NCBI GenBank assembly: GCA_944327085.1
Contig: CALVGG010000001.1
Span: 186,001 to 250,000 of the forward strand
Direction of reading: 5' to 3'
Length of the DNA stretch: 64,000 bases
Source of the DNA: an uncultured Elusimicrobiales bacterium
GTDB lineage: Bacteria; Elusimicrobiota; Elusimicrobia; Elusimicrobiales; Elusimicrobiaceae
Shown here: piece by piece, positions 1 through 64,000 of the stretch
Position numbering within the stretch: position 1 is the first letter of the stretch
Layout: each line of letters begins with the position of its first letter
Translations under genes and position numbers: made by a program
Notes under the pieces: model-generated
Database searches by the model: none
What the model was told of the DNA's origin: nothing
What the model saw: only the letters and a program-made list of their open reading frames with translations

Positions 1-684
1 GCGTTTAAGCATAGAAACATACGTTTCTTTATCTTCCCGTATATGCATTTGCATGGTGGTGCCGGCTTCCCGCACGCAGTAACCCGCCGCCACGGCCAAA
101 GCCGCCAAAGCAGGCACTATCCACCAAAAAAAATGCCGTGTAAGAAAGAAAAAATCCGCATGGTGCGGCGGGCCGGATAAAGTATTATTAATAATTAAAC
201 TTAAAGGTTCCGCCAGCGGGGTAAGCACCGCCCCTAACCCAATGGCATAACAGGCAAAAACGGTTACTTTTACCGTGGTGGTACGTTCCAAAGCAACTAC
301 TTTTAACACCTCTGCCAATACCAACGCCGCCACCGTTACGCTGACCAGGCTGGAACACAACCCCAACACAAATACCAAAAACGCAAAGCTGAACTGCGGC
401 TCCACCCGTTTAAAAAAAGCAAACAATACGCGGAAAATATAGCGGGAATAATTGCCGAATATAACACTGACCACCAATACAATAAACGCCACGTTTACCG
501 GGGCGTTGAGCGTTTCATACACAAAATTTACGCTCCAGCCGCCGCTAATGGTAACCGCCAGCGCCCCCACAGCCAAAAGGAAAATTTCCAAATGGCTTTC
601 CACCCATTTGGACGTTAACGGCCACACCAAAAGGTTTATTACCACAATAGCCAGCAAAATGTTTGTAAAGAGAGAAATTTCCAT
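1..684 (-). CDS. DUF1646-like predicted cation transporter, C-terminus outside window
   Basis: The minus-strand frame is open from an ATG at 684 to the left edge (228 codons), so the gene is partial. The product is an integral membrane protein with about six hydrophobic segments starting at residue 4. A segment of the type HLEIFLLAVGALAVTISGGW near residue 31 and a GLGAVLTPLAEPLS motif near residue 148 resemble the DUF1646 family of predicted cation transporters; this is recognition by eye. The two Pro/Gly-rich re-entrant-like motifs suggest an ion transporter fold. Substrate is unknown. No clear Shine-Dalgarno sequence is seen before the ATG. It is divergent from the Lys-rich secreted protein gene at 779. 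Confidence 0.6.
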   Translation of the reverse strand, partial: MEISLFTNILLAIVVINLLVWPLTSKWVESHLEIFLLAVGALAVTISGGWSVNFVYETLNAPVNVAFIVLVVSVIFGNYSRYIFRVLFAFFKRVEPQFSFAFLVFVLGLCSSLVSVTVAALVLAEVLKVVALERTTTVKVTVFACYAIGLGAVLTPLAEPLSLIINNTLSGPPHHADFFFLTRHFFWWIVPALAALAVAAGYCVREAGTTMQMHIREDKETYVSMLKR

Positions 685-778
685 ATATTTATTTTACTAA
701 AAACTCCGCCCGGGGTTTAATATATTACATCTATATTTTGCTACAATAAATTTATCATATTATCTAGGAGAAAACAGC

Positions 779-1249
779 ATGAAAAAAACCTGCATTACCT
801 TAATTGCTTTGTGTGCCGCGGCCAGCGCCTTTGCGGCAGACACCTGCAACTGCGAAAAAGGAGACCTGGCCTGCGCCAGCGCCTGCACCCGCGCCAAATT
901 AACCGCGGCCAAACAATCGGCCCAAGATAAAGCCGACGCTTTAAAACAGGCCGCTGAAGACAAAAAAGCCGAATTGCAAGCCAATAAAGAAAACAAAACC
1001 AACGCGGCCGACGAAGCCAAAACCGCTTTGGAAGATAAAAAAGACGCAGTGCAATCTAAACTAGATGAAATTAAACAAGCCGCTAAAGACAAAAAAGCTG
1101 CCGTAAAAAAAGCCGCCGCGGATAAAAAAGCCGAGGCTAAAGCCAAAGCAAAACAAGACAAGGCGGACAAAAAAGCCAAATTAAATGCCATTAAAGACCA
1201 AGCAAAACAAGAGGCCAATGCTTGGAAAGCCTTGGGCAAAAACAAATAA
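779..1249 (+). CDS. secreted Lys/Ala-rich coiled-coil protein
   Basis: The product has 156 residues. A classical signal peptide (MKKT, hydrophobic stretch, cleavage near ASAFA-AD at residue 20) is followed by a short Cys-rich patch (CNCEKGDLACASAC, residues 23-36) and then about 115 residues made almost only of Lys, Ala, Asp, Glu and Gln with DKKA/AAKDKKA repeats, which predicts a long charged helix or coiled coil. AGGAG at 766-770 supports the ATG. The four Cys could hold a disulfide or link to the envelope. The function is unknown; histone-like or envelope-spacer roles are only guesses. The reverse strand is also open here, but only as a shadow of the biased composition. Confidence 0.8.
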   Translation: MKKTCITLIALCAAASAFAADTCNCEKGDLACASACTRAKLTAAKQSAQDKADALKQAAEDKKAELQANKENKTNAADEAKTALEDKKDAVQSKLDEIKQAAKDKKAAVKKAAADKKAEAKAKAKQDKADKKAKLNAIKDQAKQEANAWKALGKNK

Positions 1250-1280
1250 TCTACTTGTTGGCATATTGTTGGCATACAAA

Positions 1281-1317
1281 CAAACATCCCCCGGCATAAC
1301 CGGGGGATGTTTGTTTT
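1281..1317 (+). terminator. intrinsic terminator after the Lys-rich protein gene
   Basis: Perfect 14-bp stem (1281-1294 with 1300-1313), 5-nt loop, followed by a T-rich stretch. It ends the transcript of the gene ending at 1249 and also lies just downstream of the convergent gene ending at 1327. Confidence 0.85.
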
Positions 1318-1326
1318 CATTTTCAC

Positions 1327-1884
1327 TTAAATAATAATTAGCCGCAAGGCCATAATCGCCAACAACAGCCCGGCAATAAATTCAAAACGCTTACTGGTAA
1401 TGATTTTGGGGTTTCTGCTTCCCAGGTGAAACCCCAACAACGTAAATGCAAAAGTAACCACCAGCAAAATTAAAGTCTGTGCAAACCAGCCCTTTTGCAT
1501 GGTATTAACGGCAAACCCAACCAGTAAAGCATTTAAACCAAGCACGGCCGATACCTTTACCAGTTTACGGTTATTATCCACTTCATCTTCATTAAAACTG
1601 GGGGATTTTTCCACCGATTCCAACATAAATTTAATCCCCAACAATAAAATAAACGCAAAGGCTACCCAATTTTGGGCCAGGTAAATCCAATCGTTAAATA
1701 TAATGGCACCCACCAAATACCCAAAACCAAATAATAACGCATTAAATGCGGCAAAAAAGACGGCCAATTTGATGGAAAAAATATTTTTTACATCCGTCTT
1801 CATTTTAATGGATGACATATTGGCCGAAACCATATTATCCACACAAATGCATAAAAAGATTATTGTAACCGCAATTATGCCCAT
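1327..1884 (-). CDS. MntP-like putative manganese efflux protein (divergent copy)
   Basis: 185-residue membrane protein with six hydrophobic segments. An acidic motif in the first segment (CVDNMVSAN, residues 14-22) and the overall size fit the MntP/YebN (DUF204) family, which exports Mn2+ across the inner membrane. The second half-repeat motif (GLNALLVGFAVN) has Asn where MntP usually has Asp, so this copy is divergent and the metal may differ. The start is the ATG at 1884; TAAGGAG lies just upstream on the coding strand. The gene is directly downstream of a second, more canonical MntP homologue transcribed the same way. Confidence 0.7.
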   Translation of the reverse strand: MGIIAVTIIFLCICVDNMVSANMSSIKMKTDVKNIFSIKLAVFFAAFNALLFGFGYLVGAIIFNDWIYLAQNWVAFAFILLLGIKFMLESVEKSPSFNEDEVDNNRKLVKVSAVLGLNALLVGFAVNTMQKGWFAQTLILLVVTFAFTLLGFHLGSRNPKIITSKRFEFIAGLLLAIMALRLIII

Positions 1885-1921
1885 ATACGCTCCTTACACA
1901 GCTATAATAAGTTGCCAAATT

Positions 1922-2497
1922 CTACCATATGCCCAAGCCTTCCAGCAAGAGCTTAAGCCCAATAAACACTAGGGCCGCACCGCCTAAAGCTTCCATTATT
2001 TTACCAAAGCGCCGCCCCAGCTGCGCCCCCAGCCAAAACCCGCAGCAACTGGTAATTAAAACACAGGCGGCCAAGGCCCCCGTCATCAGCCAAAAAGGCG
2101 CCGGTGTAAACGATAAACCCACCCCGGCCAGTAAAGCATCCAAACTGGTGGCTACGGCCAAAGCCAAAATGGTTTTAGGGGTATTTAAACGGCATACGGC
2201 AGGCTCGGCCTCGGCTTGCACGGGCTCAAAGGCCCCTTTAATCATACGCCCGCCGATAAAGGCCAAAACGGCAAACGCAATCCAATGGTCAAAACGGTCT
2301 ATATGTTTACCCAGCTGGGCCCCGCACACCCACCCGGCCGAAAACATCACAAAATGGGCCAGCGCAAAAGCAAAACTAACCCCCAGCACCGTGCGCACGC
2401 GCAGGCGGCAATGTTCGGCACAACCGGCGGCAATGGTTACCGCAAAATTGTCCATAGACAGGCTTAACGCTACCAATAGGCTGGACCATATTAACAT
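1922..2497 (-). CDS. mntP: manganese efflux pump MntP
   Basis: 191 residues from the chosen ATG at 2497; in-frame ATGs also occur at 2503 and 2509, and a longer open frame reaches 2701 but would overlap the divergent sdaA gene. The 2497 start puts the first motif (LSMDNFAV) at the same distance from the N-terminus as in E. coli MntP. The second half carries ATSLDALLAGVG, so both half-repeats keep the acidic residues thought to bind Mn2+. Six transmembrane segments are visible, with a hydrophilic Cys-containing loop. The likely role is Mn2+ export from the cytoplasm. It forms a tandem pair with the divergent paralogue downstream (37 nt gap). No clear Shine-Dalgarno sequence was seen. Confidence 0.82.
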   Translation of the reverse strand: MLIWSSLLVALSLSMDNFAVTIAAGCAEHCRLRVRTVLGVSFAFALAHFVMFSAGWVCGAQLGKHIDRFDHWIAFAVLAFIGGRMIKGAFEPVQAEAEPAVCRLNTPKTILALAVATSLDALLAGVGLSFTPAPFWLMTGALAACVLITSCCGFWLGAQLGRRFGKIMEALGGAALVFIGLKLLLEGLGIW

Positions 2498-2552
2498 ATA
2501 CATTATCATAACATTTTTTATAAGATAGAATATAGCAACGGAGCTTGCGTTT

Positions 2553-3773
2553 ATGGAAACATTAAAAGAACTGTATAAGATAGGAACCGGCCCCTCCAGC
2601 AGCCATACCATGGGCCCCCGCAAAGCGGCCGATGCGTTTAACCGCGCACACCCGCAGGCCAGCTCTTTCCGAGCCACGCTGTACGGCTCTTTGGCCGCCA
2701 CCGGAAAAGGCCACTTGACCGATTTTACCGTTAAAGAAGCTTTCTACCCCAAACCTGTAGAAATTGTATGGGAAGAAAAAACCTTTCTCCCCCGCCACCC
2801 CAACGCCATGAAACTGGCCGCGCTGGACCAAGCCGGCCATATCACGGCCGAACAAACTATTTACAGCATCGGCGGCGGCGCCATACGCACGGATGAAGAT
2901 TTTGACAAAGAACCCAAACAGGTGTACCCTCATAAATCTATGAATGAAATCCTGCAATATACGTCCGAAAAGCGCATGTTGCTGTGGGAATATGTGGAGG
3001 AGTTTGAAGGCACCGATATTTGGGATTACTTAGAAACCGTTTGGAAAGCCATGCAAGATACCATGAACCGCGGCTTATCCAAACGCGGGGTGCTGCCAGG
3101 CTCTTTAAACCTGGAACGCAAGGCCCGCCGATATTTATACAAGGCGGAAAACTCCCCCCAATATTTAAGAAGAATGAACAATTTGTTCTCGTACGCGCTG
3201 GCCTGCTCGGAAGAAAACGCCGCGGGCGGCATTGTGGTTACGGCACCCACCTGCGGCTCCTGCGGGGTGCTGCCGGCTGTATTGCGGTTGGTAAAAGAAA
3301 TTTGTGAGTTTGAAGACATCACCATCCTGCATGCGCTGGCCACAGCCAGCCTGTTTGGCAATATGGCCAAAATGAACGCCTCTATTTCCGGGGCGGAAGT
3401 AGGCTGCCAGGGAGAAGTGGGCGTGGCCTGCGCCATGGCCGCTGCCGCCACCTGCCAGCTGGAAGGCGGGGACAATAAACGCATTGAATACGCCGCAGAA
3501 ATGGGGCTGGAACACCACCTGGGCCTTACGTGCGACCCGGTGGAAGGACTGGTGCAAATACCGTGTATAGAGCGCAACGCGCTGGCCGCTTCCCGCGCGC
3601 TGGACTGCGCCACATACTCGTTAATGTCCGACGGGCACAACCGCGTTTCTTATGATGACATTCTGGCCACCATGATGCAAACCGGCCTGGATATGAAAAC
3701 CGATTACCGCGAAACCGCCCACGGCGGTTTGGCCAAGTTTTTTAAACGTTTCACTAAAAAGGAGAACCTATGA
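2553..3773 (+). CDS. sdaA: L-serine dehydratase, iron-sulfur type, single chain
   Basis: 406 residues; converts L-serine to pyruvate and ammonia in the cytoplasm using a [4Fe-4S] cluster. The N-terminal GPSSSHTMGPRKAA motif (residues 13-26) is the signature of the beta domain. The alpha domain shows APTCGSCG near residue 229, the GCQGEVGVACAMA motif, and LTCDPVEGLVQIPCIERNA, which hold the expected cluster cysteines. It is slightly shorter than E. coli SdaA. A GGAG lies about 9 nt before the ATG. It overlaps the nitroreductase gene by 4 nt (ATGA), so the two are translationally coupled; serine fermentation is a plausible role in an anaerobe. Confidence 0.93.
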   Translation: METLKELYKIGTGPSSSHTMGPRKAADAFNRAHPQASSFRATLYGSLAATGKGHLTDFTVKEAFYPKPVEIVWEEKTFLPRHPNAMKLAALDQAGHITAEQTIYSIGGGAIRTDEDFDKEPKQVYPHKSMNEILQYTSEKRMLLWEYVEEFEGTDIWDYLETVWKAMQDTMNRGLSKRGVLPGSLNLERKARRYLYKAENSPQYLRRMNNLFSYALACSEENAAGGIVVTAPTCGSCGVLPAVLRLVKEICEFEDITILHALATASLFGNMAKMNASISGAEVGCQGEVGVACAMAAAATCQLEGGDNKRIEYAAEMGLEHHLGLTCDPVEGLVQIPCIERNALAASRALDCATYSLMSDGHNRVSYDDILATMMQTGLDMKTDYRETAHGGLAKFFKRFTKKENL

Positions 3774-4279
3774 AAACCTTGGAAGCCATTTTCAAACGGC
3801 GCAGCATACGCCAATATAAACCGGGGGAAATATCCCAACAAGATATTGAAACCCTTTTAAAAGCCGCCATGGCTGCCCCCACCGCCCGCAACTGCCAGGA
3901 ATGGGAATTTGTAGTGGTGCGTGATAAAAATATGTTCAAAAAAATGCTGGAAATACACCCCTATGCCCGCATGCTGGAACATGCGGACTGTGCCATTGTG
4001 GTGTGCGGCAACACCCAGCGCGAACATGCCCCCGGCTATTGGATGGCAGACTGCGGCGCCGCCACACAAAACATACTGCTGGCCGCCACGGAACTGGGCA
4101 TCGGCAGTGTGTGGCTGGGCGTGTACCCTAACCAAGACCGGATGGACGGCTTAAGCCGCCTGTTAAAACTGCCGGCCCATGTTAAACCCTTAAATATTAT
4201 TTCTTTAGGTTTGCCGGCCGAACACCCGGCCGAAGTGGACCGCTTTGACCCGGCTAAAATACATTACGAATTATGGTAA
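3770..4279 (+). CDS. nitroreductase family flavoprotein
   Basis: 169 residues, typical for the small NADH-dependent FMN nitroreductase family. The N-terminus (FKRRSIRQYKP, residues 8-18) is the FMN-phosphate binding signature; AAPTARNCQEWEF (about 35-47) and the IGSVWLGVYP segment (about 112-121) are also diagnostic. AAGGAG sits just before the ATG. It overlaps sdaA upstream by 4 nt and the carboxypeptidase gene downstream by 7 nt, so the three form one transcription unit. The physiological substrate cannot be inferred; members reduce quinones, nitro compounds or flavins. Confidence 0.9.
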   Translation: MKTLEAIFKRRSIRQYKPGEISQQDIETLLKAAMAAPTARNCQEWEFVVVRDKNMFKKMLEIHPYARMLEHADCAIVVCGNTQREHAPGYWMADCGAATQNILLAATELGIGSVWLGVYPNQDRMDGLSRLLKLPAHVKPLNIISLGLPAEHPAEVDRFDPAKIHYELW

Positions 4280-5043
4280 AAAAAACAACCCTTATCATCT
4301 TGTGTATCTGCTTGTTATCGGTTGCTAATAACGGTTGTGCAAAGCAATCTTCGGACGCAAAAAATCCGCCCGAAAAAACAAAATCTGTCTGTGAATTGCT
4401 AACAGAAAATATTGACAGCGCCGCCTTCCGTGCAGCATATTTGCCGCTGGCTCCAAAACAGGAATTGCTGGCCCTGGTGGATGAAGACCACGCCCTGGCA
4501 GCGGATTATGAACCTAAAGACTTGGTGGGCCATAATAAAGAACGCCTGCGAAAAGAAGCCAGCCAATGGTTTAAAAAAATGCAGGCGGCAGCTAAAAAAG
4601 ACGGGATTAACCTGTTTTCCGTATCCGGCTACCGTTCTTACAACTATCAGGTGGGGTTAAAACGCCGCACCGCCAACCCGGATTATGTAGCCTCTCCGGG
4701 GCATTCCCAACATCAACTGGGCACGGCAATAGATTTTAATACCGTAGATCCCAAAGATGAAAACATCCCTGCCCTGCAATGGCTGCGCAAACACGCCGGA
4801 GAATACGGATTTAGCCTCTCTTTCCCCAAAGGTGAAGAAGCGGAAACCGGCTACCCCTATGAAGCCTGGCATTACCGCTATATTACCAAGGAGGGCGTAG
4901 AACTGCAGGATAAATTCTTTGGCGGGAGCCAACACAAAATGCTGGTATTTTTACACACTTGTTTGTGGATGCCGCAACAAATACAACAGGAACAGGCCGC
5001 CGTGAAAGAAGAAATCCTTCCGTTAACGGCCACGGCAAAATAA
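4273..5043 (+). CDS. D-alanyl-D-alanine carboxypeptidase, M15B (VanY-like)
   Basis: 256 residues; trims the terminal D-Ala from peptidoglycan peptides in the periplasm. The zinc site is visible: SGYRSYNYQ near residue 118, SPGHSQHQLGTAIDF (about 139-153, with the His and Asp ligands) and EAWHYRYI (about 197-204, catalytic Glu and third His). The N-terminus is a signal sequence ending in a Cys at residue 22, but the box before it (ANNGC) is a poor lipobox, so lipidation is uncertain. The start ATG lies inside the end of the nitroreductase gene. The C-terminal tail beyond residue 215 is not part of the catalytic fold. Confidence 0.9.
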   Translation: MVKKTTLIILCICLLSVANNGCAKQSSDAKNPPEKTKSVCELLTENIDSAAFRAAYLPLAPKQELLALVDEDHALAADYEPKDLVGHNKERLRKEASQWFKKMQAAAKKDGINLFSVSGYRSYNYQVGLKRRTANPDYVASPGHSQHQLGTAIDFNTVDPKDENIPALQWLRKHAGEYGFSLSFPKGEEAETGYPYEAWHYRYITKEGVELQDKFFGGSQHKMLVFLHTCLWMPQQIQQEQAAVKEEILPLTATAK

Positions 5044-5044
5044 C

Positions 5045-5083
5045 GGCATGATGGGCCATTCAAAAAAGCTCCATGCCTTTTTT
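5045..5083 (+). terminator. terminator of the sdaA operon
   Basis: GGCATG (5045-5050) pairs with CATGCC (5072-5077), followed directly by six T. The loop is long, so it is a moderate prediction. Confidence 0.5.
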
Positions 5084-5115
5084 GATATCTCTGCCCCTCA
5101 CAAATAAGAGAAGGC

Positions 5116-5145
5116 TGGACTTTCTATTTAGGAAAATAGTAAAAT
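5116..5145 (+). promoter_or_regulatory. possible promoter of tRNA-His
   Basis: TGGACT (5116-5121) and TAAAAT (5140-5145) with an 18-nt spacer lie about 40 nt before the tRNA. A perfect 12-nt palindrome (5161-5172) follows in the leader. This is weak evidence by consensus only. Confidence 0.3.
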
Positions 5146-5186
5146 AAGAAAGTAACATTGGAATGTACATTCTAAAAACCTTTTAT

Positions 5187-5264
5187 GGTGGATGTAGCTC
5201 AGCTGGTTAGAGCGCCGGTCTGTGGAACCGGAGGTCGCGGGTTCAAATCTCGTCATCCACCCCA
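5187..5264 (+). tRNA. tRNA-His (GTG anticodon)
   Basis: A complete cloverleaf can be drawn: acceptor GTGGATG (5188-5194) with CATCCAC (5254-5260), D arm, anticodon stem CCGGT/ACCGG with loop CTGTGGA giving anticodon GTG at 5222-5224, and a T arm containing GTTCAAAT. An extra G at 5187 opposite C73 (5261) is the hallmark of tRNA-His, and CCA is encoded at 5262-5264. Its 3' end forms the left boundary of the putative integrated element. Confidence 0.97.
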
Positions 5265-5268
5265 TATT
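5258..5268 (+). repeat. left direct repeat (attL candidate) at the tRNA-His 3' end
   Basis: CACCCCATATT here, covering the last bases of the acceptor stem, CCA and 4 further bases, recurs exactly at 23153-23163. The copies bracket the terminase/recombinase/defence region. Confidence 0.55.
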
Positions 5269-5271
5269 TAC

Positions 5272-5299
5272 TCCCATCGAACTTTGGATGGGATTTTTT
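5272..5299 (+). terminator. terminator after tRNA-His, inside the element
   Basis: TCCCATC (5272-5278) pairs with GATGGGA (5287-5293), followed by six T. If the attL call is right, this terminator was brought by the element. Confidence 0.75.
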
Positions 5300-5319
5300 A
5301 ATGTCTTTTTAGCTTGTTT

Positions 5320-5346
5320 ATCCCCGACTATCGTCGGGGATTTTTT
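5320..5346 (+). terminator. second strong terminator
   Basis: ATCCCCGAC (5320-5328), loop TATC, GTCGGGGAT (5333-5341), then a run of T. It insulates the element from tRNA transcription. Confidence 0.85.
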
Positions 5347-5370
5347 GTTTTGGGCAGCACAATCCCAATC

Positions 5371-5425
5371 AGATACTTTTGCCTACGGCGCATTTGGGCC
5401 CAAAAAGCAAGGGCAAAAGGTATCT
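5371..5425. repeat. large imperfect inverted repeat near the left end of the element
   Basis: Arms 5371-5383 and 5412-5425 match over 13 bases with one bulge; a 12-nt palindrome centred on GGGCCC (5393-5404) lies in the middle. A further pairing of AAAAGG (5415-5420) with CCTTTT just downstream is possible. No gene covers it. It could be a recombinase or replication site, or a transcribed hairpin. Confidence 0.5.
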
Positions 5426-5471
5426 TTGTATCCTTTTGTCCTTCATTTAACTGCCTGGAATTTAATTTTGT

Positions 5472-6194
5472 ATGATGAGGAATATGATTAACTTAATTAA
5501 AACTCTTTTTACTACTTGGCAAGGCTGGAGCGAAATTATTATTCCAGCCTGCGGTGCCATTATCATTCCACTATTAATTTTATGGTTAACTTGGTTTTTT
5601 GGGTCATACCGAGCAGAGAAAATAGCCGAAAAGAAACGGAACGAAAGCAAACTAATTTATCTGCGGTCTTTATTTATTTACGCCATAAAAGATTTCCTAA
5701 TGTTTCGCAACAATGTTATATCCAAAAGAAAGCATATGCAAAATTATAACAACATCACTAGCGAAGACAAAAAACACCTTTTTGCAGGAATTGCCTTTTA
5801 TGACACTTATTCCAAATTTGAACCACAAGATTATGCCCTATTAAGCGAAAGCCGTCATGCTTTTATAGTTAATGTCTTGCAAGCAAAAACCTACATACTC
5901 CATGTGTATGCTAAACTCAATTTTTTCAATGAAATCTTAAAAGAAGGACCTAAAAATTTGCAGGGGTTATTATCTGTTCTTCCAGATAATTTACGCAATT
6001 TACAACTGGATATTGATGATGCAATCAAAAGTATGTTAACAGTACTGGAGGATATTGCGTTTTTGGAACAACATTTAAATTTAAAACTAATCAATATAAA
6101 TCTAGAAGGTTTTGAAAAAGAAGAACTAAGACAAGCCTTGGCTGAGCATCAAATATTCTGTATTCCTCCACAAGTCGAACCTAATTCAAAGTAA
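5472..6194 (+). CDS. membrane-anchored protein of unknown function
   Basis: 240 residues, not recognised. One transmembrane helix near the N-terminus (IIIPACGAIIIPLLILWLTW, about residues 22-41) is followed by a basic stretch (EKIAEKKR) and a roughly 190-residue, mainly helical, cytoplasmic region with no motif I can name. The start could be either of two adjacent ATGs or the ATG at 5484. Base composition is AT-rich like the other cargo genes and unlike the recombinase next to it, which it meets tail to tail with a 9-nt overlap. The position between the element end and the recombinase suggests accessory cargo, perhaps defensive, but nothing in the sequence proves that. Confidence 0.6.
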   Translation: MMRNMINLIKTLFTTWQGWSEIIIPACGAIIIPLLILWLTWFFGSYRAEKIAEKKRNESKLIYLRSLFIYAIKDFLMFRNNVISKRKHMQNYNNITSEDKKHLFAGIAFYDTYSKFEPQDYALLSESRHAFIVNVLQAKTYILHVYAKLNFFNEILKEGPKNLQGLLSVLPDNLRNLQLDIDDAIKSMLTVLEDIAFLEQHLNLKLININLEGFEKEELRQALAEHQIFCIPPQVEPNSK

Positions 6195-7616
6195 AGCGAG
6201 AATCTGGCTCACGCGGGCGGGACTCATGCCAAGGGCCGCGGCACATTCCCGCTGGGAAAGGTTATTTACCCTCATATATTCCCGTATCTGCAAGGCAAGC
6301 GCCTTATAATATGTATTTTTGTCTATTTTGGGTGTTTGGGGGTTGGTGTTTACCCGTTTGGTGCGCCGCACATAATTGGGTTTTACCACCGCGTGAAATG
6401 CAAAACTTACCCCGTTGGGGAGCAATACCTCTATATTTTCCCCTTGGTATACGTAATTAATCCGCCGCACCACTTGGGACAACATTTCCGTTTGTTGCTC
6501 TAATTTCTGCTGTTCTAGTTCCGCTCTATTGATTAACCCGCGTTCTGCCAACTGTTTTAAAACGGACTCATTAAACTCCGGCTGGCGTACCGTTCGGGTA
6601 GGGCAGGAGGCATACCCATCCTTTTGGCAGCGGTGGCAGATATAATAGAAATGTTTTATTCCATTCTTTTTAGCATACACCGGTACCATATCCGAGCCAC
6701 ACTCCTTACAGTAGAGAAGGCCCCTTAATAGCCCGGGTATCCGTTTGCGGGTAAAACCGTGGTTTAGGCGACGGGAACGCAGTAGTTCCTGCACCTTATC
6801 ATATGTTTCCCGCGAAATAATACCTTCGTGTTCGCCTTCGTATATTTTCCCTTTATAAAGCACTTGGCCGATATAGGTAGGGTTGTGGATAATGCGGTAT
6901 AAATGGGCGCGGGATATGGGGCGGGCCTGCCATACTCCTCCATGGCGCAGTTTGCGTTCTGGGAGGCCGATACCTTTTGCATTTAAAACATCCAGCACTT
7001 TGGAAACATTTTCCTCCCGCAAAACGCTTTCAAAAATAAACCGTACCTGCTCATCATACGGCGGGTTTGGCACCAGCAAATGCCGTTCTCTATCTAACCG
7101 ATAACCAAACGGGATGAGCCCGCCCACAAATTTGCCTTTCATACGGGAGGCCGCCATTTTGTCCCGCGTACGCTCCCCAATGATTTCCCGTTCAAACTGG
7201 GCAAAGGAAAGCAATATATTAAGCGTCAAACGGCCCATAGAGGTTTTGGTATTGAAGTTTTGCGTAACGGATACAAACGATACGGAATGTTTGTCAAAAA
7301 ATTCCAGCAACTGGGAAAAATCTAGGAGGGAGCGGGACAAGCGGTCCACTTTATATACCACAACACAGTTTACTAATCCTTGTTTGATATCCCGGATTAA
7401 CTGCTGAAGACCGGGCCTGTCCGTATTGGCACCGGTAAAGCCACCGTCATCATAATGGGTATTAAGAGGGTGCCACCCCTCCCCGCGTTGGCTGGCGATA
7501 TAGGCCATGCAGGCCTCGCGCTGGGCATCCAAGGAGTTAAAGTCCTGCTCCAGCCCCTCACTGGTGGATTTACGCGTATAGACGGCGCAATACAGCGGAC
7601 GGACAATTTCGCTCAT
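6186..7616 (-). CDS. large serine recombinase
   Basis: 476 residues. The resolvase-type catalytic domain is at about 8-160: YTRKSTSEG holds the likely nucleophile Ser17, YKVDRLSRS is the conserved arginine motif, and FAQFEREIIGERTRDK leads into the long E helix. A recombinase domain (about 175-290) follows, then a zinc ribbon (CKECGSD ... CHRCQKDGYASC, about 310-345) and a C-terminal helix-turn-helix (LSQRECAAALGMSPARVSQI, ending near 473). All catalytic motifs are intact. It catalyses strand exchange between two att sites and is the only integrase candidate in the element. Its start overlaps the DUF2924 gene stop by 4 nt (ATGA), so the pair is co-translated. The short C-terminal region and HTH are like those of DUF2924-associated recombinases. 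Confidence 0.95.
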   Translation of the reverse strand: MSEIVRPLYCAVYTRKSTSEGLEQDFNSLDAQREACMAYIASQRGEGWHPLNTHYDDGGFTGANTDRPGLQQLIRDIKQGLVNCVVVYKVDRLSRSLLDFSQLLEFFDKHSVSFVSVTQNFNTKTSMGRLTLNILLSFAQFEREIIGERTRDKMAASRMKGKFVGGLIPFGYRLDRERHLLVPNPPYDEQVRFIFESVLREENVSKVLDVLNAKGIGLPERKLRHGGVWQARPISRAHLYRIIHNPTYIGQVLYKGKIYEGEHEGIISRETYDKVQELLRSRRLNHGFTRKRIPGLLRGLLYCKECGSDMVPVYAKKNGIKHFYYICHRCQKDGYASCPTRTVRQPEFNESVLKQLAERGLINRAELEQQKLEQQTEMLSQVVRRINYVYQGENIEVLLPNGVSFAFHAVVKPNYVRRTKRVNTNPQTPKIDKNTYYKALALQIREYMRVNNLSQRECAAALGMSPARVSQILALL

Positions 7617-8116
7617 AAGCCAAAGAAGTGATACCCGCTAATATGCTGTCCGGTAATAGCACAGGCGACAGCGGAAAGACTTTTATAGTATTTGCCGTTA
7701 TACTCAAATCCGATTTCCAATACCTTGACGGCTATTTCCCGCCCTTTATATTTCTTTTCTAACACGGCCCCTGCCAGGGGCAGGCGGACATCCCGCAAAG
7801 ATTTTTTATTCTCTGTGGCTCGCTTTTCGGCCCGATACTTATTTTTACGCATAAGCTGAGCCAAGGGGTTTACGGTATTGGCAATTTCCCGCAGGTCATG
7901 TGTGGAAAGGGTTGCTGGTTTCTGCGCTGGGGTGGGAGCAAGGGCGGGCTGTGTATCTGAAAGATTTTTTATGGGCGAAACAGTTTGACCGGCTTTTGTT
8001 TCCGTTCCCCACTCGTGCGGACCGGGATTTTTCTTGTTCTTAGACGAAGGTGTGGTTACTTTTTTCTTTAAGGCAGTGGTTTTTTGAGAAGCTTTTTTGG
8101 TGTTATGTTTGGTCAT
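7613..8116 (-). CDS. DUF2924 protein, recombinase partner
   Basis: 167 residues. The C-terminal 70 residues (RLPLAGAVLEKKYKGREI ... GKYYKSLSAVACAITGQHIS...FFGL) match the DUF2924 family, which is commonly encoded directly upstream of serine recombinases. The N-terminal 90 residues are Lys/Thr/Pro-rich and probably disordered, and could bind DNA non-specifically. GGGAGG lies 6 nt before the ATG and is part of an inverted repeat (8122-8131). The family has no established biochemical function known to me; a recombination directionality or accessory factor is an inference from the constant pairing. Confidence 0.88.
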   Translation of the reverse strand: MTKHNTKKASQKTTALKKKVTTPSSKNKKNPGPHEWGTETKAGQTVSPIKNLSDTQPALAPTPAQKPATLSTHDLREIANTVNPLAQLMRKNKYRAEKRATENKKSLRDVRLPLAGAVLEKKYKGREIAVKVLEIGFEYNGKYYKSLSAVACAITGQHISGYHFFGL

Positions 8117-8121
8117 ACTTC

Positions 8122-8167
8122 CTCCCTATAGTTTTAACGTACCTACATATACGCTTACTATAGGGAG
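8122..8167. repeat. inverted repeat upstream of DUF2924-recombinase operon
   Basis: CTCCCTATAG (8122-8131) and CTATAGGGAG (8158-8167) are perfect 10-bp inverted arms 26 bp apart. The left arm contains the ribosome binding site of the DUF2924 gene; the right arm is part of the direct repeat that recurs at 11871. A dimer binding or crossover site for the recombinase, or autoregulation, are the obvious possibilities. Confidence 0.6.
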
Positions 8168-8178
8168 AGAAGTCAAGA
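8141..8178 (+). repeat. direct repeat, left copy, bounding the restriction-modification cassette
   Basis: The core at 8153-8178 (starting GCTTACTATAG, ending GAAGTCAAGA) matches 11871-11896 at 24 of 26 positions. Upstream, ACCTAC and an ATAT-AC stretch also match with gaps. The orientation is the same in both copies. Confidence 0.75.
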
Positions 8179-8244
8179 AGGTCCTAACCTGGCCATATCA
8201 TAATTCTGATTGTAAAAGTAGTATGTTTAAAATAAAATATAAAT

Positions 8245-9381
8245 ATGTTGCGAAAAACTTTATCTCCAATAATCAAATGGGCTGGCGGGAAAGAAAGGGA
8301 ACTAAAATATATTTTACCAAATCTGCCCCTACACTTTGCCCGTTTTATTGAACCGTTCGTTGGAGGCGGCGCAGTATATTTTTCTATCGTTGGAAAGTCC
8401 ATGTTAATTAATGACAAATCCAAAGATTTAACGAACTTCTATCTACAAGTGCAAAAACACCCTTCTATACTAGTCTCCCACCTTCAAGACATACAAACTA
8501 TATGGAAAAATTTGGAACAATTTTTACATACTAATATATGTTTTTTTCGACAAATCTATGCAGGATACAAGCAAGGCGTCTTAACAGAACTTTCTCTCCA
8601 ACAAAAAATTAATCAGTTTATCCAAGAGAAACTGCAGGATTGTTCTTTCTTACTAGGGGAAGACCTACATAAAAAACAAGAACTTTTTAAAAGAATATTC
8701 AAAAAAATCTCCTTGGAAAAGCTAAAAAGAATAAAATGTTTAGAAGAACAAAAAGGAGATCTTCCCCAACAGGATTTATTTAATAATTTTGAAGTCATTT
8801 TCAAAGCTTCACTTTATACTTTGATTAGAGATTTATACAATCAAAACCCCTTGCAAAATCCACACTATTTTTATTTCATACGAGAATATTGCTATTCTTC
8901 AATGTTTCGGTACAATGCCAAAGGTGAATTTAATGTTCCCTATGGGGGAATATCATATAACAAAAAGAATTTTCAACGTAAAATAGAATATATTCTTTCC
9001 CCTGTATTACAGAAACATCTCCAACAAACGACAATTTACAACCTTGATTTTGAAGACTTCCTCAATACAATAAAGCCTCAAAAAGATGATTTCATTTTTT
9101 TAGATCCCCCTTATGATACGGATTTTAGCACTTATTCTAACAATGTTTTTGATAGGAGGGACCAAGAAAGATTAGCACAATATTTAATTCACAAATGTCC
9201 ATCCAGTTTCATGTTGATTATCAAAAACACGCCCCTTATACAAGGGCTATACTCACAAAAAGGATTACACATTCACCTTTTTCACAAAAAATACATGGTT
9301 AGTTTTAAAGGCCGTAACAATAGGAATGCGGAACATTTGTTAATTACAAATTATCCATTGCATCGAACTTTCAAAACCTAA
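8245..9381 (+). CDS. D12-class N6-adenine DNA methyltransferase
   Basis: 378 residues, Dam/DpnM-like. The SAM-binding motif FIEPFVGGGAVYF is at about residues 33-45 after the typical IIKWAGGK start (about 9-16), and the catalytic DPPY (FLDPPYDTDFS) is near residue 288. A roughly 110-residue Lys-rich helical region (about 85-190) lies between the motifs and is larger than in Dam; it probably forms or extends the target recognition domain. The ATG at 8245 puts the fold right at the N-terminus. The gene is very AT-rich. It begins the plus-strand restriction-modification cassette, 25 nt ahead of the HNH nuclease gene, and probably protects the host DNA against one of the two nucleases. Confidence 0.92.
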   Translation: MLRKTLSPIIKWAGGKERELKYILPNLPLHFARFIEPFVGGGAVYFSIVGKSMLINDKSKDLTNFYLQVQKHPSILVSHLQDIQTIWKNLEQFLHTNICFFRQIYAGYKQGVLTELSLQQKINQFIQEKLQDCSFLLGEDLHKKQELFKRIFKKISLEKLKRIKCLEEQKGDLPQQDLFNNFEVIFKASLYTLIRDLYNQNPLQNPHYFYFIREYCYSSMFRYNAKGEFNVPYGGISYNKKNFQRKIEYILSPVLQKHLQQTTIYNLDFEDFLNTIKPQKDDFIFLDPPYDTDFSTYSNNVFDRRDQERLAQYLIHKCPSSFMLIIKNTPLIQGLYSQKGLHIHLFHKKYMVSFKGRNNRNAEHLLITNYPLHRTFKT

Positions 9382-9406
9382 TCCATCAAATGAATGGAGT
9401 AAAGTT

Positions 9407-10183
9407 ATGAAATCTTTAAGAATTTCTGAAAGTGAATTAATTATTCCTGCTTTACAAATATTTTCCCAGAGAAAACAAGGGACAACGACATCAGATTTAA
9501 TCAAAGAATTAACAGCTATTATGCGACCTATTGGGAAAGACGCAGAAATACTCCACAATCGTAATGACAGTCATTTTTCACAAATAGTTCGGAATTTACG
9601 TTCGCACAAAACTTTCGAAAGATTGCGGTTGGCAGTTTACAAAGCTGGCAAGCCAGATGGGAAATATTTCATTACTACGCGTGGGAAAATTTTTCTTCTA
9701 GCAAGGGAAAAAGAATTTGAATATATCTGCAACTATAACTTTACAAAGAACGAAAGAAAAGATGCTATAACCGCCCTACTAGCACCTACAAGAAAATCTT
9801 TCTTCATTCCTGAAACAAATGTTTTTGAAGGAGCGATCCGAACAACAACAGTTGCAGTTAGGGTACGCTCGACTAAACTCAGAAAGTATGCCTTTCAATA
9901 CTACAGTAAGAAAGGCCAAATAAAGTGTTCAATTTGTAATTTTGATTTTATGCAAATATATGGGAAATATGGTGAAAAATATATTGAATTCCACCATATG
10001 AAACCTATTTCTACATATAACTCACTTGGACAAATAAGTGATATTAAAAACGCTATCAAAAATATTTGCCCGGTGTGTTCCAACTGCCATGCCATTATAC
10101 ATCGTAATAACATTACTCCCCAAAAACTAAAAAAGGTACTTAAAAAATATGAGAGAACAAATATTACAAATCATTCAAAATGA
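9407..10183 (+). CDS. HNH restriction endonuclease with N-terminal winged helix
   Basis: 258 residues. The C-terminal part (about 165-240) is an HNH fold: CSICNF, then EFHHMKPIS, then CPVCSNCHAIIHR, i.e. two CxxC zinc pairs around the His-rich catalytic motif, as in McrA-type nucleases. The N-terminal 100 residues (LIIPALQIFSQRKQG ... GKYFITTRGKIFL) look like a winged-helix DNA-binding domain of the kind seen in Mrr-like enzymes. The ATG follows a GGAG about 8 nt upstream. It overlaps the next nuclease gene by 35 nt. The context says it cuts DNA not protected by a neighbouring methyltransferase, or cuts methylated DNA; which one cannot be told. Confidence 0.85.
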   Translation: MKSLRISESELIIPALQIFSQRKQGTTTSDLIKELTAIMRPIGKDAEILHNRNDSHFSQIVRNLRSHKTFERLRLAVYKAGKPDGKYFITTRGKIFLLAREKEFEYICNYNFTKNERKDAITALLAPTRKSFFIPETNVFEGAIRTTTVAVRVRSTKLRKYAFQYYSKKGQIKCSICNFDFMQIYGKYGEKYIEFHHMKPISTYNSLGQISDIKNAIKNICPVCSNCHAIIHRNNITPQKLKKVLKKYERTNITNHSK

Positions 10184-11000
10184 GTTTTCTAAATTAATAC
10201 GAAATATACAAGAAGATTTTCAAAAAAATTATCAAGCAAAACGCAATAATTTTCTTTTAAATGAGCTCGATCCCTTGATGATCGCTCATATGGTCTTTGT
10301 AAGTAGTTTTGAGTCCAAAAGCGGAAACACATTACAACGTATTGCTCGCCGCATTGCGGCGTTGAGATATGGTAATGATCATGTACCATCTATCATCAAT
10401 CCTCATAATTTGCCGCACAATTTATCTGTTTCAGGGGATCAAGAACAAATAGTAGTAAGTAATATTAATATTGAATCTCCACAAACCAAGGCGTATATTA
10501 CATCATTTATCAATCAAAACTTAGCTTCTGGGAGGGGACGTTCACGCCAAGAATCACGAGTAACACATCAAACCATTCCAGAAGTTTTAAATCATACTAT
10601 CAGTGATGGTCATCTCCACACAAAGCCCGTAGATTTGGCTTTTTTAGATGAAAATGGTATTTGGAATATTATGGAAATTAAAGCGGGGGGAGATTTAGAC
10701 AATTCAAATGCTCCCGCGAATGCAGAAAAACTTCTCTTAATATACATGGCTTTAAATATAGAATCCGCCAAACCTTATTTCGCTACATACTATAACAAAG
10801 AAGGAGAAGGAAATGTTTGGAAAGGTGTCATGAAAAAATTCATCAACTATCCTTCCATGTTTCTTATAGGAGAAAATTTTTGGAATAAAATTTTACCTTC
10901 TGACATTAATTTTATTGAATTTTGTCAAATTTATAATGAGGCGATGCGCCGAATCGACTTAAATTCTACTTTGAATACTATGATTCATTCTTGCCGATAG
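10149..11000 (+). CDS. type II restriction endonuclease, TdeIII-like
   Basis: 283 residues. A PD-(D/E)xK core is visible: the Asp of KPVDLAFLDENG and the EIKAGG motif (about residues 157-180), followed by DLDNSNAPANAEKLL. The helical N-terminal domain and the EIKAGGDLDN signature resemble the TdeIII family of type II enzymes; this family call is from memory of the motif. The start lies 35 nt inside the HNH gene in a different frame. It is convergent with the beta-class methyltransferase gene (3 nt between stop codons), the usual arrangement for a cognate pair. Confidence 0.65.
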   Translation: MREQILQIIQNEFSKLIRNIQEDFQKNYQAKRNNFLLNELDPLMIAHMVFVSSFESKSGNTLQRIARRIAALRYGNDHVPSIINPHNLPHNLSVSGDQEQIVVSNINIESPQTKAYITSFINQNLASGRGRSRQESRVTHQTIPEVLNHTISDGHLHTKPVDLAFLDENGIWNIMEIKAGGDLDNSNAPANAEKLLLIYMALNIESAKPYFATYYNKEGEGNVWKGVMKKFINYPSMFLIGENFWNKILPSDINFIEFCQIYNEAMRRIDLNSTLNTMIHSCR

Positions 11001-11002
11001 AA

Positions 11003-11800
11003 TTAAAAACGATTAAATCGAGCAGTTGCGGCCTCAAAATATTCTTGTTCAATTTCAATGCCAATAAATTGACGGTTTAAATTTCTAGCCGCGATTCCTG
11101 TAGATCCAACCCCCATAAAAGGATCTAGAACAACATCTCCTTCATTTGAAGCGATTTTAATGATATGCTCCAGCAGACGTACTGGCTTTTGGGCTGGATG
11201 TCGAGGCTTTTTCAATCGCTCTGGAGCCATACATATGGGACTTTGAATAAAATTATGCATTTGATTTTGTGTACTGAAATTCCAAGAATGCCCTTTATTC
11301 CACATGCAAACAATTAGTTCACAACTATTAAGAAACCCATTTTTATATATTTTGGGAGCAGGGTTAGTCTTATGCCAAACCATAAACTGAAAAGTATCAA
11401 ATTCTGGGTCAAAGACATCATGCCATTTCCCAATTTGATGATATGTAGTAAAAATAAAAATATTACCCCTAGGCTTAAGAATACGTTTAAAATTTTTTAA
11501 TAACTTTCGTGGATCTATTTCAACGAGATCCCAACTTGCTAAGTCATTATTCAAGGGCTGACGTCCTGGAAGATGAATATTTCCTGTTGAATATTTTGCG
11601 ATATTATAAGGAGGATCCGTTAGAATCAAATCAATCGAATTAGTTTCTAAAGTATCTAGCACTTTAAAACAATCTCCCAATCTTAAATCAAACACCAATT
11701 TCCCCCCCTTTTCAAACATAACATATCTATTTTTATGCCGTATAGACTTATTATATCTATTTAGGTCTTGTCCTAAATCCGCTGAATATAATTTAATCAT
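11003..11800 (-). CDS. beta-class DNA methyltransferase (N4-cytosine or N6-adenine)
   Basis: About 265 residues from the ATG at 11800; a TTG at 11809 or an ATG at 11719 are alternatives and none has a clear ribosome binding site. The catalytic motif LILTDPPYN comes before the SAM motif VLDPFMGVGSTGIAA near the C-terminus, the beta-class order. The ending GIEIEQEYFEAATARF is typical of N6_N4_Mtase proteins. DPPY does not separate N6-A from N4-C chemistry with certainty. It is AT-rich and tail-to-tail with the TdeIII-like nuclease gene, so it is the best candidate for that enzyme's protective methylase. Confidence 0.9.
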   Translation of the reverse strand: MIKLYSADLGQDLNRYNKSIRHKNRYVMFEKGGKLVFDLRLGDCFKVLDTLETNSIDLILTDPPYNIAKYSTGNIHLPGRQPLNNDLASWDLVEIDPRKLLKNFKRILKPRGNIFIFTTYHQIGKWHDVFDPEFDTFQFMVWHKTNPAPKIYKNGFLNSCELIVCMWNKGHSWNFSTQNQMHNFIQSPICMAPERLKKPRHPAQKPVRLLEHIIKIASNEGDVVLDPFMGVGSTGIAARNLNRQFIGIEIEQEYFEAATARFNRF

Positions 11801-11849
11801 TAATTTCAATGAAATATTTGGAATACCATTATTTTAAACTGAATCCGGC

Positions 11850-11896
11850 ACCTACCAGTAGCATATTACAGCTTACTATAGAGAGTGAAGTCAAGA
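11850..11896 (+). repeat. direct repeat, right copy, bounding the restriction-modification cassette
   Basis: The core at 11871-11896 matches 8153-8178 at 24 of 26 positions; ACCTAC at 11850-11855 is also shared. Between this copy and the terminase gene end (12014) I see only AT-rich sequence without a gene. Confidence 0.75.
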
Positions 11897-12013
11897 TCTT
11901 TTCTCAATACATGTAATACATTGACTGGTAATTCATATAAAATATATCTATTTTTGATCCTAATATACCGTAAGTTTGAAGAACCGCACGTATTACTTTT
12001 ACCCGCAAGTCAA

Positions 12014-13498
12014 CTAAATAAAATCAAAGGTTTTGGGTTTCCAATACTCCAATAATTGGGATAATGCGTCCACTTGGTCATCATGCTTGGTATGCGGAAA
12101 ACCCAGCACCTCGTGCTTAAAGTCAGCCATCCATGCGGTTTCCCCTTCCGGCAGGAAACAACGCCCCGCCTCTAAAGCAGGCGTTACATTTTTAAGGCGG
12201 GTTTCCTTATCATCTACTGGTTTAACCGGCCGAACAGAACCGTGGGAATATTTGCGCTGAATTTCCTGCAAAAAACCAATGCCGCAGCCGGCTTCTTCCA
12301 CCAGTACCTTGAAAGATAAGCCATACCTAAGCCGTTTGAACAGTGCGCGCTTTTCCTCCATATACGCATAACCAGTTTTAACCAGTTCGGGCAGTTCCAA
12401 TTTCCAGCGTTTTACATCCAAAATGTACCAGCCTTTATCGGTACGCAAGGCACAAATACACACGCTGTAATCATTTTCTTTGCCGCGTTTAATGGCTAAA
12501 TCCCAACTAAACATCATTTGCAGAACGGAAAACTCCCCACTGTAAACGCTCTGTTGCAATGCTTCCCAGCGGTAATGTTTAAACCATTCCCATTTGACGA
12601 TATTCCCGCCCGGCGCCAGCGGATCCTGCTGGCACTGGCAGGCAAACGCCATACGCCCCAGAGAGGTTTTGATACGCTCTATTTCCGCCAACCCTTCCCT
12701 GTCCGGGTGTAACGGCTCACCAGGCAGACGGTCATAGTGAAACTGGCGCGTTATATTCCCTATCCGCCGTATCCAAACCCAGTGCTCGGCCTGCCGGGCC
12801 AGCAACGGAATAGCCGTATGCTTAAACCCAGCCTGGCTTTCCAGCAGATAACCGGTCAAATCCTGTTCGTGTGTGCGCTGCATAATAAGAATAATCTTTC
12901 CGTTTTTCTTGTCATTTAACCGGCTGTAAAGCGTATTCCCGTACCACTCGTTCACTTTATTGCGTATTAAGTCCGAATTTGCGTCAGCAGGCTTAATGGG
13001 GTCATCTATCACCAACCAATTGCCGCCGCGTCCGGTTAAGGTGCCGCCTACCGTCGTGGAATACCGTCCGCCGCCGCGGGTAGTTTCAAAATCCATCACT
13101 TCCCGGCGGGACGGCGCCAGGCGCGTCCAGGGGAACACACGCTTATACCAAGGGGTTTCCATCACGCGCCGGCAATCCGCCGCCAGTTTTTTGGCCAATT
13201 CATCTGCGTAACTCACACAAACTACGGCCTCCTGCGGGCAATGCCCCAACACATAGGCCGGCCACGCCACAGAACAAATAATGGATTTCATATAGCGCGG
13301 CGGGATATTGATAATTAATCGGTTATTTTCGCCGCGGAGCATAGCCTCCAACTCGGCGCAAATAAGACTGATATGCCAATTATCCCGGTAAACCGCTCCC
13401 GGGCTGACTTCCAAAAACACCTTACAGACGAATGTTTTAAAATCCTGCCGAAGAAGCGCATCCAGCTGTTTTCGGTAAAGAATTATCTCTTCATCCAC
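12014..13498 (-). CDS. phage terminase large subunit (TerL)
   Basis: 494 residues. The ATPase domain shows a deviant Walker A (IPPRYMKS, about 65-72), the SYADELA motif, Walker B WLVIDDP (161-167) and a coupling motif (IILIMQRTHEQDL, about 195-207). The C-terminal RNase H-like nuclease domain starts near 326 (FSWDLAIKRGKENDYSV) with further acidic motifs (LVEEAG, then KHDDQVDAL near 475). It would package DNA into a procapsid using ATP. No small terminase, portal or capsid gene is near, so either a helper phage supplies them or the protein has been kept for another job. It overlaps the DUF5681 gene by 8 nt. All motifs are intact, which argues against simple decay. Confidence 0.93.
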   Translation of the reverse strand: MDEEIILYRKQLDALLRQDFKTFVCKVFLEVSPGAVYRDNWHISLICAELEAMLRGENNRLIINIPPRYMKSIICSVAWPAYVLGHCPQEAVVCVSYADELAKKLAADCRRVMETPWYKRVFPWTRLAPSRREVMDFETTRGGGRYSTTVGGTLTGRGGNWLVIDDPIKPADANSDLIRNKVNEWYGNTLYSRLNDKKNGKIILIMQRTHEQDLTGYLLESQAGFKHTAIPLLARQAEHWVWIRRIGNITRQFHYDRLPGEPLHPDREGLAEIERIKTSLGRMAFACQCQQDPLAPGGNIVKWEWFKHYRWEALQQSVYSGEFSVLQMMFSWDLAIKRGKENDYSVCICALRTDKGWYILDVKRWKLELPELVKTGYAYMEEKRALFKRLRYGLSFKVLVEEAGCGIGFLQEIQRKYSHGSVRPVKPVDDKETRLKNVTPALEAGRCFLPEGETAWMADFKHEVLGFPHTKHDDQVDALSQLLEYWKPKTFDFI

Positions 13499-13874
13499 GC
13501 GCCTCTTCCCCTAAAAACTCTTTTAAAACAGCGTCAAGCAAGACTTTGTCATCTTGCTGAAGAACCTCCCGCTGGACGGACTGCTCCGCCTGCCTGTGTT
13601 CCAGCCGTTCGCATAACTCCAGGATACGTTTAATCGCCCCCTCTTTGCCTTGCAACCCCTCCACAAAAAGTTTGCGAATAATTCCCTCCAGCATTGTCAT
13701 CTTTAGCACTTCGCCATTTTTCACAATAGTAATTTTTTCTTTTAATACTTTGCCTACAATGGTGTGCAAATTGGGCTGACCTTTGGGCCGTCCCTTTTTA
13801 TTGCCGCTAAAGCCCGGCTTAAACTGGTTCTTCTTTGGGGGCTTGCCGTATCCTACCTCATAATCATTCGGCAT
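13491..13874 (-). CDS. DUF5681-type terminase-associated protein
   Basis: 127 residues from the ATG at 13874, which has GGGAGG 7 nt upstream; the open frame extends to 14045 but that part overlaps the methyltransferase in another frame. The N-terminus (GKPPKKNQFKPGFSGNKKGRPKG) is the DUF5681 signature, rich in Lys/Gly/Pro, followed by a helical region. In phages and islands this family lies next to the large terminase, so a small-terminase-like or DNA-binding role is plausible. It overlaps the upstream methyltransferase gene by 11 nt and the terminase gene by 8 nt, a tightly coupled operon. Confidence 0.8.
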   Translation of the reverse strand: MPNDYEVGYGKPPKKNQFKPGFSGNKKGRPKGQPNLHTIVGKVLKEKITIVKNGEVLKMTMLEGIIRKLFVEGLQGKEGAIKRILELCERLEHRQAEQSVQREVLQQDDKVLLDAVLKEFLGEEARG

Positions 13875-15201
13875 GCGCCACCTCCCACCGTTTTTCGGCC
13901 AGCAACTCTTGATATGTTTTTCCGCTGGGCAGATGAACGGCCGTCCGGCCGCCCCCAAGACCCTCATAGCGCCGGATAGCCGTATCCACATATTTGGGCT
14001 CCAATTCCACCCCATAGCAAATCCGCCCGGCCTTTTCGGCGGCAATAAGCGTACTGCCGGAGCCTAAAAAGCTGTCCAGCACCAGTCCGCCGCGATTAGA
14101 CGCGTCCAAGATTGCGTCTTTAATCATTTCTACTGGTTTGACGGTGGGGTGCATAGAGCGTTTTTCGGTATTTTCTTCCCCCGGGGTATTGACGCTGGGA
14201 TAGCACCATACATTGGTGCGGTAACGGCCGTGTATGCCAAGCTCCACATTGTTGATGTGCGGCTCGGTGCCGTGCTTAAACATAAAAATCAGTTCGTGCT
14301 GGGAACGGTAAAACGAGCCCATCCCCGCATTGTTTTTGCGCCATACACACAGATTTTTAAACTGGTCATATACTTCTCCCGCCGTCACCATTTCTTTAAT
14401 ATGCCGCCAGTCCATACAAATATAATGCAAAGAGCCGGACTTGCTGAACGCACACAGGCGTTCAAACGCCGTACGCAAAAAATGCGTAAATTGCTCGCTG
14501 GTCATTTCGCCGGAGGCGAATTTAAATTCATCGTGTTTTACGCTGCCGGCCCCGCAGACATGCCCGTTAATTTTTACATTGTACGGAGGATCCGCAAACA
14601 CCATATCGGCTTTCTTATCCTCCATGAGTGCCCGCAGGGTTTCCTCCTGCAGGGAATTGCCGCAAATCAAGCGATGTGCCCCCAACTGCCAAATGTCACC
14701 CTCCCGGGAAACGATATCGCCGTCTGCAATAAACGGGATTTGATTGGTTTTGGGGTCCGCCTCACGCTGTTCCCCCTCTAAAATAAGGTCTATATCCCCC
14801 ATATCATACCCCGTAAGCGTAAGCGGAACGTCCAAATGCAGTTCTTCTATCGCTTGAAACTCCGCCTGCAGCAGTTCTATGCTCCAGGTGCCCAGCTCCG
14901 TCAAGCGGTTGTCGGCAATGCGATAAGCCTTCTTTTGTGCCAGGGATAAGTGTTTTAAGCAAATAACGGGCACTTTTTCCATACGGGCGGCTTGAGCGGC
15001 CGCAAAACGGGCGTGGCCGGCTATAATTTCATTCTGCTCGTCGATTAAAATAGGGTTGATAAAACCAAAATGCTCAATAGAACGCGTAATTTGCGCGATT
15101 TGTTTATGGCTGTGCTGCCGCGGGTTGCCTGGATATTCTTTTAAACTAGACAAAGCGGCATACTCCACCACCAAAGGCGTAATTAATATATGGTCCGTCA
15201 T
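13864..15201 (-). CDS. ParB-domain DNA methyltransferase
   Basis: 445 residues. The N-terminal ParB/Spo0J-like nuclease fold is at about 15-110 (YPGNPRQHSHKQI, GFINPILID, IIAGHARFAAA), followed by the methyltransferase with DPPYNVKINGH near residue 201 and VLDSFLGSGSTL near 375, the beta-class order. Such fusions are common in phages and islands, usually near a terminase. It methylates DNA, probably adenine N6 or cytosine N4, and may mark element DNA or guard it from the host or from the element's own McrBC. AGGAG lies 10 nt before the ATG. It is the first gene of the minus-strand core operon and has a long structured leader (see 15202-15393). Confidence 0.92.
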   Translation of the reverse strand: MTDHILITPLVVEYAALSSLKEYPGNPRQHSHKQIAQITRSIEHFGFINPILIDEQNEIIAGHARFAAAQAARMEKVPVICLKHLSLAQKKAYRIADNRLTELGTWSIELLQAEFQAIEELHLDVPLTLTGYDMGDIDLILEGEQREADPKTNQIPFIADGDIVSREGDIWQLGAHRLICGNSLQEETLRALMEDKKADMVFADPPYNVKINGHVCGAGSVKHDEFKFASGEMTSEQFTHFLRTAFERLCAFSKSGSLHYICMDWRHIKEMVTAGEVYDQFKNLCVWRKNNAGMGSFYRSQHELIFMFKHGTEPHINNVELGIHGRYRTNVWCYPSVNTPGEENTEKRSMHPTVKPVEMIKDAILDASNRGGLVLDSFLGSGSTLIAAEKAGRICYGVELEPKYVDTAIRRYEGLGGGRTAVHLPSGKTYQELLAEKRWEVAHAE

Positions 15202-15393
15202 AGAGAAAAACTCCTAATGGGTGTATGAGGGAAACCCTCAGGTTTTTATAGCAGTTGGCCTTGCTTCTTCATGTTAAGGCAGGAAAGAGGTGCCGGCACA
15301 TTTGTCCTTGTGCCAAGGGGGTACTGTGACCTTTCCAAAGGTAAGAGAATTTAGTTTTTGCACCCGTTTGATATTGCCATCAAACGAATACAA
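15202..15393 (-). ncRNA. structured 5' leader of the ParB-methyltransferase operon
   Basis: No gene fits here. Read on the minus strand, hairpins are visible: CGTTTGAT/ATCAAACG (15364-15387 region), CCTTTGGAAAGG, GGCACA/TGTGCC (15294-15314 region) and TGAGGG/CCCTCA close to the start codon. GGGTGC and GCACCT flank the middle ones and could close a multibranch. It may be a cis-regulatory leader; no known riboswitch class was recognised. Confidence 0.45.
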
Positions 15394-15399
15394 AGGTAA

Positions 15400-15429
15400 T
15401 TTATAGCATTATTTTGAGACAAAAATCAA
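15400..15429 (-). promoter_or_regulatory. promoter of the minus-strand core operon
   Basis: On the minus strand, TTGATT (15429-15424) and TATAAA (15405-15400) with an 18-nt spacer, in very AT-rich DNA. This would start transcription near 15393. 15430-15600 is AT-rich and holds no gene I can see. Confidence 0.55.
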
Positions 15430-15619
15430 ATTTTTGCCATTTATTATCATAAATAAATATCCTTAAAAAATAAGGGTTTTCAATAAAATACGACGACAAA
15501 TTATTAGATTTTTATTTTTAAAATTTTTTTCGGAAATGCGGAAGCCATTTATCCATTAAAACCCCCTAATTAATGCTTTTAGAAAACTATTTTTCAACAA
15601 ATTGCTACAATGAAAGTAA

Positions 15620-15862
15620 CTTTTAAGGAGGACTGACGTTTAACATTATCTTTAACATTTTTACCCTGGCTTAGTGCCGCACAAACGGCACGCTTTTACG
15701 AAAGTAAAAGGAAACCAATACTAAGAAGGCCAATTAGCCGCAAGAAGGCAGGAAGTCATGAGCCTGCCGACTTACGGTCAATGTTATTTGCCATTTTGGT
15801 AAGTAACTACGGCTGTGTTTCTAATGCGTATTGGTTTCCATTGGAAATAACAGCCGTTTTTT
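15620..15862 (+). ncRNA. candidate structured non-coding RNA or attenuator before mcrBC
   Basis: About 240 nt without a plausible coding frame but with dense pairing. Seen: AAGGAGG at 15625-15631 not followed by a usable start codon; the 9-mer TTTAACATT twice (15639, 15651); hairpin GTGCCG/CGGCAC (15674-15691); a 7-bp hairpin capped by a GAAA tetraloop (15693-15710); hairpin GGCAGG/CCTGCC (15747-15768); ACTTAC/GTAAGT (15770-15804); an 11-12 bp perfect long-range stem between 15710-15721 and 15828-15839; and a terminator at 15809-15862. The long-range stem crosses the terminator stem, so they form either a pseudoknot or mutually exclusive states. It is either an independent small RNA or a regulator of the defence operon downstream. 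No known family was recognised. Confidence 0.6.
15809..15862 (+). terminator. terminator ending the RNA candidate
   Basis: ACGGCTGT (15809-15816) pairs with ACAGCCGT (15850-15857), followed by six T. The loop contains a small TTTCC/GGAAA hairpin (15835-15847) which competes with the long-range stem. Confidence 0.75.
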
Positions 15863-15872
15863 ATTGCCCACC

Positions 15873-15903
15873 TTGATTAGTTGTCTCTGCTGTTATTTAT
15901 ACT
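15873..15903 (+). promoter_or_regulatory. possible promoter of the mcrBC-Gabija block
   Basis: TTGATT (15873-15878) and TATACT (15898-15903), spacer 19 nt, lie between the RNA terminator and mcrB. The ribosome binding site GAGGAG is at about 15925-15930, before the ATG at 15937. Confidence 0.4.
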
Positions 15904-15936
15904 AGAAAAAACAATAATTCACAGAGGAGTGCACTT

Positions 15937-17916
15937 ATGCCTGAACAACAGTTTACTTGGTTACCATTTTTTAATGAAATGCTAACGGTAATTTGTAAAA
16001 ATTATACCCCGCAATCCCTTGCTTTGGTCTTTAAACGAATTTTTCCCAAACAACAAGATGAGGAGACTAAAGGGATAAAGACTGATTTTAAAGAAATTGA
16101 CCCGTTAACATTTATTGCTTGTTTTAATCGTAGCGAAACCAAAGAAAGCAGAGAGGCTTTTTGCAAAATAGCAAAAGAGGAATTGCATTTAAATGCTCCT
16201 ATTCCGACAGATTTTGATGGGATTCCCGTCTTTAACAATCAAAAAACCTGGTTTTTACAATACAGTTATCTGAGAGGGAAAAAAGATTGTGATATCCTTT
16301 GGAATTTTGCCCAAAATAGAGTTGAGTCCTTGCCTGTTACCAAAGAAGAAATGGAAAAATTGCTTTCCCTTGCCCATGTAGGATTAACCAAAATAAGCAG
16401 TTTTTTATTTATATGCTTTCCTAATCACTATTATCCGATAGATAAGAATACTTACACCTTTCTTGGACTAGCAAAAGAAGATAGCTTCCAATTTTTTGAA
16501 CAACTACAAAGGGTTGCTAAAGAAAAATATCCCCTAGATGCTCCTTATGAATTGTCATTTAAAGCTTGGAAGCAAGCAGAAGATAAAATTCGAGAAGGAG
16601 AATCACCTGTTTTCTGGGCTGTTGGGTCAGATTGGGGACGGGGGGACCAAGGAGACCAAATTCAGAGATTTATTCAAAATTCAATATGGGAATGTGGTTA
16701 CGGCGCGAATGGGAAAGACAAAAACAAAAAACGCTTAGAAGAGGTTAAGCCTGGAGATATCTTTGTATTAAAATCTTCCGCCACAATGGGGACAGGGCAC
16801 AAAACCCCTGTTACTATTATTAAAAATATAGGCATTGTGCAAAGCAAAAACACCTGGTGGTCTTTTAATGTAAACTGGCAAAACTTTCCCTCCCTACCAT
16901 ATAGGATCGAAGGAAAAGTCCTATGGGGGACCATTGCTCCTATTCAAGATTTAACTATTTTAGAGCTAGTCAAAAATTTAATGAACGAAAGTATATCTTC
17001 AATAAGGAAGGATCCTTCAAGCCCTAAATTTCCGCTCAACCAAATTCTCTACGGCCCGCCTGGAACTGGTAAAACCTATCACACCGTAACCAAAGCGGTA
17101 GAAATTATTGATGGAAAAGCTAACCCGAATTATGGCCTGGCCAAAGCCCGATTCGACGAACTGAAAAAACAGGGGAAAATTAAATTTATTACTTTCCACC
17201 AAAACTATTCCTACGAGGATTTTATGCTAGGAATCCGTCCCATGTTAAACGGAGAAAAGATTACCTACAAACTATATGAGGGTCCTTTCAAACAAATAGC
17301 AGACAAAGCCCGGGAAGATACCGGCAGTAACTATGTGCTAATAATTGATGAAATCAACCGCGGTAATATTTCCAAAATTTTTGGGGAACTTATTACGCTT
17401 ATAGAGGATGATAAACGGGCAGAGAACGACCATGCTATGTCAGCCCCGTTGCTCTACCAGCAAGCAGAGTTTAGCGTCCCCAATAATCTGTATATCATTG
17501 GCACTATGAATACGGCGGATAAATCCATCGCCCTGGTGGATATCGCTCTGCGCCGCCGGTTTGTGTTTGAAGAAATGATGCCGGACGAAAGCTTATTAAA
17601 ACCCATAGAAGGATTTGACTTGCCGGGCTGGTTTAAACGACTAAATGAAAAGATAACAGCCGAGTTAGACCGGGACCATCAAATCGGCCACAGCTACTTT
17701 ATGGAAGTGAAAAATAAGACAGAATTAAAACAAAAATTTTATCAGTGTATACTGCCCTTATTAAAAGAGTACTTCTACGGAAATCCAGAAAAGTTAAAAA
17801 CAATCATTCCTGGATTTGAACAGGAAAAACAGTTAGACAATGAAAAATTTATAGAAGTGTTAAACAGCATATTACATGATAAAACAAATAACGACCCAGG
17901 AATGGAAGAAGATTAG
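15937..17916 (+). CDS. mcrB: McrB-like AAA+ motor of a type IV restriction system
   Basis: 659 residues. The C-terminal AAA+ domain has Walker A LYGPPGTGKT (about 369-378), Walker B LIIDEINRG (about 468-476) and the NTADKSIALVDIALRRRF sensor/arginine segment (about 525-542), all typical of McrB. The N-terminal half has a helical region (1-215) and then a segment starting FWAVGSDWG (about 226-340) with VLKSS and W-rich strands that looks like an EVE/PUA-like domain, a fold that reads modified bases. The complex with McrC cuts DNA carrying modified bases after nucleotide-driven translocation. It overlaps mcrC by 41 nt. The N-terminal domain assignment is by eye. Confidence 0.9.
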   Translation: MPEQQFTWLPFFNEMLTVICKNYTPQSLALVFKRIFPKQQDEETKGIKTDFKEIDPLTFIACFNRSETKESREAFCKIAKEELHLNAPIPTDFDGIPVFNNQKTWFLQYSYLRGKKDCDILWNFAQNRVESLPVTKEEMEKLLSLAHVGLTKISSFLFICFPNHYYPIDKNTYTFLGLAKEDSFQFFEQLQRVAKEKYPLDAPYELSFKAWKQAEDKIREGESPVFWAVGSDWGRGDQGDQIQRFIQNSIWECGYGANGKDKNKKRLEEVKPGDIFVLKSSATMGTGHKTPVTIIKNIGIVQSKNTWWSFNVNWQNFPSLPYRIEGKVLWGTIAPIQDLTILELVKNLMNESISSIRKDPSSPKFPLNQILYGPPGTGKTYHTVTKAVEIIDGKANPNYGLAKARFDELKKQGKIKFITFHQNYSYEDFMLGIRPMLNGEKITYKLYEGPFKQIADKAREDTGSNYVLIIDEINRGNISKIFGELITLIEDDKRAENDHAMSAPLLYQQAEFSVPNNLYIIGTMNTADKSIALVDIALRRRFVFEEMMPDESLLKPIEGFDLPGWFKRLNEKITAELDRDHQIGHSYFMEVKNKTELKQKFYQCILPLLKEYFYGNPEKLKTIIPGFEQEKQLDNEKFIEVLNSILHDKTNNDPGMEED

Positions 17917-19078
17917 CTATGCGGAGCTGGGGCTCAATCAAGAGCAGGCCAAATCTTTCAAAAATTTTTTGGAGGATAAGGGTTTAACAACCGTTCTGGA
18001 TTTTCAGTTGGACGGCATTAAAACCGAGGCCTACGTCGGAAGTATTCGTTTTGCTGATTTTCAATTAAACATTCTCCCCAAAATTATTGGGGGGAATGAC
18101 TCTTCGTGTCTGGAAAATCTGATGTTTATGCTCCGCTACACTAAAAAATTAGAAATTCATACGATAGACAGTGCAGAAATCAGCAAAACGAAACAGCCTT
18201 TTCTAGAAATCTTAATTGCTCACTATGCCAATATATTATTAAACGCGCTGCAGCGGCACATTCCCCATCACTATGAAACAAAAGAAGAGAACCTATCTGC
18301 CGTTCGCGGGCGTATCTTATTTGCAGAAAACCAGCTGGTGAATATGGGAAATTTAGCCCGCGTATATTGCCAGTTTGATGAATTTACTTCTGACAATTTG
18401 CTTAACCAAACTTTTAAGTTTGTAGCTCAGGCTTTGTGCCTTCTAACGGCTGTACCTGCCACTAGAGCCCGCTTAAATAAAATTTTAGCTATTTATGAAG
18501 ATGTCGAATTGAGGGCCATTTCCTATGTGCAAGCCAAAAAGATTTTGCTCAATCGGAACCAATTAATTTTTAAAGACGTTTTAGATTTGGCCCTTTTATT
18601 CTTACAACACAGTACGATTAGCCTGCATAATAAAACTTTTACCAATTTAGCCATTTTATTTGATATGAATAAACTGTTTGAAGAGTTTGTGGCTGCGGCT
18701 TTGGAAAAAGCTTTCCCGGGACAAGTGCAAACCCAAAAATCACTAACCATCATTGATAGTATTAACGGCTATACCAACACCAGTTACAGTATACGGCCTG
18801 ATATCCTGTTCCGAAATGACACCATCATTGATACCAAATATAAAATTTTAGACTTACCCGATAATAAACCATCTGAGGCTGACATTTATCAAATGCTGGC
18901 CTACAATCGCTTTTTTAACCGGCAAAACATTATTCTATGTTATCCGACTTTTAAACAAAATTGTTGTCAGAATATATTTTGGGCAGAAAATGCCATTATG
19001 TTAAGTATACTTACAATAAATCTCAGAGAAGCCTCAGAAGGAACCGACCTCCTCCTAAGAAATTTTCGGTTTTTATAA
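17876..19078 (+). CDS. mcrC: McrC-like endonuclease subunit
   Basis: 400 residues. The N-terminal part (to about 130) is the McrC beta-rich region that contacts the McrB ring. The C-terminal PD-(D/E)xK nuclease is visible as SIRPDILFRNDTIIDTKYK (about 304-322), with YQMLAYNRFF following at about 341-350. The start is inside mcrB, which ensures coupled synthesis. Upstream in-frame alternatives were not found. It provides the cleavage activity and stimulates the McrB motor. No transcription stop is seen before the OLD-like gene 83 nt later, so the four defence genes may share a transcript. Confidence 0.9.
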   Translation: MIKQITTQEWKKISYAELGLNQEQAKSFKNFLEDKGLTTVLDFQLDGIKTEAYVGSIRFADFQLNILPKIIGGNDSSCLENLMFMLRYTKKLEIHTIDSAEISKTKQPFLEILIAHYANILLNALQRHIPHHYETKEENLSAVRGRILFAENQLVNMGNLARVYCQFDEFTSDNLLNQTFKFVAQALCLLTAVPATRARLNKILAIYEDVELRAISYVQAKKILLNRNQLIFKDVLDLALLFLQHSTISLHNKTFTNLAILFDMNKLFEEFVAAALEKAFPGQVQTQKSLTIIDSINGYTNTSYSIRPDILFRNDTIIDTKYKILDLPDNKPSEADIYQMLAYNRFFNRQNIILCYPTFKQNCCQNIFWAENAIMLSILTINLREASEGTDLLLRNFRFL

Positions 19079-19161
19079 ACCTTCTCCAAGCAACGATAAA
19101 TATTTATATATAATATAATCAGACAAATATAGACCAAAATAATTATTCAATCATAGCCTTT

Positions 19162-20997
19162 ATGTATTTAGAAACTTTAAACCTATGGAATTTTAGAAAA
19201 TTTGGGAGTTTAGAAAACTCAACGTCATTAGATTTGGACAAGCCTCACTTCTCCATCAAATTAAAACCAGGTTTAAATATTTTCGTTGGAGAAAATGACT
19301 CTGGTAAAAGTTCCGCTATTGATGCTATTAAATTGCTATTAAAAACACATAGCGGAGAATGGATATCCCTAAAAGAAGAAGATTTTTTCCAGGGAGCAAA
19401 AACATTAAGAATTGAATGTACTTTCAAAGATTTAAGGGATGAAGAAGCAAGTTGCTTCCTGGAGTGGCTATCTTGGGACGAACAGACAAAAACCCCTTTT
19501 CTAAAAATATTTCTTCAAGCAAGCCTGAAAGAACGAATAATATCACCCGACATCCGAGCAGGAAATGATAAAGAGGGTACTATTTTACCTGCCGAAGTAC
19601 GAGAACTTCTTAGAACCACATATTTAAAACCTTTGCGAGATGCAACAAATGAACTGGTCCCCAGAAGAAACTCTCGTTTATCACAAATTCTCAAAGGGCG
19701 TAAAGAGTTCATCGAGATTTCAGAAGACAGACATCCTTTGATAAAATCCTCCATATGTTTAAATTGTTTAATCAAACAATATTTCGATAGTTCCTATCAA
19801 GAAGAGAAATGCCCTGTTGATAACGGAGATGCCTGTTTATGTAAAGGTCTTCGGAATTCTGATGGTTACGAGATATTTAAGACTTTAAATACTTTTCTGA
19901 ATGATTTTTTTGGCACCCCTCGGCAAGCTACTTTTGAAGTAAATACACCTTCTATCAAAAGCATTCTTGAAACCTTAAGACTAGCTTTTGAAGACGAAAA
20001 GGCAGGACTTGGAACACATAATATATTATTTATTGCAACAGAACTTTTGAACCTCATAAGAAAAGATTTTGTAGGCCTAAAAATAGGCTTAATTGAGGAA
20101 ATAGAAGCGCATATACATCCTCAAGCACAAATGAGAATTATTTCCCATTTACAGAATCTCTGTTCCAAAGAAACTGATTTGCAACTTATTATTTCTACAC
20201 ATAGTCCGAACATTGCATCCAAAGTCTTGTTAGAAAATATTTTTCTATTTGATGGAGAGAGAGCTTTTTCTCTAGCTCCAGAATTTACAAATCTTCAACA
20301 AGAAGATTACCGCTTCTTAGAATGCTTCCTTGATGTAACAAAAGCTAATCTCTTTTTTGCTCATGGACTCATACTGGTAGAAGGTTGGGCGGAACAAATT
20401 TTGCTTCCTGTATTAGCTAAAAAAATTGATATCGATTTAACGCAAAAAGGTATTTCTATAATAAATGTAGGAGGAGTGGCTTTCTTACGCTATGTAAAAA
20501 TTTTTCAAAGAAAAGATAACGAACAGCCCTCAATTAATATTCCGATATCTGTCGTAACAGACTTAGATGTGAAACCGGATGAATATGCATTCAAAAAAGA
20601 TGCAAAAAACCAAGAAACTATAAAGGACTACGATATCTCTCAAAAAATAAAAGAAAAAGGATGCGCATTTAATGCAGAACGAATACAAACATTTGTTTCC
20701 CCGGTGTGGACCTTGGAGTATTGTTTGGCAAAAAACGAAAGTATTTTCCCTTTCATTTTAGAGCTTTCCCAAAACTTCCTCTCAAACCAGGCATACAAAG
20801 AACTAACTGAAAAAATTAAGCAAAATCCTAATGATAAAGCTTGCATTTTGATTCAAACTCTCTTTAAGAATAAAGTTTCCAAAACGCAACTGGCTTATGA
20901 TTTGGCAAACAGAATAGAATCCGCCGATACTATTGATACTGGAAACCAATATACCCAATACTTATTTAAAGCAATTAGATATGCTGCCAATTCCTGA
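19162..20997 (+). CDS. gajA: OLD-family ATPase-TOPRIM nuclease, GajA-like
   Basis: 611 residues. The ABC-type ATPase domain opens with YLETLNLWNFRKF and Walker A FVGENDSGKSS (41-51); the D-loop/Walker B region is GLIEEIEAHIHPQAQ (about 308-322) with the STHSP switch near 350. The TOPRIM domain follows: ILVEGWAEQILLP (about 403-415) and TDLDVKPDE (about 467-475). This ATPase plus TOPRIM order, with a UvrD-like helicase next door, is the Gabija arrangement (class 2 OLD). A Cys-rich insert at about 198-236 (ICLNCL ... KCPVDNGDACLC) is unusual and may bind zinc. In Gabija, GajA nicks DNA when nucleotide levels fall during infection. It overlaps the helicase gene. Confidence 0.82.
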   Translation: MYLETLNLWNFRKFGSLENSTSLDLDKPHFSIKLKPGLNIFVGENDSGKSSAIDAIKLLLKTHSGEWISLKEEDFFQGAKTLRIECTFKDLRDEEASCFLEWLSWDEQTKTPFLKIFLQASLKERIISPDIRAGNDKEGTILPAEVRELLRTTYLKPLRDATNELVPRRNSRLSQILKGRKEFIEISEDRHPLIKSSICLNCLIKQYFDSSYQEEKCPVDNGDACLCKGLRNSDGYEIFKTLNTFLNDFFGTPRQATFEVNTPSIKSILETLRLAFEDEKAGLGTHNILFIATELLNLIRKDFVGLKIGLIEEIEAHIHPQAQMRIISHLQNLCSKETDLQLIISTHSPNIASKVLLENIFLFDGERAFSLAPEFTNLQQEDYRFLECFLDVTKANLFFAHGLILVEGWAEQILLPVLAKKIDIDLTQKGISIINVGGVAFLRYVKIFQRKDNEQPSINIPISVVTDLDVKPDEYAFKKDAKNQETIKDYDISQKIKEKGCAFNAERIQTFVSPVWTLEYCLAKNESIFPFILELSQNFLSNQAYKELTEKIKQNPNDKACILIQTLFKNKVSKTQLAYDLANRIESADTIDTGNQYTQYLFKAIRYAANS

Positions 20998-22855
20998 CCA
21001 GGAGATAGATAAAATTACGCCTTTATTACTCCCTCCAAACTGCAGTTTTGATGAGGAAAGAAAGTCTTTTATTAAAAATTTGGATACCATTGACTGCCAA
21101 GCTGTTCCAGGCAGCGGAAAAACAACAGCTCTTTTAGCAAAATTGTTACTACTAGAGAAGCACCTGCCTCTAGAACAAAATCGCGGCATTTTAGTTCTAT
21201 CCCACACAAACACCGCGATTAAACTTTTGCACTCAAAACTAGATAATAAATGCAATTTTATATTTAAATGTCCCAATTTCATTGGGACTATACAATCTTT
21301 TGTAGACCAATTTTTAGCTATACCCTTTTATACACAAACATATCAACATAGGCCTTTATATATAGATAGCGAATTTGCAAAAAACGCCATTGTATGTCTG
21401 TGTCCTCCATACTTAAATAAAATATTAGACAGAAAACCTATGAAAAAAGATGAAATTCTTTTTCAAACGGGACTACTCCACGGGAAATTAACCCACTATG
21501 ATAAAGACCCTTTTTATTATAAAGAAACGACTTCTACCTACCAGTCCATTCTAAACCTTAAAAACAATCAGTACAAAAAGGGAATTCTTTTTTATGATGA
21601 TGCATACCTGCTAGCTCAAGAATATATTGAAAAACACCCTAAAATACTAGATATTATACGATTAAGATTCAAATATATCTTTGTTGATGAAATGCAAGAT
21701 ATGAATCAAACTCAGATAGAACTATTGGAAAAATTATTTAATCATCCGACAGTAGTATATCAAAGAATCGGAGATATTAATCAGAGTATTTTTAATAAAG
21801 TGCAAAGCAATAAAATATGGGAATTCAGAGGCGCCCCTTTAATTTTACACAAAACCCTGCGGCTTTCAGCACAAATTGCTCCGATAGTGGAACGCTTTTC
21901 ATTATATCAAGACATAGATCATAGTATTGTATCTATACGACAATCTAATATTCCTCCGTATTTGTTTATATATACCTCTTCTACAATCAAAAAAGTTTTA
22001 TCACACTTTGTACAAAAAATAAAACAGCACAATTTACAAAATAAAAAAGCAATATTTAAAGCAATTGCCTGGGTAGCAGAAAAAAAGGAAAACTGCCTTA
22101 CCTTATCGGATTACTTTCCCACTTTTAGCAAAGAAATTAAGACAGAACATAATCATATTGATTCTATAAGCGAAGCGATAGAACTAATTCGTCAAAAATC
22201 AGAAAATACTAATGATTTCAATTCTATTTTTAAAATTATTACACAGGTTTGTTTAGAAATACTTCGTTTGGAAAATATTACTAACTCTCAAACAAATACT
22301 TATTATTCATATCTTTCTTTTTGGAAAGCAGTAAAAGAAAATCCTGAAAATTTTTTATTGAGAAAACAGATATATTCTTTGTGCCAAAAGGCTTTTGCAA
22401 AATCTTTAATTACAATATCTGATTTTGATAAGATTTTATCAACTTTAGAAAAAATATTTAATTTTGAATCTTCCGAATCTACTTTAAACTTTAGGAACAA
22501 TACCATCGGCTCCATATTGAGCAAAGAACCAAATCTTCCGCCCAAAAATATTTTTTCTTTAGATGGAATAAATATAGAAATTGGCACAATACATAGCGTT
22601 AAAGGAGAAACACATACAGCCACACTGGTAATGGAAACCAAATACTATACCACTGAGTCGCAAAAAATCCTCAATATTTTAAAAGGGCAAGAAATAAAGC
22701 AACCCAAAACACGCGAAGCTGAAGCTATGAAAATGTTATATGTAGCCATGAGCCGTCCTACTGATTTATTATGCTTTGCATGTAACGAGGAATATATTCG
22801 AGGCCACGAAAAAGAAATAGAGAAAGCTGGATGGAAAATAGAAAAAATATCCTGA
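20981..22855 (+). CDS. gajB: UvrD-like helicase, GajB-like
   Basis: 624 residues from the ATG at 20981 (17-nt overlap with gajA); a TTG at 20933 in the same frame would add 16 residues. SF1 helicase motifs: Walker A AVPGSGKTTAL (about 39-49), motif II VDEMQDMN (about 234-241), GDINQSIF (motif III, about 265-272), the IHSVKGETHTATL segment (about 535-547) and YVAMSRPTDLL (motif VI, about 586-596). The family unwinds DNA; in Gabija, GajB supports GajA. Larger than the first described GajB. The gene is very AT-rich (A-rich codons) like its partner, consistent with transfer as a unit. Confidence 0.8.
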   Translation: MLPIPDQEIDKITPLLLPPNCSFDEERKSFIKNLDTIDCQAVPGSGKTTALLAKLLLLEKHLPLEQNRGILVLSHTNTAIKLLHSKLDNKCNFIFKCPNFIGTIQSFVDQFLAIPFYTQTYQHRPLYIDSEFAKNAIVCLCPPYLNKILDRKPMKKDEILFQTGLLHGKLTHYDKDPFYYKETTSTYQSILNLKNNQYKKGILFYDDAYLLAQEYIEKHPKILDIIRLRFKYIFVDEMQDMNQTQIELLEKLFNHPTVVYQRIGDINQSIFNKVQSNKIWEFRGAPLILHKTLRLSAQIAPIVERFSLYQDIDHSIVSIRQSNIPPYLFIYTSSTIKKVLSHFVQKIKQHNLQNKKAIFKAIAWVAEKKENCLTLSDYFPTFSKEIKTEHNHIDSISEAIELIRQKSENTNDFNSIFKIITQVCLEILRLENITNSQTNTYYSYLSFWKAVKENPENFLLRKQIYSLCQKAFAKSLITISDFDKILSTLEKIFNFESSESTLNFRNNTIGSILSKEPNLPPKNIFSLDGINIEIGTIHSVKGETHTATLVMETKYYTTESQKILNILKGQEIKQPKTREAEAMKMLYVAMSRPTDLLCFACNEEYIRGHEKEIEKAGWKIEKIS

Positions 22856-22856
22856 T

Positions 22857-23083
22857 AATTCCCTGTTATGATTTTAGGGAATTTGGGTAAATTATACAGG
22901 GGCGGCCACTATACAGAAGGCCGCCCATTTCCTTATGTAATAGGGCTTAAAAGCCTTAATTCCCTGTATTTTCCCTGTTTATCAGGGAATTTATCTGATT
23001 TTTTAATACATTCTCTTATTATCTTTATATCCGCTTGCAAAGCAGATACAAACGCCCTTTTGGATAAAGCGAGATATTCCCTG
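22857..23083. repeat. cluster of AATTCCCTG / CAGGGAATT repeats at the right end of the element
   Basis: TTCCCTG occurs at 22859, 22961, 22971 and 23077 and its complement at 22876 and 22984, making nested inverted repeats: AATTCCCT/AGGGAATT (22857-22883) and AATTCCCTG/CAGGGAATT (22958-22991). A GC-rich hairpin GGGCGGCC/GGCCGCCC (22900-22926) sits among them. A further AGGGAATT is at 23181 outside the right repeat. The region 22856-23152 has an open frame of 94 codons that I do not trust. The first hairpins may also terminate gajB transcription. Confidence 0.6.
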
Positions 23084-23152
23084 TTTGCCACAGAGAAAAA
23101 GCTATCTTTTTGGCGGGATTTGGATAGAAATGAGGTACCGGCAATTGGTTAG

Positions 23153-23163
23153 CACCCCATATT
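23153..23163 (+). repeat. right direct repeat (attR candidate)
   Basis: CACCCCATATT, identical to 5258-5268 at the tRNA-His 3' end. Confidence 0.55.
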
Positions 23164-23212
23164 AAATGCTTAGAACTTTTAGGGAATTTCCCCTTAATTT
23201 CTAAGCATTTTT
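23164..23212 (+). terminator. strong plus-strand terminator right after attR
   Basis: Perfect 12-bp stem AAATGCTTAGAA (23164-23175) / TTCTAAGCATTT (23199-23210) plus T tail. It has no own plus-strand gene, so it may be the original tRNA-His terminator displaced by integration. Confidence 0.75.
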
Positions 23213-23237
23213 ATTACAATACAGTGATTAACAAAAC

Positions 23238-23480
23238 TCACTGTTTTTGTTCCAGCAGAAATTCTTTTATTTTTTCCACACTTACCAAATGCCCGGCCAA
23301 AACCACTTTCCCGTTTATAACCAAAGCAGGCGTACTCATTACCCCGTAATGAATAATGGCGCCAATATCTTCCACCTTGGTAATTTGTGCAGCAAGGCCT
23401 AACTCCGCAACGGCTTGCTGGGTTAACTGCATAAGCATTTTGCACTTCGGGCAACCGGTACCTAATATTTCTATTTTCAT
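23238..23480 (-). CDS. small redox-active thioredoxin-like protein
   Basis: 80 residues. The fold starts directly with IEILGTGCPKCKML; the CPKC redox motif is at residues 10-13. MSTPALVINGKVV (about 48-60) is the cis-Pro segment. This small type is usually encoded with YraQ-like permeases. It is the last gene of the ArsR-permease operon, 9 nt after the permease; AGGAG lies just before the ATG. It likely reduces or hands over metal or thiol ligands for the permease; the exact partner is unknown. Confidence 0.88.
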   Translation of the reverse strand: MKIEILGTGCPKCKMLMQLTQQAVAELGLAAQITKVEDIGAIIHYGVMSTPALVINGKVVLAGHLVSVEKIKEFLLEQKQ

Positions 23481-23489
23481 TTTTATCTC

Positions 23490-24455
23490 CTATAAAATGG
23501 CATTTAATAAATAACCCACCGCAATAAAAGCAATAATCAAATAAGCCAAAAAAGCGCCTATCATTTTCCAGCTTAATACTTTGCGCAGCATCATCATTTC
23601 CGGCAAAGAAACGGCCGTAATGCTCATTAAAATAACCAATGCCGTGCCGACCGGAACCCCCTTTAAAAGCAGGGCCTGTATCACGGGCACTACCCCTACA
23701 TGATTGGCATACAGCGGCGCCCCTATCACTGAGGCCAACGGTACCGCCCACGGGTTTTGCGGCCCCAAATAACGCGCCAGCCATTCCACCGGCACATAAC
23801 CATGAATAGCCGCCCCCACCAACAGTCCGGCCACCACATACAGCCATATGCCCTTTAGCGTATCCCAGGCAAAATGATGGGCATATATCACTAATTCTTT
23901 CACGCGTTGTTTGATATTCCCCCGGCAGGAACAGGCCACACCCGTCACCGCCGGCTTATAAACCAGCCATTTTTCCAACCGGAAAAAATCCCCCAGCCAC
24001 CCGCCGGCCACGGCTATCACCATCCCAGCCAGCACATACACCAACGCAACCAACGGCCCGGCCCCCTTCATACCTAACAGCATAATGGTGGCAATTTCAC
24101 TAATTAAAGGGGAACTGATTAAAAACGCCATGGTAATCCCCACCGGTATCCCCGCCGCAATAAACCCGATAAAAAGCGGAATGGAAGAGCAAGAGCAAAA
24201 CGGCGTTACCACCCCCAAAAACACCGCTAAAAAATATCCGTACCAGCGGTTCTTACCGCTAAGATAATCCCGCACTTTTTCGGCCGACAGTTGCGCCCGA
24301 AACAAAGATATCACAAAAATAAGCACATAAATCAGCACGAAAATTTTTGTAATGTCTTCTATAAAAAAATGCACAGCTTGCCCTAAATGGGTATTAATAT
24401 CTAATCCCATCCGCAGGGTGGCCCAGTCAGCCAAAGAAGTAAAAACTTGAAACAT
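23490..24455 (-). CDS. YraQ/DUF318-type permease
   Basis: 321 residues with about eight to nine membrane segments. The Cys motif TPFCSCSSIPLFIGF (about residues 85-99) is the signature of this permease family, which includes ArsP-like organoarsenical and other metal or thiol exporters. A central hydrophilic loop carries another Cys pair (ACSCRG, about 173-178). It lies between arsR-like and thioredoxin-like genes and has its own operator-like palindrome just upstream (24473-24496), so it is probably induced by a metalloid or metal. The substrate is not determined by sequence. Confidence 0.85.
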   Translation of the reverse strand: MFQVFTSLADWATLRMGLDINTHLGQAVHFFIEDITKIFVLIYVLIFVISLFRAQLSAEKVRDYLSGKNRWYGYFLAVFLGVVTPFCSCSSIPLFIGFIAAGIPVGITMAFLISSPLISEIATIMLLGMKGAGPLVALVYVLAGMVIAVAGGWLGDFFRLEKWLVYKPAVTGVACSCRGNIKQRVKELVIYAHHFAWDTLKGIWLYVVAGLLVGAAIHGYVPVEWLARYLGPQNPWAVPLASVIGAPLYANHVGVVPVIQALLLKGVPVGTALVILMSITAVSLPEMMMLRKVLSWKMIGAFLAYLIIAFIAVGYLLNAIL

Positions 24456-24472
24456 ACGCTCTCCTTGAATTT

Positions 24473-24496
24473 ATCTATATATTTAAATATGTAGAT
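24473..24496. promoter_or_regulatory. operator-like palindrome before the permease gene
   Basis: 24-nt near-perfect palindrome (ATCTA...TATTTAAATA...TAGAT) in the gap between the regulator and permease genes. Probably a second ArsR-family binding site. Confidence 0.6.
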
Positions 24497-24514
24497 ATAA
24501 ACACCAAAAAAATA

Positions 24515-24799
24515 TTATTTTTGTTCGGTGCACGCCAGCAAATATTGTGCCGCCTGTTTAAACAAAACGGTATTTAAAGAATAATGCACCCATTTGCCTT
24601 CTTTGCGGGGGATAACCAGCCCGCTGTCGCACAGAATTTTCATATGGTGGGAAAGCGTAGGCTGCCCTATATGCACCGTTTCCAACAGTTTACAGGCACA
24701 CAATTCTCCGCCTTGCAATAACGTTATAATACGCAAGCGATTGGTATCCGCCAAGGCTTTCCACACACGGCTTTGGGTATCTAATAAATCGGTCATCAA
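24515..24799 (-). CDS. ArsR-family metal-responsive repressor
   Basis: 94 residues with a winged helix: ALADTNRLRIITLL (about 15-28), recognition helix IGQPTLSHHMKIL (about 44-56) and wing KEGKWVHYS. A Cys pair ELCACKLL (about 32-39) sits where ArsR binds arsenite, supporting a thiol-sensed metalloid. It is divergent from the pilin gene and first in the permease operon. It likely represses its own promoter through the palindrome at 24826-24845 and the permease through 24473-24496. The start could be either of the two adjacent ATG codons. Confidence 0.9.
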   Translation of the reverse strand: MMTDLLDTQSRVWKALADTNRLRIITLLQGGELCACKLLETVHIGQPTLSHHMKILCDSGLVIPRKEGKWVHYSLNTVLFKQAAQYLLACTEQK

Positions 24800-24825
24800 A
24801 CCTCCGTAAATATATTATATCACAT

Positions 24826-24845
24826 ATATTTATAATTATAAATAT
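24826..24845. promoter_or_regulatory. operator palindrome upstream of the ArsR-like gene
   Basis: ATATTTATAATTATAAATAT is a perfect 20-nt palindrome 27 bp before the regulator start. It shares the ATATTTA core with the palindrome at 24473. Confidence 0.65.
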
Positions 24846-24893
24846 GTTTGCTCGTTATATTTAAAAATGCCCTTAATATTTGAAAGTTTTGTA

Positions 24894-24923
24894 TTGTAAA
24901 AAACGAAAAAAATACCATACTAT
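24894..24923 (+). promoter_or_regulatory. promoter of the pilin-like gene
   Basis: TTGTAA (24894-24899) and TACTAT (24918-24923) with an 18-nt spacer; AAGGAG precedes the ATG at 24948. Confidence 0.45.
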
Positions 24924-24947
24924 TAGTAGCAGCAAAAGGAGCTGTTT

Positions 24948-25436
24948 ATGAATAATTTTAATAAAGGTTTTACATTAATTGAACTACTGGTGGTAGTTCT
25001 TGTTATCGGCGCTTTAACCTCTGTCGCGCTGCCTCAGTACGAGCGCGCCGTCCTGCGCAGCAGGGCTGCCGAGGTGTGGACCGTGCTGCCCACCCTGCGC
25101 AGTGCAACCGAAGAATATTGTATGGCAAACGGGGGATATTATGCCCCGTCGTTGGATGAATTATCGGTTGAGATTCCGCCCGATGCAAGGAAATTCAATA
25201 TCTATATGGATTCTTGCTATTCCTTAGCCCGCGGATACGGCAAAATATATGCACAATTCCCTTATGACAAAAAAGGGGGTTATGTAACACTGGGCCTGGA
25301 TATGAGCGGAAGCAAGAGCTGTACGGAAAACGTTTCCCGCAATTCAGAGATTTCCACCTGCCGTAAGCTAGGTTTTGAAAACGGCAATAAATATTGCGGA
25401 AGCGGAAACAGCTGTTCGTGGTCTTACACCGAATAA
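24948..25436 (+). CDS. type IV pilin-like protein
   Basis: 162 residues. Short leader MNNFNKG is followed by FTLIELLVVVLVIG, the class III signal with Glu5, then SVALPQYERAVLRSRAAE. The globular part has six Cys. A prepilin peptidase would cut after Gly7. It stands alone, with no assembly genes nearby; orphan pilin genes of exactly this style are numerous in Elusimicrobiota. The pilus or pseudopilus it joins is unknown. The GC-rich stretch after codon 20 contrasts with its AT-rich surroundings. Confidence 0.9.
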   Translation: MNNFNKGFTLIELLVVVLVIGALTSVALPQYERAVLRSRAAEVWTVLPTLRSATEEYCMANGGYYAPSLDELSVEIPPDARKFNIYMDSCYSLARGYGKIYAQFPYDKKGGYVTLGLDMSGSKSCTENVSRNSEISTCRKLGFENGNKYCGSGNSCSWSYTE

Positions 25437-25452
25437 AACATATCTTGCAACA

Positions 25453-25486
25453 AAAGAAGGCGCCCTTTTAGGGGGAGCCTTCTTTT
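25453..25486 (+). terminator. terminator of the pilin-like gene
   Basis: AAAGAAGGC (25453-25461) pairs with GCCTTCTTT (25477-25485), with inner CCC/GGG pairing and a T tail. Confidence 0.8.
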
Positions 25487-25503
25487 ATGTATGATGTATT
25501 TTA

Positions 25504-27141
25504 ATGAAAATGCCCCCGCACCATAATCTAAAAAACCTGCATCGCCTGTTAAACAACCCTGCTATAAAAAACATCCTGTTTTTGGGGTTGGCTTTGCTTG
25601 CGGCCGGTTGTTTAAGCATTTTAATGGGGCAGGATGCGTCCGTTGATTTATTAAATTATCACCTGTACACGCCTTTTGCTTTTTTGCACCGGCGTTTTTA
25701 TTGGGATATTATCCCCGCCGGTATGCACACATTTTTCAACCCCCTGCTGGATGTGCCTTATTATTTATTGTTTACCCATTTAAACGATTATCCCCGCTTA
25801 ACGGCTTTTATACAGGGGTTGTGGTATGGTATTTTTTTATTTTTCGGCTGGAAAGTAACCGCCTTGGTTTTTCCGCAGTTTAAACAGGCGCAGGATAAGC
25901 TGATCCGCCTAAATGCGTTTATATTAGCCGTTACCGGCATAGCGGCTTTAAGCCAGATAGGGCTTTCTTCTAACGAAGTTCCCCTTGCGGCAGGCGGGGT
26001 GTGGGTATGTTACGCCTTTTTGTCCAACCGGTATACGGCCCCGGCGTTTTTTCTGCTGGGGGCCTTGTTTGGGCTTAAATACACTTTTGGCCCGGCGGCG
26101 GCCGGGCTGGGGTTAATGGGGCTCTATTTACTGTGCAAAAACAAACACCCGCGCAAATATATTTTATGGTGCCTGGCGGCCTGTGCAGCGGGTTTTTTGC
26201 TGACCAACGGCTTTTTTATGTGGCGGTTATATAAAGCGTTTGAAAACCCGTTTTTCCCGTTTTTTAACCGGGTTTTTCAATCTCCGTTTTTTGATCCCAT
26301 TAATCTAACCAACGGGCCCGGAACCCCAACCAACTGGCAGCAATGGCTGTTTTTGCCTTTTTTACGCAGAACATTAAACGTTGTGGAATATCAGTTAGAC
26401 ACCCGTTTATGCCTGGGCCTTGTTTCGTTTATAGGCCTGGCGGCCTTATGGGCCTGGCATAAAATACGCCATACGCAAGAAAAACTTTCCCCAACATTGG
26501 TTTCTTTGCTCATTTTATTTGGGGTCAGTTATATTTTGTGGCTCTATAGTTTTGGGGTGATGCGCTACAGCATTTTGCTGGAGTTTGCTTCAGCCTTGCT
26601 CTTCTTGCTTTTATTGCGCCGGTTATTGGGCCCGGCCACGGCCGGTGCCGCCTGCACCCTGTTAACCCTTTATTTACTGCTTACCCCACTGCCGGACTGG
26701 GGCCGAACCGCCTTTCAAAATAAAAACAGCACCGCCAAAGTGCCCGCAATAGAAGACAACGCCCTGGTATTACTAGCCGGGCATGTGTCTTTTTTGGTGC
26801 CGCTGGCTAACCCGCACGCCAAATACATAGGCGGTTTTTGGTTTTTGCCGGCGCAATATCCGGTGCAAATGGGTTTTATGGCCAAACGTTTAAATATTTT
26901 ACAGCCGGACGATTACCGCTTTCATTTTGAACAACCGGTCCGGCAGGAAATTGAACACCACCCAGGCCCTATTTACATTTTAGGGCCCAACAGCCCGGTG
27001 GTTACGGATGAGCGCACCTGGGAAAAATACCGTCTATCTGTAGCGGACCCTAAAACAAACTGCAAAAAATTTTATGCCAATATGGACAATATTTACGGAG
27101 GATTTCTTTTATGCCCGGCACAAAAAATTCCCCGGAAATAA
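25504..27141 (+). CDS. polytopic membrane protein, GT-C/GT87-like glycosyltransferase candidate
   Basis: 545 residues with about ten to twelve hydrophobic segments. An early periplasmic loop has acidic and aromatic residues (GQDASVDLLNYHLYTPFAF, about 42-60) and a DIIPAG...NPLLDVPYY stretch (about 69-89), the sort of loop where lipid-linked-sugar glycosyltransferases keep their catalytic Asp. The soluble C-terminus (about 420-545) is small. It overlaps the GT2 gene by 31 nt, so the two probably work together: GT2 makes a polyprenyl-phosphate sugar and this protein uses it. The enzymatic role is inferred, not shown by a unique motif. Confidence 0.6.
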   Translation: MKMPPHHNLKNLHRLLNNPAIKNILFLGLALLAAGCLSILMGQDASVDLLNYHLYTPFAFLHRRFYWDIIPAGMHTFFNPLLDVPYYLLFTHLNDYPRLTAFIQGLWYGIFLFFGWKVTALVFPQFKQAQDKLIRLNAFILAVTGIAALSQIGLSSNEVPLAAGGVWVCYAFLSNRYTAPAFFLLGALFGLKYTFGPAAAGLGLMGLYLLCKNKHPRKYILWCLAACAAGFLLTNGFFMWRLYKAFENPFFPFFNRVFQSPFFDPINLTNGPGTPTNWQQWLFLPFLRRTLNVVEYQLDTRLCLGLVSFIGLAALWAWHKIRHTQEKLSPTLVSLLILFGVSYILWLYSFGVMRYSILLEFASALLFLLLLRRLLGPATAGAACTLLTLYLLLTPLPDWGRTAFQNKNSTAKVPAIEDNALVLLAGHVSFLVPLANPHAKYIGGFWFLPAQYPVQMGFMAKRLNILQPDDYRFHFEQPVRQEIEHHPGPIYILGPNSPVVTDERTWEKYRLSVADPKTNCKKFYANMDNIYGGFLLCPAQKIPRK

Positions 27142-27836
27142 GCATTATTTTCCCCTGCCGCAACGAAGCATATTCCCTCCCCGCCTGTTTGGAGGAACTG
27201 CTTCAAACCTGCCGCCGTTATCATTTACGCGCACAAATTATTGTGGTGGATAATGCCTCTACGGACGATACCCCCCGCATTGCCGCGCGCTACGGGGCGG
27301 AAGTGGTGCCTTGCCAAACCATTGGCTACGGGGCAGCCGTGCATTGCGGCTTGCTGGCCGCCAAAGGGGAATACGCCGCATTTTGCGATGCGGACGGTTC
27401 CTACCCTGTGCAATACTTTGCACAAATGCTGCAACTGATTAAACAACGCGGGGCCGATTTATTACTGGCCAACCGCTTGCACGGCCATATTCTCCCCCAC
27501 GCCATGCCTTTTTTAAACCGTTATGCGGGCACGCCGGTACTTTCTTGGCTCATACGCACTTTATTTAAAATACCCGTTTATGACTGCAACAGCGGCATGC
27601 GCATTTTACGCACGCGGCTTTACGCCACACTGCCCATACAGCACACCGGCATGGCCTACGCCAGCGAAATGCTGTGCCTGGCCGCCTTAAAAAAATGGAA
27701 ATATACGGAGTGGGACCTCCCGCTTTTTAAACCGGATACCCGCCTCGGCCGCCCGCCCCACTTGCGCCGCTGGCAAGACGGATACCAACACCTAAAAACC
27801 ATTTTAAGTATTTTTGCCCGGCGGCGCCGGTTATAA
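27111..27836 (+). CDS. GT2 glycosyltransferase, dolichyl/polyprenyl-phosphate sugar synthase type
   Basis: 241 residues. The GT-A fold shows IIFPCRNEAYSLPACL (about 11-26), VVDNASTDDT (about 44-53), a Gly-rich IGYGAAVHCG segment, then CDADGSYP (about 93-100), the metal-binding DxD region. NSGMRILR (about 160-167) is typical of DPM1-like enzymes. No C-terminal membrane helices are present. AGGAGG-like sequence (GGAGGATTT) precedes the ATG. It probably transfers a sugar from a nucleotide donor to undecaprenyl phosphate for the membrane protein encoded just before. Ends 5 nt before the convergent GH3 gene. Confidence 0.88.
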   Translation: MPGTKNSPEISIIFPCRNEAYSLPACLEELLQTCRRYHLRAQIIVVDNASTDDTPRIAARYGAEVVPCQTIGYGAAVHCGLLAAKGEYAAFCDADGSYPVQYFAQMLQLIKQRGADLLLANRLHGHILPHAMPFLNRYAGTPVLSWLIRTLFKIPVYDCNSGMRILRTRLYATLPIQHTGMAYASEMLCLAALKKWKYTEWDLPLFKPDTRLGRPPHLRRWQDGYQHLKTILSIFARRRRL

Positions 27837-27841
27837 AACAT

Positions 27842-28936
27842 TTATACGGCAGGAAATTTTTGTTTTAACTCCTGGCGTTTTTTGTGGAAGCGTTTGATGT
27901 ATGCGGGGGAAATTTGCCGCAGCTCCTCTAGCATCCAGCTGGGGTTTGCGTCTATGTTAAAGAAAGGAATTACCACATCCGCCCCCGCGCCCAGCGCCTG
28001 GTTCATCTGGCCGGAAACGGAAACAAATTTGCCCTGTTCGGCGGCCGCCATATTTAATGCGTCCGGTATAATTAAGCCGTCAAAATGTAATTTTTCACGC
28101 ACAAACTGATAAAACGCCGGGGAATAAGTAGACACGGCTTGCGGGTCAATAGCCGGGTAATTTACGTGTGCCGTCATTAAAAAAGGCCAGCGGGAAGCGC
28201 CTTGAAAGGGCGGCAAAAAAATGTCCTCTATCTCTTTTAGCGTATACGGCGCCTGCTGCATAGCCAGGTGCGGGTCTTCCTTCAGGGCGCTGGCGCCCAC
28301 CGCATGTTTATAGCAGGGCGTCACTCCGCCGGCGGCCAGGCCTTCGGCATAGGCATCAGCCAGTAATTTTACTATCTGCGTGTCCGAGCCGTAATAACGG
28401 CTGGCCAGCAAACGCGCCCCCTGCGGGAAAACCTCTGCATTGGGGGCAAAAACCACATCTACCGTTAATTCTTTTAACTTAGCGCCTATTTCTTTTCCGT
28501 ATTGGTAAACGGCTTTTTGGGCGGAGGTTTTGTCTTTAAGTGCCAAAGCGCCAAAATGGGCCGCACCGGGTGCGTCCATATCAGGGAAAAATTGTTTTAA
28601 ACGGTTTACGGTGCCGCCTTCCTGGTCTATAAAAAACAAAAAATCGCTTCGGCCCAAAGCGGAGGCTAATTCCCGGCGCAGCAGGCGCGGGTCCAAATCT
28701 TGGCGGCTGGGAATACCCAACAAAAACCCATAAGGATTGGCCTCTTTATAAAAATCTTTATCCGCCGGGGTAAGCGGGTAATGGTTAATAAGCAAAATAA
28801 CGGGGCGCACCGGCGGGTGGGCCTGAGGCCACAAAGCCGCAACGCCCCACACCGCGCACGCCGCAAGCAGCAGCGCCAAAAAACGCCACAGCGTTAAAGG
28901 TTTTTCCAACCAGTTTTTTAAAATATCTTTTTGCAT
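27842..28936 (-). CDS. glycoside hydrolase family 3, NagZ-like
   Basis: 364 residues with an N-terminal membrane anchor or signal (about 15-35). The barrel shows FFIDQEGGTVNRLKQFFP (about 101-118), as in NagZ beta-N-acetylglucosaminidases. In the catalytic loop the usual KHFPGHG is replaced by KHAVGAS, but a downstream Asp-Pro-His keeps the D-x-H acid/base pair. LIIPDALNMAA (about 292-302) holds the nucleophile Asp. It therefore probably acts on peptidoglycan fragments, outside the cytoplasm because of the anchor; a changed substrate is possible. Convergent with the GT2 gene. Confidence 0.85.
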   Translation of the reverse strand: MQKDILKNWLEKPLTLWRFLALLLAACAVWGVAALWPQAHPPVRPVILLINHYPLTPADKDFYKEANPYGFLLGIPSRQDLDPRLLRRELASALGRSDFLFFIDQEGGTVNRLKQFFPDMDAPGAAHFGALALKDKTSAQKAVYQYGKEIGAKLKELTVDVVFAPNAEVFPQGARLLASRYYGSDTQIVKLLADAYAEGLAAGGVTPCYKHAVGASALKEDPHLAMQQAPYTLKEIEDIFLPPFQGASRWPFLMTAHVNYPAIDPQAVSTYSPAFYQFVREKLHFDGLIIPDALNMAAAEQGKFVSVSGQMNQALGAGADVVIPFFNIDANPSWMLEELRQISPAYIKRFHKKRQELKQKFPAV

Positions 28937-29059
28937 ATAACAGCCGCCCCGTATTTTATACTATACACAATTTTTACTTTGCGCCCCAACTGCGGCTAAT
29001 TAAAAATACCGCATACAAAAGCCGCCTCTCTTTTTTATAATAAACAAAAGGAGGAATTC

Positions 29060-30157
29060 ATGAAAAAAATAATATCTTGTGTACTGGCGCTGGCGTTAAG
29101 CGCAGGGCAGAGTGTGCCGGCCTGGGCATGCACGGGCATAGCCTTTGCCACCAAAGACGGCACCCGCCTGCAGGCCCGCACCATAGAATGGGGCGGTTTT
29201 TCTTTAGACAGCAAACTGGTTATTATGCCGCGCGGGCAGGAAAATACATCATTCACCCCGCAGAGGCAAAACGGCCTTTCCTGGAAGAATAAATACGGCG
29301 CCGTGGGTATCAGCACGGTAAAAGACGCTTTTATTGGGGAAGGGGTAAACGAAAAGGGTTTAGGAGCCGGTATTTTTTATTTTTCCGGCTACGGCAGCTT
29401 GGCGCCGTTTAATGCAAAAAAGGCCAAAAAATCCGTGGCGGACGTGGAACTGGTGCGCTGGATGCTGACCAACTTTGCCACGGTGGACGAAGTAATAGCA
29501 GGGCTTAAGAAAATAGAAGTCATCAGTATTTACCCGCCCCAGCCGGGGCAGAAGGAATCTTCCACCGGGCACTGGCGCATTGCCGACGCTACCGGCCGCA
29601 GCATTGTGCTGGAAATTGAAAACAACGGCCAGCGCCATATTTATGAGAACACGGTGGGCGTACTAACGAACTCTCCCTCTTTCCCGTGGCAGGTAACGCA
29701 TTTAAACAATTACGTAAACCTGCACCCGGGTGCCGTAAGCCCCAACAAACTGGGCAAGACGGACCTGACCGCCTTTGGCGCCGGCGCCGGCATGTGGGGC
29801 CTGCCAGGGGACATTACACCGCCTTCGCGCTTTGTGCGGGCGTTTTTCTACCTCCACACGGCGCCGGTGCTTGCCACCGCGCAGGAAGGGGTATTGCAGG
29901 CGTTTCATATCTTAAATAATTTTGATATTCCGATCGGGGTGGAATTTGCCGCCGGAGAGGAAATACCCAACCTGCCCAGCGCCACCCAGTGGACGAGTGT
30001 AACCAACTTAACCCACCCGGCTTTTTATTACCGCACCATGAACAACAGCCAAATCCGCCAGGTGGATTTAACCAAAATCAATTTTGCGGGTGTAAAAGCG
30101 CAAGTGCTTCCGCTTGATCAAGAACCCGAACAAATACATTTGGTAGAGCTGGAATAA
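29060..30157 (+). CDS. secreted linear amide C-N hydrolase (choloylglycine hydrolase/penicillin acylase family)
   Basis: 365 residues. A signal peptide ends in PAWA, and the next residue is Cys24 followed by TGIAFATKDG; removal of the signal would expose Cys as the N-terminal nucleophile, as in Ntn hydrolases. ARTIEWGGF, the NEKGLGAGIFYF stretch (about 98-109), and the LTNSPSFPWQ segment (about 199-208) are family features. Related enzymes cleave bile-salt amides, penicillin V or acyl-homoserine lactones; the substrate cannot be read from sequence. AAAGGAGG sits ideally before the ATG. It is a single-gene unit, exported to the periplasm. Confidence 0.9.
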   Translation: MKKIISCVLALALSAGQSVPAWACTGIAFATKDGTRLQARTIEWGGFSLDSKLVIMPRGQENTSFTPQRQNGLSWKNKYGAVGISTVKDAFIGEGVNEKGLGAGIFYFSGYGSLAPFNAKKAKKSVADVELVRWMLTNFATVDEVIAGLKKIEVISIYPPQPGQKESSTGHWRIADATGRSIVLEIENNGQRHIYENTVGVLTNSPSFPWQVTHLNNYVNLHPGAVSPNKLGKTDLTAFGAGAGMWGLPGDITPPSRFVRAFFYLHTAPVLATAQEGVLQAFHILNNFDIPIGVEFAAGEEIPNLPSATQWTSVTNLTHPAFYYRTMNNSQIRQVDLTKINFAGVKAQVLPLDQEPEQIHLVELE

Positions 30158-30172
30158 AAACTTATGCACACA

Positions 30173-30200
30173 AAACCCCCTGTGTTAAAACCGGGGGTTT
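30173..30200. terminator. bidirectional terminator between the amidase and pilin genes
   Basis: AAACCCCC (30173-30180) and GGGGGTTT (30193-30200), with A and T runs on both sides serving the convergent genes. Confidence 0.8.
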
Positions 30201-30202
30201 AA

Positions 30203-30721
30203 TTAATTAAAAAAGCCATCCGCATCCGCACCTAAAGATTTGCAAACACGTTGTTCTTTTTCATTGGCGGCAGTACATAATTTTCTACCCCTTTTATTTA
30301 CGTCTGCATGGTTATCATAATACAACGTAATAGCCGGGCTAGTGCTATTACTCCAACATTCTCCCCAACTGGTATTACGCGTACAATAGCGGTACGTAAC
30401 AGATCCTCCTGACATATTCCCCACCGCATCATCTTGTATATACAAATCATTGGCGCAACGTAATTGATTGCGCCGGCTACCGGAAGAACAATTTGGAAAA
30501 TCTAAATCTTGCAATTCTTGCAAACTCATCACATAATTACCATTAGCCAACCTGTAAATTTCCTGGGCATCTTTCACCGCTTTTGCCAACGGCAATGCTG
30601 CCGCTAAACGGCTTTTTACCACAGCCGTTTGATATTGGGGCAAAGCAACCGACGCTAAAATACCTATTATTAAGACCACTACCAACAGCTCTATAAGCGT
30701 AAATCCGGCTCTTTTTTTCAT
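30203..30721 (-). CDS. type IV pilin-like protein
   Basis: 172 residues. Leader MKKRAG is followed by FTLIELLVVVLIIGILASVALPQYQ with Glu5, the canonical class III pilin N-terminus, and then the Elusimicrobia-style helix TAVVKSRLAAALPLAKAVKDAQ. The C-terminal part has several Cys pairs. AGGAGGAG precedes the ATG. It is a second orphan pilin, 5 kb from the first, with only the N-terminal part and the early helix alike. No pilus machinery is in the window. Confidence 0.92.
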   Translation of the reverse strand: MKKRAGFTLIELLVVVLIIGILASVALPQYQTAVVKSRLAAALPLAKAVKDAQEIYRLANGNYVMSLQELQDLDFPNCSSGSRRNQLRCANDLYIQDDAVGNMSGGSVTYRYCTRNTSWGECWSNSTSPAITLYYDNHADVNKRGRKLCTAANEKEQRVCKSLGADADGFFN

Positions 30722-30861
30722 GGGTTGTACTCCTCCTTGTTTGTTACACCAAACCCACTATATCAAAAAAAAAACAATGCAATGCCTATGCAAATAGATA
30801 CTTTAAAACAAAATAAATATTTCCCGGTCCAGCAGCCTGAAAATTTCATTGCATAAAAATT

Positions 30862-30890
30862 CCGCACGTTGCGAGTTACGTGCGGAAAAA
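30862..30890 (-). terminator. terminator of the 2-oxoglutarate gene cluster
   Basis: CCGCACGT/ACGTGCGG stem (30862-30869 with 30878-30885), followed on the minus strand by AATTTTT. Confidence 0.75.
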
Positions 30891-30908
30891 TAATCAAAAA
30901 GCCGACTT

Positions 30909-31913
30909 TTATAAATGGGCGATTACCGACTCGGCAAACTGTTGAGTTGTTGCTCTTCCGCCCAAATCAAACGTAAGAGATGCGCCTTCTTTTAAAACGG
31001 CCAAAAGGGCCCCCTCTATACGCTCTGCACAAGCCGCTTCACCCAAGTGCCTTAACATCAGGCACGCGCTTAAAAGAAGCGCGGTGGGGTTGGCTTTATT
31101 CTGCCCCGCCAGGGCCGGGCTGCTGCCGTGAACGGCTTCAAACACGGCGGCGTGCGTGCCGATGTTGGCCCCCGGGGCCACACCCAAACCGCCTGTTAAA
31201 CCGGCAGCCAGGTCAGACACAATATCCCCATACAAGTTGGGCAAAACCAGTACGTCATAAACCTCCGGGTTGATGACCAGTTGCATACAAAGGTTGTCCA
31301 CCAGTACTTCATCATAGGGTATTTGCGGATAGTCTTTGGCCACGGTGCGTACGGCATCTAAAAACAGCCCGTCCGAAAATTTGCAAATATTGGCCTTGCT
31401 TACAGCCGTTACTTTGCGGCGGTTGTTTTTTACCGCATATTCAAATGCATAACGGGCAATACGCTCCGAAGCGCCGCGCGTAATGCGTTTAATGGATTCG
31501 GCCGTATCGTCATTCACTTTGCGTTCAATACCGGCGTAAAGGTCTTCGGTGTTTTCCCGCACGATGACCAAGTCCACCTGTGTATACCGGCTTTTAATGC
31601 CGGGCAGGGTTTTGGCCGGGCGTACGCAGGCGTATAAATCCAACGCTTTGCGAAGCGCCACATTCACACTGCGAAAGCCTTTGCCAATCGGGGTGGTGAT
31701 GGGGCCTTTTAAGGCCACTTTGTTTTTGGCAATGCTTTCCAGCACGCGCCGGGGGAGCACTTCCCCCTCCGCTTCCAGCACGTCAGCCCCGGCGGTTTGC
31801 ACTTCCCACGCCACAGGGGCATTGGCCGCCTGCAAAATGGAAGTAACCGCGCGGGTAATTTCCGGGCCGATACCGTCCCCCGGGATTAAAGTTACCAAAT
31901 GTTTTTCTGTCAT
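30909..31913 (-). CDS. NAD-type isocitrate dehydrogenase (isocitrate/isopropylmalate dehydrogenase family)
   Basis: 334 residues. LIPGDGIGPEI (about 9-19), the substrate loop RSVNVALRKALDLYACVRP (about 81-99), and NLYGDIVSDLAAGLTGGLG (about 228-246) with VHGSSPALAG (about 263-272) define the family. The Ser-x-Asn pair plus LDLYACVRP resembles isocitrate or homoisocitrate dehydrogenases rather than LeuB, which has a hydrophobic residue in that loop. Reaction proposed: isocitrate to 2-oxoglutarate and CO2. It overlaps the small aconitase-like subunit gene by 4 nt and is the last gene of a four-gene cluster. Confidence 0.82.
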   Translation of the reverse strand: MTEKHLVTLIPGDGIGPEITRAVTSILQAANAPVAWEVQTAGADVLEAEGEVLPRRVLESIAKNKVALKGPITTPIGKGFRSVNVALRKALDLYACVRPAKTLPGIKSRYTQVDLVIVRENTEDLYAGIERKVNDDTAESIKRITRGASERIARYAFEYAVKNNRRKVTAVSKANICKFSDGLFLDAVRTVAKDYPQIPYDEVLVDNLCMQLVINPEVYDVLVLPNLYGDIVSDLAAGLTGGLGVAPGANIGTHAAVFEAVHGSSPALAGQNKANPTALLLSACLMLRHLGEAACAERIEGALLAVLKEGASLTFDLGGRATTQQFAESVIAHL

Positions 31914-32410
31914 ACCAAATCAAACCCGCCGTGTTTTTTAATATGCGCCATCAGGCCGCCTTCGTTGAGGATTTTAATCATCACGTCCGGCAGCGGGGTA
32001 ACGGGGATATCCGTTTTTTGCGTTAAGTTATGCACCACGCCGGCTTTTACGTCCACTTCCAGTTCGTCCCCGGCGTTTATTTTGTCCGTATCGCACTCCA
32101 CCAGTAAAAGGCCGATGTTAATGGCATTGCGGAAAAATATGCGCGCAAAACTTTTGGCCAGCACCGCGTTTACGCCCGCCAGTTTGATGATGGTGGGGGC
32201 GTGCTCGCGCGAAGAGCCTAAACCAAAGTTTTTGCCGGCTACAACAAAATCCCCTTTTTGCATGGAGGAAGCAAAGGCCGGGTCCGCATCTTCCAGCACG
32301 TGTTTGGCCATTTCCGGCAGGTTGCTGCGCAGGTGAAACAAACGGCCGGGGGCAATATGGTCCGTACTGATGTTATCGCCAAATTTCCAAGCTTTTCCTT
32401 TTAATTGCAT
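31910..32410 (-). CDS. aconitase/isopropylmalate isomerase-type small subunit
   Basis: 166 residues, the LeuD-like swivelling domain. WKFGDNISTDHIAPGR (about 8-23) and the GKNFGLGSSREHAP segment (about 58-71) are hallmarks; SSREHA binds the substrate. It pairs with the large subunit encoded 3 nt upstream. Substrate choice depends on the loop after APGR (here LFHLRSN), which differs from the YLRT of typical leucine enzymes. With the neighbours, citrate/isocitrate is the best guess; homocitrate or isopropylmalate cannot be excluded. Confidence 0.88.
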   Translation of the reverse strand: MQLKGKAWKFGDNISTDHIAPGRLFHLRSNLPEMAKHVLEDADPAFASSMQKGDFVVAGKNFGLGSSREHAPTIIKLAGVNAVLAKSFARIFFRNAINIGLLLVECDTDKINAGDELEVDVKAGVVHNLTQKTDIPVTPLPDVMIKILNEGGLMAHIKKHGGFDLV

Positions 32411-32413
32411 AGT

Positions 32414-33667
32414 TTAAATCTCCCTCGGGTCCGTAATGTGCCCGGTTAATGCGCTGGCCGCGGCCGTGGCGGGGCTGCATAAATAAATAAATCCTTTGGT
32501 ATTGCCCATACGGCCCTGAAAGTTGCGGTTTTGGGTGGAGAGGCAAACTTCCCCGTCCCCCAAAATACCGCCGTGCACACCCACGCACGGGCCGCAGCCC
32601 GGGGTTTGCACGCTGGCACCGCTTTGTACAAAAATTTCAATCAGGCCTTCTTTTAAGGCTTGCAGCATTACATCGCGCGAGGCCGGTGTAATAAACAAGC
32701 GCACGCCGGCGGCCAGTTTTTTGCCTTTTAAAATATTTGCGGCAATGCGCAAGTCTTCAATACGGCCATTGGTGCAGGTGCCGATATAAATTTGATTAAT
32801 TTTTATGTCCGCCAGTTCTTTGGCTTTTTTTACATTGTCCACCGTGTGCGGGCAGGAAACGGTAGGTTCCAGTTGGGAGGCGTCTATCTTAATAACGCGT
32901 TCGTACTCGGCGCCTTCGTCCGCCTTGACCTCTTTAAATTTATCTCCGCGGCCGTGTTCCTGCAAATATTTTTTGGTTTTTTCGTCCGTGGCGATAAGGC
33001 CCGCTTTGGCCCCGGCTTCCACCGCCATGTTGGATAGGGTAAAGCGGTCTGCCATGTCCATATTTTCAATGGTGTCGCCGCAAAATTCCAAGGCTTTGTA
33101 GGTGGCGCCGTCCGCTCCGATAAGGCCAATTAAATGCAAAATTAAATCCTTGGCGCCCACACCGGGCTGAAACTTGCCCGTTACCTCCACCTTAAAAGTG
33201 GCGGGTACTTTCAGCCAGGTTTTGCCAATGGCCATGCCCACGGCTACGTCCGTGGATCCCATGCCCGTGGCAAACGCGCCCAGCGCGCCCGAGGTGCAGG
33301 TGTGGGAATCCGCCCCGATTAAAATTTCCCCCGGGTTTACGTATTTTTCTACCAACAGTTGGTGGCATACGCCTTCGCCAATTTCGCTAAGGACTGCGCC
33401 GGTGCGTTTGGCAAAATCCCTAAGCACAATGTGTGTGTTGGAAAGCTCCTTGCGGGGGCTGGGGGCGGCGTGGTCAATAAATAAAATGGTGCGGGCAGGG
33501 TTTTTTACCGTGGTAAAACCAGCTTTTTCCAACTCGGCCACCGTTAGGGGGCCGGTGCCGTCCTGCACGGCGGTAACGTCTACGTCCGCCACCACAAAAT
33601 CCCCCGCGCGTACCGGCGCGGGCGTGTGGGCGGAAATGATTTTTTCGGCTAACGTCTGTTTAAGCAT
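32414..33667 (-). CDS. aconitase/isopropylmalate isomerase-type large subunit
   Basis: 417 residues, LeuC-like. The iron-sulfur ligands are visible in IGTCTNGR (about 296-303) and TPGCGPCVG (about 356-364); the active site segment IGADSHTCTSGALG lies near 118-131. The 417-residue size fits the two-subunit homoaconitase/isopropylmalate isomerase class, a class also used as aconitase in some anaerobes. It overlaps the upstream synthase gene by 8 nt. Cytoplasmic, oxygen-sensitive [4Fe-4S] enzyme. Confidence 0.88.
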   Translation of the reverse strand: MLKQTLAEKIISAHTPAPVRAGDFVVADVDVTAVQDGTGPLTVAELEKAGFTTVKNPARTILFIDHAAPSPRKELSNTHIVLRDFAKRTGAVLSEIGEGVCHQLLVEKYVNPGEILIGADSHTCTSGALGAFATGMGSTDVAVGMAIGKTWLKVPATFKVEVTGKFQPGVGAKDLILHLIGLIGADGATYKALEFCGDTIENMDMADRFTLSNMAVEAGAKAGLIATDEKTKKYLQEHGRGDKFKEVKADEGAEYERVIKIDASQLEPTVSCPHTVDNVKKAKELADIKINQIYIGTCTNGRIEDLRIAANILKGKKLAAGVRLFITPASRDVMLQALKEGLIEIFVQSGASVQTPGCGPCVGVHGGILGDGEVCLSTQNRNFQGRMGNTKGFIYLCSPATAAASALTGHITDPREI

Positions 33668-34919
33668 TTTTTTCTTCTCCCAAATAATGCGGGGTAATGG
33701 TCATTACCTTGGCGGCAATGTCCGGGTGGTGGTAAATGAAGCGCAGTTCTCTTTCCACCAAGGGCAGCTGGTTGTGTACGTTGGCGTAACGCACCAGTTC
33801 CAAAATTTCGCGGGCGTGGGCGTCACTCTTAAACTCAAGCTCCAGCTTTTCGTACACGTTGCGAAAGCCCTTAATGCCGCCGTATTCCCCGGTGGTAATC
33901 ACGCGGCCGGTTTCAATTACTTCCGGCTCCCCGCGGCCCAGTTCTTCAAAATCATACAGTTCATAATTGCGGCGGTCTTTTAAGGCACCGTCGGCATGGA
34001 TGCCGGACTCGTGCGCAAAGGCATTGGCCCCCACCGCCGGCTGGTTAATGGGTATCGGCACGCCAAACGCGTAAGAAGCGTATTTGGCTAACTGCCAGGC
34101 TTTGTTTAGGCGGATATTGGGGTTTAGTTTATAGTCCCCCATCCCGCTGCCGTGCACAATGGCCAGCAGGCAGGAAACCAAATCCGCATTGCCGGCGCGT
34201 TCCCCCAAGCCGTTTACGGTGGTGTTGATGAAAGCTTCCACCCCGCCGTCCACCGCGCCTTTGGCGCCCATGACGGAGTTGGCCACCGCCATGCCCAAAT
34301 CGTTATGGCAGTGCAGTTCTATGCCGATGCCGGCGGCCTCGGCAATTTTGCGGATGCGGGTGTAAATAACGTCCGGCGTGTCATAGCCCAGCGTATCGCA
34401 GTAGCGAAAGCGGGAAGCGCCCGCCTCTTTGGCGGCGCAGGCAAATTCAATTAAAAAATCCAAATCCGTGCGGGAAGCGTCCTCCGCGTTTACCCCCACA
34501 CTTAACGCGCCCTTGGCCTTGGCCGCTTTTACGGCTTTTACGGCTTTGTTTAAAATGGCCTTGCGGTCAAAACGCCCGCCAAATTTACCGGCAAGCATTT
34601 GGTCAGAGGTGGACATAGACAGGTTGCAATACTGCAAACCGGGCACGTTTTTATAGGCCAGTTCCACGTCTTCCTCCACCGCGCGCAGCCAGCCGCTTAA
34701 ACGGGTTTTATTAATAACCCCTTGTTTTACCAGTTCCAAATTGGCGTTTAGATAGTTGGTTTCGTGATTGGTGGTGGGGAAGCCAAATTCCGAAAATGCC
34801 ACCCCCAACTCGTTCAAATAACAATTTAACATGGTTTTTTGGAACTTAGACAGGCCCAAGCGGGAAGTTTGCACCCCGTCCCGGTTGGTTACGTCCACAA
34901 TCCAAATTGTATGCTTCAT
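33660..34919 (-). CDS. Re-citrate synthase / homocitrate synthase-like enzyme
   Basis: 419 residues of the DRE-TIM/LeuA-like family. WIVDVTNRDGVQ (about 6-17) is the catalytic metal motif in a variant form (DVTNRDG rather than DTTLRDG), ELHCHNDLGMA (about 202-212) gives the metal His, and NTTVNGLGERAGNA (about 231-244) is the family second signature. The roughly 120-residue LeuA regulatory domain is absent, as in homocitrate and Re-citrate synthases. Next to aconitase and isocitrate dehydrogenase homologues it would condense oxaloacetate with acetyl-CoA. GGAGGG precedes the ATG. First gene of the cluster. Confidence 0.75.
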   Translation of the reverse strand: MKHTIWIVDVTNRDGVQTSRLGLSKFQKTMLNCYLNELGVAFSEFGFPTTNHETNYLNANLELVKQGVINKTRLSGWLRAVEEDVELAYKNVPGLQYCNLSMSTSDQMLAGKFGGRFDRKAILNKAVKAVKAAKAKGALSVGVNAEDASRTDLDFLIEFACAAKEAGASRFRYCDTLGYDTPDVIYTRIRKIAEAAGIGIELHCHNDLGMAVANSVMGAKGAVDGGVEAFINTTVNGLGERAGNADLVSCLLAIVHGSGMGDYKLNPNIRLNKAWQLAKYASYAFGVPIPINQPAVGANAFAHESGIHADGALKDRRNYELYDFEELGRGEPEVIETGRVITTGEYGGIKGFRNVYEKLELEFKSDAHAREILELVRYANVHNQLPLVERELRFIYHHPDIAAKVMTITPHYLGEEKNA

Positions 34920-35000
34920 ATTGGGCCCTCCAAAATATTTTTTATATTCGTAGATTTTATCATATTTGCCCCCCGCGCCTAAACGGAGTATTTGCCCAAT

Positions 35001-35030
35001 AAAAACCCCGCCTGATTAAAAGCGGGGAAA
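35001..35030 (-). terminator. terminator of the secreted paralogue gene
   Basis: CCCCGC (35006-35011) pairs with GCGGGG (35022-35027); T run on the minus strand after the stem. Confidence 0.8.
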
Positions 35031-35038
35031 ATAAAATG

Positions 35039-36493
35039 TTATTTGGGTTTATTGCGGTGATATTTTTGGAACAATTCCTCAAATTTTTCACGGTATGGGC
35101 CGGGCATCCTTCTATAACAGCGGGATGTACTGTAAAGCGAAGAAGAAGACGGAGGGAACTTGCCGTGAACAGAAATATACTCCAGCAACCTCTTATAAAG
35201 GCCTTTCTCGGGCAAGCATTGCTGTTGCTGTTTTAAACGCATCAAAACCAGGCGGGCACCCGGCAAATCCGGGTTATCCTGCAAGGTTTTCAGTTTGGCA
35301 AATAAAGCAGTGCCCTCTTGCGGCCATTGGCGGTTTTTGAGTAAATAAGTTTTTAATTCTTCCAAGGCGTTCAATACCTGTGCGTGGGGTTCGCCTCCCG
35401 CCTTCACGCCTTTTGCCAAGTTGGAAGCATAGTGTTCATACAATGCCACACCCGCCCGGTACTTTTCTGCCGCGGGGACAGACTCTTTAAAAGCTTGTTC
35501 GGCTTGGCGCCGGGCGCCGGCCGATACATACGGGCTGTACAATACGTTAATAACCCTCCAGGGGAGGAAAGCGTTCCCTTCGGCAAAGGCCTTAAAAGTT
35601 TGGCCGAAGCTGGCTTTTGAGTTTGCCTGTTTTTTCTTTTCACTTTGCTGCGTTAAACGGGAGGAAAGCGTTTTTTCCATTTGCTCAATACGCCGGTTAA
35701 TTTCTTGTTGCTGCCAAGGCAAAAGCTTATCATAATGTGTTTTATAAAATTCCAGGGGTTGCCTCTTACCGCCATATATAGAGCCCATTACCATGCGGAT
35801 AGCTTCCCGGCGGGCAACTTCTCCGGACGCGGGCAGAAGCATTGTGGCTGGGTGCAAATCGTTCCATTCATACATTTTGGAAAGAACTGTTAAGTTTTTC
35901 TCATGCTGCACTGTTGAAATGTTTTGATAATGAGAAGCTTTATCACTACGGGCCAAAATATTACCGGCAGTTGAAAAGTCCAGCCTGGAAAGGGACCATA
36001 AAATATTTCTGTATTCATTTTTGGTAAGCAGCCTCTCCTGCACGGCATTGTTTAATAAAGCCACTGCTTTTTTAAGTTCCGCCCCGTTATATAAATTAAA
36101 CTGTACAAACTGTTGGCTTAAATTTTTTCTGGAAGATACATTTTTAGCCGCAGCGTTTTCTTTAAAAGGCAGCGTTTCCCCCGTTCTCCAAGTATGCACC
36201 AAAGCCTGCGCACGGGCATATTGGCCGGAGCGAAATAACTGATTTAGCTCGTCACGCTGGGGGCTTTCCGGCACGCGCTTTACCAACAAGGCCGATACTT
36301 TTTGCAAATCCTTACAGGAGCGGTAATGGGTTAATTTCCCCAGGCGCTTTTCCAATTCAAGCAAGTCTTTTTCGGCCGCTTTTACACCCAGCTCTTCCGC
36401 GCGTTTGGTAATGGCGCCAATAACTGCTTTTTGTGCCGAAGCGGCAGGACAAATAAAAGAAAACAACAAACAAAATAAAAATAATTTTTTCAT
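35039..36493 (-). CDS. secreted protein of unknown family, tandem copy B
   Basis: 484 residues from the ATG at 36493 (the open frame begins 7 codons earlier). A signal peptide (KKLFLFCLLFSFICPAASA) is followed by a mainly helical mature protein with no known domain. It aligns over its full length with the product of 36636-38081: shared landmarks are LLVKRVPESPQRDEL, WSLSRLDF, MYEWNDLH, VINVLYSPYVSA, LLKNRQWPQ and the C-terminal RRMPGPYREKFEELFQKYH. It is transcribed separately, with its own terminator. Probably periplasmic. The function is unknown; the repeated helical segments hint at a TPR-like scaffold, which is only a guess. Confidence 0.85.
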   Translation of the reverse strand: MKKLFLFCLLFSFICPAASAQKAVIGAITKRAEELGVKAAEKDLLELEKRLGKLTHYRSCKDLQKVSALLVKRVPESPQRDELNQLFRSGQYARAQALVHTWRTGETLPFKENAAAKNVSSRKNLSQQFVQFNLYNGAELKKAVALLNNAVQERLLTKNEYRNILWSLSRLDFSTAGNILARSDKASHYQNISTVQHEKNLTVLSKMYEWNDLHPATMLLPASGEVARREAIRMVMGSIYGGKRQPLEFYKTHYDKLLPWQQQEINRRIEQMEKTLSSRLTQQSEKKKQANSKASFGQTFKAFAEGNAFLPWRVINVLYSPYVSAGARRQAEQAFKESVPAAEKYRAGVALYEHYASNLAKGVKAGGEPHAQVLNALEELKTYLLKNRQWPQEGTALFAKLKTLQDNPDLPGARLVLMRLKQQQQCLPEKGLYKRLLEYISVHGKFPPSSSSLYSTSRCYRRMPGPYREKFEELFQKYHRNKPK

Positions 36494-36591
36494 TGTAAGG
36501 ATACTATCAACCAATCCAATTTTTAAGACTTAACTAACATCATTTTGCATTTCATCTTAATAACCGCCCGCCCCTTTACCGGCACCCTGCA

Positions 36592-36616
36592 TAAAAACCC
36601 CCGTTTAAAACGGGAG
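36592..36616 (-). terminator. terminator of secreted paralogue A
   Basis: CCCGTTT/AAACGGG (36600-36614) with a T run on the minus-strand side. Confidence 0.6.
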
Positions 36617-36635
36617 CCAAGGGAAACACGGGATA

Positions 36636-38081
36636 TTATTTGGTATTGCGGTATTTTTCAAACAGGGTTTGGAACCGTTCCCGATACGGCCCTGGAATTC
36701 TTTTATAACGCAGCACGGCATGATATAACGGGGAGGTGGCCGGCGGCATTTTGCCGTACTGGGCAATATACTGCTGCAAAGAAGCATAAGCTTTTGATTC
36801 CGGCATTTCCTGCAAATGTTGTTTTAAACGTTTTATCATCAGTTTTGCCCCGTCCAGGCCGGGAGCCGTTTCCAGATATTGCAAGCGGGCAAACAAGTCC
36901 GACCCGTCCTGCGGCCACTGGCGGTTTTTGCTCAAATATTCGTCTAATTCATTCATGGGGTCCAACACCCGGGCTTGCATATCGGGGGAAGGCATTATAT
37001 GGTTATCTAAATTTTGGGCATATTGCGCAAATAATACATCCCCGGCTTTTATAGCCTGCCCATAGGAAACCCCTTGCGCAAAAGCCTTCTCCGCCTCTTG
37101 GCGGGTTTCGGCGGATACATAAGGGCTGTAAAGCACTTTAATCACCGTCCAGGAAGAACGAGACTCCCCATTTATAAAACGGGCAAAAACCATGGAAAAG
37201 CTCTGCTTGTCTTTCTGTCTTTTATGTTGCGCAGAAACCGCCGTTACACGCTGGGTAATGATTGCTTCCATTTGGTCTATTTGCGCGTCCAGCTGTTGTT
37301 GTTTCCAAGGGGGGAGCTGTTCATAATAAGCCTGCTGGGTGGAAAGGAGTTGTTTCTTCCCCCCCGCCAAGGGGCCCAATACCTGGCGGATAGCTTCCCG
37401 GCGGGACACATCTTCCACCGGCGGAATGTTTAAACGGCGGGAGTGCAAGTCCTCCCATTCATACATTTTAGCCAGCTGCAGCTGGGATTTTTCATATTGA
37501 AGTCTATGAATGGAACTGTGCAAAACGGCTTTATTACTCTGGGTTAAAATCAGCTGCACGTTGCGGTAGTCTAACCGGGAAAGAGACCATATTGCATTGC
37601 GGTATTCCTGTATGTTTATTAATCTGGCCTTGTGCCCCGCCTGCAGCCAAAGAACGGCTTGTTTCAGCTCCGCGCCTTTATAAAGATCAAACTGCAAAAA
37701 GCGGTTCACAAATTTTTCTCTAAACTCGTCCCGCGTTTTGGGGGCAGCCTGCTGGGAGAGTTCCTCCCCCGTCCGCCACAGGTGCACCTTAGCCTGTGCC
37801 TGCTGGTATTGCCCGGCACGAAATAAAGCCTCCAGCTCGTCTCGCTCGGGGCTTGGGCCTACCCTGTTACTCAGCAACATAGAAACCCTTTCCATACTGG
37901 TGCGGCTGGGTTCCTTAATAAGCAGGGCAAAACGCTTTTCCAATTCTTGCAAATCTCTCTGGCTGGCCTTAAGCCCCAGTGTTTCTGCCTGTTTAGTGAC
38001 GGCCGTTATAATTTTTTTCTGGGCGGCCGCAAACGGGCAAACAAATAAAATAAGCAAAATACTGCATAATAGTCTCTTCAT
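36636..38081 (-). CDS. secreted protein of unknown family, tandem copy A
   Basis: 481 residues with a signal peptide ending near FAAA-QKK (about residue 20). Full-length paralogue of the neighbour at 35039-36493; landmarks are LLSNRVGPSPERDEL, WSLSRLDY, MYEWEDLH, VIKVLYSPYVSA, LSKNRQWPQ and a C-terminal KRIPGPYRERFQTLFEKY. The conserved aromatic/Pro motifs spread over the whole length argue for one fold, not repeats. Both genes are preceded by a TTAAGAC-containing AT-rich stretch, perhaps a shared control site. Function unknown. Confidence 0.85.
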   Translation of the reverse strand: MKRLLCSILLILFVCPFAAAQKKIITAVTKQAETLGLKASQRDLQELEKRFALLIKEPSRTSMERVSMLLSNRVGPSPERDELEALFRAGQYQQAQAKVHLWRTGEELSQQAAPKTRDEFREKFVNRFLQFDLYKGAELKQAVLWLQAGHKARLINIQEYRNAIWSLSRLDYRNVQLILTQSNKAVLHSSIHRLQYEKSQLQLAKMYEWEDLHSRRLNIPPVEDVSRREAIRQVLGPLAGGKKQLLSTQQAYYEQLPPWKQQQLDAQIDQMEAIITQRVTAVSAQHKRQKDKQSFSMVFARFINGESRSSWTVIKVLYSPYVSAETRQEAEKAFAQGVSYGQAIKAGDVLFAQYAQNLDNHIMPSPDMQARVLDPMNELDEYLSKNRQWPQDGSDLFARLQYLETAPGLDGAKLMIKRLKQHLQEMPESKAYASLQQYIAQYGKMPPATSPLYHAVLRYKRIPGPYRERFQTLFEKYRNTK

Positions 38082-38170
38082 AATATTTAAAATATAAAAT
38101 ATTGCTTTTAGCCCACCAGGGTCTTAAGACCTAATTTTTTATAATTTTTAGACCCATAATAACACCTATA

Positions 38171-38198
38171 AAAAACCCCGCTTTTAAGCGGGGTTTTA
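38171..38198. terminator. bidirectional terminator before the GGDEF-EAL gene end
   Basis: CCCCGC (38176-38181), loop TTTTAA, GCGGGG (38188-38193), flanked by A and T runs. Confidence 0.8.
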
Positions 38199-38199
38199 T

Positions 38200-40434
38200 T
38201 TACAAGTTTTTTATAAACTCCTGCGGGGCCATCGGCTCCCCCCACAACGGGCCGGAAGCAAACTGTACGCCGTTTTGTTTTAAAAACTCAGCCTGTTCAG
38301 CATTTTCCACGCCGTCACACTCCAACTCCAGGCCCAGGCTGGACGCCAAATATTTAAAAGAATTAAATATTTGTGCGGTGCGCTGGGGGCCCGCCTCGGA
38401 CGTGAGTATCCCCAACCGAACCTTTACATAATCCACCGGCACGCGGGACAAGAACTTCATGGCGGAAAAACCTTCCCCAAACCGGTATATGCCCAGTTTA
38501 AAGCCTTCCGTGTGCAGGCGGGCGCCCAAATCAATTAAGTCTTCTATGCGGTGCTCGGAAGAGTTTTGGGTCAAGTCCAATTCCAATTCAGCCGGCTGCA
38601 CCTTATAACTATCCGCCAATTTTTTTAATGCCGCAGGGAAGTAAGGATTATATATATGCAGGGGAGACAGCATAACAGCCACCGGCCCCGTTTGTTTGCC
38701 CTGGGAGCGTATTTCCCGTATAAATTTAAACACCTCTTCCAACACAAACATATCCAGCTGCCGGGCAAAGCCGTTTCTTTCAAAAATAGGCCTGAAAGTG
38801 CCGGACGCAACCTCGCCCAATTTAGCGTGCTGCCAGCGCACACCGGCTTCTGCGCGCACCGTGCGGCCGGTAGTTAAATCTTTCACCGGGAATAACAACA
38901 ACTTAAACTCCCCTTTTGCCAGGGCAGACTCCATATCATTTTCCAGGCGTTTTTCCAAATTGGCCTGGGTAAGCATAGCCTCGTTAAAAAAGGCTACCGC
39001 TTCCACACTGTATTTTACACTGCGCCGCGCCAAAAAAGAACGGTGCAGCATGTCTTCCACCGGCATATTTCTGTCCTGCACAATATATACCCCAAAAGAC
39101 AAGAGCAACCGCAAAGAAGGCATTTTGTCTACCGGGGAAGAAATAATTTCCTCATTTATTAATTGCAGGCGGTTGCGCAGGGAGCCTTCATCCTGATATT
39201 TAAGCAACATTTGAAAGCGGTCCGTTTCCATGCGGGAAAACTCTTCCCCCTCCTGTACATGGCTGGCCAGTATTTGGGAAATGCGTTTAAGAAGCGCATC
39301 CCCGCTGCCGGGGCCGTATACATTGGAAATGGTTCTAAACCGGTCCACATCCAGCGTAACAAAAGCATACGGCTGGGCCGGGTTCTGCGTTAACAAACGC
39401 ACCAGCTCGTGCTGCATTTTATTCCAATTAGGCAAGCCGGTTATAGGGTCCTGATAGGTGGCACGCTCCCAGGCGGAACGGTTAGATTTTTTTACCGCTA
39501 AAATATAATACAACAGCAACCCTATTACCGCTAAACCCGCCGCCATAAAAAACAATGCAAGCCACACCAAACGCGCCGTTTTAACCAAAAGCACTTTTTC
39601 CGGCACCAAAGACAGCATATACCAGTCATTAATCCCTACCGGCACATAGCTTACATACATCCGCCCGCCTTTGCGCGTGGTAAACAACAGGCTGCCCGTG
39701 CGGCCGGCCTGCATATCCGCCTTCATTTTGTTTATGTCTTTTTGATTGTGCCAGGTTAGGTTTTCGCGGTCTTCAAAAATATTGATAAAGTTGGCAATGG
39801 CCGTTGCATGATTTGCATTAATTACCTTATCCCCGTTAACACGCACAATCACATTATAGCCGGCACCGCCGAAACTATATACGGATAAAATTTCCGTATA
39901 TGCCGCTATGGAACGGGTGGAAGCCAAAACGCCTTTTACCTCTCCATCTTTAAACAGCGGAACGGCTTGCACAATGATTTCTTTACCGTCGGTGGAGTCT
40001 TTACGTCGTTGGGAAAGGGCGGGGCGCCCTTCCATAGCTTGTAAAAAAACCGGCTGGGTGGAAAGATCCATCACATTCCCGTCATTAAACATGGCATATC
40101 CGTCCGGCCGGATAAAGGCCATACGTTTAAAAGCGTTGTTTTTTACTTCCGCGTTTAACAAACCCATCATTTCTTCTTTATTTAAAGAAGTATAACCGGC
40201 CAGCGCCGTGGCGATGGATTTGAGGGAATCCTCATCCCCCTCTATTTGGGTTTGTAGAATCCTTACCCCCTGGCGGGCTACTTCTTCCAGGGAGGTCCTT
40301 ACCTCCGCCTCCAACGTGTTCTGCAGGCGCCCCACATACAATAAGCTCATCAGCGCCAGCACGGCCAAGACCCCTGTTACCGCTACAAACGGAACCAGAA
40401 ACGGATACTTGTTTTTAATTTCCTGTAATTTCAT
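38200..40434 (-). CDS. membrane sensor with degenerate GGDEF and EAL domains
   Basis: 744 residues from the ATG at 40434, which has AGGGGG just upstream. Two membrane helices (about 12-32 and 287-307) enclose a periplasmic dCache-like sensor (about 35-285). The GGDEF domain (about 325-475) has METDR in place of GG(D/E)EF, and the EAL domain (about 490-744) has AEAGVRW for EALVRW, LDLTQN for the ELTES-type motif and YRFGEGFS for DDFGTGYS. Both should be catalytically dead, so the protein probably binds c-di-GMP or a partner rather than making or breaking it. It is 8 nt downstream of a small unknown gene and shares its transcript. Confidence 0.88.
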   Translation of the reverse strand: MKLQEIKNKYPFLVPFVAVTGVLAVLALMSLLYVGRLQNTLEAEVRTSLEEVARQGVRILQTQIEGDEDSLKSIATALAGYTSLNKEEMMGLLNAEVKNNAFKRMAFIRPDGYAMFNDGNVMDLSTQPVFLQAMEGRPALSQRRKDSTDGKEIIVQAVPLFKDGEVKGVLASTRSIAAYTEILSVYSFGGAGYNVIVRVNGDKVINANHATAIANFINIFEDRENLTWHNQKDINKMKADMQAGRTGSLLFTTRKGGRMYVSYVPVGINDWYMLSLVPEKVLLVKTARLVWLALFFMAAGLAVIGLLLYYILAVKKSNRSAWERATYQDPITGLPNWNKMQHELVRLLTQNPAQPYAFVTLDVDRFRTISNVYGPGSGDALLKRISQILASHVQEGEEFSRMETDRFQMLLKYQDEGSLRNRLQLINEEIISSPVDKMPSLRLLLSFGVYIVQDRNMPVEDMLHRSFLARRSVKYSVEAVAFFNEAMLTQANLEKRLENDMESALAKGEFKLLLFPVKDLTTGRTVRAEAGVRWQHAKLGEVASGTFRPIFERNGFARQLDMFVLEEVFKFIREIRSQGKQTGPVAVMLSPLHIYNPYFPAALKKLADSYKVQPAELELDLTQNSSEHRIEDLIDLGARLHTEGFKLGIYRFGEGFSAMKFLSRVPVDYVKVRLGILTSEAGPQRTAQIFNSFKYLASSLGLELECDGVENAEQAEFLKQNGVQFASGPLWGEPMAPQEFIKNL

Positions 40435-40442
40435 TTTTCCCC

Positions 40443-40949
40443 CTAGCAACGGCCCGGGTTCTCCTGCGTTTGGGCGCGGAAGGCCCCCACCAGCTGCTGC
40501 GAATACGCAAACATGGGATAAAACGGGTTTTGCGGGTCGCGCGCTTGTGCTTCGGGCAATTCTTTATAAAAAATTTGGTCTTTAGCTACGGCAAACAGGG
40601 TTATATTGCCCGGTTCAGCCGCCGGCAACTGGGCGGATTTTTCCATCTGCCCCGTTAACTTGCTGGCGTGGGCCAACATGTGGGCGGCAATTTCCTGCAG
40701 TTTTTCATTGCCGTGTCCGCCAATCATTCCGCCCAGTCCGCTTTTGCTGTTGTTTTCAAAATAAAGGCTGCTGTCCCCCAAAGAATTGGTGGCAATCAGT
40801 AAATATTTTACGTTTTGTCCGTCCGCCACGGGCATTTCCACCCCGGCAATGGATATTTTATCCGCACCCAGCTCCATAATACCCTTGCGGTTTTCCAAAT
40901 TTTTTACATCCAGCCAAAAACCCCTCATGTTTTCATACGCTTTATTCAT
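40443..40949 (-). CDS. small protein of unknown function upstream of the GGDEF-EAL gene
   Basis: 168 residues, no signal peptide, not recognised. It has a beta-rich first half (MELGADKISIAGVEMPV, NVKYLLIATNSLG) and a helical second half. The pattern of a short alpha/beta domain with a Gly-rich GLGGMIGGHGNE loop does not match a family I know. TAGGAGA is well placed before the ATG. Because the next gene starts 8 nt after its stop, the two products may interact; a ligand or regulatory partner for the sensor is possible. Confidence 0.7.
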   Translation of the reverse strand: MNKAYENMRGFWLDVKNLENRKGIMELGADKISIAGVEMPVADGQNVKYLLIATNSLGDSSLYFENNSKSGLGGMIGGHGNEKLQEIAAHMLAHASKLTGQMEKSAQLPAAEPGNITLFAVAKDQIFYKELPEAQARDPQNPFYPMFAYSQQLVGAFRAQTQENPGRC

Positions 40950-41084
40950 ATATATTCTCCTATTGAGCCCATAGTATCATTTTATAGCCTGTATTTTCAA
41001 AATAAGTAAAGGGTTAGCAGACCAAGCTGTTTAAAACAGGTAAAAAGAGTATAATAAAAGAAAGTTTCTGCGAGGAGGCACCCT

Positions 41085-42293
41085 ATGAACAAAACCGGAA
41101 AAGCAGTTATTTTAATGATGGACTCCTTTGGCATTGGGGGAGCGGAGGACGCCGCCAAATTTGGCGACGCCGGAGCCGACACCCTGGGCCATATCGTACA
41201 AACCCGCGGGAAATTAAACATACCCAATTTAACTGCGCTGGGCCTGCTGGAAGCAGCAAAAGCTTCCACCGGCAACCTGCCGCAAACCGGCCCGCAAACC
41301 GAAGCCAAAATACATATGCCCTCCAAATACGGCTTTATGAAAGAAATCAGCCACGGGAAGGATACCTCCTCCGGCCATTGGGAAATGGCCGGCTGCCCCG
41401 TTCAGTTTGACTGGGGTTACTTTCCCCCCAATTATCCGTCCTTTCCGCAGGAACTGGTGGACAAAATCTGCCAGGAAGCCGGCCTGCCCGGCATTTTGGG
41501 CAACAAGGCAGCCTCCGGCACGGCCATTATTGAAGAGCTGGGCATGGAACACATCAAAACCGGAAAACCCATTTGTTATACCTCGGCCGACAGCGTATTC
41601 CAAATCGCCGCACACGAAAAACACTTTGGCTTAGACCGCCTTTACAAAGTGTGCGAAATTGCCTTCAAACACGTTAAACCCTATAACATAGCCCGCGTAA
41701 TTGCCCGCCCGTTTGAAGGGGAAACGCCGCAAACTTTTAAACGCACCAAAAACCGCCACGATTATTCCGTCACGCCGCCCAACCCCACCTTGCTGGACGT
41801 ATTAAAAAATGCGGGCGGGGAGGTAATCTCCGTAGGTAAAATTGCCGATATTTTTGCCCAGCAGGGCATTACCAAGGCCATCAAAGCCAGCGGGCTGGAA
41901 GAATTGTGGAACGCCACCCTGCAAGCTTTTAAAGAAGCCAAACCCGGCAGCCTGGTGTTTACCAACTTTGTAGATTTTGATATGGCCTGGGGCCACCGCC
42001 GCGACACGGAAGGCTATGCCCAAGGTCTGGAATATTTTGACAGCCGCCTGCCGGAACTGGCCGCCCTGATGGGGGCAAACGACATTGCTTTCATCACGGC
42101 CGACCACGGCTGCGACCCCACTTATAAAGGTACCGACCATACCCGCGAACACGTACCCGTTATTTTGTTCGGCCCGCAGGTTACCCCCAAAGCCTTGGGC
42201 GCAAGAGATACCTACGCGGACCTGGGCCAAACCGCGGCGGACTTTTTTGCCCTGCCCCCCCTGCCGTTTGGCAAAAGTTTCTTAAAAGACTAA
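41085..42293 (+). CDS. deoB: phosphopentomutase
   Basis: 402 residues, alkaline-phosphatase superfamily. The metal and catalytic residues are visible: ILMMDSFGIGGAEDA near the start (about 9-23), the GKDTSSGHWEMAG segment (about 91-103) with the phosphorylated Thr, VDFDMAWGHRRD (about 292-303) and ITADHGCDPTYKGTDHTREHVP (about 333-354). Interconverts ribose or deoxyribose 1- and 5-phosphate in nucleoside salvage. GAGGAGG precedes the ATG. It stands as a single-gene unit with a strong terminator. Confidence 0.97.
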   Translation: MNKTGKAVILMMDSFGIGGAEDAAKFGDAGADTLGHIVQTRGKLNIPNLTALGLLEAAKASTGNLPQTGPQTEAKIHMPSKYGFMKEISHGKDTSSGHWEMAGCPVQFDWGYFPPNYPSFPQELVDKICQEAGLPGILGNKAASGTAIIEELGMEHIKTGKPICYTSADSVFQIAAHEKHFGLDRLYKVCEIAFKHVKPYNIARVIARPFEGETPQTFKRTKNRHDYSVTPPNPTLLDVLKNAGGEVISVGKIADIFAQQGITKAIKASGLEELWNATLQAFKEAKPGSLVFTNFVDFDMAWGHRRDTEGYAQGLEYFDSRLPELAALMGANDIAFITADHGCDPTYKGTDHTREHVPVILFGPQVTPKALGARDTYADLGQTAADFFALPPLPFGKSFLKD

Positions 42294-42295
42294 TC

Positions 42296-42327
42296 AAAAA
42301 CCCCGGGTTTTAAAACCCGGGGTTTTT
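42296..42327. terminator. bidirectional terminator after deoB
   Basis: 15-bp near-perfect stem 42296-42310 / 42313-42327 (AAAAACCCCGGG...) serving deoB and the convergent thioredoxin-CcdA gene. Confidence 0.88.
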
Positions 42328-42345
42328 AATGGCTTTTTGCAAATA

Positions 42346-43755
42346 TTACCAGTTCTGCAAAAGCAAAATCAACAGCACCACAAACACCGCACACAACAGC
42401 AGTTTGGCAAGGCCCAAATGCTTTTTAAGCCAACCGCTGAAGGTGGCGGACTCGTACCCCGCCAAAGCCAGGGCAAACACCAGCACCAGCGGCACAATAA
42501 ACATTATATTGTATACCAGCAAGAACTCAGCCGCGCGCCAAAAGTTATCCCCCGCTTCTTTCAGCACCACCACAATAGTGGGCAGATAGACCTGGCCAGT
42601 GCAAACCGCTTCTACCAAAGACACCACAAACCCCACAATCAAGGCCGCTATGCCCAAACGCCAGACACTTTTGCTGCGGTCTTTCAAAAAGGCATGCATT
42701 ACTTTGTGAATAAAAGTTTTGTATTTGGTAGGCAGCTGTAAAACCAGGCCGGAAGCATCTTTGGTGCGGTAATAGTGCCAGCAGTCATACGCGCTAAGCA
42801 GCAAGAACGCCACACACAACAGCACCGTAATAATTTTAAGCCCCCACATTACATAATAAAAACCCTGCATGGCGTATAAAAATTTAAACGCCCCCAACCC
42901 AAGCAGTACATACGCCACAAATACGGCCGCACAATACGCGGTGCCAACGGCAACAATTTCCCGCTTTTCGTATTTATAAACGGAAAGGAAAGAGATAAAA
43001 AACACAATGACCGCAAAAGCGCAGGGGTTGATGCCGTCCACCAATCCGGCGCCGGCAATCATCCAAAAAGTAAGCTGGTTAAAAACGTCCTGATGGGTGG
43101 GCTCCGCCTCGGCCGGGGCGGAAGCTTGCGCCGCAGCAGCGGCAACGGGGGCCGTGGGCTGAGGCTCAGCAGTAACCTCCGGCTCTTTTGCGCTGTCAGC
43201 AGAGGAAACTTCTTTTACGCTTGCTTGGGCAGGCTCTTCTTGTTTAACCTGCGGGGCAGGTTCTTCTTTTACCGGCGCGGATTCTTGCGCATTGGAAACA
43301 GACGGCTCTTGCGGCTTGGACGCTTCAGTCTCTTGAGGCGCCGGGACTACAAGCAGTTCCTTAGGAAGTTTAACATGGGTCACTTCTTTATTCATAATGG
43401 CTTTGGAAACCGCCAAGTCTGCCCGGTCTCCAATTTCTGAGGGGTAGCCCATCAAAAATTCTTCCCCAATGGCCATGGCCGGGGTACCGCCGCTGGCCAC
43501 ACCGTATTCCTTCAATGCCTGCATAAAGGCCAGGTTATATTTGGTTACGTCCACGCGCACAAAATCTATACGGTTGGCGTTACGGCTTAAAAAACCGTCC
43601 AAAAAACTCTTTTCCATATGTCTGCAATGCAGGCAATAGGGAGACCCAAAATACACCACCTGTACTTTTTGCGCCGGGACGGGAGCCGTTTGGCCCAAAG
43701 CCGGCATACATAAAGCCAGCAGCAAACTAAACAGTCCAATCCATTTTTTAATCAT
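42346..43755 (-). CDS. fused periplasmic thioredoxin domain and CcdA/DsbD-like membrane domain
   Basis: 469 residues. After a signal peptide (cleavage near ALG-Q, residue 22) comes a thioredoxin-like domain (about 30-130) with redox motif YCLHCRH, then a Pro/Ala/Glu-rich linker (about 135-225) and a six-helix membrane domain (about 230-469) with the CcdA cysteines in [10 protein letters not shown] and EAVCTGQVY. It would carry reducing power across the inner membrane and deliver it by its own thioredoxin domain, a variant of DsbD with the thioredoxin at the N-terminus. It is last in an operon with a sigma factor and a Cys-rich membrane protein. Confidence 0.88.
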
Positions 43756-43761
43756 AAACTT

Positions 43762-44238
43762 TTAACACTCCTCACAAAAATCATAAAAAGAAGGGGCCGG
43801 CAGCAACGGGCGCTGCGCGCATTTTTGGTCACTGGGCGGTGTTTGCCGGCAACCGGACAAATCCCCCCGCAAAGGGAAAACCACTTCCTGCCCGGAAGGC
43901 ATATCCGCCGCGCGGTGTTTCCAGCAATGGCAGCCCGCCGGGTGGGAAGCCTCTTTATCTAACACGCACACCCACACAGCTTCCTGCCCCGGGGTTTGCC
44001 CCTGGGCGGCAAAATTATTGCCATACGGCGCACTGACCGTTCTGGCAAAAAACACGGCCGAAAACCCCATCCCCGCCGCAAAGAACAAAGCGCATACCCC
44101 CCATGCCACCGCCTTGCGCCACACGGGTATTTTTACGGCCGGGGCCACAACCCGCTGCCAAACCCGCGTCTGCGAAGTGCCGGCCTTATCAAAATCCATT
44201 TGTACGCAATACTGCACAAAATCTTCCTGCCGTTTCAT
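43762..44238 (-). CDS. Cys-rich single-pass membrane protein, putative anti-sigma factor
   Basis: 158 residues: cytoplasmic N-terminus (about 1-40), one membrane helix (VAWGVCALFFAAGMGFSAVFF, about 43-63) and a periplasmic region rich in Cys (AGCHCW, SGCRQ, QKCAQ, FCEEC). It overlaps the ECF sigma gene by 4 nt (ATGA), the classic anti-sigma position, though no zinc ASD motif is visible. The periplasmic Cys could sense thiol state or metal, fitting the thioredoxin-CcdA gene 6 nt downstream. The anti-sigma role is inferred from position and topology. Confidence 0.6.
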   Translation of the reverse strand: MKRQEDFVQYCVQMDFDKAGTSQTRVWQRVVAPAVKIPVWRKAVAWGVCALFFAAGMGFSAVFFARTVSAPYGNNFAAQGQTPGQEAVWVCVLDKEASHPAGCHCWKHRAADMPSGQEVVFPLRGDLSGCRQTPPSDQKCAQRPLLPAPSFYDFCEEC

Positions 44239-44720
44239 ACATTCATCTCCTTACGCAGTTTGCTAATACTGCGGTGTAATACGGTGCCCACGTTGCTTTC
44301 GCTAAGCCCGGTTTGATGGGCAATTTCCCGGTTATTTAGGCCGGAATAAAATTTTAAGGCAATCAAATCTTTCTCTCTTGCCGTTAATACCGCCATGGCG
44401 CTAAGCAGGGCTTGGGTGTCGTCCTGCTCCGCCTCTGTCCAGGCAGCCTGTCCCAAAGGGGCATTCTCTTCAAACCCGGTTAAAGACAAAAACTTGCGCA
44501 CATAATACAAGCGGTAATACATATTAATCTCGTTGCGGGCAACGGTAAAAATCCACTGGCGAAACGTACCCTTATTCGGGTCAAACAAAGGCCACTTTTC
44601 ATAGGCTTTACGCCAGGCTGAGGCGGCCAAATCCTCCGCCAGCGGGCGCTCTCCCACGCGGCACAATATGTACGCAAAAACCGGTTTAAAAAGTTCTTTA
44701 TATAAAGAAGAAAAATCCAT
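44235..44720 (-). CDS. ECF-type RNA polymerase sigma factor
   Basis: 161 residues. Region 2 (LFKPVFAYILCRVGERPLAEDL ... WIFTVARNEINMYYR, about 10-70) and region 4 (LTAREKDLIALKFYSGLNNREIAHQTGLSES, about 112-142) are present and nothing else, as in ECF factors. It heads an operon with a putative anti-sigma factor and a thiol-disulfide membrane protein, so it may drive an envelope redox response. Its own promoter should lie in the AT-rich region after 44721; no clear match to an ECF consensus was found by eye. Confidence 0.93.
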   Translation of the reverse strand: MDFSSLYKELFKPVFAYILCRVGERPLAEDLAASAWRKAYEKWPLFDPNKGTFRQWIFTVARNEINMYYRLYYVRKFLSLTGFEENAPLGQAAWTEAEQDDTQALLSAMAVLTAREKDLIALKFYSGLNNREIAHQTGLSESNVGTVLHRSISKLRKEMNV

Positions 44721-44793
44721 AACGTCTTCCTACTATTACTATGCGTGAGTGTAAAAAGTATCACACCCAACTTTATAAATTATTTTATTTAAA

Positions 44794-44824
44794 AATAAGC
44801 GCCGCTGGTAAGCGGCGCCTAAAA
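44794..44824 (-). terminator. terminator of the nadE/oxidoreductase transcript
   Basis: GCGCCGCT (44799-44806), loop GGTA, AGCGGCGC (44811-44818); the minus strand continues with TTATTTTT. Confidence 0.8.
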
Positions 44825-44846
44825 AGGGTTTAGCGGCACAAGCCCA

Positions 44847-45914
44847 TTATGAAATGACCGTTATGCTTTGCACCCCGCTTTGCATAACCCATTTGCGCAA
44901 GAGCGGCTGATACATAAACGGGCATTTAAGCAGTTTGCCCCACAGTTTAAGCCGCAGGCCCAAAGTGGCCCGGGCATAGCGGCGGTGGCGGGCCGCAGCA
45001 GGCGCTTTGAATGCATCCGCCAAGCAAAGGGCACTTAACATAGCGCTGGAGATACCTTCCAAACTGCTGGGGCTGATGAGGCCGGCCGCCTCTCCAATTA
45101 AAAACACACCGTTTTTACCTAGGCAAAACTCACTCCAGCCGCCGGGGCGCAGCACGCGGCAGGCCTCCGTTTTAACAGGCGTGCCAAATTGAAAGCCGCG
45201 GGCCTCCAGCGCTTTTTTTTGGTTTTCAAAACGCTGGCGGCAGTTTTGCAAAGGATACGCCCCGCCAAAAATAAAATATCCGTCCTTAGAAACGGACCAG
45301 GAATAACAATCCGTATTTTGCGGGTCAAAAATGCAGGAATAAAACGGGCTTTTGTGGGTTTCTTTAAACCATTGCTGCATGGCCACATAACTGCGTATTT
45401 TGTGATGCGGGAAAAACGTGCGCCGCACCAAAGAGTCCGCCCCGTCCGCCCCCACCACGCATTTTGCCAAGGCCGTGCGCGGTTGCCCGTTTTGCAAATA
45501 AGTAACCTGAAACGAACCGTCCTCCCGCCGGGCCATACCCGCAACCTGCACGCCCGTTTGCACCTGCACCGAAGAAGGAATAAGAGAAATAAGCCACTTA
45601 TCAAAGGCGGTGCGGTCCATATTCACGTAAAAGCGTTGGTAATGGCGGCACAGGCCGGTGGCCAAATCCAGCGTGCGTACGGAAAAGAGCTGCGGGTCCA
45701 CCAGTACGGATTTGGGCAAAGTTAAATCAAACCGGGCCAGTGTTTTTTGGGCGTCCGGCGCAAGCAAGCCGCCGCACGGTTTTTCAAAACCGCCGGGGGC
45801 AAAGGTTTTTTTATCTAAACACAACACTTTTTTGCCCGTTAACAGCCGCGCCAGCGTGCTGCCGGCGGGGCCCAGGCCAATAATCATTACGTCAAAAACA
45901 TCGGGCGCATTCAT
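44847..45914 (-). CDS. FAD-dependent oxidoreductase, geranylgeranyl reductase family
   Basis: 355 residues from the ATG at 45914; the open frame runs on to 46067 but would overlap nadE. The Rossmann motif MIIGLGPAGSTLARLL (about 9-24) and VVGADGADSLVRR (about 149-161) are FAD contacts; FLIGEAAGLISPSSLEGI (about 273-290) is the second FAD motif of this family. Members reduce prenyl chains or act as other flavin monooxygenase-like enzymes. It starts 13 nt after nadE on the same transcript. The isoprenoid role is likely but unproven here. Confidence 0.82.
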   Translation of the reverse strand: MNAPDVFDVMIIGLGPAGSTLARLLTGKKVLCLDKKTFAPGGFEKPCGGLLAPDAQKTLARFDLTLPKSVLVDPQLFSVRTLDLATGLCRHYQRFYVNMDRTAFDKWLISLIPSSVQVQTGVQVAGMARREDGSFQVTYLQNGQPRTALAKCVVGADGADSLVRRTFFPHHKIRSYVAMQQWFKETHKSPFYSCIFDPQNTDCYSWSVSKDGYFIFGGAYPLQNCRQRFENQKKALEARGFQFGTPVKTEACRVLRPGGWSEFCLGKNGVFLIGEAAGLISPSSLEGISSAMLSALCLADAFKAPAAARHRRYARATLGLRLKLWGKLLKCPFMYQPLLRKWVMQSGVQSITVIS

Positions 45915-45927
45915 ATTTAGATAAAAA

Positions 45928-47856
45928 TTAACGCAGGCTTTCTGCCTCGGCCAGCCAAACCTGGGCGCTGGCGTCGCTTGGCATGCGCCAGTCCCCGCGC
46001 GGGGAAAGCGATACCGCACCCACTTTGGGCCCGTCCGGCAGGCAGGAGCGTTTATATTGCTGTGCAAAGAAGCGTTTAAAAAATACTTTCAGCCATTTTT
46101 TTATAACGGCCGGGGTATACGTCCCTTTAAAAGCATACTTGGCCAAAAAGTATATTTTGGCCGGGCCAAAGCCGTGGCGCAGAAAATAATATAAAAAGAA
46201 ATCGTGCAGTTCATACGAGCCTACCAGGTCTTCGGTCTTTTGGGCAATTTTGCCTTGTTTATCCGCCGGTAAAAGTTCTGGGCTGATGGGCGTGGCGGCA
46301 ATATCCTGTAAAGTAGCGCGCACGGAGGCGTTTTCCTGCCGGGCGGCTTCCCAAAGTACCAAATGCTTTACCAAGGTTTTAGGGACGGACGCATTGACCC
46401 CGTACATGGACATATGATCCCCATTATACGTGGCCCAACCCAAAGCCAGTTCCGACAAGTCCCCCGTGCCGATTACCAACCCGCCGGTTTGGTTGGCAAT
46501 ATCCATTAAAATTTGGGTGCGTTCGCGCGCCTGGGCATTTTCATACGTTACGTTGTGTTCTTGGGGGTTATGCCCAATGTCTTTAAAATGCTGCAGGCAG
46601 ACTTCTTTAATGGACACTTCCCGCGTGGAAATTTTTAACGCTTTCATTAAGTCCAGCGCGTTTTTATACGTGCGCCCCGTGGTGCCAAAGCCGGGCATGG
46701 TAACCCCTATAATCTGCTTGCGCGCAAGGCCCAGTTTATCAAACGCGCGCACGCAAACAAGCAGTGCCAGGGTGGAATCCAACCCGCCGGAAATACCCAC
46801 CACCGCCGTACGGGCGCCGGTGTGGGCCAGGCGTTTGGCAAGGCCCAGGGTTTGTATTTCAAAAATTTCCCGGCAGTTGTCTTCCAGCTGGGCCCCGGTG
46901 GGGATAAACGGCGTGGCAGAAACCCCGCGCGTGAGAGTCATGTTTTCCGGCGCGGAAAGTTGGCAATCCACCACCCGGTAAGGCTCAGCCTGAGAGAGAG
47001 ACGAGTCAAAAGCAAAAGTGGTGTTTTGGCGGCGTTCGTTATGCAGGCGGGAAACGTCAATTTCGCTAACGGCCAGTTGGGACTCCAATTCAAAACGTTT
47101 GGAAGCGGCCAGCAGGGTGCCGTTTTCGTAAATCAGGCCATTGCCTGCAAAAACCACATCGGTGGTGGACTCCCCAAACCCGCACGAAGCATACACATAC
47201 CCGCACAAGCACCGGGCGGACTGCTGGGCCACCAAAGAACGCAAATATTGGTTTTTGCCAGCCAGTTCGTTGCTGGCGGAAAGATTAAAAATGATGTCAG
47301 CCCCGTGCAAAGCGGCCCCGCAGCTGGGCGGAATGCTGGACCACAAGTCCTCACAAATTTCTACCCCAAACACACTGCCGGCAGCCTTAAATAATAAATC
47401 CGTACCCGCAGGCACGCATTGCCCGCATAATTCCACGCTTTCACCCGCCCAATCGGCGGCAGAAGTAAACCAGCGTTTTTCGTAAAATTCTTTATAATTG
47501 GGTAAACAAGTTTTAGGAACCACACCCCAAATGCGCCCTTTGCCGCACACCGCGGCCGCGTTTAAAACCGCGTCCCCCGCCAAAACGGGCAACCCTACCA
47601 TAAACACCATATCCAGCTTTTGGGTGTTTTTTAACAGGGAGGACAAAGCATCCTGCGCCGCCTGCAACAAAAGCGGTTGGGAAAACAAATCCCCACAGCT
47701 GTAACCGGTTAAACAAAGTTCCGGAAATACCGCCAAGCGAACACCCTGGCGGTGTGCCAGGCGGAGTAGTTTTTCTATTTCTTGCGCGTTGTAAGCGCAA
47801 TCGGCCACTTTTAAAGCGGGTGTGGCGGCCGCCGTTTTTACAAATCCGTAGTTCAT
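45928..47856 (-). CDS. nadE: glutamine-dependent NAD+ synthetase
   Basis: 642 residues from the ATG at 47856 (an in-frame ATG 7 codons earlier is less likely). The N-terminal nitrilase-type glutaminase (about 1-280) has the Glu of FPELCLTGYSCGDL, Lys of PKTCLPNYKEFYE and nucleophile Cys in GVEICEDLW. The synthetase domain starts near 355 with the P-loop ISGGLDSTLAL. Converts deamido-NAD to NAD with ATP and glutamine. The order copA-csoR-nadE-oxidoreductase on one strand with small gaps suggests co-transcription, though copper control of nadE would be odd. Confidence 0.96.
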   Translation of the reverse strand: MNYGFVKTAAATPALKVADCAYNAQEIEKLLRLAHRQGVRLAVFPELCLTGYSCGDLFSQPLLLQAAQDALSSLLKNTQKLDMVFMVGLPVLAGDAVLNAAAVCGKGRIWGVVPKTCLPNYKEFYEKRWFTSAADWAGESVELCGQCVPAGTDLLFKAAGSVFGVEICEDLWSSIPPSCGAALHGADIIFNLSASNELAGKNQYLRSLVAQQSARCLCGYVYASCGFGESTTDVVFAGNGLIYENGTLLAASKRFELESQLAVSEIDVSRLHNERRQNTTFAFDSSLSQAEPYRVVDCQLSAPENMTLTRGVSATPFIPTGAQLEDNCREIFEIQTLGLAKRLAHTGARTAVVGISGGLDSTLALLVCVRAFDKLGLARKQIIGVTMPGFGTTGRTYKNALDLMKALKISTREVSIKEVCLQHFKDIGHNPQEHNVTYENAQARERTQILMDIANQTGGLVIGTGDLSELALGWATYNGDHMSMYGVNASVPKTLVKHLVLWEAARQENASVRATLQDIAATPISPELLPADKQGKIAQKTEDLVGSYELHDFFLYYFLRHGFGPAKIYFLAKYAFKGTYTPAVIKKWLKVFFKRFFAQQYKRSCLPDGPKVGAVSLSPRGDWRMPSDASAQVWLAEAESLR

Positions 47857-47883
47857 AGGGCCCTCTTGGGGGCGCATGGCCCC

Positions 47884-48153
47884 TTACTTGGATATTTTAT
47901 CAATTATATCAACCATTTCGGCCGCCTTTTGGCGTGCTTCTTTCCCGCCGGAGCCAAAAGCCCCCGCCACACAATGGCCCAAGTGAGCGCGCAGCACCTC
48001 GCAATGGGCACGGCGAAGCACGGCCTCGGCCGCCAGCAGCTGGTTTACAATGTCTATGCAGTAGCGGTCCTCTTCCACCATTTTAAGCACGCCTTCCACC
48101 TGCCCGCGGGCTGTTTTTAACAAACGCGTAATTTTTTTATGGTCTGCCTGCAT
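47884..48153 (-). CDS. csoR: CsoR-type copper-sensing repressor
   Basis: 89 residues, all-helical DUF156 family. KKITRLLKTARGQVEGVLKM (about 6-25) is the DNA-facing helix. The copper ligands Cys-His-Cys are placed as in CsoR: RYCIDIVNQLL with Cys near 32, then the AHLGHCV segment (about 57-63). It lies 8 nt after copA and would repress it through the GC-rich palindrome at 50661-50684. Confidence 0.9.
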   Translation of the reverse strand: MQADHKKITRLLKTARGQVEGVLKMVEEDRYCIDIVNQLLAAEAVLRRAHCEVLRAHLGHCVAGAFGSGGKEARQKAAEMVDIIDKISK

Positions 48154-48161
48154 GCGCCCCC

Positions 48162-48362
48162 CTAACGAACGGAAGTGACCCGGTAACCGGCTTTTTCCAC
48201 CGCGGCGCGCAGGGCACTCTGCGAGAGGTTATCCCCTTCCACAGAGGCTTCTTTGGCGGCTAAATTAACCTGCACTTTTTTTACGCCTGCCACTTCCTGC
48301 AAAGCGCTTTGCACGCGCCCCGCACAATGGGCGCACATCATGCCTTCTATTGTAAGTACCAT
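48162..48362 (-). CDS. copZ: nested CopZ-like copper chaperone translated from inside copA
   Basis: 66 residues in the copA reading frame, starting at an internal ATG (48362). AAGGAGG at 48377-48371 lies 8 nt before that ATG, an ideal Shine-Dalgarno sequence within coding sequence. The product is a complete HMA domain (VLTIEGMMCAHCAGR ... KAGYRVTSVR) with the CxxC copper site. This would give both a fused and a free chaperone from one gene. Expression is inferred only. Confidence 0.55.
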   Translation of the reverse strand: MVLTIEGMMCAHCAGRVQSALQEVAGVKKVQVNLAAKEASVEGDNLSQSALRAAVEKAGYRVTSVR

Positions 48363-50651
48363 TGTTTGCTCCTCCTTACTGGGTTTATGAGACAGATACG
48401 GCTTAAAATATCTAAGCCGCAAAGCATTGCTTACTACAAAAACGGAACTGACGCTCATGCACGCCGCCGCCACCATGGGGTTTAACTTCCAGCCCAGCCA
48501 ATGATAAAAAACCCCAGCCGCCAGCGGTATGGCACATACATTATAAAAGAAAGCCCAAAATAAATTTTGCTTTATATTGCCAATTACCGCGCGGGATAAA
48601 CGAAGTGCGGCCGGCAGGGCGGTTAAGTCGTCCTTCATAAGCACAATATCGGCCGTTTGCAGGGCGGCGTCCGTTCCCGCGCCCACGGCAACGCCCACAT
48701 CCGCGCGGGCCAAGGCGGGGGTGTCGTTAATGCCGTCCCCCACCATCATTACTTTTTTGCCCTGCGCCTGCAAACTGCGTACTTGTGCCTCTTTATCCTG
48801 CGGCAGTACGCCCGCTATGATGTGCGCTATCCCGGCCTGTTGGCCCACTGCGCGGGCCGTTACTTCATTATCCCCGGTTAACAGGACAATATCCAACCCC
48901 AATTGTTTTAATTGGGCTACGGCAGACAAAGCAGACGGTTTTAATAAATCGGCCAGGGCCAGCATGCCGGCCAACTGCCCTTCAAACGCAAAGTATAAAA
49001 CGGTTTTGCCTTGCTGGGCCCAGCTTTCCGCCCGGGCCGCAAAATCCGCCGAAATGGCAATATTTTTGCTTTGCATAAAACGCGCATTGCCGGCCACAAT
49101 TTGTTTGCCCTGTATAACGGCACGGATACCGGCACCGGCAAACGCTTCAAACTCTTGCACCGCTTGCGGGGGCACATGCCGGGCTTGCGGGGCGCGCAAT
49201 ACAGCGCGGGAAAGGGGGTGTTCGGAAGGGGCTTCCGCCCATACGGCATAGTTCCAAAATTCACTTTCTGTCATATGAGGGGCAAGCAAGGCATCCGTTA
49301 TTTCCGGCTGGCCTTGGGTAAGGGTTCCTGTTTTATCCAGCACCACCGTATCACACAGGCGGGCCGTTTCCAGCGCCTCGGCCGACTTAAACAAAATGCC
49401 GTTTCTGGCCCCTGTGCCCGTGCCCACCATCACAGCCGTTGGCGTAGCCAAGCCCAATGCGCACGGGCAGGATATAACCAATACGGCCACCGCACAGCTT
49501 AAGGCCCAGTTCCAGCCATACCCGGCAAAAAGCCAGCCGCATAAAGTAAGAAAACTAAGCCCCATTACCACCGGCACAAACACGCCGCTTACTTGATCGG
49601 CCAAGCGGCCGATGGGGGCTTTGGAGGCGGAGGATTCTTCCACCAACCGGATAATTTGGGAAAGCAATGTAGCGCCGCCCGCGCGCGTTACTTTAAAGCG
49701 GAAATACCCCGCCTGGTTTAAAGTGCCCGCATGCACTGTAGATCCGGCTTCTTTATCTACGGGCAGGCTTTCCCCGGTCAGGGCGCTTTCGTCCAGCGCG
49801 CCGCGGCCGCTGATAATCACGCCGTCCGCCGCCACGCGCATGCCTGCTTTGACGGCTAAAATGTCCCCGGGCTGAATATCGTGCGCGTTTATTTCTTTTT
49901 CGGTTTCATTTTCCACACGCAAGGCTTTTTGCGGGGCCAGTTTTAACAAGGCCTCCACCGCGCCCGATGTTTTGCGTTTGGCGCGGGTTTCCAAAAATTT
50001 GCCCAGGGTAATAAGCGTTAAAATCATGCCGGCGGACTCAAAATACAGCCCGTGCAAGGCATCAAAAACCTGTGCCGTTTCACCCTGCCCCATAGCCAGT
50101 AAAATACGGTATAACGCCCACAGGCTAGATAGCAACGCACCGCCGCACCCAACGGCAATTAGCGTATTCATATTGGGCGCGCGGCGCACCAGCATGGTAA
50201 GCCCGTTTATTAAAAGCGCCCGGTTAATAAATAAGATGGGAAGCACCAGCAAAAACTGCGTAAAAGCAAACACCCCCGGGTTTTGCACAAATGCCCGCGG
50301 CAAAGGCCAGGAAAACATCCCCCCCATGGATACGTACATCAATAAAACCAAAAACAATGCGGAGCCGCACAGCCGCCCCTTTAAAAGGCGTTCTTCGTCA
50401 TCAGTCTGGTTTTGCGCCGCAGGCTGCGCCGCTTGTTGACCGCCGGTTAAAGAGGCACCGTATCCGGCCTGTTCCACGGCGGATATAATATCCTGCGCAA
50501 GCACGCCGTTTTGCGCGTCCACGCGTAAATTATTTTGCAGTAAATTCACCGAGGCTTTTTGCACGCCGCTGACGCTTTGGGCGGATTTTTCCACATGAGA
50601 AGCGCAGGCGGCGCAGCTCATGCCCGAAATATGAAAAGTAAACTGGGTCAT
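48162..50651 (-). CDS. copA: Cu(+)-exporting P1B-type ATPase with C-terminal extra metal-binding domain
   Basis: 829 residues. The N-terminal HMA domain has GMSCAACASH (about 9-18). The P-type core has the CPC channel motif (ISCPCALGLATPTA), DKTGTL phosphorylation site and GDGINDTPALARADVG. After the last membrane helices a short linker (SHKPSKEEQT) leads to a second HMA domain (EGMMCAHCAGR), which is rare at the C-terminus of bacterial CopA and corresponds to a CopZ chaperone. A strong ribosome binding site lies inside the gene exactly before this domain (see next entry). Exports Cu(I) to the periplasm. CsoR-like operator upstream. Confidence 0.96.
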   Translation of the reverse strand: MTQFTFHISGMSCAACASHVEKSAQSVSGVQKASVNLLQNNLRVDAQNGVLAQDIISAVEQAGYGASLTGGQQAAQPAAQNQTDDEERLLKGRLCGSALFLVLLMYVSMGGMFSWPLPRAFVQNPGVFAFTQFLLVLPILFINRALLINGLTMLVRRAPNMNTLIAVGCGGALLSSLWALYRILLAMGQGETAQVFDALHGLYFESAGMILTLITLGKFLETRAKRKTSGAVEALLKLAPQKALRVENETEKEINAHDIQPGDILAVKAGMRVAADGVIISGRGALDESALTGESLPVDKEAGSTVHAGTLNQAGYFRFKVTRAGGATLLSQIIRLVEESSASKAPIGRLADQVSGVFVPVVMGLSFLTLCGWLFAGYGWNWALSCAVAVLVISCPCALGLATPTAVMVGTGTGARNGILFKSAEALETARLCDTVVLDKTGTLTQGQPEITDALLAPHMTESEFWNYAVWAEAPSEHPLSRAVLRAPQARHVPPQAVQEFEAFAGAGIRAVIQGKQIVAGNARFMQSKNIAISADFAARAESWAQQGKTVLYFAFEGQLAGMLALADLLKPSALSAVAQLKQLGLDIVLLTGDNEVTARAVGQQAGIAHIIAGVLPQDKEAQVRSLQAQGKKVMMVGDGINDTPALARADVGVAVGAGTDAALQTADIVLMKDDLTALPAALRLSRAVIGNIKQNLFWAFFYNVCAIPLAAGVFYHWLGWKLNPMVAAACMSVSSVFVVSNALRLRYFKPYLSHKPSKEEQTMVLTIEGMMCAHCAGRVQSALQEVAGVKKVQVNLAAKEASVEGDNLSQSALRAAVEKAGYRVTSVR

Positions 50652-50660
50652 ATTCCTCCA

Positions 50661-50684
50661 TATACCCCCCGGGGGTGGGGTATA
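50661..50684. promoter_or_regulatory. CsoR-type operator before copA
   Basis: TATACCCC ... GGGGTATA inverted repeat with a C/G tract in the middle, 10 bp before the copA start codon. It matches the GC-rich palindromes bound by CsoR. Confidence 0.75.
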
Positions 50685-50722
50685 TAATTATTGTAGCATT
50701 TATAAAGGAGGATATTTCACCA

Positions 50723-51814
50723 TTAACGCCAATTAAGCAGGAAATCTTTCGGGGTTTCTATTTTTACGTCGCTGCCCAGCATGCGGGCGGCGGTTTTATC
50801 TGCGGCTGTATACACGCCGTATTGCCCGGCCGGCTGCGCAGGCTGCGTGCTGAGCCACGTGTTCCAAATGCTTTCTATGCTGCTTGGCAAACGCCAGCCG
50901 CGGGGGATAAAATCCATCACAAATGTTGTGCCGGTATTTAAAGCCAGTGTAACACTGCCGGCATGGGTATAGCTCCAATGTGCTTTGCCGCCGTAAACAA
51001 AAAATACGGCCTGCGGGTCTAAACGGCGCAGGGAGGCAATCTTTTCCAAAAATCCGCGGTTGCGTATCTCCAGCCCTGAAGCAGAAACATATTTGCGCAC
51101 AACGGCCTGGCGTAACGCGGCCGAAGAGTTATACAGCCGCACCAGGCCGGGGCGCTCCAGCCCGGTTAAAAAAACACCTTGTTCTTTTACCAAAACCTCC
51201 AACATTTGGGCGCGCGCCGCACCGGATTTTTGGTAAGGGCCTTTTTCCCCCCAATTGGCGGCATGGTAAACAATGCCGTCGTCCGCCACGCTTTCCGCCA
51301 AGATATAAATACGGCGGCCGGGGTAGCGGGTGCGGTAATCTTTTATCACATGATAGATTTCTTGATGAATGGTATTTTGGTCGTGTATCTCCCCCAGGAA
51401 AATAAGCCGGGCGGAAGAAGGAATGATGTCGGCATAATTAATATGGGGAGAATATAACGCTTGCGCCGCTTGCGGGCGCTGTAAAAAAAGCTGCCAGTTT
51501 TTTTCCAACAGTTCGCGCCTGGCCTGCGTTAAAAGTTTATTGCGCAAACTAAAAGCCGGCGGCACATCTGCCGGGCAATAAATTTGTTTATCTTCCGCCG
51601 CCACAAACTGCAGGCATTGTTTCCGCGCGGCCGCAAAAGCCGCAGGTGCAGACCTTTCGGCAAGCAGTTGCGCCGCACGGCGGCCCAAAGCTTCGGCCGA
51701 AACGGTTTTGCCCGGCAAGGTGCGGGCCGCGTTTTTAAACGCAGCAGCAAGCGGCTGTGCGCCAGCCGTGCAGACACAAAAAACAAGAAGCACACACAAA
51801 GTATAACGCTGCAT
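50723..51814 (-). CDS. secreted ChaN/EreA-fold protein
   Basis: 363 residues from the ATG at 51814 (9 codons inside the open frame); a signal peptide ends near TAGA-Q. The fold signature ARLIFLGEIHDQNTIHQEI (about 134-152), with the conserved Glu-x-His, is typical of the ChaN/EreA/TIKI-like superfamily, and VYGGKAHWSY (about 282-291) is the distal His motif. ChaN binds haem; others are esterases or proteases, so the activity is open. The N-terminal 120 residues are specific to this protein. It lies upstream of copA on the same strand; its stop is 40 nt before the copper operator. Confidence 0.75.
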   Translation of the reverse strand: MQRYTLCVLLVFCVCTAGAQPLAAAFKNAARTLPGKTVSAEALGRRAAQLLAERSAPAAFAAARKQCLQFVAAEDKQIYCPADVPPAFSLRNKLLTQARRELLEKNWQLFLQRPQAAQALYSPHINYADIIPSSARLIFLGEIHDQNTIHQEIYHVIKDYRTRYPGRRIYILAESVADDGIVYHAANWGEKGPYQKSGAARAQMLEVLVKEQGVFLTGLERPGLVRLYNSSAALRQAVVRKYVSASGLEIRNRGFLEKIASLRRLDPQAVFFVYGGKAHWSYTHAGSVTLALNTGTTFVMDFIPRGWRLPSSIESIWNTWLSTQPAQPAGQYGVYTAADKTAARMLGSDVKIETPKDFLLNWR

Positions 51815-51926
51815 ACTTTTATTATATATATATACGCACAAAAAACATGGGTCTTTTGGCCCAGCCGCAAACAGGCCTGCGGGTTATTTGTTAGATGTTT
51901 CGTTTTTTGCTAGACTATTACCGTCT

Positions 51927-53222
51927 ATGACTATACTGATTATTATTCTAATGCTGGTGCTAAATGCACTGTTGGCCGCTTATGAAATGGCCTTGGCCTC
52001 TGTTTCCCGCACGAAGCTGTCTATCTTAATGCAGGAAAAAAAACCCGGCGCGGAAAGCGCGCTGTTTATGAAAGACCATATGGAAGGCAGCCTGGCTGTG
52101 GTGCAAATTGGCATTACGCTGGTGGGGGCCGTGGCAGCGGCTTCCGGCGGGGCCAGTGCCGACGAGGCCTTCTCCCCCAAATTGCAGGAATGGTTCGCCC
52201 TGCCCAAACGGGTGGCGGATATGCTGTCCGTAGCCGTGGTGGTGCTGCCGCTTAGCTTTATTACCATTGTGTTTGCGGAGTTAACCCCCAAAACCTTTGC
52301 CATTAAAAATAAAGAATGGGTGGTGCTTAAATTTTCGCCCGCCATGCGCGTGATGTATGCGTTGCTGTTCCCCATTGTGCGCATTATGGAAGCTTTGGTA
52401 AAGCTGGCCACCAAAAAATCTTTCCAGCAGGAAACAGACCCCAAAGAAGCCCAACAGGCCGCCCTGGCGGATTTACGCACGGCGGTATCCATTGCGTCTT
52501 CTTCCCGCCTGTTTGGAAAAGCGGAAGAGAAAATTATGCTTTCAAGCGCCCTGTTTTACGTGCGCAAAATACGTGAAATACAAGTACCTATAGACCAAGT
52601 ATACGTGCTGTATGCCAATGACTCCATTGCAGACACTTATTTAAAAGCCCATATGGATATGCACACCCGCTTCCCCGTGTGTGAGCAAAAAGATAACATA
52701 CAAAGCGTAATCGGCTATTTAAACTTTAAAGACATCTTCCAGGCCACCAAGCTTTCCGCCGGCAAGCCTACCACCGCGCGCTCCATCATGCGCCCGATTG
52801 TAAGCCTGGACGCGGACACCATCATCTCCGCCGCCTTGGACAAAATGATTAAGACCCACCAGCACATTTGCCTGGTAACGGAAAAAGGAAAAATTACCGG
52901 TATATTAACGCTGGAAGACATTTTTGAAGAAATGGTGGGCGAAATTGAAGACGAGTATGACTTTTTTGCCGCCTACATCCGCCCCTTTGGCGAAGGGGTG
53001 GTGGCCAGCGCCGCCGCCAATATGACTGATATTTACGCCGCGCTGAACCTGCCGGTTCCGGCGGAAATGGCCAAAATATCCTTGGAAAAATGGGCCGAGC
53101 AAAAACTGGGCCGCCCCGTTGCCAAAGAAGACAAAATTGTAGCGGACGGCCTGTGCGTGGACCCGCGCAAATTCCGCCGCCACAGGCTGATGGAAGCCAT
53201 GGTTACCAAGGCAAACCCTTAA
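51927..53222 (+). CDS. CNNM/CBS-domain membrane protein (HlyC/CorC family)
   Basis: 431 residues from the ATG at 51927; a TTG 13 codons earlier is in frame. DUF21/CNNM membrane domain (about 1-180, four hydrophobic segments, LLAAYEMALASVSRTKL near 13-29, FAELTPKTFAIKN near 112-124), two CBS domains (about 205-335, ILTLEDIFEEMVGEIEDEYD near 318-337) and the C-terminal CorC_HlyC domain. The family is linked to Mg2+ or Co2+ transport and ion balance. Divergent from the ChaN-like gene. Confidence 0.92.
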   Translation: MTILIIILMLVLNALLAAYEMALASVSRTKLSILMQEKKPGAESALFMKDHMEGSLAVVQIGITLVGAVAAASGGASADEAFSPKLQEWFALPKRVADMLSVAVVVLPLSFITIVFAELTPKTFAIKNKEWVVLKFSPAMRVMYALLFPIVRIMEALVKLATKKSFQQETDPKEAQQAALADLRTAVSIASSSRLFGKAEEKIMLSSALFYVRKIREIQVPIDQVYVLYANDSIADTYLKAHMDMHTRFPVCEQKDNIQSVIGYLNFKDIFQATKLSAGKPTTARSIMRPIVSLDADTIISAALDKMIKTHQHICLVTEKGKITGILTLEDIFEEMVGEIEDEYDFFAAYIRPFGEGVVASAAANMTDIYAALNLPVPAEMAKISLEKWAEQKLGRPVAKEDKIVADGLCVDPRKFRRHRLMEAMVTKANP

Positions 53223-53227
53223 ATATA

Positions 53228-53257
53228 AAAACCCCGGATGATAAACCCGGGGTTTTT
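53228..53257. terminator. bidirectional terminator after the CNNM gene
   Basis: AAAACCCCGG (53228-53237) / CCGGGGTTTT (53247-53256), 9-nt loop; shared by the convergent HAD gene. Confidence 0.85.
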
Positions 53258-53281
53258 AATTTTTTCATCAAACCGTTTGCA

Positions 53282-53905
53282 TTAAATAAGCGCCGGCTGT
53301 TGGGAAGGCAGCAGCCCCCTTTTAACCAATTCCTGCCTGAGTTGCTGGGAGGATTGAAAATCAATCGTTTTCATACCCAGTTTGGCGGCGGCAATGGTGT
53401 TTTCGGTATTGTCGTCAATAAACAGGGTGTCGGCAGGGTCCAGCTGGTAGCGTGTAAGAAGAATTTTGTAGATGGCCGGATCCGGCTTGATTATTTTTTC
53501 CTCGCCGGAAACTACCAGGCCGGAAAGCAACGGGAAAAAGTTGTAACGCTCTTTGGCCAGCGGCATCGTCTCGGCGGACCAGTTGGTTAAACCGTATATT
53601 TTGTATCCGCGGTCATACAGTTCTTTCATAATTTCCACACTGCCTTTAATGAGGCCGCCCAGCATTTCTTCCCAACGCAAATAGTAATCGTCAATCTGGG
53701 CCGAGTAGCGCGGATATTTGGCCTTTAATTCGGCAAGCCCTTCGGAAAAACTTCTTCCCGCATCCTGGCGGTAGTTCCACTCCGTGGTGCAAATATTATT
53801 TAAAAACCACTCCATTTCCTGTGTGGAAGAAAAAATTTTACGGTATAAATACCGCGGGTTCCAATCAATCAGTACGCCGCCAAAATCAAAAACGATGTTC
53901 TTCAT
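53282..53905 (-). CDS. HAD-superfamily phosphatase (subfamily IA)
   Basis: 207 residues. Motif I FDFGGVLIDWN (about 6-16) has a single Asp visible in place of the DxD, since the second is Gly; this is the YihX-like form (DFGGVLIDW). Motif II YGLTNWS (about 103-109), Lys of KPDP (about 139-142) and motif IV FIDDNTENT (about 161-169) follow. YihX-like enzymes remove phosphate from sugar phosphates such as glucose 1-phosphate. GGGGGAAG precedes the ATG. It stands between two terminators as a single-gene unit. Confidence 0.9.
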   Translation of the reverse strand: MKNIVFDFGGVLIDWNPRYLYRKIFSSTQEMEWFLNNICTTEWNYRQDAGRSFSEGLAELKAKYPRYSAQIDDYYLRWEEMLGGLIKGSVEIMKELYDRGYKIYGLTNWSAETMPLAKERYNFFPLLSGLVVSGEEKIIKPDPAIYKILLTRYQLDPADTLFIDDNTENTIAAAKLGMKTIDFQSSQQLRQELVKRGLLPSQQPALI

Positions 53906-53993
53906 GCTTCCCCCTGATGCGTTGTGTCCCTTCTGATTTTATTATAACTTTCGCACGCCGCATTTTCAACGGAAATTTTTCTTTTCACCGCAT

Positions 53994-54024
53994 AAAAAAC
54001 GCCGGGCAAAACCCGGCGTTTTGA
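53994..54024. terminator. terminator of purBA
   Basis: ACGCCGGG (53999-54006), loop CAAAA, CCCGGCGT (54012-54019) with A and T runs on both sides. Confidence 0.85.
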
Positions 54025-54026
54025 AA

Positions 54027-55043
54027 CTATAAAACCAAGGTGTCTTCCATATCCGGCCCGGTGGAAATTAAAGCCAGTTTGGGGTGCGGATAGGTTTGCG
54101 CGGAAAGTTCCTTCAGGCTTTCCAAAAATTCCTTGGCCTGCGGGGTAAAACCCTCGTAAGATTTTATTTTGTCATTCCCGGCAAACATATCAATATGCGT
54201 AATGGCAATTTTGGTGCAGTTGTTAATCATAATGGCACGGGCGGCGGAGCGTTTTTCGAACGCGCCGATGCGGCGCAGGCGTTTACTTACGCTGCCGATT
54301 TCGTGCCCTTTGGTGTGGTAAAGTTCCAACTGCTTTTCGTCGGTAAGTTCATGGTCCAGCGGGCCGGGGCCTACGCGCGTGATGTAGGGCTTAAACACCA
54401 CATATACATCCCGCACGCTTTTGGGGCCGAGGCCGGCTTCACCCAAAAAGGTGGAGGCGGTGGTATCGCGGGAAGTAACAAAAGGATATTCCCCGTGCAG
54501 CAGGGAAAGCTTAATCCCCTGGGTGCCTTCCAAAAGAATGTCTTCCCCTTTATCCAACGCTTGGTTTAAAAGGGTGGGTACGTCTTGAATAAAATCTTTA
54601 AGGAGGGGCTCGTCTTTGGCAAATTTCACGTCGCGCCGTTCAATGCGGTGCTTTACCGCCTGGCCCAAACCCGTGCCCACACTGCCAATATGCTGCATAA
54701 AGTGGGCGGCGTTCTTTTCGGCAGCGGTTTCCTCGTCGCTAATCAATACGGCATGCGGGTCAATAATCAGCCGCTCGCGCGTGCCGGTAAGTTCCACTTC
54801 TTTTAAAAGCCAATCCGTTTTGGTATAGGCTCCGGCCCCCAGCACCAATTTGGTATCCGGGTTTAAAAAGCCGGAAGGAATGTTTTTTAAAGTGTAGGAT
54901 TTTCCGCCGCACACCACCGTGTGCCCGGCATTGGGCCCGCCCACGCGCACGCAATAGCTGTAATGGCCTTTATAAGACAAATAAGAAGAAATTTTTCCCT
55001 TTCCTTCATCACCGGCTTGTCCGCCGCATACGATGTCTATCAT
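54027..55043 (-). CDS. purA: adenylosuccinate synthetase, short form
   Basis: 338 residues, against about 430 in most bacteria and close to the short archaeal type. The P-loop region GQAGDEGKGKI (about 8-18) keeps the catalytic Asp; NAGHTV (about 38-43) has the catalytic His, and EGTQGIKLSL (about 171-180) and VGPGPLDHE follow. GTP-dependent joining of IMP and aspartate gives adenylosuccinate, which PurB, encoded just upstream with a 4-nt overlap, turns into AMP. The phage PurZ enzymes are also short but replace this Asp, so this is not PurZ. GGAGGG precedes the ATG. Confidence 0.92.
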   Translation of the reverse strand: MIDIVCGGQAGDEGKGKISSYLSYKGHYSYCVRVGGPNAGHTVVCGGKSYTLKNIPSGFLNPDTKLVLGAGAYTKTDWLLKEVELTGTRERLIIDPHAVLISDEETAAEKNAAHFMQHIGSVGTGLGQAVKHRIERRDVKFAKDEPLLKDFIQDVPTLLNQALDKGEDILLEGTQGIKLSLLHGEYPFVTSRDTTASTFLGEAGLGPKSVRDVYVVFKPYITRVGPGPLDHELTDEKQLELYHTKGHEIGSVSKRLRRIGAFEKRSAARAIMINNCTKIAITHIDMFAGNDKIKSYEGFTPQAKEFLESLKELSAQTYPHPKLALISTGPDMEDTLVL

Positions 55044-56434
55044 ATTTTCCCTCCGGCTTGGCGCACGGCCAAACCAATATAATTAAATACGTTTAATGCA
55101 CGAAGATGCTGTTTTGTTTTTTCGTCCACGTCCAATGCTTCTATAAAACTTTTTAAATCCTGCGCACTTACCCCGTGGCCGCGAGTAAAAGCTTTTACTT
55201 TTTCATACGGGTTGGGTACCCCGGCCGCGCGCAAAACGGTTTGCAGGCCTTCGGCCAGTATTTCCGGGTGGGCAAGCAGTTGTTCTTTGGCGGCGCGGCG
55301 GTTAAAAGAAATTTTGCTTAAGCCTTTTAATAAAGACGTATAAGCCACCAAGCCGTACCCAAACGCCATGCCCATATTGCGAAGAACAGTAGAGTCCGAC
55401 AGGTCCCGCTGCAAACGGGAAAGCGGCAACTTTTGTGCAAAAAATTCCAGCAAAGCATTACACAGCTGCAGGTTGCCTTCGGCATTTTCAAAATCAATGG
55501 GGTTTACTTTTTGCGGCATGGTGGAAGAGCCTACCTCCCCCGCCACGGCGTGCTGGGTTAATAACCCGTCGCTGATATAACGCCAAAAATCCTGGCACAG
55601 CCCCAGCAAAATAATGTTTATGCGGCGCAAATTATCAAACACTTCCGCATAAGAATCCCGGTTGTCTATTTGGGTGGAAAGCGGGCTTAAAAACAATTTA
55701 ATTTTGCGCCCTTTATTGATACCGGCTATTAAACGCCCGGCCGCTTTGGGCCAGTTAACCGCCGCAAACGCCGCCATATGCGCGTTATAACACCCCACCG
55801 CCCCGCTGAATTTGCAGGAAATACGCTGTTTTTTTAAACTTTCCAGCTGGCGGGCCAGGCGGCTTTCAAACACGCGCACCTCTTTGCCAAACGTGGTGGG
55901 CACGGCCGGCTGGCCGTGGGTGCGCGCCAGCAGCACGCTTTTGGCTTCTTTGCGGGCCAGCAAAGTCAGTTTCCGGCGCAACTCTTCCAACGCCGGCAGT
56001 AACACTTTTTCCAGTCCGTCCGCCAGCAAAACGGCATAAGAAACGCTGTTTACGTCCTCGCTGGTAAGGGCAAAATGCACCCAGGGAATATATGGTTTAA
56101 GAGGAGACGCGGAAAGTTTTTCCTGAATAAAATATTCCACGGCTTTTACATCGTGGTTGGTGGCCGGGCGGCCGTTACGGCCGGAAAATTCATACGCGTG
56201 CAGGGCGGCAAAATCATCCGCCTGCAAGCGGGGCAAAACGTCCAGCGCGTTTTGTACTTTGGCAGAGGGCGCCGCCAGGCCCGGCAAATGCAACCCCAGC
56301 AGAACCTTTAACCACGCACATTCTGTTTGCACGCGGGCTACGGCAAGGGCCTCCTCCCCCATATACTGGGCAAGAGGGCTTACTTTAGCGGCGTAGCGCC
56401 CGTCCAGCGGGCAAAGGATGTTTTTACTCATCAT
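55040..56434 (-). CDS. purB: adenylosuccinate lyase
   Basis: 464 residues of the E. coli PurB type (starts with CPLDGRYAAKVSPL, about 8-21). HFALTSEDVNSVSY (about 122-135) and the fumarase-superfamily signature GSSTMPQKVNPIDFENAEGN (about 303-322) with the flexible catalytic Ser loop are present. Cleaves adenylosuccinate and SAICAR in purine synthesis. First gene of purBA. No strong ribosome binding site; two adjacent ATG codons are possible starts. Confidence 0.96.
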   Translation of the reverse strand: MMSKNILCPLDGRYAAKVSPLAQYMGEEALAVARVQTECAWLKVLLGLHLPGLAAPSAKVQNALDVLPRLQADDFAALHAYEFSGRNGRPATNHDVKAVEYFIQEKLSASPLKPYIPWVHFALTSEDVNSVSYAVLLADGLEKVLLPALEELRRKLTLLARKEAKSVLLARTHGQPAVPTTFGKEVRVFESRLARQLESLKKQRISCKFSGAVGCYNAHMAAFAAVNWPKAAGRLIAGINKGRKIKLFLSPLSTQIDNRDSYAEVFDNLRRINIILLGLCQDFWRYISDGLLTQHAVAGEVGSSTMPQKVNPIDFENAEGNLQLCNALLEFFAQKLPLSRLQRDLSDSTVLRNMGMAFGYGLVAYTSLLKGLSKISFNRRAAKEQLLAHPEILAEGLQTVLRAAGVPNPYEKVKAFTRGHGVSAQDLKSFIEALDVDEKTKQHLRALNVFNYIGLAVRQAGGKI

Positions 56435-56471
56435 TCATATTTTACCAAATTCGTATTGTGCTTCCCATAAG

Positions 56472-56497
56472 CAAAAACCCCGCCAAAGCGGGGTTTA
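56472..56497 (-). terminator. terminator of the ankyrin gene
   Basis: CCCCGC (56478-56483), loop CAAA, GCGGGG (56488-56493); T run on the minus strand. Confidence 0.85.
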
Positions 56498-56500
56498 AAA

Positions 56501-57379
56501 TTATTTTACGGCACCGTGCGCACGCAACAGTTTTTCTATTTTGGGGTGTTTTAACTGTTTGCTTATTTCCAAAGCCGTAAAACCTTGCGGCGCTTTTACA
56601 TTGGGGTCCGCACCGGATTTTAAAAGAATTTCGGCAATATCGGCCCGGTTTAAAACGACTGCTTGCATTAAGGCGGTAATGCCGGCCTTGCTTTGTGCGT
56701 TTAAATCCACATCCGGGCGGGAGATAAGCGTTTCTATTTTTCCCGCCGGGATATGGGCAGACACCAACCGCACCCATAAAGGGGAGCCGCTCATCGCGTC
56801 CATAAACATTTCTTCCCCTTCTGTGGAGTTTACGTTTAAACCCGCTTCCAGCAAAGACTCCAACATTTCCCAGCAATACGGTTGCTGGGGGTGGCGCGCG
56901 GCCACATCGGCCACAATTTCCGCCAGGGAAGCATTATCCGCCCGCTCATCGGGGCTTGCGCCGTTTTCAAGCAAAAGCCGCGCCGTTTCCGGCGTGCCGG
57001 GCTGGTAACAAACAAAAGCCGCCACACCCAAAGGGCTTGTTCCCACCGGGATGACCGGGGCGCCGTCCTCACTGCCGGAAGGCACTTTTTCCGTCAGTTT
57101 AGCCTGTAAATTAACGCCTTGTTCTACCAAAGCGCGCGCCGCACGCGCATGCCCCAATAAAACCGCTTTAGACAGGGCAGGCACGCCCGGCTCGGCCACG
57201 GCATTTTTAGGAAACCCCCAGGAAAATGCCTTGGCAATTAAAGCGGCGTCATCCTTTTCTATCCCTGCCACAAGCAGGCTGCGCTGATGTACGCGCAGCA
57301 AATAAAAAACCGCCAGCCCCAGCACAATCAGCAGGGCCAGAATTAAAAAAATCTTTTTTAAGTTTTTTGTTTTTAACAT
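56501..57379 (-). CDS. membrane-anchored ankyrin-repeat protein
   Basis: 292 residues from the ATG at 57379 (33 codons inside the open frame; the extra part looks non-coding and overlaps a terminator). An N-terminal membrane helix (IFLILALLIVLGLAVFYLL, about 10-28) is followed by a periplasmic array of ankyrin repeats: ALSKAVLLGHARAARALVEQGV, LGVAAFVCYQPGTPETARLLL and ITALMQAVVLNRADIAEILL are clear, about five units in total. Such proteins bind other proteins; partner unknown. Single gene between two terminators. Confidence 0.82.
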   Translation of the reverse strand: MLKTKNLKKIFLILALLIVLGLAVFYLLRVHQRSLLVAGIEKDDAALIAKAFSWGFPKNAVAEPGVPALSKAVLLGHARAARALVEQGVNLQAKLTEKVPSGSEDGAPVIPVGTSPLGVAAFVCYQPGTPETARLLLENGASPDERADNASLAEIVADVAARHPQQPYCWEMLESLLEAGLNVNSTEGEEMFMDAMSGSPLWVRLVSAHIPAGKIETLISRPDVDLNAQSKAGITALMQAVVLNRADIAEILLKSGADPNVKAPQGFTALEISKQLKHPKIEKLLRAHGAVK

Positions 57380-57396
57380 ATCTTTTATTGTATAAA

Positions 57397-57428
57397 AATA
57401 CCCGGGCAAGTAATAGCCTTGCCCGGGT
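57397..57428 (-). terminator. terminator of the RND operon
   Basis: CCCGGGCAAG (57401-57410) / CTTGCCCGGG (57418-57427), loop TAATAGC; minus strand continues with ATTTTT. Confidence 0.85.
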
Positions 57429-57446
57429 AAAATATTTGCTGCTTTT

Positions 57447-58862
57447 TTATTTAGCGTCCGTTTGCTGCGTTTGGGCAAATCCTTCCGTTTCCGTCCAGCC
57501 GCCGCCCAACGCCTGGCATAAGGTTACCACGGCGTTTAGCTCGTTTAAGCGGGCGGTGGAAAGGCTCATTTCGGCCGAGAGTAAATTGCTTTCCACGTCC
57601 AGCAGGTCCGTCACGCCAATCAGGCCGGCCGCTTCCTGCTTTTTGGTTAAATCATAACTGCGCTGCATAGCCTGGGTTTGCTGCTGGTAAGAATCAAACA
57701 CTTCCCGGTTAATGCGGTTGGCGGAAAGAGCGTCCAGCGCTTCTTTAAAAGCACCTTGAACGGTTTTTTCGTACGTGGCCAGCATTTGGCGGTACTGGGC
57801 TTCGGCCGCTTTGTTTTGGGCGCGGATTTTGCCGCCTTCAAAAATAGGCGCAAGTACCTGCCCCGTCAAATTCCACACGCCCGACGACCCGCCTGCAAAC
57901 AAATCACTCAGTGCACTGCTGGCATACCCGGCCGAAGCCGTAAGCGGAATGGACGGGAAATACGCCGCGCGCGCCGCACCAATATTGGCATTGGCCGCAA
58001 TCAACTGCCCTTCCGCCTGGCGAACATCCGGCCGGCGGGTTAATAAGTCAGACGGCAAACCTTCCGGCACCTCAGGCACCAAAGTAATGGAAGACAGGTC
58101 CTTTCCTCTTTCCACGCCCTCCTCGGCAATGGCGCGCGGGCTTCTGCCCAAAAGCACGGAAAGAGCCGTTTCCGTTTGGGCAATTTTAAGCTTTAATTCC
58201 CGCTGCTGCGCCTCTACCGAAGACATACTGGCCTGCACGCGTTTTAAATCCACCTCGGTGCAGTAACCGTTTTTGTAGCGGCTTTCATAAATGCGTACGT
58301 TTTCTTTGCGGGCTTCCAACGTGCGGGAAGCAATGGCAAATTGTTCATCCAGCGCGAGCAAAGAAAAATAATTGCGTGCCACATCCGCCGTTAAGGCCAG
58401 GCGTACGGTGTCGCGGTTGGCCTCACTGGATAAAAGCTGGGCGCGGGCCGCTTCACTCAAGCGGCGGTATTTGCCCCACAAGTCCAGCTCAAAAGACACC
58501 ACGGCATTGGCCGTGCTTTGGGTTTGGCCGGAGCCCTGTGCATTGCCTGCGCGGCCCGTTTCCCCCACCGCGTTTAAAGACGGCAGTTGATCGGCCGTGG
58601 CTATACCCACATTGGCGCGGGCTTCATCCACCCGGGCAATGGCCACTTGCAAGTCTTTATTATAAGCAAGGGCTTCTTCTTCCATTTTATTTAAGACAGG
58701 GTCATTAAACACTTCCCACCATTTGGCGGAAGTGAAAATACTGAAATCTTCCTGCGAGGCGGCAGGCAGCTGGCTTTCCGGCTTTGTATAATTGGGGCCC
58801 AGCATACAGCCCCCGGCAAATAATGCACCCGCCAACAGCATGACGGCTGACTTAAATTTCAT
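57447..58862 (-). CDS. outer-membrane efflux lipoprotein of an RND system (NodT/OprM type)
   Basis: 471 residues from the ATG at 58862. A lipobox (LFAGGC, Cys about residue 19) follows the signal. Two TolC-like repeats: WWEVFNDPVLNKMEEEAL (about 46-63), the VALARVDEARANVG-like coiled coil, and PSDLLTRRPDVRQAEGQL (about 262-279), the family hallmark. Forms the outer-membrane channel of the tripartite pump. It overlaps the pump gene by 11 nt. Substrates unknown; three-gene operons of this kind export drugs, bile acids or solvents. Confidence 0.93.
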   Translation of the reverse strand: MKFKSAVMLLAGALFAGGCMLGPNYTKPESQLPAASQEDFSIFTSAKWWEVFNDPVLNKMEEEALAYNKDLQVAIARVDEARANVGIATADQLPSLNAVGETGRAGNAQGSGQTQSTANAVVSFELDLWGKYRRLSEAARAQLLSSEANRDTVRLALTADVARNYFSLLALDEQFAIASRTLEARKENVRIYESRYKNGYCTEVDLKRVQASMSSVEAQQRELKLKIAQTETALSVLLGRSPRAIAEEGVERGKDLSSITLVPEVPEGLPSDLLTRRPDVRQAEGQLIAANANIGAARAAYFPSIPLTASAGYASSALSDLFAGGSSGVWNLTGQVLAPIFEGGKIRAQNKAAEAQYRQMLATYEKTVQGAFKEALDALSANRINREVFDSYQQQTQAMQRSYDLTKKQEAAGLIGVTDLLDVESNLLSAEMSLSTARLNELNAVVTLCQALGGGWTETEGFAQTQQTDAK

Positions 58863-61800
58863 TTTTTCCCTCCTGCCCGGCATTTTCTTTCTGCGCGGGG
58901 TCTTGGTTTAAATTCATTTCTACGCCTGTATCCGTTCTGGCGGCGCTGCGCCCGCCCAACAGCATAAAAAACAGCGGTATAAACAGCGGGGCAATTAACG
59001 TGGCCGCCAACATACCAAATACCACAGCCGTACCAATGGCGTGGCGGCTGGCCGCACCCGCGCCGGAGCTGATAGCCAGCGGCACGCAGCCTAAAATAAA
59101 GGCTAAGGACGTCATAATAATCGGGCGGAAGCGCAGCTGCGCCGCCTGAACTGCGGCTTTGGCCGCGTCTAAGCCTTGTTCTTTAAGCATTACGGCAAAT
59201 TCCACAATCAAAATAGCGTTTTTGGCAGCCAAGCCTACCAGCGCCACCAAGGCGATTTGGAAGTAAATATCGTTGGATAAGCCGCGTATGAATGTACCGG
59301 CCAAGGCACCAAAGATAGCAAACGGAACCGCCAGCAAAACGGCAATGGGCAGGCTCCATTTTTCATACTGGGCGGCCAAAATTAAAAATACCACCAGCAT
59401 ACCCAACAGCAACGCCGAGGCCGATGACGAGCCGGAAAGTTTTTCCTGATAGGTGGTACCTGTCCAGGCTAAGGTAAAGCTGGGGTCCAGCACGTCCTTG
59501 GCGGTTTTTTCCAACGCTTCAATGGCGTCCCCTGTGCTGTAACCGGCAGCCGGCGTGGCAATAATTTTTGCCGCGGGGAACACGTTAAAACGTTCCACCA
59601 TATCCGGCCCCAAAGTGGGCGTAAGCGTAACCAGGGCGGAAAGCGGCACCATGGAGCCCGAACTAGAGCGTACATAAATATCGGAAATTTGTTCCGGGCG
59701 GGCGCGGTATTCGCCTTCGGCCTGCATCATTACTTTAAAGCTGCGGCCGGCGTAAGTAAAGTCGTTCACGTAAGTGGTACCAAAAGTACCCTGAATGGTG
59801 GAATACAATTCACTTAAGGATACGCCCATACTTTGCGCTTTGATTTCGTCCACCGTCATTTGATACTGCGGCACCGCAGAAGAAAACGTGGTGCTTACAC
59901 TGGCAATTTGAGGCAATTTTTTTACCGCTTCCAAAAAGCCGTTGGTTTGGGCTTCCAGCTCTTTGCTGCCGCCGGAGCCGCGGTTTTGGATGTAGCCTTC
60001 CAGACCGCCGGTGGTGCTCATACCCATAATGGCAGGCGGGTTAAAAGGCATTACCAACGCATTGGGAATGGCCGTTTGCGATAATTTAAAAATCGTACCC
60101 ACCAAACCGAATGAAGACAACTGCTGTGTTTTGCGCTCATCCCACGGTTTTAAGCGGATAAAAGAAGCAATCCCGCTGCTTTTTTGCGTACTGCTTAACA
60201 TATCAAAGCCGGAGAAAGTCAGTTCATCAGCTACAGCGGGTTGAGCCATAATTAATTTTTCCAGCTCGCCGGCTACTTGCTGGCTTTCGGTAAGGGAGGA
60301 GGCCGGGTCCAGCTGGGTGGCCACCATAATCATACCCTGGTCTTCATCGGGCAGCAGGCTGCCGGGCACAATTTTAAACAAGCCGAAAGTACCGGCAAAC
60401 AACAGCGCAATACAAATTAAAGCCACCGGTATGCGGTGTATAAAAAAGGACACCGCCCCGGTATATTTGCCGGTTAATTTTTCAAAGAAACGGTCAAACT
60501 GATAAAAGAAACCGTAGGTAGGTTCTTCGTGGTGGCGCAACAAAAGCGCACACAAAGCCGGCGTAAGCGTAAGCGCCACCAAACCGGAAATAACCACAGA
60601 CACGGCAATGGTAATGGCAAACTGCTGGTACATTACCCCGGTTAAGCCGCCCATAAAAGCCACCGGCACAAACACGGAACACAACACCAGCACAATAGCC
60701 ACCACCGGGCCGGATACTTCGTCCATCGCTTTAATGGTGGCTTCTTTTACGGGCAGATGCTCGGTACGCATAATGCGTTCCACGTTTTCAATCACCACAA
60801 TGGCGTCGTCCACCACAATACCGATGGCCAACACCAACCCGAATAGCGTAAGCGTGTTAATGGAAAAACCAAACATCAGCATCCCCGCAAACGCACCGAT
60901 GACGGACACCGGCACTGCCAAACAAGGTATTAACGTGGCGCGCCAGTCTTTCAAGAACAAATACACGACGAGGAACACCAAAATCATTGCTTCTATTAAG
61001 GTGTGTATTACCTCTTTAATAGAAGCTTTTACAAACAGGGTGGTATCGTAAGCTACTTTATAATCAATATCCAAATCCGGCGGGAAGTTGGCCGCCAGTT
61101 CCTTTAAGCGTTTATCTACCGCTTCGGCCGTGGCAACGGCATTGGCGCCGGGGGACAAATACACCCCCACCGGCACAGCCGGTTTGCCGTTTAAGTTGCC
61201 GTTAAATTCATAGTTTTGGCTGCCCAGCTCTATGCGGGCCACGTCTTTTAAGCGAAGGGAAGTCCCGTCCGGGTTGGCACGCAGGATAATTTCGCCAAAT
61301 TCTTCGGGCGTGGTAAAGCGGCCGGGAGCAATAATGGAGTACATCCTGTCCACCGATTGCACCAGCGGCGGCTGCCCTATTTTACCCGCTGCGCGCTGCA
61401 CGTTTTGCGTTTGCACGGCGACAACCAAATCACTGACCGATAACCCGCGCTGGGACAGTTCGTCCGGCTTAATCCAAATACGAATAGAATAATCGTTGGC
61501 GGCCATTACCATGGCGTCGCCCACGCCGTCAATACGTTTTAAATCGTCCACAATGTTAATTAAGGCGTAGTTGCCGATGGTGGTTGTATCGGATAAACCG
61601 TTGGGAGAATAAAAAGCAATAAACTGCAAAATGGAAGAAGATTTTTTATCCACCGTTACCCCGTAGCGGCGCACTTCTTCCGGCAAAGACGCCGTGGCCC
61701 CCTGCACCCGGTTGTTTACGTTAATCATGGCTTGGTCCGGGTCGGTACCTACTTTAAAGGTAACAATCAGGTTCATATCCCCGTTGGAGGCGGAAGTGGA

Positions 61801-62040
61801 GTTCATATACAGCATATCCTCCACCCCGTTTACCTGTTGTTCAATAGGGGCGGCTACCGTTTCGGCAATTACTTCAGGGCTGGCGCCGGGATAAGTGGCC
61901 GATACCTGAATGGTGGGCGGGGTTAAATCCGGGTATTGTTCAATGGGCAGCATGGTGATGGACACCAGCCCAAACAATACAATAAGCAGTGAAATAACCG
62001 TGGAAAATATAGGCCGATTAATAAAAAATTTTGAAAACAT
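58852..62040 (-). CDS. RND inner-membrane efflux pump (HAE1/AcrB type)
   Basis: 1062 residues, full length. MFSKFFINRPIFSTVISLL start, the periplasmic porter domains, and the proton-relay helix 4 segment FGLVLAIGIVVDDAIVVIENVER (about 397-419) with the two Asp are present; GLAAKNAILIVEFA is in the second half. 12 membrane helices are expected. Pumps hydrophobic or amphipathic compounds from periplasm to outside using protons. Starts 9 nt after the adaptor gene. The terminal 30 residues are charged and variable. Confidence 0.97.
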   Translation of the reverse strand: MFSKFFINRPIFSTVISLLIVLFGLVSITMLPIEQYPDLTPPTIQVSATYPGASPEVIAETVAAPIEQQVNGVEDMLYMNSTSASNGDMNLIVTFKVGTDPDQAMINVNNRVQGATASLPEEVRRYGVTVDKKSSSILQFIAFYSPNGLSDTTTIGNYALINIVDDLKRIDGVGDAMVMAANDYSIRIWIKPDELSQRGLSVSDLVVAVQTQNVQRAAGKIGQPPLVQSVDRMYSIIAPGRFTTPEEFGEIILRANPDGTSLRLKDVARIELGSQNYEFNGNLNGKPAVPVGVYLSPGANAVATAEAVDKRLKELAANFPPDLDIDYKVAYDTTLFVKASIKEVIHTLIEAMILVFLVVYLFLKDWRATLIPCLAVPVSVIGAFAGMLMFGFSINTLTLFGLVLAIGIVVDDAIVVIENVERIMRTEHLPVKEATIKAMDEVSGPVVAIVLVLCSVFVPVAFMGGLTGVMYQQFAITIAVSVVISGLVALTLTPALCALLLRHHEEPTYGFFYQFDRFFEKLTGKYTGAVSFFIHRIPVALICIALLFAGTFGLFKIVPGSLLPDEDQGMIMVATQLDPASSLTESQQVAGELEKLIMAQPAVADELTFSGFDMLSSTQKSSGIASFIRLKPWDERKTQQLSSFGLVGTIFKLSQTAIPNALVMPFNPPAIMGMSTTGGLEGYIQNRGSGGSKELEAQTNGFLEAVKKLPQIASVSTTFSSAVPQYQMTVDEIKAQSMGVSLSELYSTIQGTFGTTYVNDFTYAGRSFKVMMQAEGEYRARPEQISDIYVRSSSGSMVPLSALVTLTPTLGPDMVERFNVFPAAKIIATPAAGYSTGDAIEALEKTAKDVLDPSFTLAWTGTTYQEKLSGSSSASALLLGMLVVFLILAAQYEKWSLPIAVLLAVPFAIFGALAGTFIRGLSNDIYFQIALVALVGLAAKNAILIVEFAVMLKEQGLDAAKAAVQAAQLRFRPIIMTSLAFILGCVPLAISSGAGAASRHAIGTAVVFGMLAATLIAPLFIPLFFMLLGGRSAARTDTGVEMNLNQDPAQKENAGQEGKNEI

Positions 62041-62049
62041 ATTTTCCCC

Positions 62050-63396
62050 TTATTTGCTCTTTTGGTCTTGAGCGGAGGGTTTGTCTTCCCCGGCAGTTTG
62101 CGCGGTGGAAACAATGGAAGCCGCAATTTTGGCTTCCATTTCAGCGGTGTTTTGTTGGTCTTCCTCAGAAACCTGTTTCTTGGGAGCAAGCGACGCCGGC
62201 AAAGCAAAATCCTGCAAATTCACCGTTACCTGCATGCCGGGTTTCATTTTAATCAACCCGCCGGAAACCACGGTTTCGCCCCCTTTTAAACCGTCCGTAA
62301 TAATGTACATATTGTCCTGCAGTTCCCCCTGCACGGGGCGGGGCGTAACGGCGTTATTTTCGTCCACCACATATACAATTTTGCCGTTGGGCGTATTTAA
62401 CACGGCAGAAGAAGGAATCAGCACCGCATTTTTATAGGTAGCCCCCACCAAACGCACACGCACAAACTGGCCGGGCATTAACAGGCGGCTGTTGTTGGGG
62501 TTGGCAAATTGGGCCTTCATAGCCAGGCTGGATGTTTGGGTATTTTCGGAACTGTCAAAGAAAATTATTTTGCCTTTTTCCGGGTAAATTTTTCCGTTGG
62601 ACATAACCACTTCCACATAAATAGGCGCCTTGGAAGGTTCCACCTGGCGGTAAACCTCCGGGTCAATGGCTTTGGCGGAATCTTCATTCCCCAGTACAAT
62701 CTGGCCAGATACATACCCGCTGGCCAATTTTTCAAACTGGCGGCCGGGCATGGAGAAGTTTACCCATAAGGGGTCAATTTGCACCATGGTGGTAAGCAGG
62801 CCGCTGTCCCCGGTGGGGGAAATCAAACTGCCTACGGACTGCGCCTCCCGCCCCGTAATGCCGGATATAGGCGCCGTTACCTTGGTATAACCCAAATTAA
62901 TTTCCGCATTGGTTACTTCCGCCTCGGCCACTTGCACATCCGCCTGGGCGGCTTCATAAGCAGAAAGCGCGTCATCATAATTTTTCTGGCTGACGGCATT
63001 ATCCGCACGCAGGGTTTTCATACGGTTATATTCCCGCCGCGTGCTGCGCTCCTGTGCTTGTGCCTGAGCCAGCGCCCCTTTGGCTTTGGCCAGTGCGGCT
63101 TTGTATTCTTTATCATTAATCTGAAAAAGCTGGGTGCCTTCTTTTACATATTCCCCTTCATTAAACAGGCGCGATTCCAAAATTCCCCCCACTTGCGCAC
63201 GCACGCTGACCTGTAAAGAACCCGCCACCTGGGCAGGATATTCTATATTCCAGGGCAAATCCGTCTTTAATACCTTAACGGCATTTACCGTAACAGGCGC
63301 GGCAGCCCCACCGGATGTTTGGTTTTTGCAGCCGGCACTAAACAACACCCCGGCCAACAATAGAACCCCCAATAAATTTTTGCTTACATTTTGCAT
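62050..63396 (-). CDS. RND periplasmic adaptor lipoprotein (MFP)
   Basis: 448 residues from the ATG at 63396, with GAGAGGAAAT upstream. Signal with lipobox (VLFSAGC, Cys about residue 23). Lipoyl half-motifs VSVRAQVGGILESRLFNEGEYVKEG (about 64-88), a hairpin of two coiled coils (about 100-170), and INLGYTKVTAPISGITG (about 172-188) are typical of AcrA. Ends in a Gln/Lys-rich tail of about 60 residues. Links the pump to the outer-membrane channel. First gene of the operon; the promoter is next to a TetR-like operator. Confidence 0.94.
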   Translation of the reverse strand: MQNVSKNLLGVLLLAGVLFSAGCKNQTSGGAAAPVTVNAVKVLKTDLPWNIEYPAQVAGSLQVSVRAQVGGILESRLFNEGEYVKEGTQLFQINDKEYKAALAKAKGALAQAQAQERSTRREYNRMKTLRADNAVSQKNYDDALSAYEAAQADVQVAEAEVTNAEINLGYTKVTAPISGITGREAQSVGSLISPTGDSGLLTTMVQIDPLWVNFSMPGRQFEKLASGYVSGQIVLGNEDSAKAIDPEVYRQVEPSKAPIYVEVVMSNGKIYPEKGKIIFFDSSENTQTSSLAMKAQFANPNNSRLLMPGQFVRVRLVGATYKNAVLIPSSAVLNTPNGKIVYVVDENNAVTPRPVQGELQDNMYIITDGLKGGETVVSGGLIKMKPGMQVTVNLQDFALPASLAPKKQVSEEDQQNTAEMEAKIAASIVSTAQTAGEDKPSAQDQKSK

Positions 63397-63432
63397 ATAA
63401 TTTCCTCTCGCATAAAAATAACGTACCATAAA

Positions 63433-63474
63433 ATTATAGCAAGTTTTTGGGCTTTTTGTTTACCGCTCGGTAAA
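63433..63474 (-). promoter_or_regulatory. RND operon promoter with TetR-type operator
   Basis: TTTACCG (63459-63465), CT, CGGTAAA (63468-63474) is a perfect inverted repeat of the AcrR/TetR kind. On the minus strand a TATAAT -10 box is at 63438-63433, so the operator covers the -35 region. The cognate regulator gene is not in the window. A second inverted repeat AATTACT/AGTAATT (63484-63509) lies towards the acetyltransferase gene. Confidence 0.65.
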
Positions 63475-63523
63475 TAAATTTTTAATTACTGGTTTTTTTG
63501 TTAGTAATTGCTAAAATAAGTTT

Positions 63524-64000
63524 ATGAGCGAAAAACAAAATATGTTGGAAAGCCGCCCTTATAACGCGGCGGACCCGGAACTGGTGCAGGAAAGAAACCG
63601 CGCCAGGGAATTATTAAAACAATTAAATTTCACCTCTCCGCAGGATGGAGAGCTGCGCGCCCGGCTGCAAAAAGAACTTTTGCCCAACGCCGCCGAAGAT
63701 TTACATATAGAATATCCGTTCTTTTGCGATTACGGTGCCCAAATCTATACCGGAAAAAATGTCTTCATTAATTTTAACTGTACAATACTGGATTGTGCCC
63801 CCGTGGAAATTGGAGACAATACCCTCATCGGCCCCAGTGTACAAATTTACACTGCCACCCACCCACTCATGCCGCAAAAAAGGTTAGAAGGCCTGGAATC
63901 TGCGCAAAAAGTACGCATTGGTAAAAACGTATGGCTGGGCGGCGGCTGCATTATCCTGCCCGGTGTATGGGTGGGAGACAACGCTGTAGTGGCGGCCGGC
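63524..64000 (+). CDS. maltose O-acetyltransferase-like hexapeptide transferase, C-terminus outside window
   Basis: 159 codons are visible and the gene runs off the right edge. The N-terminal mac domain (MLESRPYNAADPELVQERNRA, about 7-27) and the left-handed beta helix with YGAQIYTGKNVFINFNCTILD (about 69-89), the ATHPLMP loop holding the catalytic His (about 111-117) and WLGGGCIILPGV (about 141-152) are typical of maltose/galactoside O-acetyltransferases. Transfers acetyl from acetyl-CoA to a sugar in the cytoplasm. Divergent from the RND operon. No obvious ribosome binding site. Confidence 0.9.
   Translation, partial: MSEKQNMLESRPYNAADPELVQERNRARELLKQLNFTSPQDGELRARLQKELLPNAAEDLHIEYPFFCDYGAQIYTGKNVFINFNCTILDCAPVEIGDNTLIGPSVQIYTATHPLMPQKRLEGLESAQKVRIGKNVWLGGGCIILPGVWVGDNAVVAAG

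Follow-up and report, generated by a model that had tools for sequence, protein, structure and literature searches.

What is the strongly folded stretch of about 240 nt that lies just upstream of a McrBC–Gabija operon in this 64-kb Elusimicrobiota window (the whole stretch of DNA analysed here), and does it bear on expression of that operon? The element occupies positions 15618-15862 of the + strand, to which all features described below belong unless otherwise indicated. The minimum free energy (MFE) of the interval was −79.6 kcal/mol, compared with −55.9 ± 4.6 kcal/mol for dinucleotide shuffles (z −5.2; 0 of 200 shuffles). The reverse strand was less structured (z −3.7) and carried no recognised signal. 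The hairpins, GAAA loop, long-range stem and terminator listed in a preliminary description of this DNA were all found at the positions that it had given. The fold begins with P1 (15667-15672 paired with 15727-15732), which closes a junction containing hairpins P2 (15674-15691) and P3 (15693-15710, with a GAAA loop in the window copy). Hairpins P4 (15737-15778, apical loop AAGUCAUGAG) and P6 (15783-15807) follow, and the element ends in an intrinsic terminator (15809-15862), whose stem P7 pairs 15809-15816 with 15850-15857, is extended inward by P8, and leads into a U-run at 15857-15862. A simple terminator scan misses P7 because its loop exceeds 8 nt.

A probable promoter, read by inspection of the sequence, lies at 15603-15611, where there is an extended −10 element (TGCTACAAT), with the transcript start expected near 15618; a consensus promoter scan of the window did not include 15603-15611 among its calls. 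Other copies of the element have TGNTATAAT/TATACT upstream of P1 at a variable distance. The region upstream of P1 folded better than its shuffled counterpart (−5.3 versus −2.4 kcal/mol); many copies have a small hairpin here, P0, followed by a conserved ACAATTTAAT. Many copies also have a Shine-Dalgarno-like AAGGAG upstream of P1 (e.g., 15626-15634 in the window, and loci L064 and L054), after which the position of a start codon is inconsistent. A leader peptide behind AAGGAG was considered and rejected, as the upstream sequences inspected held no consistent open reading frame.

The preliminary description recognised no known family, and this holds: searches of Rfam 15 with the window copy and other copies gave nothing at the gathering threshold, and only chance-level matches when relaxed to an E-value of 10. 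BLASTN recovered four near-identical orthologues, one of them truncated inside P4, plus diverged copies in other contexts. A covariance model built from six sequences (R1) matched 62 of the 66 species of the window's genus and only two of the 64 genera in the class, including a sister genus. A second model built from 100 copies (R2) added strong matches (best E-value 2.2e-42) in one family that belongs to another class of the phylum and likewise includes multi-copy genomes. The number of copies in a genome ranged from one to at least 131, the latter in the 1.7-Mb genome G020; G024 had 46, G085 had 50 and the window's own genome had four. Searched against named genomes, a loop-plus-terminator pattern matched 17 times, always in gut Elusimicrobia MAGs, and the family is so far confined to Elusimicrobiota. 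Two loop-type patterns found no copies of the RNA in viral contigs, so that it is not an evident phage element. To our knowledge, few leader RNAs reach a copy number as high as 131 or more in 1.7 Mb.

Covariation was assessed in 98 distinct homologous copies. Pairing was possible in 94.6% of cells in this set, versus 76.5% after shuffling, and the covariation score was 0.550, versus 0.208 for shuffled and about 0.1 for slid controls. Changes on both sides were seen at 56 of 62 pairs, including 6/6 in P2, 7/7 in P3 and 11/11 in P6, and P1 and P4 were likewise supported by covariation as well as by the fold; the covariance analysis that the preliminary description had proposed thus gave a strongly positive answer. 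Compensatory change across homologues is the pattern expected of a conserved structured RNA. The conserved architecture is P1(P2,P3)-P4-P6-P7, with the intrinsic terminator shortly upstream of a start codon and the U-run ending the element in nearly all copies. Comparison of the copies establishes a real, covarying, multi-copy and previously uncatalogued RNA family, apparently representing a new class of regulatory RNA in bacteria. Several departures from the common form were seen. In two variant leaders (upstream of 9061 in L088, and at 782-955 in L140), one hairpin replaces P4 and P6, with a private long-range stem and the terminator kept. A search for altered terminator arms, intended as a more stringent check of the antiterminator pairing described below, relied on noisy automatic detection; its two clear variants, the L088 leader just named and L140/L180, both keep the private stem. 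A tandem pair of leaders precedes an EcoRI-type methylase in the other class (L196/L209), and in G061 a leader truncated inside P4 (L012, 1501-1671) lies beside another gene.

The long-range stem, which both covariance models left out, is private to almost every copy. In the window copy it is a perfect 12-bp helix formed by 15710-15721 and 15828-15839, the latter strand lying within the apical loop of the terminator hairpin, so that the stem crosses the terminator stem. A stem of 10-12 bp is present in about 97% of copies, yet its sequence is nearly unrelated between copies and differs in nearly every one: the stems were all mutually different among the 32 G020 copies and the 22 G024 copies examined. 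The two strands nonetheless match within each copy, with a mean duplex energy of −15.4 kcal/mol for a copy's own strands versus −6.3 kcal/mol for strands swapped between copies (Z −40). The same was true of held-out genomes (own −16.1 versus swapped −6.7 kcal/mol; stem in 18 of 20 copies) and of the other class of the phylum (own −14.4 versus swapped −5.6 kcal/mol; stem in 24 of 31 copies). Compensatory change in this stem is what the preliminary description had named as support. Off-target pairing among the private stems equalled that of shuffled stems, indicating no avoidance of cross-talk and hence no orthogonality selected beyond diversity itself.

The strands around the stem suggest how it might act. 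The 3' strand of P1, extended at its 3' side (P1', CCAAAAACAG-YCG in most copies), is complementary both to the 5' strand of P1 and to the 5' arm of the terminator (CGGCUGUUU), with mean duplex energies of −12.8 and −13.1 kcal/mol, respectively. The three nucleotides past P1' have no use in P1 itself, and complement CGG (as UCG, CCG or CUG) in 81 of 96 copies, versus 2.8 expected. We call the pairing of this extension with the terminator arm AT; in the window it joins 15735-15740 to 15810-15815, and its own-versus-swapped comparison gave Z values of about −5 to −6. Such dual use of strands explains the fixed sequences of P1 (which reads CUGUUUUUGG/CCAAAAACAG in most copies) and P7, in contrast to the variable remaining helices. 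The window copy departs from the common form here: its P1 and AT have 6 bp each, are weaker and shifted, and stand apart. The private stem and AT are nested, with P4 and P6 enclosed. The crossing of stem and terminator noted in the preliminary description is therefore real, but it is not a mere crossing: the stem and the 15735-15740/15810-15815 pairing together make a nested antiterminator that excludes the terminator.

Folding with nearest-neighbour energies was in keeping with two exclusive states. When the private stem was forced, P7 was absent and AT was formed in all 96 copies; unconstrained folds contained the terminator in 89 of 96, on average 6.0 kcal/mol below the stem-forced fold. 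When the transcript stopped before the 3' arm of the terminator, the stem was within the MFE structure in 91 of 96. In these models, the pattern is the signature of a kinetic antiterminator. Because the static MFE favors the terminated state in 89 of 96 copies, the ON state would need kinetics or a factor. During transcription of the leader, the first structures to form would be the long-range stem and the pairing of P1' with the terminator arm (antiterminator, ON); once the 3' arm of the terminator has been made, the more stable P1 and P7 could take over (terminated, OFF). The balance between the two would set transcription into the McrBC–Gabija genes here and into pilin, restriction and surface genes elsewhere.

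An intrinsic terminator lying between a promoter (as read by inspection) and a start codon, and a conserved alternative helix that excludes it, are the features by which an attenuator is recognised. We therefore consider it probable that the element is a cis-acting transcription attenuator, serving the downstream operon as its 5' leader and belonging to a large multi-copy Elusimicrobiota family; attenuation itself is inferred from sequence. Of the roles suggested earlier, a switch in which the stem competes with the terminator and permits read-through into the operon is well supported by covariation, by the exclusive folds and by the constant position shortly upstream of genes. Several observations count against this reading, among them the terminated static MFE and the weaker, shifted P1 and AT of the window copy. 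The evidence for AT is mostly conserved complementarity and not covariation; mcrB, which starts 75 nt past the terminator, may have a promoter of its own in a TATACT at about 15897; and in G049 (L014) a mcrB homologue occupies the same place with no recognisable leader, so that this operon can do without the RNA. Attenuators, T-boxes and transcriptional riboswitches are similar in being 5' leaders with two exclusive folds and an intrinsic terminator before the gene. The present family differs from them in lacking an Rfam match, in having an antiterminator stem that differs in nearly every copy, in reaching at least 131 copies in one genome, and in its palindromic loop.

The first gene downstream in the window encodes a McrB-like AAA ATPase (15937-17916), with its start codon 75 nt past the terminator; mcrC (17876-19078; Pfam McrBC, 1.3e-64) and the Gabija genes gajA (19162-20997; PADLOC GajA, 3.6e-197) and gajB (20933-22855; PADLOC GajB, 1.7e-177) follow. 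Elsewhere the downstream genes are mostly of another kind. A type IV pilin gene follows on the same strand in 68 of 100 copies, mostly with 28-37 nt (about 33) to the start codon, and one further copy before a pilin gene, missed by the motif, was found at L082. Most of the remainder lie before restriction/defence or cell-surface genes. Where the gene was readable, it was a defence gene (McrB in the window, elsewhere EcoRI-type methylase, GmrSD or HSDR-N-like) or a gene for a glycosyltransferase, LicD, a sulfatase-like membrane protein, a lipoprotein, a secreted protein or another product. In the other class, inspection by eye identified an EcoRI-type methylase, a methyltransferase-like gene, a pilin, lipoproteins and secreted proteins. 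The suggestion of a defence trigger or decoy is not supported by this distribution, with about 70% of copies in front of pilin genes and others in front of surface or secreted-protein genes; the RNA is not defence-specific, and the window's defence operon is one client among many. Nor were homologues tied to a ParB-methyltransferase/terminase core, as had been supposed; that core is a local upstream neighbour here only. One type of switch would link immune systems and surface appendages, and the McrBC–Gabija operon may be conditionally transcribed.

The apical loop of P4 has a feature of its own. In the window it contains the palindrome TCATGA (15756-15761), and a 6-nt palindrome was present in 22 of 29 distinct P4 loops, versus a mean of 2.0 and a maximum of 7 in 1000 shuffles. 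The palindromes differ between copies (UAAUUA, UUAUAA, UCAUGA, UUGCAA, UUCGAA, CUCGAG, UGUACA), the commonest loop length being 9 nt; the loops of P2, P3 and P6 had none. P4 palindromes recurred in further genomes and in the other class, and groups of copies within one genome have palindromic loops in common. Self-complementarity kept through sequence change is what a kissing loop would show, and we predict that leaders dimerize via P4. Two leaders, or a terminated and a nascent one, could kiss and so bias the switch. The symmetric kissing loops of OLE RNA were likewise inferred from palindrome switching, its L9.3 loop being GGCC, GAUC or AGCU (PMC12286853); these tetranucleotides also occur in the present family. 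In the HIV-1 DIS, too, an apical loop contains a 6-nt palindrome (PMC7357161); the loop of the present family is most often 9 nt. As in OLE, ROOL and GOLLD RNAs and HIV-1 DIS, symmetric kissing is inferred from covarying palindromes; unlike those, the present RNA is a small cis leader that ends in a terminator, and its oligomerization is a prediction.

These features could also belong to an RNA of another kind. GEMM-I riboswitches stand in front of pilin genes, with several copies per genome. The family resembles these c-di-GMP/cGAMP riboswitches in placing pilus and surface genes under leader control, and its regulon resembles theirs (PMC6366702, PMC8835794). A metabolite-sensing riboswitch, in which the P1-P2-P3 junction is the aptamer and a small molecule such as a second messenger sets the balance, is accordingly a credible if clearly less favored reading, and both the architecture, which is that of riboswitch expression platforms, and the strong conservation of the 5' segment ACAAUUUAAU-CUGUUUUUGGA fit it. 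Yet the riboswitch models of Rfam, T-box and GEMM included, give no match even at an E-value of 10; the GEMM-I architecture is different and its covariance model finds no match in this family; dual pairing accounts for the conserved letters of P1 and P7; P2, P3 and P4 covary as stems and show no obvious invariant pocket; and it would be unusual for one ligand to act through more than 131 copies, each with its own switch helix. It seems rather unlikely that the element is mainly a trans-acting small RNA, with the terminated 240-nt leader as the product that kisses others via P4 and coordinates the family. The MFE structure is the terminated state, and the covarying palindromic loops common to groups of copies in one genome would suit such a role, but the antiterminator pairing would be purposeless in a pure small RNA, and the constant spacing of ~33 nt to the start codon implies that the genes need read-through. 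Some action of the terminated RNA in trans may still occur, given the palindromic P4 loops.

The apparent mobility of units made of the RNA and its gene raises a different question, whether the element chiefly serves a gene cassette as a signal for mobility or recombination, with the RNA fold secondary. The clearest case is the junction of guaD and rsmE, which are 0-18 bp apart in six species (occupied and empty sites were compared at L135, L140 and L136-L143). In G020 (L135), about 857 bp comprising RNA and pilin gene lies exactly between them, and in G056 (L140) that point is taken by a different RNA-pilin unit, oriented the other way. The window and three other species share the RNA at 99% identity, but among them the gene right after the terminator changes from McrBC–Gabija to GmrSD. 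The leader seems either to travel with accessory genes or to stay while they are swapped. Such occupied and empty sites, the swapping directly past the terminator, and copy numbers from one to at least 131 all point toward a cassette signal, which we nevertheless regard as improbable. There are no tandem arrays, the single site read shows no target-site duplication, neither a linked recombinase nor a linked transposase was identified, and the insertion ends fall outside the RNA; G-U covariation, the intrinsic terminator and the upstream promoters favor an RNA function. An integron cassette (attC) finds no support either: the copies form no tandem cassette array and are scattered among housekeeping genes, mostly at distances of several kb. 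An inverton, with the private repeat flanking an invertible segment, would explain the private 10-12-bp inverted repeats of each copy and the quasi-palindromic inner segment. It is hardly credible, because it leaves the perfect private complementarity and the covariation of every other helix unexplained, and because none of 96 distinct copies, searched in both orientations by their P4 loops, was reversed; DNA inversion was rejected on this basis.

Two questions become testable with this family: whether one cell can run more than 100 near-orthogonal copies of one RNA switch, and whether covarying palindromic loops in small leaders form dimers that regulate transcription. A speculative extension, to which we give only limited credence, is a genome-wide network in which more than 100 leaders with private antiterminators interact through palindromic P4 kissing loops, terminated and nascent leaders of the same loop type pairing so that only part of the repertoire is expressed in a given cell. 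If true, this would be an RNA-level counterpart of phase variation for the pilin, defence and surface repertoire. Leaders were present at 29 of 50 pilin genes in G020, 21 of 31 in G024 and 5 of 9 in G085, in the parts sampled. Most leaderless pilin genes in the sampled genomes had a T9-T16 tract within or beside a promoter of the TTGAC type, and these look like slippage-based phase-variable promoters. The pilin repertoire thus appears to be under contingency-type control as well, as in phase-variable surface-gene repertoires with homopolymer promoters; the RNA leader differs in that it is predicted to switch at the RNA level. In the window, a poly-T tract lies at 30759-30774 on the − strand, upstream of a pilin gene at about 30706, and poly-T pilin promoters were also seen at L079, L081, L084-L086, L088 and L094-L097.
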